NCBI GenBank assembly: GCA_019801415.1
Contig: JAHVJD010000001.1
Location: 248,001-312,000 of the forward strand
Length of the DNA: 64,000 nt
Reading direction: 5' to 3'
From: Nocardioides marinus
GTDB lineage: Bacteria; Pseudomonadota; Alphaproteobacteria; Rhodobacterales; Rhodobacteraceae
Translations under genes and position numbers: made by a program
Shown here: positions 1-64,000 of the stretch, piece after piece
Numbering within the stretch: position 1 is the stretch's first letter
Layout of the letters: every line of letters begins with the position of its first letter
Notes under the pieces: generated by a model
Databases searched by the model: none
Seen by the model: the letters and a program-made list of their open reading frames with translations, nothing else
Told to the model about the DNA's origin: nothing

Positions 1-2
1 CG

Positions 3-524
3 AAACTGGGAGATGGCTCGCGGCACGAAAACTCCGCCGAGCACAGCTGGCACATCATGCTTTACGCCTGGGTCCTGGCCGAACACAGCACGGCCCCCGT
101 CGACGTCGACCGGGTTCTGCAGATGCTTCTGCTGCACGACCTTGTCGAGATCGATGCCGGCGATGCGCCGATCCACGGTGTCCTTGACCCGCAGGAGCTT
201 GCTGCAATCGCTGACAAGGAACAAGCTGCGGCCACCCGCCTGTTTGGCCTGCTGCCCGCGGACCAAGGCCGACCGCTTTATGAGATTTGGCAGGAATTCG
301 AGGCAGCCGAAAGCCCGGACGCCGTTTTTGCCAAGTCGATCGACCGGGTGCAGCCCGTCCTGCTGAACCTGCTGAACGGCGGCGGGAGCTGGCTGGACTA
401 CGACGTCAGCCTCCCCCAGCTGGACGCGCGGGTCGGCGCAAAGATCCAGCGTGGCGCACCGCGGGTGTGGACCTACGTGCGATCCCGCGTCGAACCCTGG
501 TTCCGAGAGGCTGGACGGTTGTAA
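3..524 (+). CDS. HD-domain hydrolase, YfbR/HDDC2-type 5'-deoxynucleotidase (5' end outside window)
   Basis: The reading frame is open from base 3 and the start lies outside the window, so only the C-terminal 173 residues are present. The first visible residues contain RHENSAEHSWHI, the N-terminal metal-ligand region of HD-domain nucleotidases. LLLHDLVEIDAGD follows and holds the HD pair. This matches the YfbR/HDDC2 family, which removes phosphate from (deoxy)nucleoside monophosphates in the cytosol. The family assignment is firm; the substrate is inference. The next gene downstream on the same strand starts about 200 bp later, and no operon link is evident. Confidence 0.8.
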   Translation, partial: KLGDGSRHENSAEHSWHIMLYAWVLAEHSTAPVDVDRVLQMLLLHDLVEIDAGDAPIHGVLDPQELAAIADKEQAAATRLFGLLPADQGRPLYEIWQEFEAAESPDAVFAKSIDRVQPVLLNLLNGGGSWLDYDVSLPQLDARVGAKIQRGAPRVWTYVRSRVEPWFREAGRL

Positions 525-726
525 CTTCGATCCGGGCAGCCTCTCGCTGGCCGGATCCCCGCCCCGGAACAGAGAACTGTTTCAGGGGCACTCAACCAAA
601 AGAAATCTCATCGCGCGGGCGAAAATGCGCCTGACGCGCAATTTCGCGTCTTTTCGACCTGCGGTGAATGCGCTAGGCGACAATGGCAGGTCATCTCCTG
701 TCAGCCTGCCAGAACGGAGGGATCCG

Positions 727-1062
727 ATGCCAGTTCACTATATCTACCTGATCATTGCGGTCGCGGCAGAGACGATCGGCACCACCGCCCTGCAGGCCAG
801 CCAGCAGTTTTCCCGGCTCGGGCCGTCGCTGATCGTTCTGGTGGCCTATGGGTTCTCCTTCTACATGATGGGGCTGACGCTGAAGTTCATGCCCGTCGGC
901 GTGGTCTATGCAATCTGGTCCGGCCTTGGAATCCTGCTGATCGCGGTGATCGCTTACCTCGTCTTTGGCCAGAAGCTGGACCTGCCCGCCGTGATCGGGA
1001 TGACCCTGATCATGTCCGGAATCGTCATCATTCACCTGTTTTCCAAGACTTCAGGCCACTGA
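727..1062 (+). CDS. Small multidrug resistance (SMR) efflux protein, EmrE subtype
   Basis: 111 residues with four hydrophobic helices, the usual SMR size. The first helix carries the essential membrane glutamate in AETIGTT. YAIWSGLGI and FGQKLDLPAVIGM later in the protein match the EmrE (Qac) branch better than the guanidinium-exporter (Gdx) branch. The family works as an antiparallel dimer that exchanges protons for lipophilic or quaternary cations across the inner membrane. The start was chosen because GGAGGG sits just before ATG 727; the frame is open further upstream but that part has no SMR homology. The gene stands alone, so it is probably a homodimer. Actual substrates cannot be read from the sequence. 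Confidence 0.9.
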   Translation: MPVHYIYLIIAVAAETIGTTALQASQQFSRLGPSLIVLVAYGFSFYMMGLTLKFMPVGVVYAIWSGLGILLIAVIAYLVFGQKLDLPAVIGMTLIMSGIVIIHLFSKTSGH

Positions 1063-1156
1063 TCGCCGATTGCTGGCGGTCCGGGGTAGTTTTCCTCTGG
1101 CCTTTGATCGGGGTTCGGGCTATGCGCGGCGCAACTTCCTTACAAAGGCGAACGTC

Positions 1157-2977
1157 ATGGACCTGCGCAACATTGCGATCATTGCTCACGTCGACCACGG
1201 CAAAACCACCCTGGTTGACGAGCTGCTGAAACAATCCGGCGCTTTCCGCGAAAATCAGGCTGTGGCGGAACGCGCCATGGACAGCAACGATCTTGAGCGC
1301 GAACGCGGCATCACCATTTTTGCCAAGCCCACCTCGGTGGAGTGGAACGGCACCCGCATCAACATCGTCGACACCCCCGGCCACGCCGACTTTGGCGGCG
1401 AGGTTGAGCGGATCCTGTCGATGGTCGACGGCGTGGTGCTGCTGGTGGACGCCGCCGAAGGCCCGATGCCGCAGACCAAATTCGTGACCTCCAAGGCACT
1501 GGCCCTGGGCCTGCGCCCGATCGTGGTGCTGAACAAGGTCGACAAGCCCGACGCCGAGCCCGACCGTGCGCTGGACGAATGCTTTGACCTCTTTGCCTCG
1601 CTGGACGCGACCGAAGACCAGCTGGACTTCCCGCATATGTATGCCTCCGGCCGCAACGGCTGGGCCGACATGGAGCTGGACGGCCCCCGCAAGGATCTGC
1701 ACGCGCTGTTCAACCTGATCGTGAACCACGTGCCCGAGCCCAAGCAGATCAAACGCCAGAACGAAGATTTCCGCATGCTCGCGACCACGCTGGGCAGCGA
1801 CCCCTTCGTTGGCCGCCTGCTGACCGGTCGGGTCGAATCCGGCACCCTGAAGGTTGGCGCGACGGTTCAAGCCATCAGCCGCATCGGCCAGAAGATCGAG
1901 CAGTTCCGCGTCACCCGCATCCAGGCGTTCCGCGGCCTTGCACAACAGGACATCGAAGAGGCCCAAGCCGGTGACATCGTCTCCATCGCGGGCATGTCCA
2001 AGGCCACCGTGGCCGACACCATCTGCGCACTTGCCGTGGAAGAGCCGCTGGACGCCCAGCCGATCGACCCGCCGACCATCACCGTGACCTTCGGCATCAA
2101 CGACAGCCCGCTGGCGGGCCGCGATGGCAAGAAGGTACAATCCCGCGTCATCCGTGACCGTCTTCTGAAAGAAGCCGAAAGCAACGTCGCGATCAAGGTT
2201 GAAGACACCCCCGGCGGCGAAGCCTTCGAGGTCTCTGGCCGCGGCGAACTGCAGATGGGTGTGCTGATCGAAAACATGCGCCGCGAAGGGTTCGAGCTGT
2301 CGATCTCCCGCCCGCAGGTGATCATGAAGGAAATCGACGGCGTCCGCATGGAGCCGATCGAGGAAGCCACCATCGACGTCGATGACGAATACTCCGGCGC
2401 GGTGATCGAAAAGCTGACCGGCGCCCGCAAGGGCGACCTGGTGGAGATGAAACAGGCTGGCGCAGGCAAGACCCGCATCATCGCCCATGTTCCCTCTCGC
2501 GGGCTGATCGGCTACCACGGCGAGTTCCTGACCGACACCCGCGGTACCGGCGTGCTGAACCGCGTGTTCCACGGCTGGGCACCGCACAAGGGCCCGATCC
2601 CCGGTCGCCGTGCCGGTGTGCTGATCTCGATGGAGAACGGCCAGTCGGTCGCCTATGCGCTGTGGAACCTGGAAGAACGTGGCAAGATGATGATCGGCCC
2701 CCAGGCGGACGTCTACACCGGCATGATCATCGGTGAGCACAGCCGGGACAACGACCTGGAAGTGAACCCGCTGAAAGGCAAGAAGCTGACCAACGTGCGT
2801 GCTTCTGGCAGCGATGACGCCGTGCGCCTGACGCCGCCGATGACATTGTCGCTTGAAGAAGCGATCGCCTATATCAACGACGACGAACTGGTCGAAGTGA
2901 CGCCGAACAATATTCGCCTGCGCAAGCGTTACCTGGACCCGCATGAGCGCAAGCGGATGTCCAAGGCTGCGCAGTAA
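1157..2977 (+). CDS. typA: Ribosome-associated translational GTPase TypA/BipA
   Basis: 606 residues, the normal length for TypA. The protein opens with the G1 loop AHVDHGKTT (about residues 10-18). [10 protein letters not shown] (G2), [14 protein letters not shown] (G3) and NKVDKPDA (G4) follow, and then the EF-G-like beta-barrel and the TypA-specific C-terminal region. TypA is an EF-G-related GTPase that binds the 70S ribosome and supports ribosome assembly and growth under stress. ATG 1157 is chosen because family homology starts exactly there; the open frame extends to 1070 without homology. A clear intrinsic terminator lies just downstream. Confidence 0.97.
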
Positions 2978-3004
2978 GCGTCCGAAATCAACAAGACCTT
3001 GCAG

Positions 3005-3030
3005 AAGGGGCGCCATGTGGCGCCCCTTTT
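3005..3030 (+). terminator. Intrinsic terminator of typA
   Basis: A 10-bp perfect stem, AAGGGGCGCC (3005-3014) with GGCGCCCCTT (3019-3028), closes a 4-nt loop and runs into TTTT at 3027-3030. It lies 28 bp after the typA stop codon. Confidence 0.85.
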
Positions 3031-3087
3031 CGCTTTCCCCCAGTGTCGCCACGGCGGTCCGGGGCCGCAACCCGGTGCTGCCAAACG

Positions 3088-3112
3088 AAAAGGGCGCCCC
3101 ATCGGGCGCCCG
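3088..3112 (-). terminator. Intrinsic terminator of the DUF1330 gene
   Basis: Read on the minus strand, GGGCGCC and GGCGCCC (3105-3111 and 3092-3098) form a stem followed by CCCTTTTCG. It lies downstream of the minus-strand gene ending at 3156 and faces the typA terminator, so two convergent transcripts are separated. Confidence 0.7.
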
Positions 3113-3155
3113 TTCCTAACGTTGCTTACCCGCCCCTTTGCGGGCGGCAGCAAAA

Positions 3156-3443
3156 TTACTCGCTGGTTTCCACCACCATCAGTTCCCGCTCGGAAGCGTC
3201 GCGCGCATGGCTCAGCGCTTCCTGGTATTCGGGGCTGTTGTAGCACTCCACCGCAGCTTCGACGCTCGGAAACTTGGCCACGACATTGCGTGGGCGTTCC
3301 TTGCCCTCCAGCTGCACGAACTTTCCACCCCGAGCGATGAAGCTGCCGCCGTGCTTGGCGATTGCCGGGCCTGCCAGCTCGGCGTATTTGCCATAAGCCT
3401 CGGCATCGGTGACGGTTACATGGGCAATCCAAAGTGCGGGCAT
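3156..3443 (-). CDS. DUF1330 family protein (dimeric alpha-beta barrel)
   Basis: 95 residues starting MPALWIAHVTV. The pattern VTDAEAYGKYAELAGPAIAKHGGSFIARGG and FPSVEAAVECYNSPEYQ is typical of DUF1330, a small ferredoxin-like fold family of cytosolic proteins with no agreed function. The start at 3443 is preferred over an in-frame ATG 12 bases upstream because GGAGG sits five bases before it. The gene lies 78 bp downstream of alaS on the same strand, so it could be read through from alaS. No catalytic role can be claimed. Confidence 0.85.
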   Translation of the reverse strand: MPALWIAHVTVTDAEAYGKYAELAGPAIAKHGGSFIARGGKFVQLEGKERPRNVVAKFPSVEAAVECYNSPEYQEALSHARDASERELMVVETSE

Positions 3444-3521
3444 CGCAGCCTCCATAGTTTCTGATCTTCCCGGCAGATTAGGGGTTTTGCCGGAAAGACC
3501 AAGCTTTTTTTGACCAAATGG

Positions 3522-6176
3522 TCAGGAAGCCAGCAGCGCCTCCGCTGCCTCGATTGCGGCCTGAGCGCCGGAGAAATCCTTGCCGCCGCCCTGGGCCATG
3601 TCGGGACGACCACCGCCGCCCTTGCCGCCCACCGCGGGCACCGCGGCCTTGAGCACGTCCACGGCCGAGATTTCACCGGTCAGATCATCGGTGACACCGG
3701 CCGCCACGGCGACCTTGCCGTCGTCCTCTGCGATCAGCAGGATGACGCCGGAGCCGAGGTTCTGCTTGTGCGCGTCGATCAGGCCACGCAGATCCTTGCC
3801 GGACACCCCCTGCAAGGCCTGCGCCAGGAACGTCTTGCCGTTGATTTCCTTGGCCTCTGCGCCGTTGCCGCCGGAACCGCCCCCCATTGCGATTTGCTGC
3901 TTGAGGTTGGAAATCTCGTTTTGCAGCGCCTTGCGTTCATCCATCAGGGCTTTCAGCCGGTCCATGACATCCGCAGGCTGTGCCTTCAATGCCGCCGCAA
4001 CCTCGGCCATGCGGCCAGCCTCGCGTTCCAGATGCGCAAATGCCGCGGCCCCGGTCAGTGCCTCGATACGGCGCACACCGGCGGAGGACGCGCTGTCGCC
4101 CAGGATCACGAAGGTGCCGATGTCACCGGTCTGCTTCACATGGGTGCCGCCGCAGAGTTCGATCGAATAGGTTTCCCCATCGTGGCCCTTGCCAGTGGGC
4201 GCACGCCCCATGGAGACGACACGCACCTCTTCACCGTATTTCTCGCCGAACAGCGCCTGCGCGCCCAACGCACGGGCATCATCCGGTGTCATGATCCGGG
4301 TCGAAACGGGCGTGTTCTGCCGAATGAAATCGTTCACTTCGGCGCCAACGCGGCTCAACTCTTCTGCGCTCAGCGCCTTGTTATGGCTGAAATCGAAGCG
4401 CAGCCGGTCCGCTGCGTTCAGCGAGCCCTTCTGCGCCACATGTTCGCCAAGCGCATTGCGCAGCGCCTCATGCAGCAGGTGGGTGGCCGAGTGGTTGGCG
4501 CGGATCTGGCTGCGCCGGTCGTGGTCGACCTCCATTGTCGCCCCGGCCCCGACGGAAATCTCGCCGTCGATCACTTCGGCGATATGCAGGAACAGGCCTT
4601 CGACCTTCTTGGTGTCGATGACACGCGCCGCGCCGCCGTCCACCGTCAGGGCGCCAGTGTCCCCCACCTGGCCGCCGCTTTCGCCGTAGAACGGGGTCTG
4701 GTTCAGGATGATCTGCACCGTGTCGCCCTTGCCCGCGGACTGCAGCTGCGCGCCATCCTTGACGATGGCAACAACCTGGCCCTCTGCCTTCTCGGTCTCG
4801 TAGCCAAGGAAATCGGTCGGGCCAGCGGCATCCAGGATATCGAAGTAGACCTTCACGTCCGCGGCCTCGCCAAGACCGATCCCGCCAGCGCGGGATTGCT
4901 CCTTCTGCGCTTTCATCGCGGCGTCGAACCCTTCGGTATCGACTTCGATCTCCTTGGCGCGCAGGGCGTCCTGGGTCAGGTCCAGCGGGAAGCCATAGGT
5001 GTCATAGAGTTTGAACGCGGTTTCGCCCGGCAGCACGTCGCCTTTGCCCAGATCGCTGGAGGCCTCGTCCAGCAGCTTCAGACCGCGGTCCAGCGTCTTG
5101 AGGAAACGGGTTTCCTCCTGCTCGAAGGTTTCCTCGATCAGCGCCTGGCCCTGGCTCAGCTCGGGGTAGGCGGCCCCCATCTTCTGCACCAGCGACGGCA
5201 CCAGCTTGTGCATCACCGGGTCCGAAGCCCCCAGCAAGGACGCATGGCGCATCGCGCGGCGCATGATCCGGCGCAGCACGTACCCGCGCCCCTCGTTCGA
5301 GGGCAGCACACCCTCGGCAATCAGGAAGGAGCAGGAGCGCAGGTGATCGGCGATCACCCGGTGATGCACGTTCTGATCGCCGAAAGGATCGGTGTTGGTC
5401 ACATTGGCCGACGCCTCGATCAACGATTTGAACAGGTCGGTCTCGTAGTTGTCGTGGGTGCCCTGCAGCAGCGCGGCGATCCGCTCCAGGCCCATGCCGG
5501 TGTCGATCGACTGCATGTCCAGATCCACCATCGAGCCGTCGGCAAAGCGCTCGTTCTGCATGAACACGAGGTTCCAGATCTCGATGAAGCGGTCGCCGTC
5601 TTCCTCGGGCGAGCCCGGAGGGCCACCCCAGATGTGATCGCCGTGGTCATAGAAGATCTCGGTGCAGGGGCCGCAGGGGCCGGTATCGCCCATCTGCCAG
5701 AAGTTGTCCGAGGTGGCGATGCGGATGATCCGGTCCTCCGGCACGCCCATCTTCTTCCAGATTTCAAAAGCCTCGTCATCGGTGTGATAGACGGTCGTGT
5801 ACAGCCGATCCTTCGGAATATCGAACTCCTTGGTGATCAGTTCCCAGGCAAAGGGGATCGCCTCGTTCTTGAAGTAGTCACCAAAGGAGAAGTTGCCGAG
5901 CATCTCGAAAAACGTGTGGTGGCGCGCGGTATAGCCGACATTGTCGAGGTCGTTGTGCTTGCCGCCGGCGCGGACGCATTTCTGCGAGGTGGTGGCACGT
6001 TTGTAGTCACGGGTCTCGACCCCGGTGAAACAGTTCTTGAACTGCACCATGCCTGAGTTGGTGAACATCAGGGTGGGATCATTGCGGGGCACCAGTGGGC
6101 TGGAGTCCACCACCTCGTGACCCTGTTTGGCGAAATAGTTCAGAAAGGTCGATCTGATGTCGTTGAGCGTCGGCAT
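3522..6176 (-). CDS. alaS: Alanyl-tRNA synthetase
   Basis: 884 residues, full length. The class II catalytic core begins with [20 protein letters not shown] and [15 protein letters not shown]. The editing domain carries the zinc-binding [11 protein letters not shown] and the later CGGTH. The glycine-rich C-Ala domain ends the protein with an [14 protein letters not shown] helix. The enzyme charges tRNA-Ala and hydrolyses mischarged Ser/Gly-tRNA. ATG 6176 is chosen because homology starts at MPTLNDIR. It lies downstream of recA on the same strand, with the recA terminator in between, so it probably has its own promoter in 6177-6265. Confidence 0.98.
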
Positions 6177-6269
6177 ATGCGGGATCTCTTCGGCTTTGTC
6201 TAAGCGTTCCGGGCAGGTGTAGCGCCCTGCCCGCGCACTGTCCACATCGACCGTTCCGCACAGCCCATG

Positions 6270-6297
6270 AAAAAGGGCGCAGCCGTCGCTGCGCCCC
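6270..6297 (-). terminator. Intrinsic terminator of recA
   Basis: On the minus strand a 9-bp stem GGGCGCAGC/GCTGCGCCC (6288-6296 with 6275-6283, loop of 4) is followed by a run of five T (6274-6270). It lies about 35 bp after the recA stop codon. Confidence 0.85.
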
Positions 6298-6331
6298 GCA
6301 AATCCCGGGATTTGATCAGACTATCCGGCGT

Positions 6332-7399
6332 TCAGGCCTCGAGAATATCGTCAGCGTCATCCACGTCGGGCCGGTCGAACTCCAGACCATGAGCGGCGCG
6401 GATCTTGTCTTCGATGTCGTAGGCAATGGCCGGGTTCTCGCGCAGGAAGGTCTTGGCGTTTTCCCGCCCCTGGCCAATCCGCTCATCCCCGTAGGAGAAC
6501 CAGGCACCGGACTTGTTGACGACCCCGGCCGCCACGCCCAGGTCCAGCAATTCCCCCATCTTGGAGATGCCTTCACCGTACATGATGTCGAATTCCACCT
6601 GCTTGAACGGCGGCGCCACCTTGTTCTTGACCACCTTGACGCGGGTGGAGTTGCCAACCACCTCGTCCCGGTCTTTGATCGAACCGATGCGGCGGATGTC
6701 GAGACGCACCGAGGAGTAGAATTTCAGTGCGTTGCCGCCGGTGGTGGTTTCGGGGGAGCCGAACATGACGCCGATCTTCATGCGGATCTGGTTGATGAAA
6801 ATCACCATGCATTTGGAACGGCTGATGGAGCCGGTCAGCTTGCGCATTGCCTGGCTCATCAGGCGGGCCTGCACGCCGACGTTGCTGTCGCCCATGTCGC
6901 CCTCAAGCTCGGATTTCGGCGTCAGTGCCGCAACCGAGTCGACGATCACCATGTTCACCGCGCCCGAGCGCACCAGCGTGTCGGTGATTTCCAGCGCCTG
7001 TTCGCCGGTATCGGGCTGCGAGATCAGCAGCTCGTCCAGGTCGACGCCCAGCTTGGCCGCATACTGCGGGTCCAGCGCGTGCTCCGCGTCGACGAAGGCA
7101 CAGACGCCGCCCTTTTTCTGCTGTTCTGCAATGCAATGCAGCGTCAGCGTGGTCTTGCCCGAGCTTTCCGGGCCGTAAATTTCAATGATCCGCCCCATCG
7201 GCAGACCGCCGATGCCAAGGGCAATGTCCAGCCCCAAAGAGCCGGTTGAACTGGCCTCGATCTCCTGCATGGCACTGCCGTCGCCGAGCTTCATGATCGA
7301 GCCCTTGCCAAACTGCCGCTCGATCTGGGCAAGCGCGCTGTCCAGCGCCTTCTGCTTGTCACCGCTTACTTTGTTCTTCATGGTCAAAAGATCCGCCAT
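6332..7399 (-). CDS. recA: Recombinase RecA
   Basis: 355 residues. The Walker A loop GPESSGKTT lies at about residues 76-84. [12 protein letters not shown], the Walker B strand [10 protein letters not shown], the L2-region sequence [17 protein letters not shown] and an acidic tail [11 protein letters not shown] follow. RecA forms the ATP-dependent filament on single-stranded DNA for recombination and triggers LexA self-cleavage. The start at 7399 gives [10 protein letters not shown] and has AAGGGAC upstream. Two LexA-type boxes sit 57-93 bp upstream, so the gene is expected to be SOS-induced. A terminator follows it, and alaS is downstream. Confidence 0.99.
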
Positions 7400-7455
7400 A
7401 GTCCCTTGTCCCTTTCTATGTGTCACACACCGGGGCGCGCGGCAATCACTGCTTT

Positions 7456-7470
7456 GTTCACCTCTTGTTC
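7456..7470 (-). promoter_or_regulatory. LexA (SOS) box 1 upstream of recA
   Basis: The plus strand reads GTTC ACCTCTT GTTC, that is GAAC-N7-GAAC towards recA, a direct-repeat LexA site described for Alphaproteobacteria. It ends 57 bp before the recA start codon. Confidence 0.8.
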
Positions 7471-7477
7471 CTTATCG

Positions 7478-7492
7478 GATCAAAACGGGAAC
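7478..7492 (-). promoter_or_regulatory. LexA (SOS) box 2 upstream of recA
   Basis: Read towards recA this is GTTC CCGTTTT GATC, an exact GTTC-N7-GATC match to the Rhodobacter-type LexA site. Its centre is 22 bp from the centre of box 1, about two helical turns, so two LexA dimers could sit on the same face. Confidence 0.7.
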
Positions 7493-7591
7493 ATTGCAAC
7501 AGAAAACTGCTGTACCCACTGCGCGGGCAAGATGTTAAGGAAGTATTTACGATAAACGGGCGCTACCAGTTTTTACCGGACGGTTTATGAA

Positions 7592-8212
7592 ATGATGATA
7601 TTTTACAAGGAACGGCTGGCGTTGTTGTCAGTCCCCAAGACCGGCACCACCGCCCTGCAGGAGGCATTGCGCGACCGGGCCGATCTGATCATTTCCGATC
7701 CGCCGCAGCTCAAACATGCGCCGCTTTACCGCTACAACCGCTGGATTCGGCCCATGTTCGACAAGGTCTGCGGCGCGGAGCTGGAGGTGGTCGCCGTGAT
7801 GCGCGAACCGATCAGCTGGCTTGGCAGCTGGTTCCGCTATCGCCAGCGCCCGGCGCTGGATGGGCATGCCAACTCCACCCGCGACCTCACTTTCGACGCC
7901 TTCGTGCAGGCCTACTGCAAGGGCAAGCCGCCCGCCTACGCCAACGTCGGCAGCCAGGCGAAGTTTCTGGAAGCCCAGCCAAACGGCTGCAAGGTCGACC
8001 ACCTGTTCCGCTACGAGGACACCGATGCGCTGCGACTGTTCCTGGAGCACCGCCTGGACACCGACATCCGGCTCGAACGGCGCAATGTCAGCCCGCAGGC
8101 GGCGCTGACCCTCACGCCGGAAGCAGAGGCGCATCTGCGACGCAAACGAGCGGCGGAGTTCGACCTCTATGACAGCATCCCGGCCGCGAACCAGCCGGTG
8201 CAATCCGGCTAG
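7592..8212 (+). CDS. Sulfotransferase family protein
   Basis: 206 residues. SVPKTGTTAL near residues 13-22 fits the 5'-phosphosulfate-binding loop of PAPS sulfotransferases. VVAVMREPISWLGSWFR near residue 70-85 fits the 3'-phosphate-binding motif with its R and S. These proteins transfer sulfate from PAPS to sugars, lipids or other acceptors; the acceptor here is unknown. The protein is short for the family but both cofactor motifs are present. It is divergent from recA and shares its control region. Two ATG codons (7592 and 7595) open the frame, and the ribosome site is weak. No PAPS-synthesis or polysaccharide genes lie nearby. Confidence 0.75.
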   Translation: MMIFYKERLALLSVPKTGTTALQEALRDRADLIISDPPQLKHAPLYRYNRWIRPMFDKVCGAELEVVAVMREPISWLGSWFRYRQRPALDGHANSTRDLTFDAFVQAYCKGKPPAYANVGSQAKFLEAQPNGCKVDHLFRYEDTDALRLFLEHRLDTDIRLERRNVSPQAALTLTPEAEAHLRRKRAAEFDLYDSIPAANQPVQSG

Positions 8213-8247
8213 GCCGACAAGGCGCAGTCAGGCGACGCGCTCACCAC

Positions 8248-10563
8248 TCAGTGCAACTGAGCGTGAACAGTTTCCGTCAACTGATTGAGAGAGAAGGGTT
8301 TTGGCAGGAAGACCGAGTTCGGCACTTCGGGGTCGGCTTCGCCGAAGGCACCCTCGGCATAGCCGGACACGAAAACCACGCGTGTGTCGGGGCGCTCTTT
8401 CAGGGCCTGTCGCACCCAGCTGGGTCCGTCCATCCCGGGCATCACCACATCGGTGACAAACACATCCACCGTCAGCCCCGGATCCTCCAGCGTGCGCAAC
8501 GCGTCCTCGGCGGATTCGGCCTCGAGAACGGTGTACCCCCGCATCCGCAGCGCACGGGACGCAAAGGCGCGCACCGGCGCTTCATCTTCCACCAGCAGCA
8601 CCACGCCCTCGCCGTGCTGCGCATTGCCGCCGCGCTCGGCCACATCTGCTGGCGCTTCCGCAGCCTTGGGCTCGGCCTGCGGTTTGTAGACCGGGAAGAA
8701 CAGCGTGAACTGGGTGCCTTGCCCCTGCACGGAATCCACGAAGATGTAACCGCCCGTCTGCTTGATGATGCCGTAGGCGGTGGACAGGCCAAGACCCGTG
8801 CCCTCACCGGTGCGCTTGGTGGTGTAGAACGGCTCAAACACCTTTTGCAGCTTGTCCGGCGCGATGCCGACGCCCTCGTCCGAGACCTTGACGGTGACCC
8901 AGTCGCCGGCCGGAACTGTGGCGCGGTTGCGCTCGAGAGGTTTGTCGAGCGACAGAACCTCGGTCTCGACACGGATTTCGCCCCCTTGTGGCATCGCATC
9001 GCGGGCATTCACCACCAGGTTCATCAGCACCTGTTCGAGCTGGCGCTTATCAGCCCGGATCGATTTCATCACCGGGTCATGGCTCAGCGTCAGGGTGACC
9101 TTCTCGCCGACCAGACGGTTCAGCAGATGGGTGAGATCCGACAGGGTGTCGCGCACATCCAGCGTTTCCGGCTGCAGTGTCTGCTTGCGCGAAAAGGCCA
9201 ATAGCTGGCTCACCAGCGAGGCAGCCCGGTTGGCGTTTTCATGGATCTGGATCAGGTCGCCGTAATCCTGGTCGCCCTGATCGTGACGCAGCAGCAGCAG
9301 GTCGCAATGGCCTGAAATCGCGGTCAGAAGGTTGTTGAAATCATGCGCAACACCGCCCGCCAGCTGACCGATTGCCTGCATCTTCTGGCTTTGGACAAAT
9401 TGCGCCTCGAGCGTCTTCAGCTCGGTCGCATCGTTCAGCACCGCGATCAGGACGGGCTCACCCTCTTCCACCGTGCGGGTCAGGGTGACCTGGACAAACA
9501 CCTCCTTGTCGCCACGCGACAGGCGCAGAAACTCGGACTTGTTCGGCGCCAGACCATCGGCCGTATCGCGCAGCCAGTCCGACATCGGCCGTCCCAGGCC
9601 CTCCATCAACTGGCCCAGTTTCAGATTGGCACAGCTGCTGACACCCAACAGGCGCAGGGCCATCCGGTTCGCGCTCAGAATCTCGCCGCTCGCCGCCACC
9701 TTCAGGAAGGGAACCGGCAACGCCTCCAGACCGGCCTGGCTGGAGTTGAGGCCGCTTTCATCGACTTCCATAAGGAACAGCTCGCTGCGACCCTGGGTGC
9801 GGTTCTTCTCGCTGACCAAAACGGATACCGGCCCGTTCTTGGTGCTGAGCGTGTTGATCTGCCCCGGCAGAATCGGAAGCGACGGAAACAGGCGGTCCGT
9901 CGATTTCACGCGCTCGCCGATCAGGGTGCGCGCGGCTTCGTTCATGAACAAAACCGCCCCGGTGCGGCCCACTGTGATCATCGGCACCGGCATTGCATCG
10001 GCACCGCGCCCGCTGCTGCTGCGCTCCTGAATATCCTCAACCCGCCACAGGAAGCTGCCGCCGGTCATCTGGTGCACCGCCAGCCGCACATGGCCGCGGC
10101 GCGTGACGATATCCTCGCGCGCGGCACCATCCACACGTGCCCGGCTCTGCAGCCGGTAGAGCACCGCGGAAGGGTTCGCCAAAACCGAGCGCAACGTTCC
10201 CGCCAGCGTGTCGCGGGTGGCATCCTGGAACCGCTTCACGGCGGCACCGTTGCAGGCGTGGATCACACCGTCGTCATCGGTGACGAAACTGGGGGTGGCG
10301 TCTTTCTCGATAAAGCCCGTCAGCAGCTCGGCGGCCATCGCGCGCGCATTCAGCCGCAGCCGTGTCTGCACCATCATCAGCACCGCCACGGCAATCAGCG
10401 TCAGCCCGACCATGATGAAGCCGCGCCCGATCCATTCCGGCAGGGGCAACAACCAGGGGCTGGCGATCAACATAACCGCGAGCAGAACGGTCGCTGCAAG
10501 CCGGGCGTGCTCAGGCGCGTGAACGCGCAGTTCCGGAACGGAGGTTTCTTGGCGACCGGGCAT
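8248..10563 (-). CDS. cckA: Hybrid sensor histidine kinase CckA
   Basis: 771 residues. Two N-terminal membrane helices (about 22-40 and 46-66) are followed by PAS-like domains. A HisKA domain has GGVAHDFNNLL with phospho-acceptor His407, then come the HATPase (NLVVNARDAM, GTGLGLSTAYG) and a C-terminal receiver with VEDE and phospho-acceptor Asp705 (FVTDVVMPGMDG). CckA passes phosphate through ChpT to CtrA. In roseobacters this controls flagella, gene-transfer agents and cell-cycle-linked genes. The start has GGAG six bases upstream. A perfect CtrA-type box lies about 50 bp upstream, suggesting feedback by its own output regulator. The downstream phosphorelay partners are not in this window. 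Confidence 0.93.
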   Translation of the reverse strand: MPGRQETSVPELRVHAPEHARLAATVLLAVMLIASPWLLPLPEWIGRGFIMVGLTLIAVAVLMMVQTRLRLNARAMAAELLTGFIEKDATPSFVTDDDGVIHACNGAAVKRFQDATRDTLAGTLRSVLANPSAVLYRLQSRARVDGAAREDIVTRRGHVRLAVHQMTGGSFLWRVEDIQERSSSGRGADAMPVPMITVGRTGAVLFMNEAARTLIGERVKSTDRLFPSLPILPGQINTLSTKNGPVSVLVSEKNRTQGRSELFLMEVDESGLNSSQAGLEALPVPFLKVAASGEILSANRMALRLLGVSSCANLKLGQLMEGLGRPMSDWLRDTADGLAPNKSEFLRLSRGDKEVFVQVTLTRTVEEGEPVLIAVLNDATELKTLEAQFVQSQKMQAIGQLAGGVAHDFNNLLTAISGHCDLLLLRHDQGDQDYGDLIQIHENANRAASLVSQLLAFSRKQTLQPETLDVRDTLSDLTHLLNRLVGEKVTLTLSHDPVMKSIRADKRQLEQVLMNLVVNARDAMPQGGEIRVETEVLSLDKPLERNRATVPAGDWVTVKVSDEGVGIAPDKLQKVFEPFYTTKRTGEGTGLGLSTAYGIIKQTGGYIFVDSVQGQGTQFTLFFPVYKPQAEPKAAEAPADVAERGGNAQHGEGVVLLVEDEAPVRAFASRALRMRGYTVLEAESAEDALRTLEDPGLTVDVFVTDVVMPGMDGPSWVRQALKERPDTRVVFVSGYAEGAFGEADPEVPNSVFLPKPFSLNQLTETVHAQLH

Positions 10564-10613
10564 TAGGGCTCCGCTACTTTTGCTGAGATGCCGCCATAAC
10601 GCGGCGGTTCAGG

Positions 10614-10628
10614 TTAAAACCACGTTAA
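10614..10628 (-). promoter_or_regulatory. Putative CtrA-binding site upstream of cckA
   Basis: The sequence is TTAA-AACCACG-TTAA. Read towards cckA it is TTAA CGTGGTT TTAACC, a perfect TTAA-N7-TTAA match with the extra C of the extended CtrA consensus. It ends about 50 bp before the cckA start, in a 93-bp intergenic gap. Confidence 0.6.
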
Positions 10629-10656
10629 GAATACCAAAACTTTTCCAGCTGGAACC

Positions 10657-11838
10657 CTAGCAATCGCCGGTCTGGCGCGTCAACACGGCAACATGGAAAC
10701 CATCGGTCCCGTCCTGGACCTTCCAGCTCCGCTCGCAGACCAGTTTCCATCCGGCATTTTCCTGAAGAAACCGTTGAACTTGCTCGGTATTTTCCCCGCG
10801 CAGCATTGAGCAGGTCGCATAGGCCAGATAGCCGCCCGGCGCGGTCAGCCGCGCGGCCTCACGCAGGATGCTGGCCTGCACTTGATACAGGTCTTGCAAC
10901 CGCTCAGCCGTCAATCGCCATTTACCTTCGGGCGCGCGACGCCAGGAGCCGGACCCGGAACAGGGGACATCGCACAACACCAGATCGAACGGGCCAGCGC
11001 TGTCGAGAGCATCGGTCGGAAGGCAGCTCACCTTAGCGCCCGCCCGTGCAGCCCGCTGTGGCAGATCCTTCATCCGCCTGCGGTCGGCATCATGGGCAAA
11101 CAGGTCAATGTCGGCCTGTGCGGCCATGGCCAAGGACTTGCCGCCGCCACCCGCACAATAGTCCAGTACCTTCATGCCGTCGCTCAGCGGCAGTTGTTCG
11201 ACCACCGCCTGGCTGGCCGCATCCTGCAGTTCGACCAATCCGCTCTGATAGGCCTCGGCATTGCGCAACCGCCGCGCGCCCTCGACCACTTCAAGCGCCA
11301 TCCGTGCTGCGGGGTGCTCTGTGGCCTCGATACCATCCGCCCGCAGACGCTCCAGCGCTTCCGCCACGGACCCCCGGCGCGGGTTCACGCGCAGGTGCAC
11401 CGGCGCGCGGGAGCGTAGCGCCCGGGCCGCGTCGACGGCCCCTGCCCCAAGGCTGGCGCGAAACTCCGGCCACAGCCAGTCGGGAATATCAAGCGCTTCG
11501 GCGCTGTCGGCCTCCAGCGGTGCAGGCAATTGCCGCTCCTCGGCCGTCAGCGCTGCGGGAGCGTGCCCGACCGCGGTAAAAACGGAATCGGGGTCGGTGC
11601 CCGCCTCGCGCAAAGCGCCCAGGATCAGGCCGCGCCCATTGCGGGCGCCGCCAAGAGCAGCATGCGAGCGCAGGCAGCGCAGGGCGGTAAACACGTGATC
11701 GCGAACCGCCGCGCGGTCCTTGGAACCGGCAAAGCGGCTGCGCCGCCCCCAGGAGGTCAGCGCCTTTTCCGCCGCTTCCCCGGCCAACACCTGGTCGAGG
11801 ATCTCAATGGCCGCCTGCAGGCGGGCGGCGGGGGTCAT
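10657..11838 (-). CDS. RsmB-like 16S rRNA/NOL1-NOP2-Sun family cytosine-C5 methyltransferase
   Basis: 393 residues. The N-terminal part (about 1-110) is a shortened NusB-like helical region. The C-terminal Rossmann methyltransferase domain carries the SAM-binding motif DYCAGGGGKS, then DVPCSGSGSWRR with the motif IV cysteine and YATCSML with the second catalytic cysteine. This two-cysteine arrangement is diagnostic of RNA m5C methyltransferases. The likely target is 16S rRNA, as for RsmB, but the N-terminal region is not a standard NusB and the target position is inference. It starts 36 bp after guaB on the same strand and is probably cotranscribed with it. Confidence 0.88.
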   Translation of the reverse strand: MTPAARLQAAIEILDQVLAGEAAEKALTSWGRRSRFAGSKDRAAVRDHVFTALRCLRSHAALGGARNGRGLILGALREAGTDPDSVFTAVGHAPAALTAEERQLPAPLEADSAEALDIPDWLWPEFRASLGAGAVDAARALRSRAPVHLRVNPRRGSVAEALERLRADGIEATEHPAARMALEVVEGARRLRNAEAYQSGLVELQDAASQAVVEQLPLSDGMKVLDYCAGGGGKSLAMAAQADIDLFAHDADRRRMKDLPQRAARAGAKVSCLPTDALDSAGPFDLVLCDVPCSGSGSWRRAPEGKWRLTAERLQDLYQVQASILREAARLTAPGGYLAYATCSMLRGENTEQVQRFLQENAGWKLVCERSWKVQDGTDGFHVAVLTRQTGDC

Positions 11839-11874
11839 GCCCCTGCCCCTTGGTCACATGCGGCCATCATCGTC

Positions 11875-13326
<1,452 letters not shown>

Positions 13327-13588
13327 TCATCCCCATGCATAACCCCGTTTGGCGGTGACCCTATGGCACAGAACTGGACGATGGGAAAGAGGCCCGGGGC
13401 AGAAATCCTGCGCTGCAGCATCGCACGCGACCCGCAACGGCATGCCTGCCGGGCCGATTTTCCGTTAAGCCCGTGCTGAAACCTGCAAAAATGCCGCCCG
13501 CAGACCTGAAAATGCCGCGCCATGCCTTTCGCCCGCCGCAAAAGCCCATATGCTCCGCCGAAACTGCGGAAGTGAGAAGGCCACCGGC

Positions 13589-15637
13589 ATGACTGACGAA
13601 CCCCTCGTTGTGTTTACCCCCTCCGGCAAGCGCGGACGTTTTCCCGTAGGTACGCCGATCCTGACGGCGGCGCGTCAGCTTGGCGTCGACCTGGATTCTG
13701 TCTGCGGCGGCCGCGGCATCTGCTCGAAATGCCAGATCACGCCATCCTATGGCGAGTTCCCCAAACACGGCGTCACCGTGGCAGAGGGCGCGCTGAGCGA
13801 GTGGAACAAGGTCGAACAGCGTTACAAGGACAAGCGCGGGCTGATCGATGGTCGCCGCCTGGGCTGCCAGGCCACGGTGCAGGGCGACGTCGTGATCGAC
13901 GTGCCGCCGGAAAGCCAGGTCCACCGCCAGGTGGTGCGCAAACGCGCCGAGGCCCGGGACATCGTGATGAACCCCTCCACCCGGCTGTTTTACGTCGAGG
14001 TCGAAGAACCCGACATGCACAAACCCACCGGCGACATGGAGCGGCTGATCGAGGCCTTGGAAACCCAGTGGCAGCTGAAGGGTGTCAAGACCGACCTTCA
14101 CATCCTGAGCGTCCTGCAACCGGCGCTGCGCAAGGGCGACTGGAAAGTCACCGTCGCCGTCCACCTCGGCGACGAAAGCCACCCGCCCAAGATCATGCAC
14201 ATCTGGCCTGGCTACTATGAAGGCACGGTTTACGGGCTGGCGGTCGACCTCGGCTCCACCACCATTGCCGCGCATCTGTGCGATCTGAAAACCGGCGAGG
14301 TCGTCGCCTCCTCGGGCATCATGAACCCGCAGATCCGCTTTGGCGAAGACCTGATGAGCCGGGTGTCCTATTCGATGATGAACAAGGGCGGCGACCAGGA
14401 GATGACCCGCGCGGTGCGCGAGGGCATGAACGCGCTGTTCACCCAGATCGCTTCGGAGGCGGGGATCGACAAGGCGCTGATCGTCGATGCCGTCTTCGTC
14501 TGCAACCCGGTGATGCACCATCTGTTCCTTGGCATCGACCCGTTCGAACTTGGCCAGGCGCCCTTTGCGCTGGCGACCTCCAACGCGCTGGCCTTGCGCG
14601 CGAACGAGCTGGATCTGAACATCCACCCGGCTGCCCGTGTCTACCTGCTGCCCTGCATCGCAGGCCATGTCGGCGCCGATGCCGCGGCGGTCGCACTGTC
14701 GGAAGCGCCGGACAAGTCCGAGGATCTGGTGCTGGTGGTCGACGTCGGCACCAACGCCGAGATCCTGCTTGGCAACAAGGAAAAGGTTCTGGCCTGCTCC
14801 TCCCCCACCGGGCCGGCTTTCGAGGGCGCGCAGATCTCCAGCGGCCAGCGCGCCGCCCCCGGTGCCATCGAGCGGGTGGAAATCAACCCGGAAACCAAGG
14901 AGCCGCGCTTCCGCGTCATCGGTTCCGACGTCTGGTCGGACGAGGACGGCTTTGCCGAATCCATCGCCACCACCGGCATCACCGGTATCTGCGGCTCCGG
15001 CATCATTGAAGCAATTGCCGAGATGCGGCTGGCGGGCGTGCTGGACGCCTCCGGTCTCATCGGCTCGGCCGAACAGACCGGCACCAGCCGCTGCATTCAG
15101 GACGGGCGCACCAATGCCTATCTGCTCTGGGACGGATCTGCCGATGGCGGGCCGACCATCACCGTCACCAACCCTGACATCCGGGCGATCCAGATGGCCA
15201 AGGCGGCGCTTTACTCCGGCGCGCGGCTGCTGATGGACAAGTTCGGCGTCGACAAGGTCGACCGGGTGGTGCTGGCCGGTGCATTCGGTGCGCATATCTC
15301 GGCCAAGCACGCGATGGTGCTGGGCATGATTCCCGATTGCGAACTGAACAAGGTGACCTCCGCGGGCAACGCGGCCGGCACCGGCGCCCGGATCGCGCTG
15401 CTGAACACCGATGCGCGCGCCGAGATCGAGGAAACCGTGCGCCGTATCGAGAAGATCGAGACCGCGGTTGAGCCGCGTTTCCAGGAGCATTTCGTCAACG
15501 CCTCCGCAATCCCGAACTCGGCCGAACCCTTCCCGATCCTGGAAACCGTGGTGACCCTGCCGCAGGTCAACTTCAACACTGGTGGTGGCGAGAGCGGTGC
15601 CGCGGGCGGTGGCCGCCGCAGACGCCGCCGCGGCTAA
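13589..15637 (+). CDS. RamA/RACo-like corrinoid protein reactivator (2Fe-2S plus ASKHA ATPase, DUF4445)
   Basis: 682 residues. The N-terminal ferredoxin-like domain has Cys39, Cys45, Cys48 (VCGGRGICSKC) and Cys93 (RRLGCQA) for one 2Fe-2S cluster. A middle linker leads to an ASKHA ATPase domain with YGLAVDLGSTTIAAHL, VVDVGTNAEILLG and GICGSGIIEAIAEM. Such proteins reduce inactive Co(II) corrinoid proteins using ATP. In roseobacters a RamA-like protein is reported to serve a split methionine synthase lacking its own reactivation domain; that role here is inference because no methyltransferase gene is in the window. The tail ends in a Gly- and Arg-rich segment (GGGRRRRRRG). ATG 13589 has GAGAAGG upstream. 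Confidence 0.85.
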   Translation: MTDEPLVVFTPSGKRGRFPVGTPILTAARQLGVDLDSVCGGRGICSKCQITPSYGEFPKHGVTVAEGALSEWNKVEQRYKDKRGLIDGRRLGCQATVQGDVVIDVPPESQVHRQVVRKRAEARDIVMNPSTRLFYVEVEEPDMHKPTGDMERLIEALETQWQLKGVKTDLHILSVLQPALRKGDWKVTVAVHLGDESHPPKIMHIWPGYYEGTVYGLAVDLGSTTIAAHLCDLKTGEVVASSGIMNPQIRFGEDLMSRVSYSMMNKGGDQEMTRAVREGMNALFTQIASEAGIDKALIVDAVFVCNPVMHHLFLGIDPFELGQAPFALATSNALALRANELDLNIHPAARVYLLPCIAGHVGADAAAVALSEAPDKSEDLVLVVDVGTNAEILLGNKEKVLACSSPTGPAFEGAQISSGQRAAPGAIERVEINPETKEPRFRVIGSDVWSDEDGFAESIATTGITGICGSGIIEAIAEMRLAGVLDASGLIGSAEQTGTSRCIQDGRTNAYLLWDGSADGGPTITVTNPDIRAIQMAKAALYSGARLLMDKFGVDKVDRVVLAGAFGAHISAKHAMVLGMIPDCELNKVTSAGNAAGTGARIALLNTDARAEIEETVRRIEKIETAVEPRFQEHFVNASAIPNSAEPFPILETVVTLPQVNFNTGGGESGAAGGGRRRRRRG

Positions 15638-15669
15638 GGCCAAACCTGTGGAAAACAGCAGCGTCGCCC

Positions 15670-15698
15670 TTGACCTCATTGGCGGCGCAGCATAATTC
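15670..15698 (+). promoter_or_regulatory. Promoter of tRNA-Gly
   Basis: TTGACC (15670-15675) and TAATTC (15693-15698) are 17 bp apart and lie 12 bp before the tRNA gene. This is a good sigma70-type pair for a stable RNA. Confidence 0.6.
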
Positions 15699-15710
15699 TT
15701 CGTTCCACAG

Positions 15711-15784
15711 GCGGGTATGATGTAATGGTAGCCTGTCAGCTTCCCAAGCTGAACGCGCGGGTTCGATTCCCGCTACCCGCTCCA
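15711..15784 (+). tRNA. tRNA-Gly (anticodon CCC)
   Basis: A 74-nt cloverleaf. The acceptor stem GCGGGTA pairs with TACCCGC, the anticodon stem TCAGC with GCTGA around the loop TTCCCAA, and the T arm is GCGGG-TTCGATT-CCCGC. The 3' end is TCCA, so CCA is encoded. The anticodon CCC is at 15743-15745. A T-rich stretch follows. No integrase or duplicated 3' end is seen nearby, so there is no sign of use as an integration site. Confidence 0.97.
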
Positions 15785-15944
15785 GTTTCCTTTCTTCTCT
15801 GCACCGCCTAAGCATCAGGCAGGCTGCCGCGATGGCACGGATCCCGTAGGCCTGGTGCCGCGGCGTCGCACCAAAACACACCGGATGTGCTAGACTGCCC
15901 GCGTGCACCCGATGGTCGGGTCACGTGGTTGAGAGGGTATTGGT

Positions 15945-16427
15945 ATGGCACAGTTTGGTTCGATCAGTGCGTTGGTCTGCATCCTGACGGCGGGGACCGC
16001 CCTTGCTGGAACGACCTGGGACCAGGGCGGACAAGGCATGGGCACCTCAAGCAGCACGGTGACGCAAATCGCCGACAATCACATGGTGATGCAGGTCAGC
16101 AGTACTTACGAAAAAGTCGACATGGAAAGCCCCGACCACCCGATGAACGGCGCATCAGGCCCCTGCTTTGGCGCGGTTGAGGTCTCCGCAGGCGCCGCCT
16201 CGGGTGGTGGCATCTGCGCTTTCAAGGACAAGGCTGGCGACAGCGTCGTCCTGCACTGGGACGCCGAGGCCATGGAGGCAACCGGCGCCCTCACCGGCAG
16301 CTGGACGATCAGCGGCGGCACCGGCCCCTGGGCCGAGGCCAGTGGCGGAGGTCGCTTTTCCTCGTTGACGGATCCCGCGAGCGGGAATTTCGTCAATACG
16401 ATCACCAGCAACCTTACGCTGCCTTGA
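15945..16427 (+). CDS. Secreted protein of unknown function
   Basis: 160 residues. A signal peptide ending TAGTALA, cleaved near residue 22, is followed by a glycine- and serine-rich beta-type protein. The C-terminal half has WTISGGTGPWAEASGGGRF, which resembles the GTG-ASGGG turn of DUF3224 or allene-oxide-cyclase-like barrels, but I cannot confirm that. Two cysteines (in GPCFG and GICAF) could form a disulfide in the periplasm. GAGAGGG before ATG 15945 supports the start. It is alone between the tRNA and the convergent pgl gene. Function unknown. Confidence 0.75.
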   Translation: MAQFGSISALVCILTAGTALAGTTWDQGGQGMGTSSSTVTQIADNHMVMQVSSTYEKVDMESPDHPMNGASGPCFGAVEVSAGAASGGGICAFKDKAGDSVVLHWDAEAMEATGALTGSWTISGGTGPWAEASGGGRFSSLTDPASGNFVNTITSNLTLP

Positions 16428-16504
16428 CCAAGGGGGTCCGCGGTCGGTTTTGCGGCCAACTGGCAGCCCGAGGCCAGAGCTGACGATCGCTCTCAGGTCA
16501 CGTC

Positions 16505-17176
16505 TCAGGGCGCCCAGTGCACCCGCGCCTCTGAGAGCACGGCCTGAATAGGCGCTTCCTCCGGCGGCAGGGTCATCGCGCGCTCCAGGGCTGCGCGTTT
16601 CGCGTCGCCGAAGATCACGAGATGCTTGGCAATCGCCGCATCCAGAACCCGTGCGGTCAGGCTGATACGGGCTTCGGGCTGGCTGTCCGGGCGCATCACC
16701 GCAAAGGCAGGCGCATCGGCCGCCAGCGCCTCCGCCAGCCCGTCTGCACCGGGAAACAGCGAGGCCGTGTGCATGTCTTCCCCCATGCCCAACAAGACCA
16801 CCGACAGGGGCAATTTATCCTGCAGTTGCCGCTCCAGCTCGACTGCGGCCACGGCGGGGTCCTGGCCGGGCAGGTAGAAAGGCATGAACTGCGCCGCCGC
16901 GGCACGGTTCTGCAGCAGCCGTGCCCGGATCATCGCCGCGTTGGAGCGCGGATTGTCCTCTGCCACCCACCGTTCATCGGTGGCCATGACCTGCACCCGC
17001 GCCCAATCGATGTCCGCGGCACAGAGGTCATCGAAAATCGGCGCCGGCGTGGTACCGCCTGCAACCGCCAGCGACACCAGATCATTGTGCAAAAGGTGGG
17101 TCTTCAGATCGCCCGCCATTTCATTGGCGACCTCGATCGCCAACATGTCTCGATCAGCGTATTCGTTGAATTTCAT
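16505..17176 (-). CDS. pgl: 6-phosphogluconolactonase
   Basis: 223 residues starting MKFNEYADRD. SLAVAGGTTPAPIFDDL and VMATDERWVAEDNPRSN are the family signatures for phosphate binding and the lactone site. LLGMGEDMHTASLFPGADGL closes the conserved core. The cytosolic enzyme hydrolyses 6-phosphogluconolactone to 6-phosphogluconate, the second step of the pentose-phosphate and Entner-Doudoroff routes. It overlaps the zwf stop in an ATGA junction, so translation of the two is probably coupled. No pgi, edd or eda gene follows in this window. Confidence 0.95.
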   Translation of the reverse strand: MKFNEYADRDMLAIEVANEMAGDLKTHLLHNDLVSLAVAGGTTPAPIFDDLCAADIDWARVQVMATDERWVAEDNPRSNAAMIRARLLQNRAAAAQFMPFYLPGQDPAVAAVELERQLQDKLPLSVVLLGMGEDMHTASLFPGADGLAEALAADAPAFAVMRPDSQPEARISLTARVLDAAIAKHLVIFGDAKRAALERAMTLPPEEAPIQAVLSEARVHWAP

Positions 17177-18657
17177 GGGTTTATTCCCCTCCACTCACGC
17201 CCATCGCGGCGCATTAACAAATCAGCGTCACCGGGTCCGGTGCTGCCGCTGTCATATGGTTTCGGCACGTCGCCGCGGGATTCCCACCCCGCGATGATGG
17301 GGTCGGTCCAGGCCCAGGCCGCTTCGACCTCGTCGCCACGCATGAACAGCGTCTGGTCGCCGCGCACAACGTCCATGATCAGCCGTTCATAGGCATCCGG
17401 CGGAGTGCCCCCCTCCGAGCCCAAGGCCTCGGCAAAGCTCATGTCCAAGGGCACGTCAATCAGGCGCATGCCCCCCTGCCCCGGCTCCTTGATGGTCACG
17501 CTCAAGGTGATGCCTTCGTTGGGCTGGAGCCGGATTTTCAGATGGTTTGCGTGGCGTCCGGCTTCTGCACCAAAGATGGAATGCGGCGCATCCTTGAACA
17601 TGACGTTGATCACCGAAGACCGCGCAACCAGCCGCTTGCCGGTGCGCAGATAAAACGGCGTGCCCGCCCAGCGCCAGTTGCTGATATGGGCCTTCAACGC
17701 CACGTAACTCTCGGTACGGCTACGCGGATTGCCGACCGTATCGCGGTAGGACGGATGCGCCTGTGCGCCCCCCTCGGCCGCCTGCCGCGCCTGATATTGA
17801 CCGCGCACGATGTGATGCGGCTCGACCGGGTCCAACGCCCGGATCACCTTGAGCTTTTCGTCCCGCACGGCATCCGGGTCGAACTTGGCCGGAGGTTCCA
17901 TCGCGATCAGGCACAGCAGCTGCATCAGGTGGTTCTGCATCATATCGCGCATGGCACCCGAGCGTTCGTAATAGTCTTCCCGCCCCTCGATGCCGACGGT
18001 TTCGGCCACGGTGATCTGGATGTGATCCACATACTGGCTGTTCCACAATGGCTCGAACAGCATATTGCCGAACCGCACCGCCATCAGGTTTTGCACCGTT
18101 TCCTTGCCCAGATAGTGATCGATGCGATAGATCTGCCCCTCGTCGAAATGACTGGCCAATGTACGGTTGAGCGCCTTGGCCGTCTGGAGGTCGCGACCAA
18201 AAGGCTTCTCGACCACGATACGGGTATCGCCATTGGTCAAGCCGTGACTGTGCAAGCGCTCTGCCAGCGGTGCAAACAGGGCCGGGCCGACCGAGAAGTA
18301 GAACAGACGAACCGGCACCTCCGCGCTCGGCCGCAGTTGCGCGGCGAGCTCTTCCCAGCCCTGGGTGCCCATTCCGTCAAGCGCCACGTAGCTGACGCGC
18401 GACAGGAAACTGGTCAGCTCTGCATCATCGACGGCCCGGGGGCCACAGTGCTCGCGCAGGGCCGTCGCCACGATATTGCGATAATCGGCACAACTCAGCC
18501 CTGCCCGCGCGGCGCCTATGATCCGTTCCGATCCCGGCAACTGTCCGGCACAGTGGCGCCGGAAAAGCGCAGGCAGGATCTTGCGCTGCGCCAGATCCCC
18601 CGTACCGCCAAAGATCACCAGGTCGAAGGGGGCGACCGGTATGATACGCGAAACCAT
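17173..18657 (-). CDS. zwf: Glucose-6-phosphate 1-dehydrogenase
   Basis: 494 residues. The N-terminal nucleotide fold has IFGGTGDLAQRKILPAL. The substrate site is RIDHYLGKETVQNL, with EKPFGRDL before it. The enzyme oxidises glucose-6-phosphate to the lactone and makes NADPH, feeding the Entner-Doudoroff pathway that dominates sugar use in roseobacters. ATG 18657 (MVSRIIPVAPFD) has GGAAGAG upstream and is preferred to a longer frame without homology. It forms an operon with pgl through a four-base stop/start overlap and is divergent from the radical SAM gene. Confidence 0.97.
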   Translation of the reverse strand: MVSRIIPVAPFDLVIFGGTGDLAQRKILPALFRRHCAGQLPGSERIIGAARAGLSCADYRNIVATALREHCGPRAVDDAELTSFLSRVSYVALDGMGTQGWEELAAQLRPSAEVPVRLFYFSVGPALFAPLAERLHSHGLTNGDTRIVVEKPFGRDLQTAKALNRTLASHFDEGQIYRIDHYLGKETVQNLMAVRFGNMLFEPLWNSQYVDHIQITVAETVGIEGREDYYERSGAMRDMMQNHLMQLLCLIAMEPPAKFDPDAVRDEKLKVIRALDPVEPHHIVRGQYQARQAAEGGAQAHPSYRDTVGNPRSRTESYVALKAHISNWRWAGTPFYLRTGKRLVARSSVINVMFKDAPHSIFGAEAGRHANHLKIRLQPNEGITLSVTIKEPGQGGMRLIDVPLDMSFAEALGSEGGTPPDAYERLIMDVVRGDQTLFMRGDEVEAAWAWTDPIIAGWESRGDVPKPYDSGSTGPGDADLLMRRDGREWRGINP

Positions 18658-18808
18658 CGTTGCTCTTCCCGCTTGTTGCTCGCCCTGCCTGGCGTGGCCC
18701 AGGCACACTGACGCTCACATCCGTGTCATGTAAAGGTCCGGCGGCTTTCAATTCCCGCATAGTATAAGGTAGCTTGCGCGGAAGGGAACTGCTGCAAAGG
18801 ATATCCGC

Positions 18809-19762
18809 ATGAAAGATCTGCAAAAACCCGCTGCAAACACGGGCAAGTTCCAGGATCCTTGTATAACCGCAGACGGGCAGCCCCGTGCATCGGTCCCCCT
18901 CAGCAATCCGCAGACCCTGTGGTTCAACACCGGTACGCTCTGCAACATCGAGTGCGACAACTGCTATATCCTCAGTTCCCCGACAAACGACGCGCTCGTG
19001 TATCTGACCGCCGCCGAGGTCGAAGACTATCTCGACCAGCTTGAGGCACGCGGCTGGCCGGTGCAGGAAATTGGCTTTACCGGCGGCGAACCCTTTATGA
19101 ACCCGCAGATGATCGCCATGGCGCGCGCGGCATTGGAGCGCGGCTACAAGGTCCTGATCCTGACCAACGCCATGCGACCCATGATGCGCAAATCGGTGCG
19201 AGCGGGGCTGCTCAGCCTGCAACAGGCTTTTGCCGACCAGTTGACCCTGCGCATCTCGGTCGACCATCACAGCGAGGCCCTGCACGACAAGGAACGCGGC
19301 GCAGGCAGTTTCGCCAAGACCCTCGAAGGCATGCAGTGGCTGCGTGACAACGGCTTTTCAATGGCGGTTGCAGGCCGCACGCTCTGGGGAGAGAGCGAAA
19401 GTGACGCGCGTGCGGGCTACGACGCGCTCTACCGCGCCCATGGATTTGCAATCGACGCCTTCGATCCCGGCCAGACCGTGCTGTTCCCGGAAATGGACGA
19501 AACCGTTGAAGTGCCGGAAATCACAACCGCTTGCTGGAACATCCTGAACAAGTCACCGGACAGCGTCATGTGCGCGTCCTCGCGAATGGTGGTGAAGCGC
19601 CGGGGGGCTGAACGCCCGGCCGTGCTGGCCTGCACCTTGCTGCCATATGCGGAGGAATTCGAGATGGGCAGCACCCTGGCCGACGCCGAGCGGGCGGTAC
19701 AGCTGAACCACCCGCATTGTGCCAAATTCTGCGTATTGGGCGGCGCAAGCTGTTCCGCCTAA
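18809..19762 (+). CDS. Radical SAM protein with extra C-terminal cysteines, function unknown
   Basis: 317 residues. The radical SAM cluster motif CNIECDNC gives Cys45, Cys49 and Cys52, with the SAM-binding GFTGGEPF at about 89-96. Six further cysteines at 242, 255, 275, 304, 308 and 315 look like a SPASM/twitch-type site for an auxiliary iron-sulfur cluster. SPASM proteins often modify peptides or carbohydrates, but no precursor peptide or partner enzyme is visible on either side. AAAGGAT lies before ATG 18809. It is divergent from zwf and convergent with the RTX gene. I do not recognise the subfamily, so substrate and reaction are unknown. Confidence 0.88.
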   Translation: MKDLQKPAANTGKFQDPCITADGQPRASVPLSNPQTLWFNTGTLCNIECDNCYILSSPTNDALVYLTAAEVEDYLDQLEARGWPVQEIGFTGGEPFMNPQMIAMARAALERGYKVLILTNAMRPMMRKSVRAGLLSLQQAFADQLTLRISVDHHSEALHDKERGAGSFAKTLEGMQWLRDNGFSMAVAGRTLWGESESDARAGYDALYRAHGFAIDAFDPGQTVLFPEMDETVEVPEITTACWNILNKSPDSVMCASSRMVVKRRGAERPAVLACTLLPYAEEFEMGSTLADAERAVQLNHPHCAKFCVLGGASCSA

Positions 19763-19830
19763 GCTGCCCCCCGCCCGGGCAGGAGGCCCGAGCAGGAGGT
19801 TCAGTCATCCGGACGTAACGTCTGCCGGGA

Positions 19831-21009
19831 TCAGGCGAAAAACGCCCACTCGCCGACCGAGAAGTTGTCGGCGGTGAGGGTGACGTCATTGCTGAATTCA
19901 ACCAGCACATTGTCGCCGTAGTAGAGCTTGTCCGCGTCGTTATCCATGAACAGGCGATCCTCTTCCGCATCCTGCCATTCCTGACGGTCAAAGGTCACGG
20001 TCGCATCGCGCGGCAGCAGCTCCCTGGCTTCCTGCTGGTCGAACACGAAGACATCCTTGTCGGCGTCAAAGTCCCGGACAACCGCGACGGTGGAATAGGC
20101 ATCCAGTTCAACGAACAAGCGATCCCGACCGCCGCCCGTCTTGATCGTATCGGGCGCGTTGGCAAAGCTTCCCGTCAGAACATAGATGTCATCGTTTCCA
20201 CCGCCTGCGGACACGAACTCGCTGTGCATCCCTTCCAGAACGATGGTATCCTTGCCGCGGCCGGTGCGGATATCCACATCCAGATCCTGTGCATGGCTCA
20301 CCGTCGAGCCGTGGATCACCACCGTGTCATTGCCATTTCCGGTATTGACACGAACGTCGGCGGACACCGCCCAGCGGGCGCTGAAATCGAAGTAGTCATG
20401 CCCGCTGCCCGTTGCGACATTCAATTGCCCGATGCTGTTGTAGGCCTTGTAGATCACCGCATCATTGCCCTTCAGGGTGCTAATGTCGATCTCTGCCCCC
20501 GAGCAGTTCTGATACTGCGCGATCTTCAGCGTATCATCCTGAGTGCCAGCGACGATTGCGAAGGTGCCACTGTTGAAAGTGGGCATGGCCGAGCTGTAGT
20601 TGCCGAGGGAGATATCGTAGTCCCAATGCTCCACCGACCTTACGCTGGTTTCGATCAGGCTCAGCTCCAGTCCGCCCTGATCGACCGCATTGATCACAAT
20701 GTCGGATGCGACGGTGTCATAGCCCCGGCCACCATCAAAGCTGATCTGCCGGTAGTCGCTGTAATGCGCGACATATCCCTCTTCGCTGGTGAAATCGAAG
20801 TGCAGCGTTTCGAGGGTGTCATCCCCGCTGCCGCCAAAGAACCGGTCGGACTGGTCGGGGCCGAAAACCCGGTCGGGATCATTCTGGTCGAAATCGTGAT
20901 GAAAGATCTCGAAGACATCATCCCCGCCGCGGCCATAAAAGCTCTCGCGGATTTCGGTGGTTGCCTTAAACCGGTTGTCAATATCTGTGCCGTAAACGCG
21001 TGTACGCAT
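19831..21009 (-). CDS. RTX-type calcium-binding repeat protein
   Basis: 392 residues with no N-terminal signal peptide, low in Lys and rich in Asp and Gly. Scattered nonapeptide-like repeats include GRGGDDVF, GGSGDDTL, TGSGHDYF, TGNGNDTV, TGRGKDTI, AGGGNDDIYV and TGGGRDRL. These form Ca2+-binding beta rolls outside the cell in the RTX family. The C-terminus (VTLTADNFSVGEWAFFA) is hydrophobic and could be a type I secretion signal. There is no protease, lipase or toxin domain, and no ABC exporter or membrane fusion gene nearby. The ribosome site before ATG 21009 is weak. Role unknown; surface or matrix protein is a guess. Confidence 0.8.
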   Translation of the reverse strand: MRTRVYGTDIDNRFKATTEIRESFYGRGGDDVFEIFHHDFDQNDPDRVFGPDQSDRFFGGSGDDTLETLHFDFTSEEGYVAHYSDYRQISFDGGRGYDTVASDIVINAVDQGGLELSLIETSVRSVEHWDYDISLGNYSSAMPTFNSGTFAIVAGTQDDTLKIAQYQNCSGAEIDISTLKGNDAVIYKAYNSIGQLNVATGSGHDYFDFSARWAVSADVRVNTGNGNDTVVIHGSTVSHAQDLDVDIRTGRGKDTIVLEGMHSEFVSAGGGNDDIYVLTGSFANAPDTIKTGGGRDRLFVELDAYSTVAVVRDFDADKDVFVFDQQEARELLPRDATVTFDRQEWQDAEEDRLFMDNDADKLYYGDNVLVEFSNDVTLTADNFSVGEWAFFA

Positions 21010-21200
21010 GAGAATTTGCCTTGCCTCAATTCTTTACCATCGGCACCGGCAGGCATTGCACCAAGGGGGCACAACCTGAACACCTGCCGAAACCTGTGGA
21101 CGCGACCCTATTGCGCGAGTCGGAACGCGGCAATTTAAAAACAACGCAAATTCGCCCTGATCCCATCAATCAGCGCAGTGCGGCGTTTGGCAAGATGCGG

Positions 21201-21470
21201 TCAGTGGATCGGGAATTCTCCCACCACGTTTCGCCATTCATTGGGACCGATCATCTTGCGATGGCTGAACCGTACTGAATGCAAGGGTCCGTCGATCTCG
21301 CGTTGCCAGAACTCGATGAATTCGAACAGGCGTGGATGATCGGGCAAAAGGTCGTATTGCTGCCACACGAAGGTGTTCAGCACATGGGTGTAATCCGGCA
21401 TGTGGTAGGTCAGCTCCGCCGTGGTCAGCCCATATCCCTTCAGCATCAGTTCAGTTTCAGTTGTCTCCAT
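21201..21470 (-). CDS. usg: Usg family protein
   Basis: 89 residues. LMLKGYGLTTAELTYHMPDY, then TFVWQQYDLLPDHPRL and REIDGPLHSVRFSH, match the Usg protein found widely in Alphaproteobacteria. The name comes from its position upstream of other genes in early studies, and no biochemical function is established. GGAGG lies seven bases before the ATG. It is divergent from gyrA. The 190 bp between usg and the RTX gene downstream show nothing coding. Confidence 0.88.
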   Translation of the reverse strand: METTETELMLKGYGLTTAELTYHMPDYTHVLNTFVWQQYDLLPDHPRLFEFIEFWQREIDGPLHSVRFSHRKMIGPNEWRNVVGEFPIH

Positions 21471-21662
21471 AATTGTCCTCCAATTTTATCCCCCTTCCCA
21501 TGATGCTAGGAGGCAATTGGTTAATTTCTGTTAAAACCTGCATCATACCGTAAAATCGGTCTCGCCTGCGGACCGCCGGGCTGTGTGCTTGCGCCTCATA
21601 TGCGGTATCTGATAGGGTGCTAACACAAGATATAGAGCCAGAAGAAAGAGCGGGCAGCCAAC

Positions 21663-24395
21663 GTGAGCGATACGCCGGAAACTCCTGAAAATATGGATGA
21701 AAACCTGCCGGAACGGCCAGTCTATGACGGTCCCACGGTCTCCATCGAGTCCGAGATGCGCAACTCGTATCTCGATTACGCGATGTCGGTCATCGTCAGC
21801 CGCGCGATCCCGGATCTGCGCGACGGGCTGAAACCGGTGCACCGGCGCATTCTCTATGCAATGCATGAGTCCGGCAACACCCACGACAAGCCTTACCGGA
21901 AGTCGGCCCGCCCCGTCGGCGACGTGATGGGTAAATACCACCCGCACGGCGACAGCGCGATCTATGACGCGCTGGTGCGGATGGCGCAGGACTTCTCGAT
22001 GTCGCTGCCCCTGCTGGACGGCCAGGGCAACTTCGGCTCGATGGACGGGGACAACCCGGCGGCCATGCGTTACACCGAGGTGCGCATGGACAAGCCCGCT
22101 GCGGCGATCCTGGCGGACATCGAAAAGGAAACCGTCGATTTCCAGGACAACTACGACGGCAAGGACCGGGAACCCACGGTTCTGCCCGCGCGGTTCCCGA
22201 ACATGCTGGTCAACGGCGCCGGCGGTATTGCGGTTGGTATGGCCACCAACATCCCGCCGCACAACCTGGGCGAAGTCGTTGATGCCACGCTGGCGCTGAT
22301 CGAAGACCCGGACCTGACCAGCGAACAGCTGATCGACTACATCCCCGGCCCGGACTTTCCGACCGGCGGCGTGATGCTGGGTCGCTCGGGCGCGCGCAAG
22401 GCATACCTCGAGGGCCGCGGCAGCGTCATCATCCGTGCCAAGACCCGCGTGGAGGAGATCCGCAAGGATCGCTATGCCATCGTCGTGGACGAGATCCCCT
22501 ACCAGGTGAACAAGGCCGCGATGATCGAAAAGATCGCCGAGCAGGTCCGCGAGAAGAAGATCGAGGGCGTCGCCCACGTGCAGGACGAATCCGATCGCAA
22601 CGGCGTGCGGGTCGTGGTCGAGCTGAAGCGCGATGCAACGCCCGAAGTGGTGCTGAACCAGCTCTATCGCTTCACCCCGATGCAGACCTCCTTTGGCTGC
22701 AACATGCTGGCCCTGAATGGCGGCCGCCCCGAGCAGCTGACCCTGCGCAAGTTCCTGACCTCCTTCATCGAGTTCCGCGAGGACGTCGTTGCCCGCCGCA
22801 CCGCTTACGAACTGCGCAAGGCGCGTGAGCGCAGTCACATCCTGTGTGGTCTGGCCGTCGCGGTCTCCAACGTCGACGAGGTGGTCGCCACCATCCGGGC
22901 CTCGGCTGATGCCGCGGAAGCGCGTGAAAAGCTGATGACACGACGCTGGCCGGCCGCCGAGATCGCGGACTACATCCGCCTGATCGACGATCCGACCCAC
23001 ACGATGAACGACGACGGGACCTACAACCTGTCCGAGACCCAGGCCCGCGCCATCCTCGAACTGCGTCTGCAGCGCCTGACCCAGATCGGCGTCAAGGAAG
23101 TTACCGACGAGCTCGAAGAACTGGCGCGCAAGATCAAGGAATACCTGGAAATCCTGTCCTCGCGTGAGCGCATCATGGGCATCATCGCGGACGAGCTGCG
23201 CGAGGTGCGCGACAACTTCGCCGTGCCGCGCCGCACCGAGATCGTCGACTGGTCGGGCGACATGGAGGACGAGGACCTGATTGAGCGCGAGGACATGGTG
23301 GTGACCGTGACCTCCGGCGGCTACATCAAGCGCACCCCGCTGGCAGACTTCCGCGCCCAGAAGCGCGGCGGCAAAGGCCTCAGCGGCATGCAGACCAAGG
23401 AAGAGGATGTGGTGACCACGCTGTTCGTGGCCAACACCCATACCCAGCTGCTGTTCTTCACCACCGACGGCATGGTCTACAAGCTGAAGACCTGGCGCCT
23501 GCCGCAGGGTGGCCGCACGTCGAAGGGCAAGGCGATCGTCAACATCCTGCCGATCCCGCCGGGCGTGTCGATTGCCGCGATCATGCCGGTCGATGTGCCG
23601 GACGAGGAATGGGAAAACCTGCAGGTGGTCTTTGCCACCTCTGGCGGCGACGTGCGTCGCAACCGGTTGTCCGATTTCACCAACGTTCGCCGCAACGGCA
23701 AGATCGCGATGAAACTGCCCGAGGACGGCTCGGTTCAGCTGGTCAACGTGCGGATCTGCTCGGAAGACGATGACGTGATGCTCTTCACCAACTCGGGCCG
23801 CGCCATCCGATTCCGCTCCACCGATGTGCGCGTGTTCAACTCGCGCGAATCCACCGGTGTCCGCGGGATCAAGCTCACCGGAGAGGATCGGGTGGTATCG
23901 ATGTCGGTCATCCGCCATTCCAAGTACACACCGGAGCAGCGCACGGCCTACCTGAAGATGCGTCGCGCCATGGCCGGTCTGACCGACGACGCCGAGGCTT
24001 CGGATGAGGACGCGGTGGAAGATCCCAACTTCTCGACCGAGCTCTATGCCGAGATGTCGGCAGCCGAAAACCTGATCCTGACCATTACGTCGGGCGGTTC
24101 GGGCAAGTTGTCGTCCAGCCACGACTACCCTGTCCGCGGCCGCGGCGGTATGGGTGTCACCGCGATGGACAAGGCTATGCGCGGTGGCGAGATCGTCGCG
24201 TCCTTCCCGGTGGAGATGGACGACCAGATCATGCTTGCAACCTCCAAGGGGCAGTCGATCCGGGTACCGGTGGAGGGAATTTCCTTCCGCTCCCGCTCTG
24301 CCGGTGGCGTGCGGGTGTTCAACACCGGCAAAGGCGAAGAAGTCGTGTCGGTCGCCTGGATCGCGGAGAACGGCGAGGACGAAGAAGAGAGCTGA
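21663..24395 (+). CDS. gyrA: DNA gyrase subunit A
   Basis: 910 residues from a GTG start at 21663. Catalytic tyrosine 137 lies in [10 protein letters not shown], 15 residues later than in E. coli. The quinolone-resistance region reads [15 protein letters not shown], with Ser98 and Asp102 matching wild-type S83 and D87, so no resistance change is present. The GyrA box appears as QKRGGKG in the C-terminal beta-pinwheel. An insertion of about 35 acidic residues ([12 protein letters not shown]) lies late in the C-terminal domain, as in other Alphaproteobacteria. GyrA breaks and rejoins DNA for negative supercoiling with GyrB. An intrinsic terminator follows the stop. Confidence 0.98.
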
Positions 24396-24423
24396 AGCCC
24401 TATTCACAATGCATCAACGACAA

Positions 24424-24455
24424 CGCCGCCCCGAAGTTCGGGGCGGCGTTTTTTT
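24424..24455 (+). terminator. Intrinsic terminator of gyrA
   Basis: A 10-bp GC stem, CGCCGCCCCG (24424-24433) with CGGGGCGGCG (24439-24448), has a 5-nt loop and is followed by seven T. It is 28 bp after the gyrA stop. Confidence 0.92.
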
Positions 24456-24527
24456 GGTGTTTAACACACTGCTAACTCTTCTGTGCCAGCCTCATCCTGT
24501 GGTTGACCATCTGCGAGGAGACGCCTG

Positions 24528-24878
24528 ATGAACCTCTATCACTGTGCCATCGATCTGCACCACGAGGCCAAGGCCCTGAGTTTTGCCAGCGCGGTTGACC
24601 AATGGCTGGGCTACCTGCAGGAACGCGGCGTGGTCCAGAAATGGCGCTTGCTGCGGCGCAAGTTGAACCTGGCCAGTGGCGAGTCCCGTGATTTCATGCT
24701 GGAGATCGAATTTACCGACATGACCCAGCTGGATCAGGCCTTCCGCGTCCTTGGCGAACATGACGAGCAAGTGGAGCGGCTGTATTCCAACGTCTCGGCA
24801 TTGATTGCCAGGGCCGACTACGGCCTCTACCGGCCGTTCCCCGACCCGGAACGGGCCGAACGCATGGCATTGATCTGA
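24528..24878 (+). CDS. Small conserved protein of unknown function (possibly DUF6614)
   Basis: 116 residues starting MNLYHCAIDL. The protein has an alpha-beta pattern (LDLASGESRDFMLEIEF-like core, two long helices) suggestive of a ferredoxin-like or dimeric alpha-beta barrel fold. It has no signal peptide or membrane segment. The sequence recalls the DUF6614 family of Rhodobacterales, from memory only. GAGGAGACGCCTG lies before the ATG, giving a strong ribosome site. The gene is independent of gyrA because a strong terminator lies between them. A near-match to a CtrA box (TTAA-N7-CTAA) sits about 55 bp upstream. Function unknown. Confidence 0.75.
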   Translation: MNLYHCAIDLHHEAKALSFASAVDQWLGYLQERGVVQKWRLLRRKLNLASGESRDFMLEIEFTDMTQLDQAFRVLGEHDEQVERLYSNVSALIARADYGLYRPFPDPERAERMALI

Positions 24879-24891
24879 CCGCCGAGCGAAT

Positions 24892-24954
24892 TCAGATCAG
24901 CGACGGCGCCAGAACGAAGCTGGCAAAAAGCAGATAAGCTACGGCTGTGTGCAT
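24892..24954 (-). CDS. Candidate 20-residue hydrophobic small protein
   Basis: The minus strand encodes MHTAVAYLLFASFVLAPSLI and a stop, a single hydrophobic helix. It is preceded by an excellent ribosome site, GAGAGGG with 7 bases to the ATG, which is unusual for a chance ORF. The ribosome site itself lies in a perfect 7-bp stem. It sits in the 179-bp gap between two larger genes and is upstream of the next minus-strand gene only in the sense that it points away from it. No homology could be tested, so this remains a candidate for a small membrane peptide or a leader peptide. Confidence 0.4.
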   Translation of the reverse strand: MHTAVAYLLFASFVLAPSLI

Positions 24955-24962
24955 CTTGTTAC

Positions 24963-24989
24963 CCTCTCAACTCACCACGTTCTGAGAGG
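24963..24989 (-). promoter_or_regulatory. Hairpin masking the ribosome site of the 20-residue ORF
   Basis: On the minus strand CCTCTCA (24989-24983) pairs perfectly with TGAGAGG (24969-24963) across a 13-nt loop. The second arm contains the Shine-Dalgarno GAGAGGG. Unfolding by heat, protein or RNA would expose it. Confidence 0.4.
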
Positions 24990-25057
24990 ATACCCCAACA
25001 ATACGGCAATTCCGGGGCAACCGCTGCGCGTCACCCCGGACCCCTGCCCGCCCCGAT

Positions 25058-26527
25058 TCACAGATCGTAGATCAGGCCGAATTTTTCGTTCAGATACGCC
25101 AGCAGCGGCTCATGCCCCGGCTCCATCCCGGACGCATGGATGATGGTGTCGCGCGGGCTGCGCAGGCCACCGAAGTTTTGCAGGTTCTGGCGCAACCAGC
25201 CAGTCGCGGCCGAGGTAACGCCTGACGCCAGCTCTGCATCCAGGCCCGGCACGTCCCGGCGCAGCGCCTGGTACAGGCAGCCGGAGTATACATTGCCAAG
25301 GGCATAGGTCGGGAAATAGCCAAACAGGCCGACGGACCAGTGCACATCCTGCAAGCAGCCATTCGACGGCTTGTCCACGGCATAGCCGAAATCCGCCTCG
25401 AAGCGATCGTTCCACGCGGCTTCAAGGTCGGCGACCTCCAGATCCCCCCGCATCAGCGCGCGTTCCAGATCAAAGCGGAGCATGACGTGCAGGTTGTATT
25501 GCAGCTCATCCGCCTCGGTGCGTATGTAGCCTTTGTTGACGCGGTTCACCGCTGCATAGAAGGCATCCGCATCGGCGATGCCGAAGTCGCCAAAAATCTC
25601 CTGCATCTGCCCGAACAGCCATCCCGTGAAGGCGCGGCTGCGCCCGATCTGGTTCTCGTAGATCCGGCTCTGACTTTCATGCACCCCCATCGACACCCCG
25701 CGTCCCAGCGGTGTCAGCAGGAACTCGCGTGAGATGTTCTGCTCGTAGGCGGCGTGACCGACCTCGTGGATGGTGGAGTAGATGCAGTTGAAGGGATCGG
25801 TGGCACTGGTGCGCGTGGTGATGCGCACATCCAGCCCGGAGCCGGAGCTGAACGGGTGAACCGCCTTGTCGACCCGGCCATGGCGCAAATCATAGCCGAA
25901 GGTTTCGGCGATCTTGACGCTCAGCTGCATTTGCTTGGCTTCGTCGAACTTGCCTTCGACGGCCTTGGGGGCGGGACGGTCCAGCACCTTGGCCCGCAGC
26001 TCGACCAATCCGGGGCGCATGGCATCAAAGATCTCGGCGATCCCCGCGCCGCTCATGCCGGGTTCATAATCCTGCACCATGGCGTCATAGACATCGCCAC
26101 CCGCAGCCAGCGCCTGGCCTTCTTCGCGCTTCAGAGCGACCACTTCCGCCAGGACAGGCAGGAAGGCGGCGACGTCCTCGGCGGCGCGGGCCTCGGCCCA
26201 TTTGCCCTGTGCCTCGGACGTGACCTGGGCAAGACGCTTGGCTAGATCGGCGGGGACCTTCACCGTGCGCTCGTAGCTGCGGCGGATCTCGCGCAGCTGC
26301 GCCGCTGCGACCTCATCCGAAGCGTCGGCCTGCTCCAGCCATTCGGCCACGCGCGGATCGCTTCGGCGGGCATGGAGCACCGCTTCGATCGCGGCCATTT
26401 CCTCGCCCCGCTGCGGTGCCGCGCCCCGGGGCATCACGGTTTCCTGATCCCAGCCGAGACGGCCCGCGATCTGCGCCAGCGCCTGCGTTTCGCGTTCAAA
26501 CGCCATCAATTCGTCAAATGCGGTCAT
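25058..26527 (-). CDS. M32 family metallocarboxypeptidase (carboxypeptidase Taq type)
   Basis: 489 residues. The zinc motif HEVGHAAYEQN lies at about residues 254-264, and the downstream family motif HESQSRIYENQIGRS supplies the third ligand and active-site contacts. DVRITTRT and the C-terminal WSVGLFGYFPTYALGN are also M32 signatures. These cytosolic enzymes trim C-terminal residues from peptides, with broad specificity except proline. ATG 26527 (MTAFDELMAFE) is four bases after the ctaA stop, so the two genes are probably cotranscribed and coupled, although they have no obvious functional link. Confidence 0.93.
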   Translation of the reverse strand: MTAFDELMAFERETQALAQIAGRLGWDQETVMPRGAAPQRGEEMAAIEAVLHARRSDPRVAEWLEQADASDEVAAAQLREIRRSYERTVKVPADLAKRLAQVTSEAQGKWAEARAAEDVAAFLPVLAEVVALKREEGQALAAGGDVYDAMVQDYEPGMSGAGIAEIFDAMRPGLVELRAKVLDRPAPKAVEGKFDEAKQMQLSVKIAETFGYDLRHGRVDKAVHPFSSGSGLDVRITTRTSATDPFNCIYSTIHEVGHAAYEQNISREFLLTPLGRGVSMGVHESQSRIYENQIGRSRAFTGWLFGQMQEIFGDFGIADADAFYAAVNRVNKGYIRTEADELQYNLHVMLRFDLERALMRGDLEVADLEAAWNDRFEADFGYAVDKPSNGCLQDVHWSVGLFGYFPTYALGNVYSGCLYQALRRDVPGLDAELASGVTSAATGWLRQNLQNFGGLRSPRDTIIHASGMEPGHEPLLAYLNEKFGLIYDL

Positions 26528-26531
26528 GGTC

Positions 26532-27677
26532 TCAATGGTCCTTGATCGAAGTTGCAATCGGATAGGCCGACAGGTAGCGGGCGCGCAGGATCAGCACCCA
26601 GACGACAATCGCCACCAGCTGGTGCGTGATCGCCGCATGCAGCGGCGCCGCGTAGAGCACCGTCACAATCCCCAGCACCACCTGAACCGACATCGCGGCG
26701 ATCACCGCGTTGAAGGCAAACCGGGTCCGCGCATGGGCGGAACCGCGCCCCCGCAGCCAGGCGACCACCGCAAAGGCAAACAGCAGGTAGCCCGCCACCC
26801 GGTGGATGAACTGCACCAGGCCGGGATTTTCAAAGAAGTTGCGCCACAGCGGCTCGACCATGAACGGGTTCGGGGGGAACACCTGACCGCCCATCAGCGG
26901 CCAGTCGGTATAGGAGCGCCCCGCGTCGATCCCGGCCACCAGCGCCCCCAGCAGGATCTGCAGGAAGGCGAAATGCATCAGGCCGGTGGACAGGCTGAAC
27001 AGCTTCGCCTCCTTGGCCCGGCGCGCCTGCATCAATTCCCGCTCCTCGCGTCCAAGCAGCAGCACGTACCATGCAATGTAGCCGAGGATCACAAAGGCCA
27101 GCCCAAGATGCGTCGCCAGACGATAAGAGGCGACAGAGGTCATGCCCTCTCCCTGAGTGACGCCAGAGGCCACCATCCACCAGCCGATCGCGCCCTGCAC
27201 CGCGCCCAGCACACCGGGCAGCAGCAAGCGTCCGGTCCACCCTGCCGGGATCTTCCGGGCGACCAGGAAGCCAAAGAAGCCAAGGGCCCACACCAGACCG
27301 ATCACGCGCCCCAGCTGACGGTGCCCCCATTCCCACCAGTAGATTTCCTTGAAGTCCGCAAGCTCCATCCACTGGTTCTGGATGCGCCATTGGTCGATCT
27401 GCTTGTACTTGTCGAACTCGGCCTGCCATTCGGCCTCGGACATCGGCGGGATGGCACCGGTCACCGGTCGCCATTCGGTGATCGACAACCCGCTGTCGGT
27501 GAGCCGGGTCAGCCCGCCGACGACGATCATGGCTACCACCAGGCCAAACAGCACCATCAGCCACGCGCGAATGGCCCTGCGCGCGCCGGAACGGCCACGA
27601 TCGATCACCCCGGGCTGTACCACGGGCGCGTCAGATTTCTCGCCCTCGACTTCTTGGAAAATGCTACGCTTGCTCAT
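26532..27677 (-). CDS. ctaA: Heme A synthase (COX15/CtaA type 2)
   Basis: 381 residues with eight predicted membrane helices. Conserved segments are VGGLTRLTDSGLSITEW, the heme-ligand region EWGHRQLGRVIGL, YRLATHLGLAF, QFIHRVAGYLL and AAITHQLVAI, carrying the four histidines of the two heme sites. It oxidises the C8 methyl of heme O to the formyl group of heme A for aa3-type cytochrome c oxidase in the inner membrane. It is 60 bp downstream of trmJ and four bases upstream of the M32 peptidase gene, all on the minus strand. Confidence 0.96.
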   Translation of the reverse strand: MSKRSIFQEVEGEKSDAPVVQPGVIDRGRSGARRAIRAWLMVLFGLVVAMIVVGGLTRLTDSGLSITEWRPVTGAIPPMSEAEWQAEFDKYKQIDQWRIQNQWMELADFKEIYWWEWGHRQLGRVIGLVWALGFFGFLVARKIPAGWTGRLLLPGVLGAVQGAIGWWMVASGVTQGEGMTSVASYRLATHLGLAFVILGYIAWYVLLLGREERELMQARRAKEAKLFSLSTGLMHFAFLQILLGALVAGIDAGRSYTDWPLMGGQVFPPNPFMVEPLWRNFFENPGLVQFIHRVAGYLLFAFAVVAWLRGRGSAHARTRFAFNAVIAAMSVQVVLGIVTVLYAAPLHAAITHQLVAIVVWVLILRARYLSAYPIATSIKDH

Positions 27678-27737
27678 GCTTGCCTCGTCAACTTTGCTGC
27701 CAAGCTAGGGGTGGTTTCAGCTGTGGTCCAGTGCGGC

Positions 27738-28490
27738 TTATTGGCCGTCCCGTTCCTTCCAGCGCACCATCTGCCGCATGATGCCATGCAACATCTGCAC
27801 ATCAGAGCGGGTCATCCGCATGCGGGACCAAAGGTTGCGCAGGTTGGTTTTCATTCCCTCGGCCTTTTCCGGCGGGAAGAAGAAACCTGCCTCATCCAAC
27901 CGCTGCTCGTAATGCTCGACCAGCTTTTCCACCTCGAGCCCGGTGGCCCATTCGCCCTTGCGGCCGAGATCGGTGGTTTCATGCACCACTTCCGCGGATT
28001 GGCGCATCCATTCATAGCCGGTCAGCAACACGCATTGACCGAGGTTCAGCGAGGCGTAGAGCGGGTTCACCGGCACCGAGATGATGGCGTTAGCCTTAGC
28101 GATGTCCTCGTTCTCCAGGCCTGCGCGTTCGGGGCCGAACATCACCGCGACCTTCTCGCCTGCGGCGATCTTCTCCGCCGCGATCTGCATCGCGCGCTCG
28201 GGGCTGTAGACCGGTTTGGTCAGCCCGCGCTGGCGGGCGGTGGTGGCGAATACATAGGTGCAATCGCCCAGCGCCTCGGGCACGTCCGCGCAGAGCTGCG
28301 CCTCGTCCAGCAAGCGACCCGCACCCGACGACATGGCCACGGCCTTGGGGTTGGGCCAGCCGTCACGGGGCGCCACGATGCGCATCCGGTCCAGTCCGAA
28401 GTTCCACATCGCCCGGGCTGCGGCACCGATATTCTCGCCCATCTGCGGGCGGACAAGGACAAAGGCGGGTTGGGGGTTTTCCGTGGGCAT
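27738..28490 (-). CDS. trmJ: tRNA (cytidine/uridine-2'-O-)-methyltransferase TrmJ
   Basis: 250 residues with a SpoU/TrmD knotted fold. Motif 1 is RPQMGENIGAAARAMWNFG, motif 2 is VMFGPERAGLENEDI, and motif 3 is IISVPVNPLYASLNLGQCVLLTGYE split across the knot. The C-terminal helical tail of about 70 residues is typical of TrmJ rather than TrmL. TrmJ methylates the ribose of position 32 in several tRNAs. The start at 28490 is chosen because GGAG lies six bases before it; an ATG two codons upstream directly abuts the GGAG. It is divergent from the ThiE-like gene. Confidence 0.92.
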   Translation of the reverse strand: MPTENPQPAFVLVRPQMGENIGAAARAMWNFGLDRMRIVAPRDGWPNPKAVAMSSGAGRLLDEAQLCADVPEALGDCTYVFATTARQRGLTKPVYSPERAMQIAAEKIAAGEKVAVMFGPERAGLENEDIAKANAIISVPVNPLYASLNLGQCVLLTGYEWMRQSAEVVHETTDLGRKGEWATGLEVEKLVEHYEQRLDEAGFFFPPEKAEGMKTNLRNLWSRMRMTRSDVQMLHGIMRQMVRWKERDGQ

Positions 28491-28656
28491 CTTCATCTCC
28501 GGCAAAATCGGCACAGCTCTACTGCCCACAGCGCTGCGGGGCAAGGTCCAGCGCCGCCTGACCGCCCTTTTCCTGCCCCAGACACAGCGCAAATCCTTGC
28601 GTCCCGCAGCAAATCGGATAAATACCGACCAATTCCCTGAATATTGGAGCGCCACG

Positions 28657-29289
28657 ATGGAAAGCCCTGCAGACGCACCGGAACAGCCGCAGATCTACCT
28701 GATCTCCCCGCCCAGTTTCGAGCTGGGCAAATTTCCCGGTCAGCTGGCACGGGTTCTCGATGCGGTCGAGGTCGCCTGTGTGCGGCTGGATCTGGCGAGC
28801 CGTGACGAAGACACGCTGAGCCGCGCGGGCGACGCCCTGCGCGAAGTGACCATGGCGCGCGACGTGGCGCTGGTGATCTCCGACCACCAGATCCTGGCCG
28901 AGCGCCTGGGGCTGGACGGCGTCCACCTGACCGATGCGTCAAAATCCATCCGCACCGCGCGCAAGGCGCTGGGGCCGGATGCCATCGTCGGCTCCTTTTG
29001 CGGCGCGTCGCAACACGACGGAATGGTCGCGGGCGAAGCGGGCGCGGATTACGTCAGCTTCGGTCCGGTCGGCACGTCCGGTCTGGGCGATGGCGCCCAG
29101 GCCGAGGTTGACCTGTTCCAGTGGTGGTCCGAGATGATCGAGGTGCCGGTCGTCGCCGAAGGCGGACTGACCGAAGACCTGGTGCGCCAGGTCGCGCCCT
29201 TCACCGACTTCTTTGGGATCGGTGATGAAATCTGGCACGCTGAAGATCCCCTGGCGGCGCTGAAGACGCTGACCCGGGCCATGGGCTGA
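28657..29289 (+). CDS. ThiE-like (thiamine phosphate synthase superfamily) protein
   Basis: 210 residues with a TIM-barrel pattern. IYLISPPS, VALVISDHQILAERLGLDGVHLTD and GADYVSFGPVGTSG follow the ThiE layout. However, the LRxK diphosphate-binding stretch is replaced by CVRLDL (residues 41-46) and GVHLGQxD by GVHLTDAS, so key pyrophosphate and Mg ligands of true ThiE are not conserved. A role in thiamine synthesis is therefore doubtful. GGAG lies seven bases before ATG 28657. No other thi gene is nearby. It is divergent from trmJ and convergent with the HupE-like gene. Confidence 0.78.
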   Translation: MESPADAPEQPQIYLISPPSFELGKFPGQLARVLDAVEVACVRLDLASRDEDTLSRAGDALREVTMARDVALVISDHQILAERLGLDGVHLTDASKSIRTARKALGPDAIVGSFCGASQHDGMVAGEAGADYVSFGPVGTSGLGDGAQAEVDLFQWWSEMIEVPVVAEGGLTEDLVRQVAPFTDFFGIGDEIWHAEDPLAALKTLTRAMG

Positions 29290-29319
29290 TCCGGGCCGAC
29301 CCAGCGGAAAGTGGGCGCC

Positions 29320-30471
29320 TTACAGGACCAGGCGCTCAACCACCCAATAGCCGCCGACCACCGCGATGGTGAGCGAGGCCGGGATCGCCACCCGGCCCCG
29401 GTATTTCGGGTGCCGCCCGAACCACAGGCGCACCCCCAGATAGGCCACGGCGACCACCGCAATCTGAACCGCCGCCACACCCAGGCTGAAGCCAACCAAC
29501 GCGGGTGACACCGCGCCCGGGGGCAGCCCGGCTTGCGTCAATGGTTGGGCAAGCGCAAAGCCGTGCAGCAGGCCAGCGACCACGACCAGCACCACGCGCC
29601 AATAGTGCAGGCGACGGACAAAGATATTCTCCACCGCCACCAGAACGATGGTCAGCGCGACCAAGGGCTCGACCACTGCGAAATTGACAGCCACAGCCCC
29701 CACAGCGCCCAGCGCGAGCGTCAGGCTTTGCCCCGCAAGGAACAGGCTAGCCTGCAACATCAGCGGCCACAGGCGCGGGCTGAGCAAGAACAGTCCAAGC
29801 ACGAACAGCAGGTGCTCCACTCCCTTGGCCGGAACATGGGCCATTCCGAGACGCGCATAATCGGCAAGGACCTCCATCGGGGCGCCGACAGAGCCGCCGC
29901 CGATCGGTATCGCGACGGACCGCTGCCCAGCCTTCAGAAAGCCGGTATAGGGCGCCTCTACGGAATTCTGGCGCAGCACCACCCCGCCGGATCCGGTCGG
30001 CCATGAGATGCGCAAGCTGCGCGCATTGGCTGGCAGGGATCCGACCAGGCGCAATGTCGACGCGCGCGGCACGGTCGTATCACCGACATCCGGGATGAGT
30101 ACGGTCTCCAACGCCAGCTCTACGGGGCCATTGGCAGTGACCGAGAGGTCGTTCAACCAATCCTCGGCAAAGAGACGCACCATCGGTTCAATCTCTGCCG
30201 GAGCCAGCGCCCGAAGTTCATCGTAATCGGCGGATAGCGGGCTTTCCTCGGTATTCGCCAGCCGATCCAGATCCATCCCCGCCACGAAGGCTTCCGCGTT
30301 CATCCGCAGCTGCAACGTGATCCGGCCTTCCGAAACGGAGAAATCCACGATCGTGGGCGTCACCTCGTGGCTTCGAGCAGGCGAGGCAACAGCGGCAAAG
30401 GCGCAGATCACAAGCGCGACGCATATCCGCAGCCCTTTCAAACAACGCCGCAATCCGGAGGACAACGTCAT
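29320..30471 (-). CDS. HupE/UreJ family membrane protein with periplasmic N-terminal domain
   Basis: 383 residues. A signal peptide ends near ASPARS-HEV at residue 34. A periplasmic domain of about 160 residues follows. The C-terminal 190 residues hold about six membrane helices including AKGVEHLLFVLGLFLLSP, the HupE/UreJ_2 signature, and LLHGFALAQPL, another conserved segment. Classic HupE proteins are nickel or metal permeases linked to hydrogenase or urease; this larger version has no such neighbours, so metal transport is inference. The start at 30471 is preferred because the signal peptide begins soon after; its ribosome site is weak. Confidence 0.82.
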   Translation of the reverse strand: MTLSSGLRRCLKGLRICVALVICAFAAVASPARSHEVTPTIVDFSVSEGRITLQLRMNAEAFVAGMDLDRLANTEESPLSADYDELRALAPAEIEPMVRLFAEDWLNDLSVTANGPVELALETVLIPDVGDTTVPRASTLRLVGSLPANARSLRISWPTGSGGVVLRQNSVEAPYTGFLKAGQRSVAIPIGGGSVGAPMEVLADYARLGMAHVPAKGVEHLLFVLGLFLLSPRLWPLMLQASLFLAGQSLTLALGAVGAVAVNFAVVEPLVALTIVLVAVENIFVRRLHYWRVVLVVVAGLLHGFALAQPLTQAGLPPGAVSPALVGFSLGVAAVQIAVVAVAYLGVRLWFGRHPKYRGRVAIPASLTIAVVGGYWVVERLVL

Positions 30472-30775
30472 GTCATCTTGCCTGTACCACTCCCCATTGC
30501 TTGTGCCGGACGTCGCGCCCCTTCCGACGCAATTTACCCGATGTGGTCCCACGAGTGTTGGATAGCGCTCTCAAGATAGCAAGCACCTTTGTGGCGACAC
30601 CTGCACCGTCGTTGCCCCGCGATGCCTGCGCCAATGCCAGCAGCGGCCGCACTCGCTGACCTCTTGCCCTGCGACACCCGCCTGCCAACCGCCAAGGCAG
30701 GATGCGCCGGACCTTTACGGCCACGGCGCGGCGAACACGCTTGCGAAGTTTTGCCAAAGGCGGCAATAGGTTTCC
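30472..30775 (+). other. 304-bp intergenic region between hupE-like gene and psuK
   Basis: This is a divergent promoter region for the two flanking genes. I see no coding frame with a ribosome site, no terminator with a T-run, and no recognised operator. A short inverted repeat CCTGCC/GGCAGG near 30680-30700 is too weak to call. Confidence 0.5.
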
Positions 30776-31684
30776 ATGACACAAGCGCCAAACACTTCAG
30801 CACCTGCCATCCTCTGCATCGGATCGGTCCTTTGGGACATCATCGGCCGCTCGAGCATGGAAATGCAGCGTGGCTCCGACATGCCCGGTCGCATCACCCG
30901 TCTCCCCGGCGGGGTGGCGATGAATATTGCGATGACCCTCGCCCGCTTTGGCATGACGCCTGCCCTGCTGACGTCGGTGGGGCGCGACCCGGAAGGGGAC
31001 GAACTGATCAATGCCTGTGGCCACCTTGGCCTCAACACCGACTATATCTATCGCTCCGAGGACCTGCCGACCGATCGCTACATGGCTGTCGAAGGCGCCA
31101 ACGGGTTGATTGCCGCCATCGCCGATGCCCATTCCCTCGAAGCGGCAGGGGACAAGATCCTGCGGCCGCTGTCCGACGGCGCGCTTGGCTCTGCCCAGGC
31201 CCCCTATGAAGGCCAGGTGGCCTTGGACGGCAACCTGACCCTCTCGCTACTGGACGAGATCGCCGCCAGCCCGGCCTTTGCCGCCGCCGACCTGCGCGTG
31301 GCCCCTGCCTCCCCCGGAAAGGCTGAACGACTGCGCCCCTTCCTCAGCCGCAGCCGCGGCACGCTCTACGTGAACCTCGAAGAGGCCGGCATCCTGTGCC
31401 AGGCTGAGTTCACCGACAGCGAGACCGCCGCAAATGCCATGCTCGCGCGCGGCGCGGCACGGGTGCTGGTGACCGATGGCGGCAAATCCGCAACCGAGGC
31501 CAGCGCCGCTGGCGCCATCACCCTGGAGCCGCCCCGCGTTACCGTGGCCCGCGTCACCGGGGCGGGCGACACTTTCATGGCGGCGCATATCGCCGCCGAA
31601 GCCGGCGGCGCCGACCGCCGCACCGCATTGACCGCGGCGTTGAAAGCCGCCGCCACCTACGTTTCAGGAGAACCCCCGCTGTGA
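30776..31684 (+). CDS. psuK: PfkB-family kinase, probably pseudouridine kinase PsuK
   Basis: 302 residues with the ribokinase/PfkB fold. GSVLWDIIGRS opens the protein, LPGGVAMNIAMTLARFG binds substrate, and VARVTGAGDTFMAAHIAAE holds the catalytic Asp and anion hole. The family phosphorylates sugars and nucleosides. The specific call as pseudouridine kinase rests on its overlap with psuG: the stop TGA shares bases with the psuG GTG (GTGA). The pair converts pseudouridine to pseudouridine-5'-phosphate and then to uracil and ribose-5-phosphate. No transporter gene is adjacent. Confidence 0.88.
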   Translation: MTQAPNTSAPAILCIGSVLWDIIGRSSMEMQRGSDMPGRITRLPGGVAMNIAMTLARFGMTPALLTSVGRDPEGDELINACGHLGLNTDYIYRSEDLPTDRYMAVEGANGLIAAIADAHSLEAAGDKILRPLSDGALGSAQAPYEGQVALDGNLTLSLLDEIAASPAFAAADLRVAPASPGKAERLRPFLSRSRGTLYVNLEEAGILCQAEFTDSETAANAMLARGAARVLVTDGGKSATEASAAGAITLEPPRVTVARVTGAGDTFMAAHIAAEAGGADRRTALTAALKAAATYVSGEPPL

Positions 31685-32592
31685 TCGACATCCGTTATTC
31701 CGCCGAAGTCCAGTCCGCCAAGGATGAGGGCCGCGCCATCGTGGCGCTGGAGAGCACCATCATCACCCACGGCATGCCCTACCCGCAGAATGTCGAGGTC
31801 GCCGCCCAGGTCGAGCAGGACATCCGCGATGCAGGCGCCGTGCCCGCCACCATGGCCGTTCTGGACGGCGTGCTGCACGTTGGCCTCGAACCCGAGCAGC
31901 TGCAGGCGCTGGGCCAGGCCAAGGGCGTCGCCAAGATTTCGCGCGCCGACATGCCCGCCTGCATCGCCACCGGCGGCACCGGCGCCACCACCGTAGCCGC
32001 AACCATGATCGCCGCTCGGCTGGCGGGCATTTCGGTCTTTGCCACCGGTGGCATCGGCGGCGTGCACAAGGGGGCCGAGACCTCCTTCGATATCTCCGCC
32101 GACCTGCTGGAGCTGGCCCAGACCCCGGTTACCGTGGTCGCCGCCGGCGCCAAGGCCATTCTTGACGTCCCGAAGACCCTGGAAGTGCTGGAAACCCAAG
32201 GCGTGCCGGTGATTGCCTATGGCCAGGACAGCTTCCCCGCCTTCTGGTCGGCGCAATCCGACCTGAAGGCGCCGCTGCGCATGGATGACGCCGCCCAGAT
32301 CGCCCGCGCCCACGCAACCCGGCAGGCGATGGGCCTGCCCGGCGGGCAACTGGTCGCCAACCCGATCCCGGCGGAGGACGAGATCGCCGCAGAAGACCTC
32401 GCCCCCGTGATCGCGCAGGCCCAGTCCGAAGCGGATGCACAAGGCATCGCGGGCAAGGATGTGACGCCGTTTCTGCTGTCCCGGATCTTTGAATTGACCG
32501 AAGGACGTTCGCTGACCGCGAACATCGCACTGGTGCGCAACAACGCGCGACTGGCGGCCCGGATCGCCCAGGAACTGAACAAACTGGCATAA
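31681..32592 (+). CDS. psuG: Pseudouridine-5'-phosphate glycosidase
   Basis: 303 residues from a GTG start. ALESTIITHGMPYPQN at the N-terminus, CIATGGTGATTVAATM, VFATGGIGGVHKGAETSFDISADL and the tail NIALVRNNARLAARIA are PsuG (IndA-like) hallmarks. The enzyme cleaves the C-C glycosidic bond of pseudouridine-5'-phosphate to uracil and ribose-5-phosphate, using Mn2+ and an active-site lysine. Full length. The GTGA overlap with psuK implies translational coupling. A GC-rich hairpin follows the stop. Confidence 0.96.
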   Translation: MIDIRYSAEVQSAKDEGRAIVALESTIITHGMPYPQNVEVAAQVEQDIRDAGAVPATMAVLDGVLHVGLEPEQLQALGQAKGVAKISRADMPACIATGGTGATTVAATMIAARLAGISVFATGGIGGVHKGAETSFDISADLLELAQTPVTVVAAGAKAILDVPKTLEVLETQGVPVIAYGQDSFPAFWSAQSDLKAPLRMDDAAQIARAHATRQAMGLPGGQLVANPIPAEDEIAAEDLAPVIAQAQSEADAQGIAGKDVTPFLLSRIFELTEGRSLTANIALVRNNARLAARIAQELNKLA

Positions 32593-32603
32593 TGACTTGA
32601 TTT

Positions 32604-32632
32604 TGGGGGCGGCCCCCATTGCTCCGCCCCCA
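32604..32632 (+). terminator. Hairpin after psuG, possible terminator
   Basis: TGGGGGCGG (32604-32612) pairs with CCGCCCCCA (32624-32632), a 9-bp stem with an 11-nt loop. It is followed by TTCAATG rather than a T-run, so termination is uncertain. Confidence 0.45.
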
Positions 32633-32677
32633 TTCAATGCCTAGGTTCATTTGGAAATTTCCGCAAAAGCTGACCAG

Positions 32678-33388
32678 ATGACAACGCCCTTCGACGAAGA
32701 ACCCCACCGCCGCCCCGGACTGTTTTCAAGGCTGCGCGCCTCTTTCTTTACCGGCATCGTGGTGATTGCCCCGGTTGGCCTGACAATCTGGCTTCTGTGG
32801 TCCGTCATGGGGTGGATCGACAGCGTGGTGCTGCCGCTGGTGCCGCATACGTTTCGTCCTGAACAATACATCGGGATCAACCTGCGCGGCGTCGGGCTGA
32901 TCATCTTCCTGTTGTTTACGGTCATCGTCGGCTGGATCGCCAAGGGCATCATCGGCCGGTCGATGATCAGCTTTGCCGAAAGCCTCGTGGACCGGATGCC
33001 GGTGGTGCGTACCGTCTACTCGGGCATCAAGCAGATCTCCGAAACCGTGTTCGCCCAATCCGAGCGCAGCTTTGAAAAGGCCTGCCTGGTACAATACCCG
33101 CGCAAGGGCATCTGGGCGATCGGCTTCATCTCCACCACGGCCAAGGGCGAGATTGCAAACCGTGCGGAAACCAGCGGCAAGCTGATGAGCGTCTTCCTTC
33201 CCACGACACCGAACCCGACCTCGGGCTTTCTGCTGTTCGTTCCCGAGGAAGACGTGATCGAGTTGGACATGTCGGTCGAGGATTCCGCGAAACTGGTGAT
33301 TTCCGCGGGCCTCGTCTACCCCAACCCCAAAGATCCCAGCCAACCGCTGACAGCGGACAGCGGCCGGGGCGCGCGAAAGAGCGCCTAA
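32678..33388 (+). CDS. DUF502 family inner-membrane protein
   Basis: 236 residues. Two membrane helices (FFTGIVVIAPVGLTIWLLW and a second around GLIIFLLFTVIVGWIA) are followed by SFAESLVDRMPVVRTVYSGIKQISETVF and a soluble beta domain with FLPTTPNPTSGFLLFVPEEDV. These are DUF502 signatures; the function is not established. ATG 32678 is used. An in-frame TTG at 32651 would add nine residues, and neither ribosome site is strong. The stop codon overlaps the stop of the convergent patatin gene by four bases. Confidence 0.88.
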   Translation: MTTPFDEEPHRRPGLFSRLRASFFTGIVVIAPVGLTIWLLWSVMGWIDSVVLPLVPHTFRPEQYIGINLRGVGLIIFLLFTVIVGWIAKGIIGRSMISFAESLVDRMPVVRTVYSGIKQISETVFAQSERSFEKACLVQYPRKGIWAIGFISTTAKGEIANRAETSGKLMSVFLPTTPNPTSGFLLFVPEEDVIELDMSVEDSAKLVISAGLVYPNPKDPSQPLTADSGRGARKSA

Positions 33389-34413
33389 CTGAACATCTCC
33401 GGCAGATCGACCGAGGACCGCTCCCCCAGGTTGCCCCAGTCGCGCTCCAGGAACTTGTCAGCGGCGTCGCGCCCTGCCTGTTTCAACCGCGCCAGGATCT
33501 GCGGCACCGGCACCAGCTTGGTGGTCACGGACAACTGAGTCATCAACGCATCGTCGGAAATCATGTGGACCCGGACCGCCTTCATCCGCCCCGGCTCCAG
33601 CGTGCCATCCGCCAGCAGCCGCTGCACGAAGTTGATCGCCCGCAGTTCGCGCAACAGCGAAGAATTGAAGCTGATCTCGTTCACCCGGTTTCGTATCTGT
33701 TGCGGCGTCTTGGGGATTTCATCACGTTCCAGCGGATTGATGTTCACGATCACCACGTCGCCGGGCAGGTTTTCGCGAAATAAAGGGAACAACGCGGGAT
33801 TTCCGGTGTAGCCACCGTCCCAATAGGCCTCGATCCGGCCCGTCCGGGGATCCTCGATTTCCACCGCTTGAAACAGATCGGGAAGACATGCCGAAGCCAG
33901 AATGGCGTCGGTCCCGAGCTCCTCCCCCTGGAACACCCGGATCTTTCCGGTCCGTACACAGGTCGCGCAGACAAACAGTTCCGGCCCCTCATCGGCACAG
34001 ACATTGGCAAAGTCGAAAGCTTCGACCACGTCGCGCAGCGGGTTGCGATAGAACGGGCCATAGTGGTACGGCGAGACGACCTGGCTCATCGTATCCATAG
34101 GCGAGAACGGCACCATCGCCTCCCAGGTGCTGGCCAAGGCCACGGCATCAAAGCGCGTCAGCCAATGGGCAAAACGCATATCGCCCACGGCGCCCATCTT
34201 GCGCCACAACCTGTCCAAGGCGGCCTTGGCACCTTCGCGCCCGCCCTGCACCATGCCCGACTTGAACGCGGCACCGTTCAGTGCGCCGGCAGAGGTGCCG
34301 GTGATCGCCGCCACCTCCAACCGCTCTTCTTCCAGCAGGCGGTCGAGAACGCCCCAGGTAAAGGCCCCATGGGCGCCGCCGCCCTGCAGGGCAAGATCAA
34401 TCCGTTTCACCAT
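33385..34413 (-). CDS. Patatin-like phospholipase
   Basis: 342 residues. The oxyanion loop LALQGGGAHGAF is followed by the nucleophile elbow GTSAG with Ser41 and the dyad aspartate Asp199 in YWDGGYTGNP. Patatins use a Ser-Asp dyad to cleave acyl esters of phospholipids. Some bacterial members act on PHB granules, and the gene lies 91 bp downstream of 3-hydroxybutyrate dehydrogenase on the same strand, a pairing common in PHB-storing Alphaproteobacteria. A role in PHB or lipid turnover is therefore plausible but inferred. No signal peptide, so it is probably cytosolic. Confidence 0.9.
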   Translation of the reverse strand: MVKRIDLALQGGGAHGAFTWGVLDRLLEEERLEVAAITGTSAGALNGAAFKSGMVQGGREGAKAALDRLWRKMGAVGDMRFAHWLTRFDAVALASTWEAMVPFSPMDTMSQVVSPYHYGPFYRNPLRDVVEAFDFANVCADEGPELFVCATCVRTGKIRVFQGEELGTDAILASACLPDLFQAVEIEDPRTGRIEAYWDGGYTGNPALFPLFRENLPGDVVIVNINPLERDEIPKTPQQIRNRVNEISFNSSLLRELRAINFVQRLLADGTLEPGRMKAVRVHMISDDALMTQLSVTTKLVPVPQILARLKQAGRDAADKFLERDWGNLGERSSVDLPEMFS

Positions 34414-34504
34414 CGCGTTTTCGCCCCTTTCGCCTGTGCCGCCTCAGAGCAGGCAGGAGGGGCAAGACAGCGCCGCCCCTCTCCCGCCTGCCGATCGCGC
34501 GCCC

Positions 34505-35278
34505 TTAGAGGGCGGTCCAGCCGCCGTCGACGCTGATCGTCGTGCCGGTGATCTGCGCTGCCGCGTCAGAACACAGGAACACGGCGGTCCCTCCCATCTG
34601 CTCGACAGTGGCGAATTCGCGACTGGGCTGGCGCTCCAGCATCACCTTCTTCACCACATCCTCGCGGCTCATGTTGTATTTTTCCATCGTGTCCGGGATC
34701 TGGGCCTCCACCAGAGGTGTCAGCACGTAGCCCGGGCAGATCGCGTTACATGTGATCGGCTCCTCCGCGGTTTCCAGCGCGACAGTCTTGGTCATGCCCA
34801 CGACCCCGTGCTTGGCCGCCACATAGGCCGATTTGTAGGGGGATGCCGTCAGGCCGTGGGCCGAGGCGATGTTGACGATCCGTCCCCAGCCTGCCGCCCG
34901 CATCTTCGGCAGCGCCGCCGCCATGGTGTGATAGGCCGACGACATATTGATCGCGATGATCGCGTCCCACTTTTCCTCGGGAAAACTCTCGATCGGGGCA
35001 ACATGCTGAATGCCCGCGTTGTTCACCAGGATGTCACAGGCCCCGGCCTGCTCAATCAGGGCGCGGCACTCGCTCCCCTTGGACATGTCGGCCTGAATGT
35101 AGCGGGCACCAACGCCGAATTCGGCCGCAAGTTGACTGGCAAGCTCATGATCCTCGGCACGATCCGTAAAGGAATTCAGCACCACATCGGCGCCAGCCCT
35201 GGCCAGTTCGCGCGCGATGCCCAACCCGATCCCGGAGTTCGACCCGGTGATAACGGCGGTTTTTCCTTTCAACGACAT
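34505..35278 (-). CDS. bdhA: D-3-hydroxybutyrate dehydrogenase
   Basis: 257 residues, short-chain dehydrogenase. NAD site TGSNSGIGLGIA, NNAG motif LVNNAGIQHVAPIE, catalytic SxnYxxxK as NIASAHGLTASPYKSAYVAAK. HVAPIESFPEEKWD and the C-terminal ISVDGGWTAL are specific to the 3-hydroxybutyrate dehydrogenase branch. It converts D-3-hydroxybutyrate and NAD to acetoacetate in PHB mobilisation. ATG 35278 (MSLKGKTAV) has GAGGGG upstream. The patatin gene follows on the same strand. The gap upstream holds a separate small RNA transcription unit that ends before the bdhA promoter region. Confidence 0.94.
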   Translation of the reverse strand: MSLKGKTAVITGSNSGIGLGIARELARAGADVVLNSFTDRAEDHELASQLAAEFGVGARYIQADMSKGSECRALIEQAGACDILVNNAGIQHVAPIESFPEEKWDAIIAINMSSAYHTMAAALPKMRAAGWGRIVNIASAHGLTASPYKSAYVAAKHGVVGMTKTVALETAEEPITCNAICPGYVLTPLVEAQIPDTMEKYNMSREDVVKKVMLERQPSREFATVEQMGGTAVFLCSDAAAQITGTTISVDGGWTAL

Positions 35279-35412
35279 TTGGCTATACCCCTCAGCTGTC
35301 GGTTTCTGGCCGCACTGTGCCATGCTGCAACTGCAAAATAAACGCGTAGGAGTACGGAAAGATCCACACGTTTTGCCGCGCGGACAGCCTAGGCAACCGG
35401 AGCCGTGTCACC

Positions 35413-35487
35413 AAAAAAAACGCCCGCGCGAGGCGGGCGTCAGTTATTGAGGCAGGTTTCATACAGGCAAGAAACCTATCGAGCAGT
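35413..35487 (-). ncRNA. Candidate ~75-nt trans-acting small RNA
   Basis: The minus strand has a strong sigma70-type promoter with a predicted start near 35487 (A). The transcript holds hairpin one (AGGTTTC/GAAACCT, perfect 7 bp, 35477-35471 with 35460-35454, 10-nt loop), a short single-stranded linker, and an intrinsic terminator. The terminator stem is ACGCCCGC/GCGGGCGT (35440-35433 with 35427-35420) followed by a T-run of seven. No ORF with a ribosome site lies inside it. This is a complete independent small RNA unit between bdhA and the yejA-like gene. An Hfq gene is present in this window. Confidence 0.7.
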
Positions 35488-35493
35488 GACCCC

Positions 35494-35522
35494 TTTATAA
35501 GCAATTTCCCAGTTTCATCCAA
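35494..35522 (-). promoter_or_regulatory. Sigma70-type promoter of the small RNA
   Basis: Minus strand: -35 TTGGAT (35522-35517), a spacer of exactly 17 bp, and -10 TATAAA (35499-35494). This is very close to consensus for a high-GC genome. Confidence 0.65.
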
Positions 35523-35602
35523 GCTAAAAGTTTGAAAAGACGGTGGAGCGCGCCTAGCGTGATCGCGCAGGAAAACAAGGGCCGTCGGGGATTGTAGGCA
35601 AA

Positions 35603-37420
35603 ATGAGAAAAGAAAATTTCCGGATTTTTCGGGCTGCATGGGCAGGAATCACCTTGGCTTTTACCGCCAATTTCGCCTTGGCAGAATCAGCTCATGGCAT
35701 AGCTATGTATGGGGACCCGGCTCTACCACCGGATTTTGTGTCCCTGCCCTATGCCACCCCCGACGCGCCCAAGGGCGGACGGGTTGTCTTTGGCAACACC
35801 GGTGGCTTCGACTCGTTGAACCCGTTTCAACTTAAAGGCACCGTCCCCTGGCAACTTCGCTACTGGAGCTATGAGAGCCTGATGGGTCGTTCCTGGGACG
35901 AACCCTTCTCCCTTTACGGGCTGCTGGCCGAATCGATTGAGGTTCCCGAGGATCGATCCTGGGTCGAATTCACCCTGCGGGAGGAAGCGCGATTCTCCGA
36001 CGGAAGCCCGGTTACCGTCGAAGACGTGATCTGGTCCTACGAGACCCTGGGAACCAAGGGGCACCCCCGCTATCGCGGTTTCTGGACCAAGGTCGAAAGC
36101 ATTGAACAGACCGGCCCGCGCAAACTCAGGATTGCCTTCAACACGCAGGATCGCGAGTTGGCGCTAATTGCCGGAATGCGACCGATCCTCAAGAAGGCCC
36201 AATGGGAGGGCAAGGATTTCGCCACCGACTCCGTCGACGGCGCGCCCATCGGGACCGGCGCCTACGTCGTGTCGGACTACGAAGCCGGGCGTTACGTCAC
36301 GCTGCGGCGCAACCCCGACTACTGGGGCGCCGATCTGCCGTTTCGCGCAGGAACACAGAACTTTGATGAAATGCGCATCGACTTTTTCGGCGATGAGACC
36401 GTCCTGTTCGAAGCCTTCAAGGCGGGTGAGCTGAGCGCGGTGCGCGAATTCAATGCCGACCGTTGGCAGGTCGCCTATGATTTCCCCGCCGCGACACGTG
36501 GCGATATCGTGAAGACCGAAATCCCTCATCAGCGACCCTCCGGAATGACCGGCCTGGTGATGAACACCCGCCGCGCGCCCCTTGACGATTGGCGCGTGCG
36601 CGAGGCGCTGTTGCTGGCGTTCAATTTCGAATACATCAACGGCACGATCACCGGCGGCAGCCAGCCCCGCATTCAGTCCTATTACTCGGGCTCGGTTCTG
36701 GGCATGCGCCCCGGCCCGGCAGAAGGTGCCGTACGCGAGCTGCTGGAACCCTTCGCCGACAACCTGCCTCCCGGCACACTGGAGGGCTATAGCCTGCCCG
36801 AAGGTGATAGCAGTGAACGAAACCGAAAGGATCTGCGGCGCGCAGCCAAGCTGCTGGCAGAGGCTGGCTGGACCGTGCAGGACGGCGTGCTGCGCAACGA
36901 CGATGGAACACCGCTGGAACTGACCGTTCTGATCCGCCAGGGTGACAGCGAGATGGACACGGTGATCGGTATCTATGGGCGCGCATTGGAGCGCCTCGGC
37001 ATATCGCTTAAGGTGGAGACCGTCGATAACGCCCAATTCGTCGAGCGCGAGACGAATTACGATTTTGACCTCACACGCTACCGCCGGGAACTGTCTCTCA
37101 GCCCGGGCAACGAACAGCGCTATTACTGGGGAAGCGAGGGGATTACCGAACCCGGCAGCCGCAACCTGATGGGCATGAACAGCCCGGCCGCCGAAGCGAT
37201 GATCGATGCGATGCTGACGGCCAAGGAGCCGGAGGATTTCGTTCACGCCGTACGCGCGCTGGACCGGGTGTTGACCGCTGGTCGCTACGTGATCCCCTTC
37301 TGGACCTACGACGTGGGCAGGATCGCGCATAAGAAAGAGCTGCGCTTTCCCGAGACACTGCCGATCTACGGCGACCGGACCGAATTCATGCCGCATGTCT
37401 GGTGGTATCAGCCAGAGTAA
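35603..37420 (+). CDS. Extracellular solute-binding protein family 5, YejA-like (oligopeptide ABC transporter)
   Basis: 605 residues. A signal peptide of about 27 residues (cleavage after NFALA) is followed by the type 5 binding-protein fold. Landmarks are HGIAMYGDPALPPDF, YATPDAPKGGRVVFGNTGGFDSLNP, LLAESIEVPEDRSWVEF and RFSDGSPVTVEDVIWSY. This start and layout match YejA-type periplasmic receptors for peptides such as microcin C. Normally yejBEF permease and ATPase genes are adjacent, but none is present here, so it is an orphan receptor that must share a transporter or act alone. The upstream gap holds the divergent small RNA promoter. Confidence 0.9.
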   Translation: MRKENFRIFRAAWAGITLAFTANFALAESAHGIAMYGDPALPPDFVSLPYATPDAPKGGRVVFGNTGGFDSLNPFQLKGTVPWQLRYWSYESLMGRSWDEPFSLYGLLAESIEVPEDRSWVEFTLREEARFSDGSPVTVEDVIWSYETLGTKGHPRYRGFWTKVESIEQTGPRKLRIAFNTQDRELALIAGMRPILKKAQWEGKDFATDSVDGAPIGTGAYVVSDYEAGRYVTLRRNPDYWGADLPFRAGTQNFDEMRIDFFGDETVLFEAFKAGELSAVREFNADRWQVAYDFPAATRGDIVKTEIPHQRPSGMTGLVMNTRRAPLDDWRVREALLLAFNFEYINGTITGGSQPRIQSYYSGSVLGMRPGPAEGAVRELLEPFADNLPPGTLEGYSLPEGDSSERNRKDLRRAAKLLAEAGWTVQDGVLRNDDGTPLELTVLIRQGDSEMDTVIGIYGRALERLGISLKVETVDNAQFVERETNYDFDLTRYRRELSLSPGNEQRYYWGSEGITEPGSRNLMGMNSPAAEAMIDAMLTAKEPEDFVHAVRALDRVLTAGRYVIPFWTYDVGRIAHKKELRFPETLPIYGDRTEFMPHVWWYQPE

Positions 37421-37955
37421 AGCACATGGTGTCGCCGCCACTGCCCCTGCAGGGGCAGATAGGGCGGCGACACCTCTTCTCTCCGGATTACGTCCCTAAC
37501 ACCCCCGCCCTTGCATTTTCGCAAAACGATCCTGTGCACATTCTGGCGTTTAAGCACCTCGAAACCGCTCCGAACGGCGGGTGAGATATGAGCGTTGATT
37601 TGCCCCTCGGGCACACCGCCCAACGGCCCAGGCAACATCCGACAACGTCAAACTGTCACCTTGGATAGCCCCCAACGCAGCGGTGCTTCGACACGCAGCC
37701 GGCGAACCGATCGGACGACAATGCGCTAGCCCCATCGCGCGCGGCCCGGAGCACCAGCTGCCGCCAAAGCACCGCAAACGAACCATCGCATCCAGCCATC
37801 TTTCGGCGTCCATCGGACTGTGAATTCGGCCGGGTGACCGGCGACTTTGAGGGCGGGCCACGCCGCTGCGCTTGACGCCCTGTTATCAGGTCGTCGAAAA
37901 AATGTTAGGATGGGCATCCAACCATCGTGAACCGTTTGTCAGGGAGTGCCCCCCA
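37421..37955 (+). other. 535-bp intergenic region with a long hairpin
   Basis: Apart from the hairpin at 37428-37474 and the promoter and ribosome site of the small gene at 37956, I see no gene here. Open frames exist on both strands but have no ribosome sites and unlikely composition. Confidence 0.5.
37428..37474 (+). terminator. Long composite hairpin after the yejA-like gene
   Basis: A 12-bp perfect outer stem (GGTGTCGCCGCC at 37428-37439 with GGCGGCGACACC at 37463-37474) encloses an 18-bp self-complementary palindrome (37441-37458). CTCTTCTCT follows but no continuous T-run, so it may terminate or protect the mRNA 3' end. Confidence 0.5.
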
Positions 37956-38189
37956 ATGCCTGTACAAGCAGCAGCTGCCAGCTGGATTGACAGGATGCCA
38001 CGCATCAAACAGCGCTTTCCACATTTGAAGGCCAAGAACGCCCCATCGCTATTGGATGACCGGGACAAATTCGTCGCCTATCTGGCCCGCACCCATCACC
38101 TCACGCTCACCGAGGCACAAGAAGAGGTCGATGACTTCCTCTATGTCGAAAGCCTGCTGCGCGAGTTGGACGGCCAGCCGCAACATTAG
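37956..38189 (+). CDS. Small hypothetical protein
   Basis: 77 residues, basic N-terminus and acidic helical C-terminus (LTEAQEEVDDFLYVESLLREL). No signal peptide, membrane segment or cysteine motif. GGGAG lies about eight bases before ATG 37956. It ends 29 bp before the convergent XRE regulator gene. The residue composition is that of a real small soluble helical protein, but I do not recognise the family. Confidence 0.55.
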   Translation: MPVQAAAASWIDRMPRIKQRFPHLKAKNAPSLLDDRDKFVAYLARTHHLTLTEAQEEVDDFLYVESLLRELDGQPQH

Positions 38190-38218
38190 CGAAGCTGGTC
38201 CACTGGCCCCGAAGTGGA

Positions 38219-38842
38219 TCAGGCCAGCGAGGTTACCCAGAGGATCATTGCATCTTCCGGGCTGGTGGAAATCACGTTGTGCCCCATGGCAGCGTCGTAA
38301 TAGGCGCTGTCCCCACGACGCATTTCGATCGGCTCGTAAAATTCCGTGTAAAGCTTGATCACACCGGTGAGCACGTACAGGAATTCCTCGCCGTCGTGGC
38401 GCACCCAGCCGTCGAATTCCTCCATCGACCGCGCGCGAACACGGGCACGGTATGGCAGCATCTGCTTACGGGACAGGCCGTCCGCCAGCAGCTCATGCTC
38501 GTAGGTGGCAGTGGCATGGGCCGCGCCATCGCCGGACTTGGTCACCGTCATCCGCCCGTTCACCTGGTCCCTTTGCGGCGGGGTAAACAGCTGCGGCACG
38601 GAGATTTCCAACCCTTCGGCCAGCTTCTTCAACGCCTCGTAAGTCGGTGACATCTGGCCATTTTCGATCTTGGACAATGTCGAGCGCGCCAGCCCTGCCT
38701 GATTGGCCGCGTATTCCAGCGTCCAGTCCCGCGCCTTGCGCAGTTCGCGCACGCGGGCTCCCAGATCCAAGGGTTCAGCGGTCTCGTCCGAGCCGCTGGC
38801 GCGGGCAATGGTAATCAGGGATTTCGGGTCACGAGCTTTCAT
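38219..38842 (-). CDS. XRE-family transcriptional regulator with cupin sensor domain
   Basis: 207 residues. The helix-turn-helix lies at about residues 27-85 (VRELRKARDWTLEYAANQ, then GLARSTLSKIENGQMSPTYE). A C-terminal cupin barrel at about 115-205 has DGEEFLYVLTGVIKLY, YEPIEMRRGDSAYY and GHNVI. Such regulators bind DNA by the N-terminal domain and sense a small ligand, often an amino acid, polyamine or acyl metabolite, in the cupin. It is divergent from the acyl-CoA synthetase gene with only about 64 bp between starts, so it probably controls that operon and itself. Confidence 0.9.
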   Translation of the reverse strand: MKARDPKSLITIARASGSDETAEPLDLGARVRELRKARDWTLEYAANQAGLARSTLSKIENGQMSPTYEALKKLAEGLEISVPQLFTPPQRDQVNGRMTVTKSGDGAAHATATYEHELLADGLSRKQMLPYRARVRARSMEEFDGWVRHDGEEFLYVLTGVIKLYTEFYEPIEMRRGDSAYYDAAMGHNVISTSPEDAMILWVTSLA

Positions 38843-38906
38843 GCGCTCTCTATAATCCGCGCCAACGCCGCTTGCAACGCAGGAGCGCGCGGGCTAGCCA
38901 ATTGTG

Positions 38907-40424
38907 ATGCTATCCATTTCCGACACCTCCGCCGCGGCGGTGCCCTGCCCGACGCCGTTCAACATGGCCGCCCATGTGCTGCGCCACGCCGCAACGCAAC
39001 CGGACAAGACCGCGCTTTCCATCGCGGATGGCCCGCGACATACCGACTGGAGCTACGCGGAACTTGAGGCCGCGGTCCGGGGCACCGGCACCGGCCTCCT
39101 TCAGGCCGGGCTGCGCCCAGGTGACGTGGTGCTGATGCGGCTCGGCAATACGGTGGAATTTCCGATCGCTTACCTGGGCGCGATTGCCGCCGGGCTGGTG
39201 CCGGTGCCGACCTCGGCCCAGCTGACGGAACCGGAGACCACGCGAATGATCGCGCTACTGAAACCGGCAGCGGTGCTGCGGGATCCAGCCATTTCCTGCG
39301 CGAGTCACCCCTGCCAGATCACGACCGAGTCTCTGGTGGCCATGCGGGATCTGGCCCCTTGCGACTACGACATGGGCAGCCCGGACCGGTCGGCTTATGT
39401 CGTCTTCACCTCCGGAACCAGCGGAAATCCGCGCGCCGTGCTGCATGCCCATCGGGCGGTCTGGGCGCGGCAGATGATGGTCTCCGGCTGGTACGGGCTG
39501 AGGCCCGACGACAGGCTTCTGCATGCGGGCGCATTCAACTGGACCTTCACGCTTGGCACCGGGTTGATGGACCCCTGGGCCGCCGGGGCCACCGCCTTGG
39601 TGCCCGCGCCCGGCACCAGCCCCGAAGCACTCCCGCAAATGCTGCGAGACCATCGCGCCACGCTCTTTGCCGCCGCGCCCGGTGTCTATCGGAAGATGCT
39701 TCGCGCCGACCTGCCGCCCCTGCCGGATCTGCGCCAGGGGCTTTGCGCAGGTGAAAAGCTGAACCCCGCGATCTTGGCGCAATGGAAACGGGCAACCGAC
39801 CGCCCCCTGCACGAAGCCTTCGGCATGTCGGAGTGTTCCACCTTCATCTCATCCTGTCCGGAGCAGCCCGCGCGCGACGGCAGCCTTGGGCAGCCCCAAC
39901 CCGGACGGCGGGTCGCCATCCTTGGCGCCGAAGGTCCAGTACAAAGGGGCGAGCCCGGCACCATCGCCGTCCACCGCAGCGACCCGGGACTAATGCTGGG
40001 ATACCTCCATGCCGAGGCCGAAACCGCTGAACGGTTTCAGGGCGACTGGTTCCTGACTGGTGATCTCGGCGTGATGCACGCCGACGGCCAAATTCACTAT
40101 CTCGGCCGCGATGATGATATGATGAACGCGGGCGGGTACAGGGTCTCTCCGATCGAAGTTGAAACCGCATTGGCTGCGCATCCCGGCCTCTCGCAGGTCG
40201 CGGCTGCTGCGGTCGAGATCAAGCCCGGCGTGGAGATCGTCGCCGCGTTTTACACCGGTCCCGAAGAAGTGAGCGTTTCCGAGCTGGAGGCCTTTGCCTC
40301 CGCCCGGTTGGCGCGATACAAGCAGCCCCGCGCCTATGTCCATCTCGACAGCCTGCCGCTGGGCGCCAACGGAAAATTGCGCCGTCGCGCCCTGCCCGCT
40401 CTGTTCAAAGGAAACCCAAGATGA
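38907..40424 (+). CDS. AMP-dependent acyl-CoA synthetase/ligase
   Basis: 505 residues, ANL superfamily. The AMP/phosphate loop is VVFTSGTSGNPRAVLH, with Arg where most members have Lys. HEAFGMSECSTF is the A5 region, WFLTGDLGVMHADGQIHYLGRDDDMMNAGGYRVSP covers A7-A8 in pieces, and the A10 catalytic Lys is in LGANGKLRRRAL. It activates a carboxylic acid to acyl-CoA; layout is closest to benzoate/acetate-like ligases but the acid is not predictable. The frame opens with GTG ATG (38904/38907) and has no clear ribosome site. The stop overlaps the DsbA-family gene by ATGA. Confidence 0.88.
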   Translation: MLSISDTSAAAVPCPTPFNMAAHVLRHAATQPDKTALSIADGPRHTDWSYAELEAAVRGTGTGLLQAGLRPGDVVLMRLGNTVEFPIAYLGAIAAGLVPVPTSAQLTEPETTRMIALLKPAAVLRDPAISCASHPCQITTESLVAMRDLAPCDYDMGSPDRSAYVVFTSGTSGNPRAVLHAHRAVWARQMMVSGWYGLRPDDRLLHAGAFNWTFTLGTGLMDPWAAGATALVPAPGTSPEALPQMLRDHRATLFAAAPGVYRKMLRADLPPLPDLRQGLCAGEKLNPAILAQWKRATDRPLHEAFGMSECSTFISSCPEQPARDGSLGQPQPGRRVAILGAEGPVQRGEPGTIAVHRSDPGLMLGYLHAEAETAERFQGDWFLTGDLGVMHADGQIHYLGRDDDMMNAGGYRVSPIEVETALAAHPGLSQVAAAAVEIKPGVEIVAAFYTGPEEVSVSELEAFASARLARYKQPRAYVHLDSLPLGANGKLRRRALPALFKGNPR

Positions 40425-41077
40425 CCACTGTCAAACTCGACATTCTGTCCGATCCGATCTGCCCCTGGTGCTATATTGGTAAGACACATCTGGACAAGGC
40501 CCTGGCAGACGTTCCGGATCACCCCTTCGTGATCGAATGGCACCCCTTCCAGCTCAATCCCGACATGCCACGCGAGGGCATGGACCGACGCGAGTATCTC
40601 GAGCGCAAGTTCGGCGGCAAGCAAGGCGCGGTGAAGGCCTATGCCCCGGTTGTAGAACACGCCGAGAAGGCCGGGCTGTCGATCAACTTCGAAGGGATGA
40701 CGCGCACGCCGAACACGCTGGATGCACACCGGTTGATCCACTGGGCGGGCATCGAAGGCAAACAGTCGCTGATCGTCGATGCGCTTTTCGAGGCCTATTT
40801 CGTAAAGGCCAGGGACATTGGAGACCGCGATGTGCTGACCGAACTGGCCGAGGAAGCCGGTCTGGACGCGGCCGCCATCCGGCGGCTTCTCGAAGGTGAC
40901 AGCGACGTCGAAACCATCCAGAGCCGTGATGCGCACTCCCGCAAGATGGGGGTCACGTCGGTGCCGACCTTCATTGTTGCCAATCAGCACGCGGTTCCGG
41001 GCGCCCAGCAGCCCGAGCTGTGGAAACAGGTCATCGCGGATATCCAGCAACAATTGGCCAACGCGGAATCCGACTGA
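40421..41077 (+). CDS. DsbA-family oxidoreductase, FrnE-like (2-hydroxychromene-2-carboxylate isomerase related)
   Basis: 218 residues with a thioredoxin-fold insertion layout. The active site CPWC is at residues 14-17 (SDPICPWCYIG), with the cis-Pro loop SVPTFIV near the C-terminus. EWHPFQLNPDMPREG and MTRTPNTLDAHRLIHWA are FrnE signatures. There is no signal peptide, so it is cytosolic; FrnE proteins act as disulfide isomerases or glutathione-dependent enzymes. Its ATGA overlap with the acyl-CoA synthetase gene shows an operon, and the pair may share a metabolic or stress role. Confidence 0.93.
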   Translation: MTTVKLDILSDPICPWCYIGKTHLDKALADVPDHPFVIEWHPFQLNPDMPREGMDRREYLERKFGGKQGAVKAYAPVVEHAEKAGLSINFEGMTRTPNTLDAHRLIHWAGIEGKQSLIVDALFEAYFVKARDIGDRDVLTELAEEAGLDAAAIRRLLEGDSDVETIQSRDAHSRKMGVTSVPTFIVANQHAVPGAQQPELWKQVIADIQQQLANAESD

Positions 41078-41254
41078 CACCATCTGTGGAAACCTCGCCA
41101 CGGCGGCGGGAAACTGCTTAGCATCGCAACAATGCACAGCGTTTTGTGCGGCTCGGGATATGGCCCGGTTGTCGCATTCATGCTAGCGGAAACGCAAGGC
41201 TCGCAGACCGGCGCCGATCCCCGGTGCCGCCTGTAGCCCCGTTAGAGGTTTCAG

Positions 41255-42478
41255 ATGAATATTTCCGCCAAGCCCGGCGTCTCAAAAGCCGAGTTCATCG
41301 CGCTTATCGCGATGATGTTTGCCACCATTGCCTTTTCCATCGACGCAATGCTGCCTGCCCTGCCCGAAATCGGCCAGGCCCTCAGCCCCGAAGACATCAA
41401 TCGCGCCCAATTGGTTCTGACGGCATTCGTGCTGGGCATGGGGATGGGCACCTTCTTTACCGGCCCCCTGTCAGACGCATTTGGGCGCAAGCGCGTGATC
41501 GCAGGCGGCGCCATCCTTTACATCGCCGCGGCGCTGGTCGCCTGGCGCGCGCAGTCGCTCGAGCTGTTGCTGGCCTCGCGCGTGGTGATGGGCCTCGGCG
41601 CTGCCGGGCCACGGGTGGTCGGTCTGGCAATTGTGCGCGACCTGTTCTCGGGGCGCGAAATGGCGCGGATCATGTCGATCGCGATGATGATCTTCACGCT
41701 AGTCCCCGCCATTGCGCCGATGCTGGGCGCGGGCATCATCGCGGTTTCCAGCTGGCGTGCCATCTTCCTTGCGTTCACCCTGTTTGCGCTGGTGATCATT
41801 GCCTGGATGGGCCTGCGCCTGCCCGAAACCCTGCCAAGACAGAACCGCCGCCCCTTCCGCATGCCACTGCTGATGGGCGCGGTGCGCGAGATGTTCGCCC
41901 ATCCCAGCGTGCGCCTGTCCATCATGGTGCAAACCCTGTGCCTTGGCATGCTGTTCACGATGCTGACGATGGTGCAGCAGGTCTACGATGTCATCTTCGA
42001 TCGCGGGGCAAGCTTTCCGTTCTGGTTCGGCTTCGTGGCGCTGATGTCTGGCAGTGCCAGCCTGCTGAATGCCGCCATCGTGGTGCGTGTCGGCATGCGC
42101 CGAATTGTGACCTGGTCGCTCGGAGCCCAAATCCTGTTCTCCGCCACCATGCTGCTGCTGAGCACCCAGGCGCTGCCGCAAACCTTGATGTTCGGCCTGT
42201 TCGTGGCATGGCAGACCAGCGTTTTCTTTCTGGCGGGCACCACGCTCGGCAATCTGAATGCCATGGCGATGGAGCCGATGGGCCATATTGCCGGCATGGC
42301 GGCCTCGGTCACCGGAGCGGTTTCAACCGTACTGGCAGTAGCCATCGCGGCTCCGGTCGGGCTGTTGTTTGATGGCACCCTGCTGCCGCTTGGCACCGGC
42401 TTGCTCACGATGACCTGCCTGGCCTTTACGCTGATGCTGCGCATGGCCCATATCGAGGCCCGCCTGCCCGCGGAATAA
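41255..42478 (+). CDS. MFS transporter, Bcr/CflA drug-efflux type
   Basis: 407 residues with 12 predicted membrane helices. STIDAMLPALPEI-like helix 1 (here FSIDAMLPALPEIGQAL), GPLSDAFGRKRVI as the MFS motif A, and SRVVMGLGAAGPRVVGLAIVRDLFSG match the Bcr/CflA subfamily of proton-drug antiporters. The substrate is unknown. GAGG lies before ATG 41255. The 177-bp upstream gap separates it from the DsbA gene, so it is probably its own unit. It ends convergent with mfd. Confidence 0.92.
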   Translation: MNISAKPGVSKAEFIALIAMMFATIAFSIDAMLPALPEIGQALSPEDINRAQLVLTAFVLGMGMGTFFTGPLSDAFGRKRVIAGGAILYIAAALVAWRAQSLELLLASRVVMGLGAAGPRVVGLAIVRDLFSGREMARIMSIAMMIFTLVPAIAPMLGAGIIAVSSWRAIFLAFTLFALVIIAWMGLRLPETLPRQNRRPFRMPLLMGAVREMFAHPSVRLSIMVQTLCLGMLFTMLTMVQQVYDVIFDRGASFPFWFGFVALMSGSASLLNAAIVVRVGMRRIVTWSLGAQILFSATMLLLSTQALPQTLMFGLFVAWQTSVFFLAGTTLGNLNAMAMEPMGHIAGMAASVTGAVSTVLAVAIAAPVGLLFDGTLLPLGTGLLTMTCLAFTLMLRMAHIEARLPAE

Positions 42479-42525
42479 CCCTGCATCGCGACCTTCGGTC
42501 AGCGGTATGCGCAGGAATGAAATGG

Positions 42526-42549
42526 CCAAGGAAACCCCGGTTTCCTTGG
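42526..42549. terminator. Hairpin between convergent MFS and mfd genes
   Basis: CCAAGGAAACC (42526-42536) pairs with GGTTTCCTTGG (42539-42549). Neither side has a long T-run (minus side CCATTTCATT). Probable bidirectional terminator. Confidence 0.55.
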
Positions 42550-42561
42550 CGCCCTTCAGGC

Positions 42562-45500
42562 CTAGGCTTTTGCCTTGGCTTTTTTCTTTTCCGCGACAAC
42601 CTTTTCGGCCAGATCGCGGGCGATGGCGAACGCCCCCTTGATCTTGTCGCTGTCCTTTTTCCAGTCACGGCGGACAACGATCTTGTTGTCCTTCACCTTG
42701 GCCAGACCGTTCTGCGCCTGGATGAATTCCACCAGGCCTTGCGGCGAAGCGAACTTGTCGTTGTGGAACTGGATCGTTGCCCCCTTGGGGCCACCATCCA
42801 TCTTGGCGATGCCTGCGCGTTTGCACATCGCCTTGATCCGCACCACCAGCAGGAGCGTGTTGACCTCCTTGGGCAGTTTGCCGAACCGGTCGATCAGCTC
42901 GGCCGCAAATCCTTCCAGCTCCACCTTGGTCGAAAGCGACGACAGGCGGCGATAGAGCCCCAGACGCACGTCCAGATCCGGCACATAATCCTCGGGGATC
43001 AGCACCGGCACGCCGAGGTTGATCTGCGGCGCCCATTGGTCGTCGGTGTCGGCCAGCCCTTCGGCTTCGCCCGATTTGATCTTGGCGATCGCCTCTTCCA
43101 GCATCGACTGGTACAGCTCATAGCCCACGTCGCGCATCTGGCCGGACTGCTCTTCGCCCAGAAGATTGCCTGCGCCCCGGATATCAAGGTCTTGCGAGGC
43201 CAGCGTAAAGCCCGCGCCCAGGGTGTCGAGCGAGCCGAGAACCCGCAGGCGTTTCTCGGCGGCAGGAGTCAGCCGCTGGCGCGGCTGGGTGGTGAGATAG
43301 GCATAGGCGCGGGTTTTGGAACGCCCGACCCGCCCGCGGATCTGGTAGAGTTGCGACAGGCCGAACATGTCGGCGCGGTGCACGACCATCGTATTGGCGG
43401 TCGGAATATCCAGCCCCGATTCCACAATCGTTGTGGCCAGAAGCACATCGTACTTGCCATCGTAAAAGGCATTCATGCGATCATCGAGCTCACCCGCGGC
43501 CATCTGGCCGTGCGCCACCACGTAAGTCAGCTCCGGCAGCTGCGCCTTCAGGAATTCCTCGACCTCCGGCAGATCGCTGATGCGCGGCACCACATAAAAA
43601 CTCTGGCCGCCCCGGTAGTGCTCACGCAGGAGCGCTTCGCGGATGGTAACGCTGTCGAACTCGCTGACGTAGGTTCGGATCGCCAACCGGTCCACCGGCG
43701 GTGTGCCTATGATCGAAAGATCCCGCACGCCGGTCAACGACAGCTGCAACGTGCGCGGGATTGGCGTTGCGGTCAGGGTCAGCACATGGATGTCACTGCG
43801 CAGCTGCTTCAGACGCTCCTTGTGGGCAACGCCGAAATGCTGCTCCTCGTCGATGATCAACAGGCCGAGGTTCTGGAACTTGATGTTCTTGGCCAACACC
43901 GCGTGGGTGCCGACCACGATGTCGACAGTGCCCTTGGCCAGTCCCTCTCGGGTCTGGCTCGCTTCCTTGGCTGTAACAAACCTAGACAACTGCCTGACTT
44001 GCAATGGAAACCCGCGGAACCGCTCGGCAAAGGATGCGGCGTGCTGGCGCGCCAGCAGAGTGGTCGGAGCCACCACGGCCACCTGCAGCCCCGACATGGC
44101 GGCGACGAAGGCCGCACGCATTGCCACCTCGGTCTTGCCGAAGCCCACGTCGCCGCAGATCAACCGGTCCATCGGCTGACCCGAGTGCAGATCCTCCATC
44201 ACATCCTCGATGGCGCGCAGCTGATCGTCGGTCTCCTGATAGGGGAAGCGGGCCGAGAACTCCTCCCAGGCATGCGGCGGCGGATCCATCACCGGGGCCT
44301 TGCGCAGGGCGCGCTCGGCGGCGATGCGGATCAGCTTGTCCGCCATCTCGCGGATGCGTTCCTTCAGCTTGGCCTTCTTGGCCTGCCATGCGCCACCGCC
44401 CAAACGGTCCAGCAACCCTTCCTCGTGGCCGTATTTGGACAACAGCTCGATGTTTTCGACGGGCAGGTAGAGCTTGGCCTGTTCGGCGTATTCCAGCAGA
44501 ATGCACTCATGCGCGGCCCCCGCCGCCGTGACCACCTCCAGCCCCTTGTAGCGGCCGATGCCATGGTCCACGTGCACCACCAGATCACCGGGGCTGAGCG
44601 ATTGGGTCTCGGTCAGGAAGTTCTCTGCCTTGCGGCGCTTTTTCGGCGCGCGGATCAACCGATCGCCCAGCACGTCCTGCTCCGAAATCACCGTCATGTC
44701 CGGCGCTTCGAACCCGTGCTCCAGCGCCCAGACCGCCAGATGCAGGCCGGACTTGCCGATGCGGGTACCGTCCATCACAGGGATCGCCTCGGCCAGACCC
44801 TCGTCCTCGATCAGCCCGGCCAGTCGTTCACGCGCGCCTTCGGAATAAGAGGCGACAACCACCGGCCCGACTTGCATCCGCGCTTTGATATGCTCGGCCA
44901 AAACCCCGAAAAGGCTAATCTTTTCCTGCTGTCGCTCGGGTGCGAAATTGCGACCGATGCGTCCCCCCGCATCCACCGTGCCCGGACCGGAGGCCTGCGG
45001 CAAGGGGTGGAATTGCACCACCCGGTGGTTGCTGGTGGCCTGTTCCCAGGCGCCGTCATCCAGATACAGAAGCCCGGGCGGCGTCGGCTTGTAAACGGTG
45101 TCGAGCCGCCCTTTTTGCGCCATGGCATGCTTGCGGGTCTGGTACTGATCCTCGATCGTGTCCCAGCGCGCCAGCCGCGCCGGTGTCACCTGGTCGTCCA
45201 GCGTGACCGTGGCCTGCGGCAGGTAATCGAACAGGGTTTCCAGTTTTTCGTGAAAGAACGGCAGCCAGTGTTCGATGCCTTGATGTTTGCGCCCGGCGCT
45301 CACGGCCTCGTACAGCGGGTCATCCGTGCCGGCGGCACCGAATTCGATGCGGTAATTCTGACGGAACCGGGTGATCGCCGCCTCGTCAAGGATCACCTCC
45401 GAAACGGGCGCCAGCTCCACCACCTCGAGCTTTTCGGTGGTGCGCTGCGACACCGGATCGAACCGGCGGGCACCGTCCAGAACGTCCCCGAACAGGTCCA

Positions 45501-46020
45501 GCCGCACCGGCCCGCTTTCCCCCGGGGGAAAGATGTCGATGATCCCCCCCCGGATGGCGTAGTCCCCCGGCTCCATCACCGTCGGGCTTTGCGTAAATCC
45601 CATGCGGACGAGGAACTTGCGCAGCGCGTCTTCATCGACCCGCCCGCCGACCCGCGCGGTGAAGGCGGCTTCGCGCAGCACGGATCGCGCAGGCACCCGC
45701 TGGCTGGCCGCGTTCAGCGTGGTGAGCAGCACGAACTGCCGGGGCATCTCATGCACGAGGGCCGCCAGCGTCGCCATACGGGCGGCAGAGATGTCAGCAT
45801 TCGGAGACACCCGGTCATAAGGCAGGCAGTCCCACCCCGGAAAGACGAACACCGGCATATCGGGCGCAAAGAAGGCCAGCGCCGCACGCATCGCCTCCAT
45901 CCGCTTGTCGTCGCGCGCCACATGCAGCAACGGCGCGCCAGAGCTTTGCACCTCTTTCAGGATCAGCCGGGCATCAAAGCCTTCGGGCGCACCGCCCATG
46001 GTGATTGCACGCTGTGCCAT
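42562..46020 (-). CDS. mfd: Transcription-repair coupling factor Mfd
   Basis: 1152 residues, full length. UvrB-like N-terminal domain (VFVFPGWDCLPYDRVSP), RNA-polymerase-interaction domain (GDLVVHVDHGIGRYKGLE), Walker A GDVGFGKTE, DEEQHFGV box, TATPIPRTLQLS, and the translocation motifs ending in QIRGRVGRS. The TRCF C-terminal domain follows. Mfd removes stalled RNA polymerase and recruits UvrA. The C-terminus ends in a Lys/Ala tail. The start at 46020 (MAQRAITMGG) has GAGG upstream. It is 47 bp downstream of the membrane-protein gene. Confidence 0.98.
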   Translation of the reverse strand: MAQRAITMGGAPEGFDARLILKEVQSSGAPLLHVARDDKRMEAMRAALAFFAPDMPVFVFPGWDCLPYDRVSPNADISAARMATLAALVHEMPRQFVLLTTLNAASQRVPARSVLREAAFTARVGGRVDEDALRKFLVRMGFTQSPTVMEPGDYAIRGGIIDIFPPGESGPVRLDLFGDVLDGARRFDPVSQRTTEKLEVVELAPVSEVILDEAAITRFRQNYRIEFGAAGTDDPLYEAVSAGRKHQGIEHWLPFFHEKLETLFDYLPQATVTLDDQVTPARLARWDTIEDQYQTRKHAMAQKGRLDTVYKPTPPGLLYLDDGAWEQATSNHRVVQFHPLPQASGPGTVDAGGRIGRNFAPERQQEKISLFGVLAEHIKARMQVGPVVVASYSEGARERLAGLIEDEGLAEAIPVMDGTRIGKSGLHLAVWALEHGFEAPDMTVISEQDVLGDRLIRAPKKRRKAENFLTETQSLSPGDLVVHVDHGIGRYKGLEVVTAAGAAHECILLEYAEQAKLYLPVENIELLSKYGHEEGLLDRLGGGAWQAKKAKLKERIREMADKLIRIAAERALRKAPVMDPPPHAWEEFSARFPYQETDDQLRAIEDVMEDLHSGQPMDRLICGDVGFGKTEVAMRAAFVAAMSGLQVAVVAPTTLLARQHAASFAERFRGFPLQVRQLSRFVTAKEASQTREGLAKGTVDIVVGTHAVLAKNIKFQNLGLLIIDEEQHFGVAHKERLKQLRSDIHVLTLTATPIPRTLQLSLTGVRDLSIIGTPPVDRLAIRTYVSEFDSVTIREALLREHYRGGQSFYVVPRISDLPEVEEFLKAQLPELTYVVAHGQMAAGELDDRMNAFYDGKYDVLLATTIVESGLDIPTANTMVVHRADMFGLSQLYQIRGRVGRSKTRAYAYLTTQPRQRLTPAAEKRLRVLGSLDTLGAGFTLASQDLDIRGAGNLLGEEQSGQMRDVGYELYQSMLEEAIAKIKSGEAEGLADTDDQWAPQINLGVPVLIPEDYVPDLDVRLGLYRRLSSLSTKVELEGFAAELIDRFGKLPKEVNTLLLVVRIKAMCKRAGIAKMDGGPKGATIQFHNDKFASPQGLVEFIQAQNGLAKVKDNKIVVRRDWKKDSDKIKGAFAIARDLAEKVVAEKKKAKAKA

Positions 46021-46067
46021 GCCGTTTTCCTCTTCAAACCCTCGAACCCACCCGGCTTACGCCTCGG

Positions 46068-46589
46068 TCAGAATGCGCCGATAGTCAGGTTTTGATACAT
46101 GCCCCAGAAGGCGGTTATGATAATCGCGACGACACCGACCATCTGGATATACAGTCGGCAAAAGGCCAGACGCCGCCGCAGAACCCGGCCCGTCGCGGCT
46201 TCCCGCGCGATGCGGCGCGCGGTGGCAAAGGTGATGACGCTCACGATGGCCATCGGGAACAGCAGCAAGAAGACCGCCTGTGCGATTTCCATGAAGTAGC
46301 CAAATCCCAGAACCGCCAGCCCGCTCAGGAGGAAACAGGACAGCGCCACCAGCCACGGGCCGGACACCTCGGCGATATAGAGCATCCGGTTCACATTGAC
46401 CCGTGTGATATCCTCCAGATCGCGTTCCGCCTGGCCGCCCTTGCGCGCGGCCCTGTGCACCATGTCGTAGGGCACCCCCAGGATCCAATGACTGGCCGAG
46501 GACCACAGGACCGCCAGCGCGATCCAGTACCACAGGTTGGAAAACGACCGCAGCTCAATCATTTCGTAGATAATCTGAAGAAGATCCAC
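46068..46589 (-). CDS. Conserved inner-membrane protein, function unknown
   Basis: 173 residues with about four membrane helices (LWYWIALAVLWSSASHWIL; WLVALSCFLLSGLAVLGF; VFLLLFPMAIVSVITFA; IQMVGVVAIIITAFWGMY). Between helices 1 and 2 lies PYDMVHRAARKGGQAERDLE. I recognise the pattern as a Rhodobacterales conserved protein, from memory sometimes labelled a SufBCD-associated component, which I cannot verify. The GTG start at 46589 is chosen because AAGGGGG lies six bases before it; an ATG 16 codons upstream has no ribosome site. It is directly upstream of mfd. Confidence 0.75.
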   Translation of the reverse strand: MDLLQIIYEMIELRSFSNLWYWIALAVLWSSASHWILGVPYDMVHRAARKGGQAERDLEDITRVNVNRMLYIAEVSGPWLVALSCFLLSGLAVLGFGYFMEIAQAVFLLLFPMAIVSVITFATARRIAREAATGRVLRRRLAFCRLYIQMVGVVAIIITAFWGMYQNLTIGAF

Positions 46590-46787
46590 GCCTGCCCCCT
46601 TCTGCGGCCCCGGAAATTCGGACCGCAATTGCGTCAACCGGCCCTATATCAACTGCCCGGCCCGCGCAGGCAAGACCATGGCGTCGATAACTTGAAAGCC
46701 GCGGCCAAACCGCACCTTGCCAGTTCAGCCGCTTGTGCGCCCAGCGCAGGTATGCCACCCATGGGCCAATCAACCTGAGAGTCCACC

Positions 46788-47786
46788 ATGAAGCCTACCG
46801 TTGCGCCCTTCCCCGCCGCTCGCCTGCGCCGCACCCGTGTCAGCCAGCCCATCCGCGACCTGGTGCGTGAAAACGCCCTGACCACTGCCGATCTGATCTG
46901 GCCGATCTTCGTCCGCGAGGGCGAAGGCCAGATGGAGCCTGTCGAGTCGATGCCCGGGGTTCTGCGGCGCTCGGTCGACAAGGTGGCGGAGGCTGCGGTC
47001 GAGGCACAGGCGCTGGGGATCCCGGCGATCTGCCTGTTTCCCTATACCGATGCGTCGCTGAAAACCGAGGACTGCGCCGAGGCATGGAACCCGGACAACC
47101 TGACCAACCGGGCCATTCGCGCCATCAAGCAGGCGGCACCGGACATCGCGGTGATGACCGATGTCGCGCTGGATCCCTACAATATCAACGGCCATGACGG
47201 TTACGTGGTGAACGGCGAGATCGTCAATGACGCCTCGGTCGAAGCCCTGGTCAAGATGACCTTGGCCCAGGCCGAGGCGGGTGCCGACATCATCGGCCCC
47301 TCCGACATGATGGACGGGCGTATCGGCGCCATGCGGCGGGCCCTGGAGCAAGCAGGCCATCCCAACGTGACGATCCTGTCCTATTCCGCCAAATACGCCT
47401 CGGGCTTTTACGGTCCGTTCCGCGATGCGGTGGGCGCCTCGGGTGCGCTGAAGGGCGACAAGAAGACCTACCAGATGGATCCCGCCAACAGCGACGAGGC
47501 GCTGCGGCTGATCGAACGCGACCTGATGGAAGGCGCGGACATGGTAATGGTCAAGCCGGGTATTGCCTATCTGGATATCTGCCAGCGCGTGAAGTCCACC
47601 TTCGGCGTGCCCACCTTCGCCTACCAGGTGTCCGGGGAATACGCGATGATCCAGGCTGCGGCACAGAATGGCTGGATCAACGGCGAGCAGGTGATGATGG
47701 AAAGTCTGATGGCCTTCAAACGGGCAGGCTGCAACGGCGTGCTGACCTATTTCGCCCCCGAGGCCGCGCGGCTGCTGAACGGCTGA
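46788..47786 (+). CDS. hemB: Delta-aminolevulinic acid dehydratase (porphobilinogen synthase)
   Basis: 332 residues. The metal loop reads TDVALDPYNINGHDG, with aspartates replacing the three zinc cysteines of E. coli HemB, so this is the Mg/K-type. Schiff-base lysines are in SYSAKYASGFYGPFRDA and MVKPGIAYLD. QMDPANSDEALR is also conserved. It joins two aminolevulinate molecules to porphobilinogen in the cytosol for heme and B12. N-terminal arm MKPTVAPFPAARLRRTR is usual for Alphaproteobacteria. Standing alone, it is convergent with nothing; the SYLF gene follows 136 bp later. Confidence 0.97.
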   Translation: MKPTVAPFPAARLRRTRVSQPIRDLVRENALTTADLIWPIFVREGEGQMEPVESMPGVLRRSVDKVAEAAVEAQALGIPAICLFPYTDASLKTEDCAEAWNPDNLTNRAIRAIKQAAPDIAVMTDVALDPYNINGHDGYVVNGEIVNDASVEALVKMTLAQAEAGADIIGPSDMMDGRIGAMRRALEQAGHPNVTILSYSAKYASGFYGPFRDAVGASGALKGDKKTYQMDPANSDEALRLIERDLMEGADMVMVKPGIAYLDICQRVKSTFGVPTFAYQVSGEYAMIQAAAQNGWINGEQVMMESLMAFKRAGCNGVLTYFAPEAARLLNG

Positions 47787-47922
47787 GCCCACCTGCACGT
47801 TTCAGCGGGAAGCCGCCGCCCACGTCTGCCCGGCAGATGACAGGCAGCGGTTTTCCGCGTATAACCGCGCCAGCGCCGGAGCCAACCGGCCATGGCACAA
47901 ACCATTACAGGCACCCGAGAAA

Positions 47923-48498
47923 ATGAGCAGCTCATCCTCCCCCACCCTGACCCGCCGCAGCTTTGCCCTTGGCGCGCTGGCCGCCACTGGCGTCACCGCC
48001 GCCTGTGGCAACGGCGTCGGCACCAAGAATGGCGCGATCATCGACGCCCGCGCAGATGCAACCCTTCGGCAGATGTACAGCCAATATCCCAACACCCGCA
48101 CCCTGGCCGATAAGGCCAGCGGCATGCTCGTGATGCCCCTGGTCACCGAGGCGGGCTTCATGCTGGGTGGCGCCTACGGACGCGGCGTGCTGCGCATCGA
48201 TGGGGTGACGGTGGACTACTATTCGGCCATCAAGGGCAACGCTGGTCTGCAACTGGGCGCCCAGCAGCATTCGCATGTCCTGTTTTTCATGACCCCCAAG
48301 GCGCTCGCCGACTTCCGCCGCTCCAGCGGCTGGGTGGCCGGTGCCGACATCGAAGCCGTGGCGAACAACGAGGGCGAATCCGTCACCGCCGACACCAATA
48401 CGCTGACCTCGCCCGTGCTGGCCGTGGTCTTTGGTCAGGCCGGCTTCCGCATCGGCGCAACCGTGGAAGGAACGAAATACACCCGGATCATCCCCTGA
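47923..48498 (+). CDS. SYLF (YSC84/Las17-like) domain lipoprotein, possibly Tat-exported
   Basis: 191 residues. The N-terminus TRRSFALGALAATGVTAAC has a twin-arginine and a near-lipobox cysteine at 27. The SYLF domain (about 40-190) follows with SGMLVMPLVTEAGFMLGGAYGRG, KGNAGLQLGAQQHSHVLFF and VFGQAGFRIGA. In eukaryotes this domain binds phosphoinositides; bacterial versions are envelope proteins of unclear function. AGAAA before ATG 47923 is a poor ribosome site. A terminator with a UUCG loop follows the stop. Confidence 0.85.
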   Translation: MSSSSSPTLTRRSFALGALAATGVTAACGNGVGTKNGAIIDARADATLRQMYSQYPNTRTLADKASGMLVMPLVTEAGFMLGGAYGRGVLRIDGVTVDYYSAIKGNAGLQLGAQQHSHVLFFMTPKALADFRRSSGWVAGADIEAVANNEGESVTADTNTLTSPVLAVVFGQAGFRIGATVEGTKYTRIIP

Positions 48499-48554
48499 CC
48501 GTGAGGATGTCGACCAGGCCCAAATCGGCCTGATCCGGGCACTCTGACAAAGCT

Positions 48555-48583
48555 ATGGCCTTTCCTTCGGGAAAGGCCATTTT
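48555..48583 (+). terminator. Intrinsic terminator of the SYLF gene
   Basis: An 11-bp perfect stem ATGGCCTTTCC/GGAAAGGCCAT (48555-48565 with 48570-48580) has a TTCG tetraloop and is followed by TTTTGGTTTT. Confidence 0.85.
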
Positions 48584-48617
48584 GGTTTTGGGTATCTCGG
48601 TTTCAGGTGTCCTGCGA

Positions 48618-49490
48618 TCAGCCCAGTTCGCGCAGCCGCTTGAACAGCGACGAGGTGTCCCAGCGACCGCCGCCCATCTTCTGAACATCCTTGTAGAACT
48701 GGTCCACCAACGCGGTCACCGGCAGGCTGGCACCAATCTCGTCAGCGGCGTCCAGGCAAATGCCCAGATCCTTGCGCATCCAGTCTACGGCAAAGCCGTG
48801 TTCGAAATGATCGTCCAGCATCGTCTCGTAACGGTTCGACATCTGCCAGCTGCCCGCCGCGCCCTGGCTGATCACCTCGACCACCGCACGCCCGTCCAGT
48901 CCCGCCTTCTCGGCAAAATGGAGCGCCTCGCTAAGCCCCTGAACAAGACCGGCAATGGCGATCTGGTTGCACATTTTGGTCATCTGCCCTGCGCCGCTCT
49001 CGCCGATCCGGCGGCAGATTCGGGCGTAGGCATCCATCACCGGCTCCGCCCGCGCATAGGCGTCCGCATCGCCGCCACACATGACCGACAGAACGCCGCC
49101 CTCGGCTCCGGCCTGACCGCCCGAAATCGGTGCATCGACAAAGGCGATGCCCCGCTCGCGCCCTGCCGCGTAAAGCTCGCGGGTCACCTTGGCCGACACG
49201 GTCGTGTGATCGACGAATACAGACCCCTCGGCCAGACCAGCAAAAGCGCCATCTTCGTCCAGGCAGACCGACCGGAGATCGTCGTCATTGCCAACACAGG
49301 CCATGACGAATTCGGCCCCGTCCGCAGCCTCTCGCGGCGTCTTGGCAAAGCCACCGCCGTGCTCTGCGGCCCAAGCCTCGGCCTTGGCCGTGGTGCGATT
49401 GTAGACGGTCACCTCGTGCCCTGCGGCCTGCAAGTGCCCCGCCATAGGATAGCCCATCACACCGAGACCCAGAAACGCGATTTTCGCCAT
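48618..49490 (-). CDS. NAD(P)-dependent beta-hydroxyacid dehydrogenase (GarR/3-hydroxyisobutyrate dehydrogenase family)
   Basis: 290 residues. Rossmann motif AFLGLGVMGYPMAGHL, substrate loop DAPISGGQAGAEGG, and catalytic Lys in GAGQMTKMCNQIAI. The family reduces or oxidises short beta-hydroxyacids such as tartronate semialdehyde (GarR/GlxR) or 3-hydroxyisobutyrate. The exact substrate is not decided by sequence alone; no glyoxylate carboligase, kinase or valine-degradation gene is adjacent. It is divergent from the acylase gene, with about 115 bp in between for both promoters. Confidence 0.9.
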   Translation of the reverse strand: MAKIAFLGLGVMGYPMAGHLQAAGHEVTVYNRTTAKAEAWAAEHGGGFAKTPREAADGAEFVMACVGNDDDLRSVCLDEDGAFAGLAEGSVFVDHTTVSAKVTRELYAAGRERGIAFVDAPISGGQAGAEGGVLSVMCGGDADAYARAEPVMDAYARICRRIGESGAGQMTKMCNQIAIAGLVQGLSEALHFAEKAGLDGRAVVEVISQGAAGSWQMSNRYETMLDDHFEHGFAVDWMRKDLGICLDAADEIGASLPVTALVDQFYKDVQKMGGGRWDTSSLFKRLRELG

Positions 49491-49605
49491 GTGCTTTTCC
49501 CCTGTTCAGACTTCGCATATGTTGGCGACGACACTACCACCCGGCCCTCCGCGTGCAATCCGCTGGAGGCCGGAAACAACAAATTGAACCGGAAAAACAC
49601 TGCTG

Positions 49606-52101
49606 ATGCGACATCTCTTTCGCTGGCTTCTGCGCCTGACCGCAGGCCTCATCCTGCTTTGCGTTCTGGCAGTTGCCCTGGTCTACTACCTCGCCTCGCA
49701 ATCGCTTCCGGACTATGACAAGGATATCGCCCTGCCCGGCCTGTCCTCCCCGGTCGAAATCGTCCGCGACAACGCCAACGTTCCGCATATCTTCGGCAGC
49801 TTCGGCGCCAGTGATGACAGCGTGTACTATGGCCTCGGCTATGCGCACGCACAGGACCGGCTGTGGCAGATGGCGGTGCTGCGCCGGACCGCACAGGGCC
49901 GCCTGTCCGAGGTCTTCGGGAGACGGACGGTGGAGACCGATACCTACCTGCGCCGTCTGGACCTGTACCGGCTGGCGCAGCAATCGGTCTCCGTCCAGTC
50001 CCCCGAGGCGATGGCGGCACTCACCGCCTATGCGGCCGGCGTCAACGCCCGCCTGCAGGAGATCAATGAAAACGCGCTTGGCCGGGGCGCGCCGGAAATG
50101 TTCCTGTTCAATATGCCGATGGCCCCGTGGCAGCCCGCGGACAGCATCGCGATCATGAAGTTGATGGCGCTGCAGCTCTCCGGCCACATGAAAGAGGAAA
50201 TCCTGCGCGCCCGCACCTCTCTGGCGTTGCAGGACGGCGATCGGTTGCGCGACATCCTGCCCGATGCACCGGGCAGCGGCCTGACCGCCCTGCCGGAATA
50301 CGCCGAACTGGTCCCCGGCGCAGGCCTGCTTCAGGCGTCCAGCCGACGCGCAGCACGCACCTATACGACCGAGGACAGCCTGCTGTTCCCTGTCGCGCCA
50401 CGCGGCCTTGCCGGGGCGTCGAACGCCTGGGCCGCAGCCCCCAGCCGGTCGGCCGCGGGCGGCACGCTGCTTGCCAATGACCCCCACCTGGGCCTGTCGG
50501 CGCCCGGTGTGTGGTATCTCGCCCGGCTCGAACTGGGCACAGGCGCGGTGATCGGCGGCACCATCCCCGGCATCCCGGCGGTTCTGACCGGTCGCTCTGA
50601 CAGCCTCGGCTGGGGGGTGACGTCCTCCTACCTCGATGATCAGGATCTGTTCATCGAACGGCTGAACCCGGACAACCCGCAAGAATACCTGAGCGTCGAT
50701 GGCTACAAGAAATTCGTCACCCGACCGTCGATCATCCAGATCAAGGACCAGCCGCCGGTCACCCTGACCCTGCGCTGGACAGACAATGGCCCCGTGCTGC
50801 CGGGGTCGATGTTCAACCTCGCAGACATCACCCCGCCCGGCCATGTCGTTTCGCTTGCCTGGACCGCGCTCAGCCCGCGCGACACGTCGATGACCGCGGC
50901 CCTGGCGCTGATGCGCAGCGGCACGGTGGCCGAAGCCATCGATGCGGGCAAGGATTTCATCGCTCCGTCGCAAAACCTGACGCTGGTGGATCGCGAGACC
51001 ATCGCGCTCAAGACCGTGGGCGCCTTCCCGCAACGCGACGCCGCCCACCAAAGCCGGGGCCGCATGCCAAGCCAGGGCTGGCGGCCAGAGAACCGTTGGA
51101 AGGGCCGCGCGCCCTACGAGGACAATCCCCAATTCGTCTCCCCGCAGGGCGGGATCCTTGGGAACACCAACAACAAGATCCTCGAACGCCCCTTCCCCAA
51201 TCACATGTCTTATGATTGGGGGGACACCCAGCGCATCCACCGGTGGCACAAGCTTATGCAGACCCGCGAGGTGCACACCCGTGACAGCTTCATCGAGGCG
51301 CAGCTCGACACGGTGTCCTATACCGCCCGCAGCCTGTTGCCGCTGATCGGTGCCAACCTGTGGTTCACCGGTGAGGCCGCGCCCGCTGGCACACCGGAGC
51401 GGCAGCGCCAGATCGCCTTGTCACTACTGTCGGAATGGAACGGGGAGATGAACGAGCACCTGCCGGAACCGCTGATCTACGCGGCCTGGCTGCGCGCCCT
51501 TCAGGCCCGGCTGATCACCGATGACCTTGGGCCGCTGGCCAAGAGCTTTGGTCATGTCGAGCCGCTGTTCATCGAGCGGGTGTTTCGCAACGTCGATGGG
51601 GCCTCTGCATGGTGCGACGTCCGCCAGAGCGCGCCCAGGGAGACCTGCGAGGACATGGCCCGGCTGGCGCTCGACGACGCATTGGTCTGGATCTCGGAGC
51701 GCTATGGCAGCGCGCTGGAATCGCTGCGCTGGGGCGACGCGCACCAGGCCACACAAGACCACCCGGTGCTGGGCGAGGTGCCGCTATTGCGCTATTTCGT
51801 GAACATCCGCCAGTCCACCAGCGGCAGCGACAACACCCTGCAACGGGGCAAGACCTCGGGGCGCGACCCGGATCCGTTCCACAACGTCCATGCTGCCGGC
51901 TACCGCGGCGTTTATGATTTCGCCGATCCAGACAGCTCTGTGTTCATCACCTCGACCGGGCAGTCCGGCCATCCGCTGTCGCGCTATTACGACGACATGG
52001 CGCAGCTGTGGCGCCGCGGCGAATACATCCCGATGTCCCTGGATGAGGAGCTGGCCCGCGCCGCCGCCGTGGGGGTCACGCGGATCACGCCCCGAGACTG
52101 A
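49606..52101 (+). CDS. Penicillin/AHL acylase family Ntn-hydrolase
   Basis: 831 residues. An N-terminal membrane segment (LLRLTAGLILLCVLAVALVYYLA) acts as signal or anchor. DNANVPHIFGSFGASDDSVYYGLGYAHAQDRLWQM is the alpha-chain signature in pieces. The autocleavage site and nucleophile are in GASNAWAAAPSRSA with Ser272, followed by NDPHLGLSAP. The residue before Ser272 is Ala, where Gly is common. Members cleave amide bonds of penicillins, cephalosporins or acyl-homoserine lactones in the periplasm after self-processing. Substrate is not predictable; AHL quenching is a possibility. A palindromic terminator follows. Confidence 0.9.
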   Translation: MRHLFRWLLRLTAGLILLCVLAVALVYYLASQSLPDYDKDIALPGLSSPVEIVRDNANVPHIFGSFGASDDSVYYGLGYAHAQDRLWQMAVLRRTAQGRLSEVFGRRTVETDTYLRRLDLYRLAQQSVSVQSPEAMAALTAYAAGVNARLQEINENALGRGAPEMFLFNMPMAPWQPADSIAIMKLMALQLSGHMKEEILRARTSLALQDGDRLRDILPDAPGSGLTALPEYAELVPGAGLLQASSRRAARTYTTEDSLLFPVAPRGLAGASNAWAAAPSRSAAGGTLLANDPHLGLSAPGVWYLARLELGTGAVIGGTIPGIPAVLTGRSDSLGWGVTSSYLDDQDLFIERLNPDNPQEYLSVDGYKKFVTRPSIIQIKDQPPVTLTLRWTDNGPVLPGSMFNLADITPPGHVVSLAWTALSPRDTSMTAALALMRSGTVAEAIDAGKDFIAPSQNLTLVDRETIALKTVGAFPQRDAAHQSRGRMPSQGWRPENRWKGRAPYEDNPQFVSPQGGILGNTNNKILERPFPNHMSYDWGDTQRIHRWHKLMQTREVHTRDSFIEAQLDTVSYTARSLLPLIGANLWFTGEAAPAGTPERQRQIALSLLSEWNGEMNEHLPEPLIYAAWLRALQARLITDDLGPLAKSFGHVEPLFIERVFRNVDGASAWCDVRQSAPRETCEDMARLALDDALVWISERYGSALESLRWGDAHQATQDHPVLGEVPLLRYFVNIRQSTSGSDNTLQRGKTSGRDPDPFHNVHAAGYRGVYDFADPDSSVFITSTGQSGHPLSRYYDDMAQLWRRGEYIPMSLDEELARAAAVGVTRITPRD

Positions 52102-52110
52102 GAATAAAAA

Positions 52111-52133
52111 ACGGGCGCCGCGGCGCCCGTTTT
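52111..52133. terminator. Bidirectional terminator between the acylase and hflX
   Basis: The 20-nt perfect palindrome at 52111-52130 (ACGGGCGCC with GGCGCCCGT) is flanked by AAAAA before it and TTTC after it, so it can stop transcripts from both convergent genes. Confidence 0.85.
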
Positions 52134-52155
52134 CATGTCCAGACTATCGTCAGGA

Positions 52156-53427
52156 TCACAGTTTTCGATACCGCGCCTTCTGCCGGTCGGTCCACAGAAC
52201 GGTGACCACGAACCCGCTGTCGGTCTGCTCCTCTTTCTGGACCAGATCCTCCTTGAACAGCCAGGCACGCTGCTTGCCTTCGGCAAAGCTGAGGTTGAGA
52301 ACCTCCTCGTGGCGCACCCCCTGAAGCTTCTCGGCGATGTCGCGCAGAAGGTCGTCCAATCCCTCACCGGTCAGCGCCGAAATCGCGTGGATACCCTCCT
52401 CGCGCGCGGCGCGCTGACGGCGGGCCTCCGCCTCGTCTTCAGGCAGCTGATCCAGCTTGTTCCAGACCTCGATACGGGCGCGGTTGTCCTCCACCCCGAG
52501 CGACGCGAGAATCGCCTCGACATCTTCGGCCTGATGCTCGCTCTCGGCATGGCTGATGTCGCGCACATGCAGCACCACATCGGCGGCCAGAACCTCCTCC
52601 AGCGTGGCGCGGAAGGCGGCGACCAGCTCGGTCGGCAGATCCGAGATGAAGCCCACCGTGTCGGACAGGATCACTTCCGGCCCATCCGGGATCTGCACCC
52701 GTCGCATGGTCGGGTCCAGCGTGGCGAACAGCATGTCCTTGGCCATTACCTCGGCGCCGGTCAGCCGGTTGAACAGCGTCGATTTCCCGGCGTTGGTATA
52801 TCCTACCAGCGCGACGATCGGATACGGCACCTTGGCCCGCGAGGCGCGGTGCAGCGTTCGGGTCTTCACCACCTTGTCGAGCTGCCGACGCAACCGCACC
52901 AGCTGGTCGTCAATGGCCCGCCGGTCGGCCTCGATCTGGGTTTCGCCGGGTCCGCCGACAAATCCAAGACCGCCGCGCTGACGCTCAAGGTGGGTCCACG
53001 CCCGCACCAGGCGGGTGCGCTGATAGCTCAGCGCCGCCATCTCGACCTGCAGAACGCCCTCGCGCGTAGCCGCCCGGTCGGAGAAAATCTCCAGAATCAA
53101 CCCGGTCCGGTCGAGGATCTTGACCTTCCACGCCTTCTCGAGATTGCGCTGCTGAACGGGTGTGACCGGCCCGTCGATCAGAACCAGTTCGACCTCGTTC
53201 TGTTTGAAGACACCGGCCAGTTCTTCGATCTTGCCGGAGCCGAATAGCATGCCCGCGTGCGCCTTGGGCAGGCGCACGACGTTTGACCCGACCACGTCAA
53301 GGTCGGGCAAGGCCGCTGCCAGAGCAACGGCTTCTTCCAGTGCGGGACCGGCATCGCGGCGCCCGCTGTCTGACTTGATTTCCGGATGCAGCACCCAGGC
53401 CCGGGTACGCTTCCTGTCATGCTCCAT
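52156..53427 (-). CDS. hflX: GTPase HflX
   Basis: 423 residues. The N-terminal HflX domain (LPKAHAGMLFGSGKIEEL; LIDGPVTPVQQRNLEKAW) ends with a Gly-rich linker GGLGFVGGPGETQIEADRR. The G domain has GYTNAGKSTLFN (G1), a DTVGFISDLP G3 and NKLDQ (G4). HflX splits or rescues 70S ribosomes under stress. The start codon ATG at 53427 shares its A with the hfq stop (TGATG), so the two are translationally coupled. A bidirectional terminator closes the operon. Confidence 0.97.
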   Translation of the reverse strand: MEHDRKRTRAWVLHPEIKSDSGRRDAGPALEEAVALAAALPDLDVVGSNVVRLPKAHAGMLFGSGKIEELAGVFKQNEVELVLIDGPVTPVQQRNLEKAWKVKILDRTGLILEIFSDRAATREGVLQVEMAALSYQRTRLVRAWTHLERQRGGLGFVGGPGETQIEADRRAIDDQLVRLRRQLDKVVKTRTLHRASRAKVPYPIVALVGYTNAGKSTLFNRLTGAEVMAKDMLFATLDPTMRRVQIPDGPEVILSDTVGFISDLPTELVAAFRATLEEVLAADVVLHVRDISHAESEHQAEDVEAILASLGVEDNRARIEVWNKLDQLPEDEAEARRQRAAREEGIHAISALTGEGLDDLLRDIAEKLQGVRHEEVLNLSFAEGKQRAWLFKEDLVQKEEQTDSGFVVTVLWTDRQKARYRKL

Positions 53428-53666
53428 CAATTGGAGTCTTCACCCTCATAGAGACTGATCGGCTGGGCCGGCATGATGGTCGAAATCGCGTGTTTATAGA
53501 CAAGCTGCGACTGTCCGTCGCGGCGCAGCAGCACGCAGAAATTGTCGAACCAGGTGATAACACCCTGCAGCTTGACCCCGTTGATCAGAAAAATTGTGAC
53601 CGGAACCTTGGTTTTGCGAACGTGATTCAGGAAGGCATCCTGAAGATTCTGTCTGTCCGAAGCCAT
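53427..53666 (-). CDS. hfq: RNA chaperone Hfq
   Basis: 79 residues. Sm1 motif [25 protein letters not shown] in pieces, Sm2 motif [12 protein letters not shown] with the conserved YKHAIS. The C-terminal tail is very short, as usual in Alphaproteobacteria. The hexamer binds small RNAs and A-rich mRNA to promote pairing. AAAGGCGAG lies before the ATG. A 7-bp hairpin (53695-53715) sits in the 5' leader upstream of the ribosome site. hflX is coupled downstream. trkH lies 121 bp upstream on the same strand. Confidence 0.98.
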
Positions 53667-53787
53667 TTTTTATTATCTCGCCTTTGTTCTTGCAGCGTGC
53701 TGCGGACCAGCACGCATGTTGCAGTCGATTATGGACCCAGAATTGGCAAGTTTCCACCACAAAAACACTTTCCGGCCTCACCCGCGC

Positions 53788-55323
53788 TCAGCTGCGCCAC
53801 AGATTCGGTGACAGCAACGCGATGAAGGCCAGGGTTTCCAGCCGCCCCAGTACCATCGCGAAACACAGGATCAACTTGGCCGGCGTGGTCAGAAGCGCCA
53901 ACACGATCGGCTCGCTTGCGGCGGCTTCAGTCAGCGGCCCGGTGGTGGACAGCGCCGCAATGGCCAGCACCAGCGACTGCTCGAAATCGGACCCCACCGC
54001 CGCCAGCGCCGTACTGATCACCGCCAGCGACAGGGCAAACAACATGAAGAACAGCCACGCCACGAAGGCACCGTTCTTCTGCAGCCTGCGCGTCCGGTCC
54101 CCCTCGCCACTGACCGAGTGGGGGTGCACCAGCCGCTCCATCTCGCGCAGGCCATTCAGATACAACGCATAGACCCGAAGCAGCTTGACCCCGCCGGCGG
54201 TCGTCGCGACGCCGCCGCCGAACACCGCCAATCCCAGCAGGATCATCCCCGGCGTTTCCAGCCCCGACCAATCCCGTGCCGCCTGCCAATGGGCGCTCTC
54301 GAACCCCGTGGTGGACAGGAACGACAGCACGGTGAAGATGGTCCCCCAAAGGGCTCGCAGGGCCTGCGCCACATCCTCGCCCGCGTCGACCTCATAGGCG
54401 GCAACCCAGTGGCGCAGGAACAGAAGCAAGGGCACCCCGAAGACGATCATCAGCCCGGTCCGGAACTCGGGATCGCGGTCGAGGCGCCCCTGCCCCGCCG
54501 TCACCGTGTCGCTGGAAAACGTCAACCGCGACAGGGCGAAGAACATGAATAGAAACATCACCATCTCGCCCGCCAGGCCGCTGGCCGCACGTTCCACACC
54601 ACCGACGGCAGAGATGCCGGAGGTCGCCATCACCGACATGGCATGGCTCAGCCCGATCAGCGCCTGTTCCCCGGTGATCATCAGCAGAACCCACAGCACC
54701 AGCGTCAGGCCGATGTAAATGGGCGACAGGGTCCGGGTTACCAGCACCAACTGGCGGCGCGGATCCGCCCGCTCCATATGTGCAGGCGCGGCGGTGCCGC
54801 CGCCCGGCTGGCCTCTTGCCGTGACCTCGAACCCACCCAGCGACATCGGCGCCAGAACCGCCGATGCGGCAATCCACATCAAGAGACCCCCGAGCCAGCC
54901 GACCATCGCGCGCCACAGATGCACGCTGGGCGGCAGACGCGCCGGATCGGCCCAGATGTCAGCGCCGGTGGTGGTGATCGCACTGACCATGTCGAAATAG
55001 GCATTCAAATAACGGGTACTGACCAAGGCGTCCTGCACCGGCACCGCAAGGAACAGTGGCAGCACCGTGAAGGTCGCCAGCAGCGACAGCAACTGACCCG
55101 TCATACTGTAGCGCGGCACCTTGTTGCCCAGCGCCAGCGCGATCATCACCACCAGCGTCAGCCCCAGGATGCCAGAGTAAAAGAAGCTGCGCGACGTGTG
55201 GTGGTCGTCCAGCACCAGCGCATGGATGGCCGGCAGCCACATCGCCAGCGAGGCAATACCCGAGATCAGCAAGAACAGCGGCAGCCGCAGCACCCCGACC
55301 GGGGCTTTGACCGATTGTCGCAT
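53788..55323 (-). CDS. trkH: Trk potassium uptake protein TrkH
   Basis: 511 residues with about ten membrane helices. It has the four TrkH selectivity-filter loops, for example SAITTTGADIW, SVMATSGISAVGG, LSFLSTTGFES and AALSTTGPLTE. TrkH is the K+ channel-like translocating subunit in the inner membrane, gated by TrkA. ATG 55323 lies one base after the trkA stop, so both are cotranscribed and coupled. The ORF could extend upstream within trkA but without homology. Confidence 0.96.
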   Translation of the reverse strand: MRQSVKAPVGVLRLPLFLLISGIASLAMWLPAIHALVLDDHHTSRSFFYSGILGLTLVVMIALALGNKVPRYSMTGQLLSLLATFTVLPLFLAVPVQDALVSTRYLNAYFDMVSAITTTGADIWADPARLPPSVHLWRAMVGWLGGLLMWIAASAVLAPMSLGGFEVTARGQPGGGTAAPAHMERADPRRQLVLVTRTLSPIYIGLTLVLWVLLMITGEQALIGLSHAMSVMATSGISAVGGVERAASGLAGEMVMFLFMFFALSRLTFSSDTVTAGQGRLDRDPEFRTGLMIVFGVPLLLFLRHWVAAYEVDAGEDVAQALRALWGTIFTVLSFLSTTGFESAHWQAARDWSGLETPGMILLGLAVFGGGVATTAGGVKLLRVYALYLNGLREMERLVHPHSVSGEGDRTRRLQKNGAFVAWLFFMLFALSLAVISTALAAVGSDFEQSLVLAIAALSTTGPLTEAAASEPIVLALLTTPAKLILCFAMVLGRLETLAFIALLSPNLWRS

Positions 55324-55324
55324 T

Positions 55325-56701
55325 CTAGAAATAGTCGATCGAGACCTGCAGCAGGCGCTCGACCTCCGGCACGTCATCCGCCATTGCAAAGAGGGCGATC
55401 ACATCCCCCTCCTCGATCCGCATCTCGCCGGAGGGGCGCAGCATCTCGCCATCCTTCAGCACGCCGCCAACCAGAACGCCTTCGGGGAAATCCGTCTCGC
55501 GGATCATCTGACCGGCGATGGGCGAGGTCGAGAGCACTTCGGCCTCAATCATCTCGGCCTCGGCGTCACCCAGCGAATACACCTGGCGCACCCGGCCATA
55601 GCGGATATGGCGCAGGATCGAGCTGACGGTGGTGGAGCGCGGGTTGATATAGGCGTCGATCCCAAGATGCGGCAGAAGCGGCACCAGCGTGGGATCGTTG
55701 ATCAGAGCAATCGCCAAGGGGCAGCCCTCGGCCTTGGCACGCACCGCCGCCAGCATGTTGGTCTTGTCGTCATCGGTCACGGCCAGCATGGCGTCAGCCT
55801 TGTCGATGCCCGCCTCGATCATCAGCGCCCGGTCCAGCCCGTCGCCATTCAACACGATCGTGCGCTCCAACTGTTCGGCCGCGCGTTCGGCGGAGCGGCG
55901 GTCCCGCTCGATCATCTTGGCGCGAATGCGGGTCGTGCTGGCCTCCAGTGCCTTTGCCACCTCAAGCCCAACATTGCCGCCCCCGACCACCACCACGCGG
56001 TCCTGGCGCTTTTCGTGCTTGCCGAAGACCTCGATGGTGCGCGACACGTCATCGACATGGCAAAAGACATAGCAGCTGTCGCCGACGAACAGCTGGTCAC
56101 CCGGTTCCGGCGCAAACAGGGTCCCGTCCCGACGCACACCGACAACAATCGCGCGCAGGGTGGAAAACAGGTCGGTCAACTGGCGCAGGGGCGTGTTGAC
56201 CACCGGGCAGCCCTCATCGATCTGGATGCCCAGAAGCTGTGCCTTGCCGTCCATGAACGTTTCGGTGTCAAACGCCGCAGGCGCCGACAGCCGCTGCATC
56301 GCCGCCGCAGCGACTTCGCGCTCAGGACTGATGACCACGTCGATCGGCAAGTGCTCTCGCTGGTACAGATCGGAATAGATCGCGGTCAGGTAGCTCTTTG
56401 CCCGCAGCCGGGCAATCTTGCGCTGGATCTTGAACACCGAATGCGCCACCTGACAGGTCACCATGTTGACCTCGTCCGAATGGGTCGCGGCGATGATCAT
56501 ATCCGCATCCCGTGCGCCCGCGCGCTGCAACACATCCGGGTAGGACGCGAATCCGTGGATACCTTGCACGTCCAGCGTGTCAGTGGCGCGACGCACCAGA
56601 TCCGGATTGTTATCGACAACCGTGACATCATTGTGTTCGCCGGACAGATGCCGGGCGATCTGCCAGCCAACCTGGCCCGCACCACAGATAATGACCTTCA
56701 T
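55325..56701 (-). CDS. trkA: Trk potassium uptake regulator TrkA
   Basis: 458 residues, the exact usual length. There are two RCK halves, each with a Rossmann NAD site: VIICGAGQVGWQIA near the N-terminus and VVVVGGGNVGLEVAKAL near residue 235, each followed by a TrkA_C domain. The cytosolic ring binds NAD(H)/ATP and gates TrkH. ATG 56701 (MKVIICGAG) is chosen because homology begins there. trkH is coupled downstream. It is divergent from the small lipoprotein gene. Confidence 0.97.
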   Translation of the reverse strand: MKVIICGAGQVGWQIARHLSGEHNDVTVVDNNPDLVRRATDTLDVQGIHGFASYPDVLQRAGARDADMIIAATHSDEVNMVTCQVAHSVFKIQRKIARLRAKSYLTAIYSDLYQREHLPIDVVISPEREVAAAAMQRLSAPAAFDTETFMDGKAQLLGIQIDEGCPVVNTPLRQLTDLFSTLRAIVVGVRRDGTLFAPEPGDQLFVGDSCYVFCHVDDVSRTIEVFGKHEKRQDRVVVVGGGNVGLEVAKALEASTTRIRAKMIERDRRSAERAAEQLERTIVLNGDGLDRALMIEAGIDKADAMLAVTDDDKTNMLAAVRAKAEGCPLAIALINDPTLVPLLPHLGIDAYINPRSTTVSSILRHIRYGRVRQVYSLGDAEAEMIEAEVLSTSPIAGQMIRETDFPEGVLVGGVLKDGEMLRPSGEMRIEEGDVIALFAMADDVPEVERLLQVSIDYF

Positions 56702-56814
56702 AGACGTGTTCCTTGGCGAAGTGAGGCGCAGAGTTTCGCGCACTGTGCATGACAGAAGCCGCATTCACGGTCAAATTAATTGTAAAATCCTCTGCTTGCC
56801 CCCATCTTCCCCAT

Positions 56815-57288
56815 ATGATCGATGCATTTTTCCGCTCCCTGGGCGCCGCCGGGTTGCTGATGGTCAGCGCTTGCGGCCCTCTGCCCGCCTATTACAAACC
56901 CGGCGCCGAGGTTTCGCGCCTGGAAGCCGACACCCTGAGCTGCGAGACGCGCGCCCTGAAGGACGCCCCGGTGGCGACCGAGATCCGCCAGCGCCCGGCG
57001 GTCTTCTACCCCGGTCACCGCTATTGCAGCGGCGGACAATGTTACTATCGGCCCGGCTACTGGGCTGATGGCGGCACTTACACCGTCGACACCAACCGGC
57101 AGCTCCGCCAGCGACTCGCCAAGGCCTGCATGGCCGACAAAGGCTATCAGCAGATCGAATTGAAACGCTGTACAGGGGCAAGCACGGCAGGCGAAACCGT
57201 TGGCCAGACATTGCTTGGCCCTCTGGACGAGACATCCTGCGCCATCCGCAATCGCGATGGCACGGTCAGTATCCGGACCAAAGGCTGA
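56815..57288 (+). CDS. Putative lipoprotein of unknown function
   Basis: 157 residues. Signal peptide with lipobox LLMVSACGP, cleaved before Cys20. The mature part has a Tyr-rich stretch YCSGGQCYYRPGYW and several cysteines that could form disulfides (including LSCETRA, KACMADKGYQ and LKRCTGA). KACMADKGYQQIEL resembles the C-terminal helix seen in many small outer-membrane or periplasmic lipoproteins. ATG 56815 is preferred to an in-frame ATG 22 codons upstream because the lipobox signal starts here. It sits between convergent and divergent regulators, with no functional hint. Confidence 0.78.
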   Translation: MIDAFFRSLGAAGLLMVSACGPLPAYYKPGAEVSRLEADTLSCETRALKDAPVATEIRQRPAVFYPGHRYCSGGQCYYRPGYWADGGTYTVDTNRQLRQRLAKACMADKGYQQIELKRCTGASTAGETVGQTLLGPLDETSCAIRNRDGTVSIRTKG

Positions 57289-57414
57289 CCAGCCCTATGT
57301 GCTGCAGCCCCGCGGGCTGCAGTGCCACAGCCCGGGTTGCGTCGAAACCACCTGCGCAGCGCTTGGCGGCCTGACATCTCCGTGCAACAGCTCGTCCGCC
57401 GCTTGGTGAGCGCA

Positions 57415-57437
57415 GCGCCCGCAGCAGCTGCGGGCGC
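57415..57437. terminator. Hairpin at the end of the ntr operon
   Basis: An 11-bp inverted repeat GCGCCCGCAGC/GCTGCGGGCGC (57415-57425 with 57427-57437), effectively a 10-bp stem with a 3-nt loop, sits just after the ntrX stop on the minus strand. No T-run follows on the minus strand. It is a candidate terminator or mRNA-stabilising hairpin. Confidence 0.45.
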
Positions 57438-57450
57438 CATGCAGGCTGGT

Positions 57451-58860
57451 TCAGACCTGCTCTTCTTCGGCCTCGACATGGGCCACGCGCGCGCCCGCTT
57501 TGTTCGAGGTCACCACCCCCAGCGATTTCAGCTTGCGGTGCAGCGCCGAACGTTCCATGCCCACGAAGGACGCAGTACGGCTGATATTGCCGCCGAAGCG
57601 GTTGATCTGGGTCAACAGGTATTCGCGTTCGAAGGCTTCACGCGCCTCGCGCAGCGGCAGGGTGGCCAAGGCACCGGAGAGCACCACGCGACCATCCTCC
57701 TGCGGCTTTTCCTCCTCGCGCGGCAGGTCCTTTGCCTCGATCGGGCCGCTGCCATCGCCAAGGATCAACACCCGCTCCACCAGGTTCTTCAACTGACGCA
57801 CATTGCCGGGCCAGAGCATTGTCTGCATCAACGCAACGGCCTCCTCGGTCAGCTCGCGCAGCGGCAGACCCTGGGTTTCGTTGAAATGCGCAATGAAATG
57901 ATTGGCCAACAGCGGGATGTCCTCGCGCCGATCCGCAAGGGACGGCACCTCGACCGGCACCACGTTGAGGCGATGATAGAGCTCCTGGCGGAAGGTGCCG
58001 GCGGCGATTTCGGCCTCCAGGTTCTTGTTGGTCGCGGAGATCACCCGCAGGTCCACCCGTACCTTGTCGTTGCCACCGACCCGCTGGAACTGCTGGTCCA
58101 CCAGCACGCGCAGGATCTTCGACTGGGTGCCCAGGGGCATGTCGGCGACCTCATCAAAGAACACGACACCGCCATGCGCCTGCTCCAGCAGCCCCGGTTC
58201 CACGCCGCGCTCGGTGGACTCGCGGCCAAACAGAACCTCCTCCATCCGATCAGGCTCGATGCTGGCGCAGTTCACTGTCACGAACGGCGCCGACGCGCGG
58301 CTCGAGTTGGCGTGAATGTAGCGGGCCGCGATCTCCTTGCCGCTGCCGGCAGGCCCGGTCAACATCACCCGGCCGTTGGATTTGGTCACTTTTTCCAACT
58401 GGCCCAACAGGGTCCGGAAAGCGGCAGAGGTGCCAATCATCTCGGCCGGGCCGCTGTCGCGCCGTTTGAGGTCGGTATTTTCCCGGCGCAACCGCGACGT
58501 TTCCATGGCGCGGCGGATCACCACCATCAACTGGTCTATGTTGAAGGGCTTTTCGATAAAGTCATAGGCCCCCTGCTTGATCGCGGCGACCGCGATTTCC
58601 ACGTTGCCATGCCCCGAGATGATGACCACCGGAATTTCCGGGTTGTCGCGCTTGACCGTCTTCAGAATGTCGATGCCGTCCATCTGGCTGTCCTTGAGCC
58701 AGATATCCAGGATCATCAGCGCAGGCTGAGCCTCCTCCAGGCGCGCCATACATTCCTCTGACGACCCGGCCTTGCGGGTGGCAAAGCCTTCGTCCTCCAG
58801 AATGTCCGAGATCAGCTCACGAATATCGCGCTCGTCATCTACAATCAGAATGTCACTCAT
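57451..58860 (-). CDS. ntrX: Response regulator NtrX (AAA+ enhancer-binding protein without GAFTGA)
   Basis: 469 residues. Receiver with phospho-acceptor Asp52 (LMILDIWLKDSQMDG), AAA+ domain with Walker A GPAGSGKE (about 169-176) and FFDEVADMP as Walker B region, and a C-terminal Fis-like HTH ending GMERSALHRKLKSLG. In the loop where sigma54 activators have GAFTGA, the sequence is FGRESTERGVEPG, so the sigma54 contact loop is missing. NtrYX responds to nitrogen and redox/oxygen in Rhodobacteraceae. It overlaps ntrY by ATGA. Confidence 0.95.
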   Translation of the reverse strand: MSDILIVDDERDIRELISDILEDEGFATRKAGSSEECMARLEEAQPALMILDIWLKDSQMDGIDILKTVKRDNPEIPVVIISGHGNVEIAVAAIKQGAYDFIEKPFNIDQLMVVIRRAMETSRLRRENTDLKRRDSGPAEMIGTSAAFRTLLGQLEKVTKSNGRVMLTGPAGSGKEIAARYIHANSSRASAPFVTVNCASIEPDRMEEVLFGRESTERGVEPGLLEQAHGGVVFFDEVADMPLGTQSKILRVLVDQQFQRVGGNDKVRVDLRVISATNKNLEAEIAAGTFRQELYHRLNVVPVEVPSLADRREDIPLLANHFIAHFNETQGLPLRELTEEAVALMQTMLWPGNVRQLKNLVERVLILGDGSGPIEAKDLPREEEKPQEDGRVVLSGALATLPLREAREAFEREYLLTQINRFGGNISRTASFVGMERSALHRKLKSLGVVTSNKAGARVAHVEAEEEQV

Positions 58861-61136
58861 GTCAGACCTGCTTTCACTGTATTCTTGTTCGGCGCTGCCG
58901 TCATGGCCGCGGCGGGTAGACGGATCACCGCCATGGCCCCGAAATGCGCCTGTCCTTCAAACACCGGGGCGTCTTCCAGCGTCAGCGTGCCCCCGTGCTC
59001 CTCGATGATCTTCTTGACGATCGGAAGCCCCAACCCTGTGCCCGCATCGCGGGTGGTCACATAGGGTTCGAACAACCGTGCCCGATCCTCCGGCAGGCCG
59101 ATACCGTTGTCGGCGATGCGGACTTCATAGGCATTGCCCTCCTTGCGGGCTGACACACGGATTTCCGGTGCCAGATCCTGCGGCGGGTTCTTGTTTTGCA
59201 GGCTTTCGATGGCTTCACCTGCGTTCTTGATGAGATTGGTCAGCGCCTGACCGATCATGGTGGCATCCAGATCAGAGCGCATCGGCTCCTCAGGCAGATC
59301 GGCCTTGATCTGAACACCCGGCTGGCCCTGCTGTTGCAGCACAACCGCGTCGCGCACCAACCGGGCCAGATCCTCTTCGCGCCGCTCCGGTTCCGGCATG
59401 CGGGCGAACTTCGAAAACTCGTCAACGATGCGGCGCAGATCATTCGTCTGGCGCACGATCACATCGGTCATCGCTTGCAACTGGTCGCTATTTTCCTCGC
59501 CGAGCTTGGGCGCGAACTTGCGCTTGATCCGTTCGGCGCTCAGCTGGATGGGGGTCAACGGGTTCTTGATTTCATGTGCGATCCGTCGGGCAACATCGCC
59601 CCAGGCCGCCATGCGTTGGGCGCTGACCAGATCGGTGACATCGTCAAAGGCCACCACGTATCCTTCAAGGCCTCCCTCCTCTGAGCGGCGCGGCGACATG
59701 CGGACAAGCAGGTTTTCCAACCGCCCCTGACGCGTGACCTTGATCTCCTCCTGAGCCACATCGGCGCCGCTTTCGGCCAGTTCATCGAACAGGGGACCGA
59801 ACTCCGGCACTGCCACGGCCAGAGCAAGTGACTGCTGGTCCTCGCGCCAGTCCAGCAACCGTTCGGCCGAGCGGTTCACAAAGGTCACACGGCCTTCGGC
59901 GTCGAGCCCGACCACCCCGGATGTCACCGAGGACAGCACCGAATCGAACAGCCGACGACGGCGTTCGATCTGCCGGGTGTTGTCCAGCAGCCGCTCATGC
60001 TGGGCTTTCAGCTCGCGGGTCATCTGGTTGAAATACTGGCCCAATTGCGCGATCTCGTCGCCGCCATCATCGACCGGCACCTTGACGTCGAGATTACCCG
60101 CACCCACGCGCTGCGCCGCCACCGTCAGCCGTCCGACCGGCCGCGAAAGCCGTTCCGCAAACCACATCCCCAGCCACATCGCCGCAAGGATCAGAATCAC
60201 CGCAAAGCCGATGTAGAGCAGGGCAAATTCAAACAGCACCCGCCCCCGCTCGCTTTCGAGCTGCTGATACAGATGCGCGGTTTCCTGGGTATCGTCGAGC
60301 AGGTTCAGAAGCTCGCCATCCACATCCCGGCTGATGTACAGGAACCGATCAACAAAAGCGTTCAGCCGGACCAGCGCCCGAAACTCGCTGTTGGCCCAAT
60401 CCTCGATCAGCAACAGCCCTTCTTCGCGCGCGACCTCGATCTGTCGGCTGTTCGGCTTTTCAAAGTCGAACTCATACGAGCGCTCACCGCGGGCCCGGAT
60501 CAATCCGGCGCTGTCGACGATATAGGCTTCACGCAACCCACGCTGGATTTGCAGCTGCCCCTGTGCGAGCACCTGCCGAAGCTCCGCATCGTTGATGAAG
60601 AAACTGCGCGCCCGGCTGTTGTCGAGGTAACGCGCCAGCGCCCGTGCGTCCTCGCTCAGATCGTTTTTCTGCTGGGTTTGATAAGCTTCCGCCGCAGCCA
60701 GAGAACTGCCGATGACCTGACGCACCCGCTGCGAGAACCAGCCCTCGAGCCCGACGTTCACCGTCAGCACGGCAAAGACCGCGACGATCACGGTCGGGAT
60801 CAGGGCCAAAAAGCCAAACGCGCCGATCAGCCTCAGGTGAAGCCGGGAACCCGCGGATTTCGAGCGCCGCGCCGCAAACAGCCGCAGGATCTGCGCCAGC
60901 ACCAACGCCGCAATTGTCAGGATGTAAACAAGGTCCGCCAGGAGAATCAGCCGCAGCGAGCGCGACGACGCCCCCTGGCCCAACGGTCCGATAATGAGGA
61001 AGGTCACGAGCGCCAGGATCGGCCCCAGCAGCACCAGTCCGATGGTGCCGATATTGCGCGCCCGACGCGTTTTACGCCAGCGGTCCAAAGCCGCAAACGG
61101 CCCGTATGCCGCCCTCAGATGTGACTTATGCGCCAC
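58857..61136 (-). CDS. ntrY: Sensor histidine kinase NtrY
   Basis: 759 residues from a GTG start with GAGGG six bases upstream. Membrane helices at about 30-50, 64-86, 104-127 and 303-325 flank a periplasmic sensor domain of about 175 residues. HAMP (326-378), PAS (390-500), HisKA with acceptor His521 (RRIAHEIKNPLTPIQLS) and HATPase (GTGLGLPIVKKII) follow. NtrY phosphorylates NtrX. A 100-bp gap separates it from ntrC upstream and may hold an ntrYX promoter. Confidence 0.96.
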   Translation of the reverse strand: MAHKSHLRAAYGPFAALDRWRKTRRARNIGTIGLVLLGPILALVTFLIIGPLGQGASSRSLRLILLADLVYILTIAALVLAQILRLFAARRSKSAGSRLHLRLIGAFGFLALIPTVIVAVFAVLTVNVGLEGWFSQRVRQVIGSSLAAAEAYQTQQKNDLSEDARALARYLDNSRARSFFINDAELRQVLAQGQLQIQRGLREAYIVDSAGLIRARGERSYEFDFEKPNSRQIEVAREEGLLLIEDWANSEFRALVRLNAFVDRFLYISRDVDGELLNLLDDTQETAHLYQQLESERGRVLFEFALLYIGFAVILILAAMWLGMWFAERLSRPVGRLTVAAQRVGAGNLDVKVPVDDGGDEIAQLGQYFNQMTRELKAQHERLLDNTRQIERRRRLFDSVLSSVTSGVVGLDAEGRVTFVNRSAERLLDWREDQQSLALAVAVPEFGPLFDELAESGADVAQEEIKVTRQGRLENLLVRMSPRRSEEGGLEGYVVAFDDVTDLVSAQRMAAWGDVARRIAHEIKNPLTPIQLSAERIKRKFAPKLGEENSDQLQAMTDVIVRQTNDLRRIVDEFSKFARMPEPERREEDLARLVRDAVVLQQQGQPGVQIKADLPEEPMRSDLDATMIGQALTNLIKNAGEAIESLQNKNPPQDLAPEIRVSARKEGNAYEVRIADNGIGLPEDRARLFEPYVTTRDAGTGLGLPIVKKIIEEHGGTLTLEDAPVFEGQAHFGAMAVIRLPAAAMTAAPNKNTVKAGLT

Positions 61137-61236
61137 TGACTGCCCTCATCCCGATGTGTGACTCAAAACGAGTCACCGCCATATATCGTGGCCCTGCCGA
61201 GGAAAATCGCAACGCGGCCACATTTCTGTGGCGATA

Positions 61237-62604
61237 TTACATCAGTTTGCGGCGGCGTGTCACCTCAATATCCAGATCGGTGATTTTCTTGCGCAACGTA
61301 TTCCGGTTGATCCCCAGCAGATCGGCACATTTAGCCTGGTTTCCCCCGGTCGCAGCCAGGGCGATTTCGATCAGCGGGGTTTCCACCTCGCGCAGCAGCC
61401 GCATGTAAAGGCCCGGCGGCGGCAACATGTCGCCATGCAGATCGAAATAGCGCTGCAGGTGACGCCCCACGGCTTCGGACAGCTTCTCGTTGGCAAAACC
61501 GGCGCTGCTCGGCTCCGGGCCGGAGTGCGGGCCAAGAACCGCATTCACGTCGGCCTCGGTGATTTCCTCGCCCCGTGCGGTCAGCGCCAGTCGACGCACG
61601 GTGTTCTCCAGCTGCCGCACGTTGCCGGGCCAGCCAAAATGGCGCAGCGCTTCGCGCGCGGCCTCGTTCATGCTCCGATGCGGCGCGCCCTCATTCTCGG
61701 CCCGCGTCAGGAAGTGTTCCGCCAAAAGCGGAATATCCTCCACCCGCTCTCTCAGCGCCGGCACATGCAAGGCAGTGCCACAGATGCGATAGTAGAGATC
61801 CTGCCGCAGCTCACCTGCCTCCATCGCCGCGGCCAGATCACGCTGGCTGGAGGCAAGGAACCGTGGTGCGTGATCGCCCGGCGCATCCATCATCCGTACC
61901 AGGCGCGCCTGGGCTTCCTCGGGCAGATCGGCCAGTTCATCAATCACCAACATGCCGCCCTTGGCCTGGGCCAGCAGCCGCGCCGGGCCTTCCAGCTCGA
62001 TCAGCGACGCGCCATCCACATGGACGAAAGGCAAGGTCCGGCGATCGGAAAAGTCATGAATGGCCCGTGCAATCAGCGACTTGCCTGTCCCGCTCTCGCC
62101 CGTCACCAGCAGTGGCAAATCGGTGTTCATTACCCGCGCAATCAGCCGGTACAGGGTTTGCATCACCTCGCTGCGGCCGATCAGCGGCAACTCCTCGGGC
62201 CGCTCCTGCGTCTCTTCCCGGGCGGGCGCTGACGCGGTCCGCTTGGCCGACAACGCTTTGGAGGTACGCTTCATCAGCTCGGGCAGGTCAAACGGCTTAG
62301 GCAGGTAGTCATAGGCCTCGGCCTCCTCCGCACGGATCGCCGTCATGATCGTATTTTGCGCGGAAATCACGATGACCGGCAGGCCGGGCCGGTCGGCCTG
62401 GATCTTGGGCAGCATCTCCAAACCGTTCCCGTCGGGCATCATGACGTCCGAAATCACCACGTCGCCCTTGCCCTCTCCGACCCAGCGCATCAGCGTGGTC
62501 AGGGAGGACGTGGCATGCACCTTGCAGCCGGCGCGGGTCAGCGCCTGGGTCAAAACGGTGCGAATGGTGCGGTCGTCATCTGCGACCAGAACGGTGCCAT
62601 CCAT
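61237..62604 (-). CDS. ntrC: Nitrogen response regulator NtrC (without GAFTGA)
   Basis: 455 residues. Receiver with Asp53 ([13 protein letters not shown]), AAA+ domain with Walker A GESGTGKS (169-176) and [10 protein letters not shown] (Walker B), and a Fis-type HTH at about 418-440 ([15 protein letters not shown]). The region between them reads [22 protein letters not shown]; the FGH-KGAFTGA segment is deleted. In Rhodobacter capsulatus a GAFTGA-less NtrC activates sigma70 RNA polymerase, so the same is expected here. It starts three bases after the ntrB stop. Confidence 0.96.
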
Positions 62605-62607
62605 GGA

Positions 62608-63687
62608 TCAGCTCTCCTGCAGTTCTACGTCGCGCGGGACGCGCGACAGCGACAGCCGGAACACTGTGCGCCCGGGAACCGAGCTTACCGAGATCCAGCC
62701 ATTATGCTCCGAGACGATCTTGCTCACCAAAGCAAGACCGAGCCCGGTGCCGTTTTCGCGCCCCGACACGAAGGGGTCGAAAATATCGTCCTTTATTTTC
62801 TCCGGCAGGCCAGGACCGTCGTCGCAGATCTCGATCTGCAGCGGCAGCAGCTTGCCAGTTCCGTCACTCCGACGAAGCCGGAAGGAATGCTCGTAATAGG
62901 TGCGAATGTGAATGTTTCCGCCTTTCTTATCAGCAGCTTCCGAGGCATTCTTCAGAAGGTTCAGCACCACTTGCAACAGCTGGTCGGCATCCCCCCACGC
63001 CATCGGCAACGACGGATCGTAGCCTTCGGTGATGGTCATATGCGCGCCGAACCCCAGCAGCGCCGAGCGCCGCGCACGATCCAGGACATCATGCAGGTTC
63101 ACCGGCTTGAAATCCGGCTCCGACAGGTTGCCGAACTGCTCCACCTGTTCCAGCAGCTTGACGATGCGGCGGCTCTCGCTAACGATCAGATCGGTCAGCT
63201 CCAGATCCTCGCCCGACAGGTTCATGCTGAGAAGCTGCGCCGCGCCGGTGATCCCCGCCAGCGGGTTCTTGATCTCATGCGCCAGCATCTCGGCCATGCC
63301 GATGGCCGAGGCGGCGGCGGATTTCGACGAATGGTTCTGCGTCAACCGCCCGGCCAGTTCGCGCGGCGTGACCATCATCAGCATGGTGCCGTCCTGCCCC
63401 TGCAAAGGCGCCACCTGCACCCCGCACTGCAGCGGCGCCCGGCTGCCAGAGCCGACGTCGATGTCATTCACGAACAATGGCGTGCCCTGAACCCGGGCAC
63501 GGGCAAAGGCGCTTTCGATCGGCGCGTCGATGGCCAAGGTATCCCAGACCGGCTGCCCCAGCAGCGCCCGGCGAGAGGTGTTCAGGAACCCTTCCGCCGC
63601 GGCGTTGACATCGGCAATCTTGTCCCAGGCATCGATCAGAAAGGCCGGAACCGGCAGCGAGGCCCAGAGTGCGGAACTGTCGCTCAT
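62608..63687 (-). CDS. ntrB: Nitrogen regulation histidine kinase NtrB
   Basis: 359 residues, soluble. PAS domain at about 10-115, HisKA with His137 (MLAHEIKNPLAGITGAAQLL), and HATPase ending GTGLGLALVSKIVSEHNGWI. NtrB phosphorylates or dephosphorylates NtrC under control of the PII protein GlnB. The start codon is fused to the dusB stop through ATGA, and ntrC follows after three bases: a tight dusB-ntrB-ntrC operon typical of this family. Confidence 0.96.
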   Translation of the reverse strand: MSDSSALWASLPVPAFLIDAWDKIADVNAAAEGFLNTSRRALLGQPVWDTLAIDAPIESAFARARVQGTPLFVNDIDVGSGSRAPLQCGVQVAPLQGQDGTMLMMVTPRELAGRLTQNHSSKSAAASAIGMAEMLAHEIKNPLAGITGAAQLLSMNLSGEDLELTDLIVSESRRIVKLLEQVEQFGNLSEPDFKPVNLHDVLDRARRSALLGFGAHMTITEGYDPSLPMAWGDADQLLQVVLNLLKNASEAADKKGGNIHIRTYYEHSFRLRRSDGTGKLLPLQIEICDDGPGLPEKIKDDIFDPFVSGRENGTGLGLALVSKIVSEHNGWISVSSVPGRTVFRLSLSRVPRDVELQES

Positions 63688-64000
63688 GCTGCGACCTCCA
63701 CCGCGGTCGGCATCAGCGCTTCAGGCAGCAGCGCCAGCACTTCCGCCGGAGATTTCTCGGTCAGGACGCGACGGCGCATTGCCGGTCTGGTGCCTGCGTA
63801 GTCCATGTACCAGCCCAGGTGCTTGCGGCTGACGCGCAAACCCAGATCCCTGCCGTAAAAGGTGAGCATTGCCTCGTAATGATCTGAAACCATTTGCACA
63901 AACGCCGCCCCTTCAGGGATGGTCGGCGCCGGGGACCCCCACAGCTCATGCGCCACCTGGGCCAGAAGCCAGGGGCGACCTTCGGCCCCGCGGCCGATCA
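63684..64000 (-). CDS. dusB: tRNA-dihydrouridine synthase DusB/NifR3 (C-terminal part only)
   Basis: The frame is open to the window edge, so the start and most of the FMN barrel are missing; about 104 residues are visible. IGRGAEGRPWLLAQVAHEL and SRKHLGWYMDYAG are the last barrel strand and the helical domain of DusB/NifR3. The enzyme reduces uridines in the tRNA D-loop using NADPH. It is the first gene of the nifR3-ntrBC operon, overlapping ntrB by ATGA; the name nifR3 comes from this position. Confidence 0.93.
   Translation of the reverse strand, partial: IGRGAEGRPWLLAQVAHELWGSPAPTIPEGAAFVQMVSDHYEAMLTFYGRDLGLRVSRKHLGWYMDYAGTRPAMRRRVLTEKSPAEVLALLPEALMPTAVEVAA

Follow-up and report, generated by a model that had tools for sequence, protein, structure and literature searches.

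The enterobacterial small RNA RybB has a 5' end that reads CACUGCU, and mmgR / suhB (RF00519), an alphaproteobacterial small RNA, has been linked to PHB granules. EcpR1 of Sinorhizobium meliloti is described, in the accessible sections of the report, as a conserved trans-acting small RNA that represses the cell-cycle mRNAs of dnaA and gcrA by base-pairing via a strongly conserved region; its variants measure 101-171 nt, pair through the loop motif UCCGCCGCAUCU and were reported to be Hfq-independent (PMC4414408). In Rhodobacteraceae, the orphan small RNA StsR of R. sphaeroides affects dcw (cell division) genes, according to the portions available of two papers (PMC8307010, PMC11354728).

The locus analysed here lies in a stretch of 64,000 nucleotides (the window) from a genome of ~3.9 Mb. 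It contains a gene for a small RNA that belongs to a single bacterial family, the Rhodobacteraceae in the GTDB sense. As in trans-acting base-pairing small RNAs generally, the gene has a promoter of its own and an intrinsic terminator, both of them conserved. Its likeness to RybB amounts to the seven letters CACUGCU shared by the two 5' ends. If the reading of its targets given below is right, the RNA would act like EcpR1 on cell-cycle mRNAs; EcpR1, however, is longer, and the RNA described here differs from it in sequence, structure and candidate targets. Membership in the EcpR1 family was rejected, the loop motif printed in the accessible part of that report being absent from the 40-nt core. 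A core that barely changes throughout a family whose members abound in sea and soil is likely to be part of a core circuit, and this near-frozen small RNA is without a covering Rfam family.

A complete RNA unit on the minus strand

The original prediction had placed a minus-strand promoter, a transcription start at 35487, a 7-bp hairpin and a terminator between bdhA and the divergent yejA-like gene (Table 1). Direct reading of the letters and conservation both confirmed this arrangement. The -35 and -10 hexamers are separated by 17 bp, and the A at 35487 is the putative first nucleotide of the transcript. Promoter, hairpin and terminator are all conserved in relatives, as befits a complete, free-standing unit. 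The terminator, also recovered by a motif scan of positions 33000-38000, consists of the stem-loop ACGCCCGC-CTCGC-GCGGGCGT (35440-35420) and a run of eight T's (35420-35413), one more than the seven first counted. A stricter sigma-70 rule returned no promoter site in the same interval (shuffles: mean 1.0), and the four terminators counted there do not exceed the number in shuffled sequence (5.2); motif scans alone are thus insufficient proof of an RNA unit. The segment 35412-35487 folds at -25.7 kcal/mol, as compared to -15.45 (sd 2.6) for its shuffled versions (z -3.94), none of which was as stable (0 of 200).

Overlapping the -35 hexamer, the conserved element CAAACTTTTNNNTTGG is near-private to the small RNA. 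It was found in 43 of 61 family genomes, at 44 sites in all (the reversed control gave 10), and once in the window's own genome; 29 of the 30 sites falling in fetched loci stand upstream of the small RNA. A dyad operator, CAARCT-N3-AGYTTG, that could be drawn over the -35 region was dropped because relatives keep CAAACTTT and TTGG and not the second half-site.

Table 1. Positions of the small RNA gene, its parts and associated sequences (window coordinates except in the last line).
Feature	Position	Strand	Basis or remark
Small RNA gene	35413-35487	-	~75 nt; letters read directly, fold, covariance model R2
-35 hexamer TTGGAT	35517-35522	-	read directly; TTGG kept in relatives
-10 hexamer TATAAA	35494-35499	-	read directly; TATA kept in relatives
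Promoter element CAAACTTTTNNNTTGG	35519-35534	-	conserved; overlaps -35 hexamer
5' single-stranded putative seed ACTGCTC	35481-35487	-	near-invariant across loci
Hairpin AGGTTTC-TTGCCTGTAT-GAAACCT	35454-35477	-	7 pairs, fold; stem invariant
Putative linker seed CTGCCTCA	35448-35455	-	invariant; complement adjoins ccrM start in 5/8 genomes
Intrinsic terminator with eight T's	35413-35440	-	terminator scan; compensatory stem changes
bdhA, downstream neighbour	34505-35278	-	TIGR01963 above its cutoff
SBP_bac_5 ('yejA-like') gene, divergent	35603-37420	+	PF00496; conserved neighbour
24-nt 3'UTR block	near position 1000 of L285-L289 (G014, G013, G004, G019, G009)		

Distribution of the small RNA

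A 131-base query had a match in all 37 genomes searched from the window's own genus (21) and own family (16); in 24 genomes of other families it gave two weak matches only. Searches at the family, order and class levels were performed with R2, a covariance model of the small RNA. Within the family, the model detected the RNA in 289 of the 295 genomes, representing 288 of 294 genera, and in 258 of 260 good assemblies. Four of the six genomes with no match are less than 90% complete and two are not. This frequency makes a chance origin of the unit untenable, and the conservation among relatives on which the original prediction had staked its claim is thereby found. All 195 genomes of the order sample carried the RNA, all being listed as the same family, as did 120 of 121 Paracoccus genomes and 17 of 17 genomes of a genus that we take to be Marivita. 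Among 385 class-wide genomes, R2 recovered five family members and four weak matches; the latter were rejected as copies, the terminator being all that they have in common. A search of a phage collection yielded no copy.

Most genomes had a single R2 match, and 6 of the 289 had two. The second matches of three of these (G250, G127, G263) are devoid of the core. In genome G329, a decayed second copy (L290, G329:C15:38105-38179) lies 1.8 kb from the intact one; it keeps CTTGCCTGTA of the loop and has lost the stem. In four Paracoccus records (L282, L283, H2, H4) the RNA maps to secondary replicons of 1.5-2.2 Mb.

Comparison with annotated and published RNAs

When the whole window was compared with Rfam 15, no small RNA family reached its gathering threshold, so that the description of the RNA as unannotated holds for Rfam. 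The only match at threshold was a tRNA gene at 15711-15781 (+). The best sub-threshold matches at the small RNA scored 22.9 and 22.5 bits. The second of these was to Hrs13 (RF02631), which has a similar layout of hairpin and terminator and gave the best Rfam E-value in a short scan; it was rejected with several pairs broken and a threshold of 52 bits. The family of mmgR / suhB, an alphaproteobacterial RNA of similar length that also ends in a terminator, was rejected at 16.7 bits against a threshold of 41.

The small RNA occupies positions 1,443,996-1,444,071 (minus strand) of a 3,188,524-base contig in a genome that is presumably that of R. sphaeroides 2.4.1. The positions given for SorY, SorX, PcrZ and RSs1624 of strain 2.4.1 in the accessible part of PMC6238624 differ, and these RNAs were rejected. 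StsR was rejected likewise, since the probe printed in the available text of PMC11354728 matches no fetched locus, the R. sphaeroides locus included. Intergenic 134 of P. denitrificans (PMC5107571) was initially favoured, the RNA being located on a second replicon in close relatives. It was rejected because the 1.73-Mb replicon of this species (1,730,091 bases) has no copy of the RNA; the assignment of Intergenic 134 to chromosome 2 is deduced from the numbering in the accessible part of the paper. Intergenic 60, a possible match, is not named in that paper among the two with shared context. Outside supplementary tables, no report in the literature could be tied to the RNA; coordinates of the R. 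pomeroyi trans-acting small RNAs are supplementary, and an earlier detection may be tabulated in supplements of this kind.

An invariant core

The 40-nt core is unchanged in 234 of 241 distinct loci collected. Since 108 of these had been fetched by the exact core, the other 133 were considered separately: the core is exact in 126 and has 1 to 12 differences in the remainder. Loci were gathered by BLAST, by model score and by typed core variants, with preference for the best-scoring ones and deliberate addition of the family's weakest; thus, the 241 loci are not an even sample. The 5' tail, both strands of the stem, the loop and the first bases of the linker are near-invariant, while variation is seen in the bases that follow in the linker, in the promoter spacer and in the flanks.

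The original prediction had anticipated compensatory changes in the first stem; none were seen in 11 distinct rows. As this stem never varies, it offers covariation evidence neither way. The terminator stem alone has changes on both sides (2 pairs, 4 cells, same 11 rows). The invariance of both stem strands and of the loop, with no covariation, would suit an RNA with a structural or protein-binding function and no antisense role, its hairpin being recognised by a protein. This is quite unlikely, however, given that invariance extends equally to the single-stranded tail and linker and that the RNA is complementary to several start regions and to a 3'UTR (see below).

The unit had also been said to contain no ORF. 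Short frames do exist: an AUG at the border between loop and stem opens MKPASIT (107 of 241 loci), MKPAS (45 of 241) and similar ones. An mRNA for a peptide of 5-7 residues (MKPAS...) would account for the recurrence of these two sequences; we regard this as extremely improbable. The frame runs for at least 12 codons in 70 of the 241 loci and the AUG is missing in 4, leaving a conserved peptide unsupported. Moreover, third codon positions vary no more than the others, which points to constraint at the RNA level.

Relation to the neighbouring genes

A link to PHB or 3-hydroxybutyrate had been proposed from the position of the gene next to bdhA. This gene lies downstream in 187 of 224 loci and was not found within about 1.6 kb in the other 37; the RNA thus persists without bdhA. 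Complementarity to the RNA is not in excess in bdhA leaders (120 of 193; mean z -0.23 to +0.03), and motif counts in these leaders fall inside the shuffled range. The proposed PHB link is therefore one of position and gains nothing from pairing. The same observations bear on the possibility that the sequence is a cis-acting leader or attenuator of bdhA ending at the terminator. The common orientation of the two in those 187 loci is what such an element would require, but the loci that keep the RNA with no bdhA detected, and the lack of excess pairing in bdhA leaders, make it very improbable.

The suggested connection to peptide uptake fared somewhat better. Of the 223 loci with sufficient sequence, 219 retain the divergent SBP_bac_5 gene, whose leaders (120 of 230) display a small excess of complementarity (mean z -0.25 to -0.67). 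The motif GAGCAG, complement of the invariant CUGCUC, occurs in 45 of 230 SBP_bac_5 leaders, against a shuffled mean of 5.5 and a maximum of 9, with the reservation that the rows are related and not independent; the longer CGAGCAG occurs in 8 of 230 (0.8 expected). These data could indicate a trans-acting small RNA devoted mainly to uptake, controlling SBP_bac_5 and other transporter mRNAs, in which case the cell-cycle leaders described below would be conserved for other reasons. We consider this unlikely, because the excess is limited to a fifth of the leaders, in related rows, and because the window's own Shine-Dalgarno complement at the yejA-like gene (AGGCAA, facing the loop) was discarded as not conserved (10 of 230 leaders, 14.5 expected).

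Candidate target mRNAs

Potential targets were sought in 8 genomes of 7 genera as complements of CUGCCUCA, the single-stranded piece that varies least, followed by ATG within 2-11 nt. The search returned 163 sites as compared to 13 for the reversed pattern, the sole control, which differs in context. Among the 149 of 163 sites examined (14 of 27 in genome G099), 76 correspond to ORFs that are 50 aa or longer or that are still open where the stretch ends, some of them doubtful or repeated. In this examined set, the complement adjoins the start of ccrM in 5 of the 8 genomes (4 of the 7 genera), that of a DapC-like aminotransferase gene (dapC) in 3 of 8 genomes, those of nrdJ (vitamin-B12-dependent ribonucleotide reductase) and ftsB (FtsB/DivIC, PF04977) in 2 of 8 each, and that of an SLT-domain gene in 2 genomes of one genus. 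The best family for the ccrM product is NF050803, at 646 bits, below the curated cutoff of 830.

In the ccrM leaders the octamer is constant, and the distance to the ATG (2-4 nt) and the neighbouring bases vary. Predicted duplexes between the linker and the five leaders gave z values of -3.9 to -6.1, these leaders having been chosen by the motif. Two unselected ccrM leaders from Parasedimentitalea gave -3.9 and -4.1, and both have GAGGCAG 4 nt before the ATG. Of 23 ccrM records from outside the family, seven supplied leaders, all of which lack this sequence. Examination of 24 of the 25 sites in R. sphaeroides and of all 10 in Paracoccus G848 revealed no TGAGGCAG-ATG site at ccrM. Together, these data make ccrM a plausible true target, at slightly short of an even chance.

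Leaders of the other candidates were less uniform. GAGGCAG is absent from four unselected Paracoccus ftsB leaders; the same four carry CGAGCAG, the complement of the other (5') seed, placed 3 nt ahead of the in-frame ATG in one leader and 15 nt ahead of it in the other three. Neither seed complement is present in one unselected Pseudorhodobacter SLT leader or in two nrdJ leaders from outside the family. Conservation of the leaders may instead reflect shared ancestry or ribosome binding.

In two Parasedimentitalea species (L473, L474), ccrM is annotated beside ribonuclease HII on plasmids of 91 and 111 kb. A plasmid is an unusual place for this cell-cycle gene.

Proposed mode of action

The presence of the RNA throughout the family, its near-invariant core amidst drifting flanks and its retention in loci with no bdhA suggest action in trans, and the molecule is probably a trans-acting base-pairing RNA. 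To the fuller and best-supported reading, that of an independent Rhodobacteraceae small RNA that pairs with ribosome-binding regions and lowers the translation of growth and cell-cycle mRNAs, we would assign an even chance. According to this model, the RNA would be transcribed from its own promoter and would pair through its invariant single-stranded parts, namely the 5' ACUGCUC, the loop UUGCCUGU and the linker CUGCCUCA. Pairing with ribosome-binding regions would presumably lower translation, the candidate sites touching the Shine-Dalgarno region. The leading targets would be ccrM first, then ftsB, nrdJ and dapC, and Hfq as well as an inducing signal could take part. Single-stranded seeds by themselves do not account for the invariance of the first stem. 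If pairing with ccrM and ftsB is true, it would give these bacteria a means of tying their CcrM-dependent cell cycle to a signal, a route open to direct testing in tractable hosts, among them R. sphaeroides, Ruegeria and Phaeobacter.

A complementary block in a Leisingera 3'UTR

Five Leisingera genomes, among the 21 genomes of the window's own genus, contain a 19-nt perfect complement of the RNA in the 3'UTR of one mRNA. The complement is on the coding strand and starts no more than 10 nt past the stop codon of a gene for a 104-aa protein. The start of this protein is signal-like, and no Pfam family matched it significantly. The block was not found in the window's own genome at the E-values searched. 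It may serve as a target or as a sponge, or else represent a sense fragment lying on the opposite strand. A broader and rather doubtful model would make the small RNA a family-wide antisense brake on the alphaproteobacterial cell cycle, coordinating DNA methylation (CcrM), division (FtsB), the supply of dNTPs (NrdJ) and the synthesis of wall precursors (DapC). Its seeds, CUGCCUCA or CUGCUC, would be interchangeable, and the RNA would be a counterpart of rhizobial EcpR1 with a separate evolutionary origin; in some Leisingera, it would be titrated by the 3'UTR complement or act on it. Across the five genomes the surrounding 24-nt block is identical, as against 6 shared positions in the following 48 nt and 74% identity in the 104-aa coding sequence.
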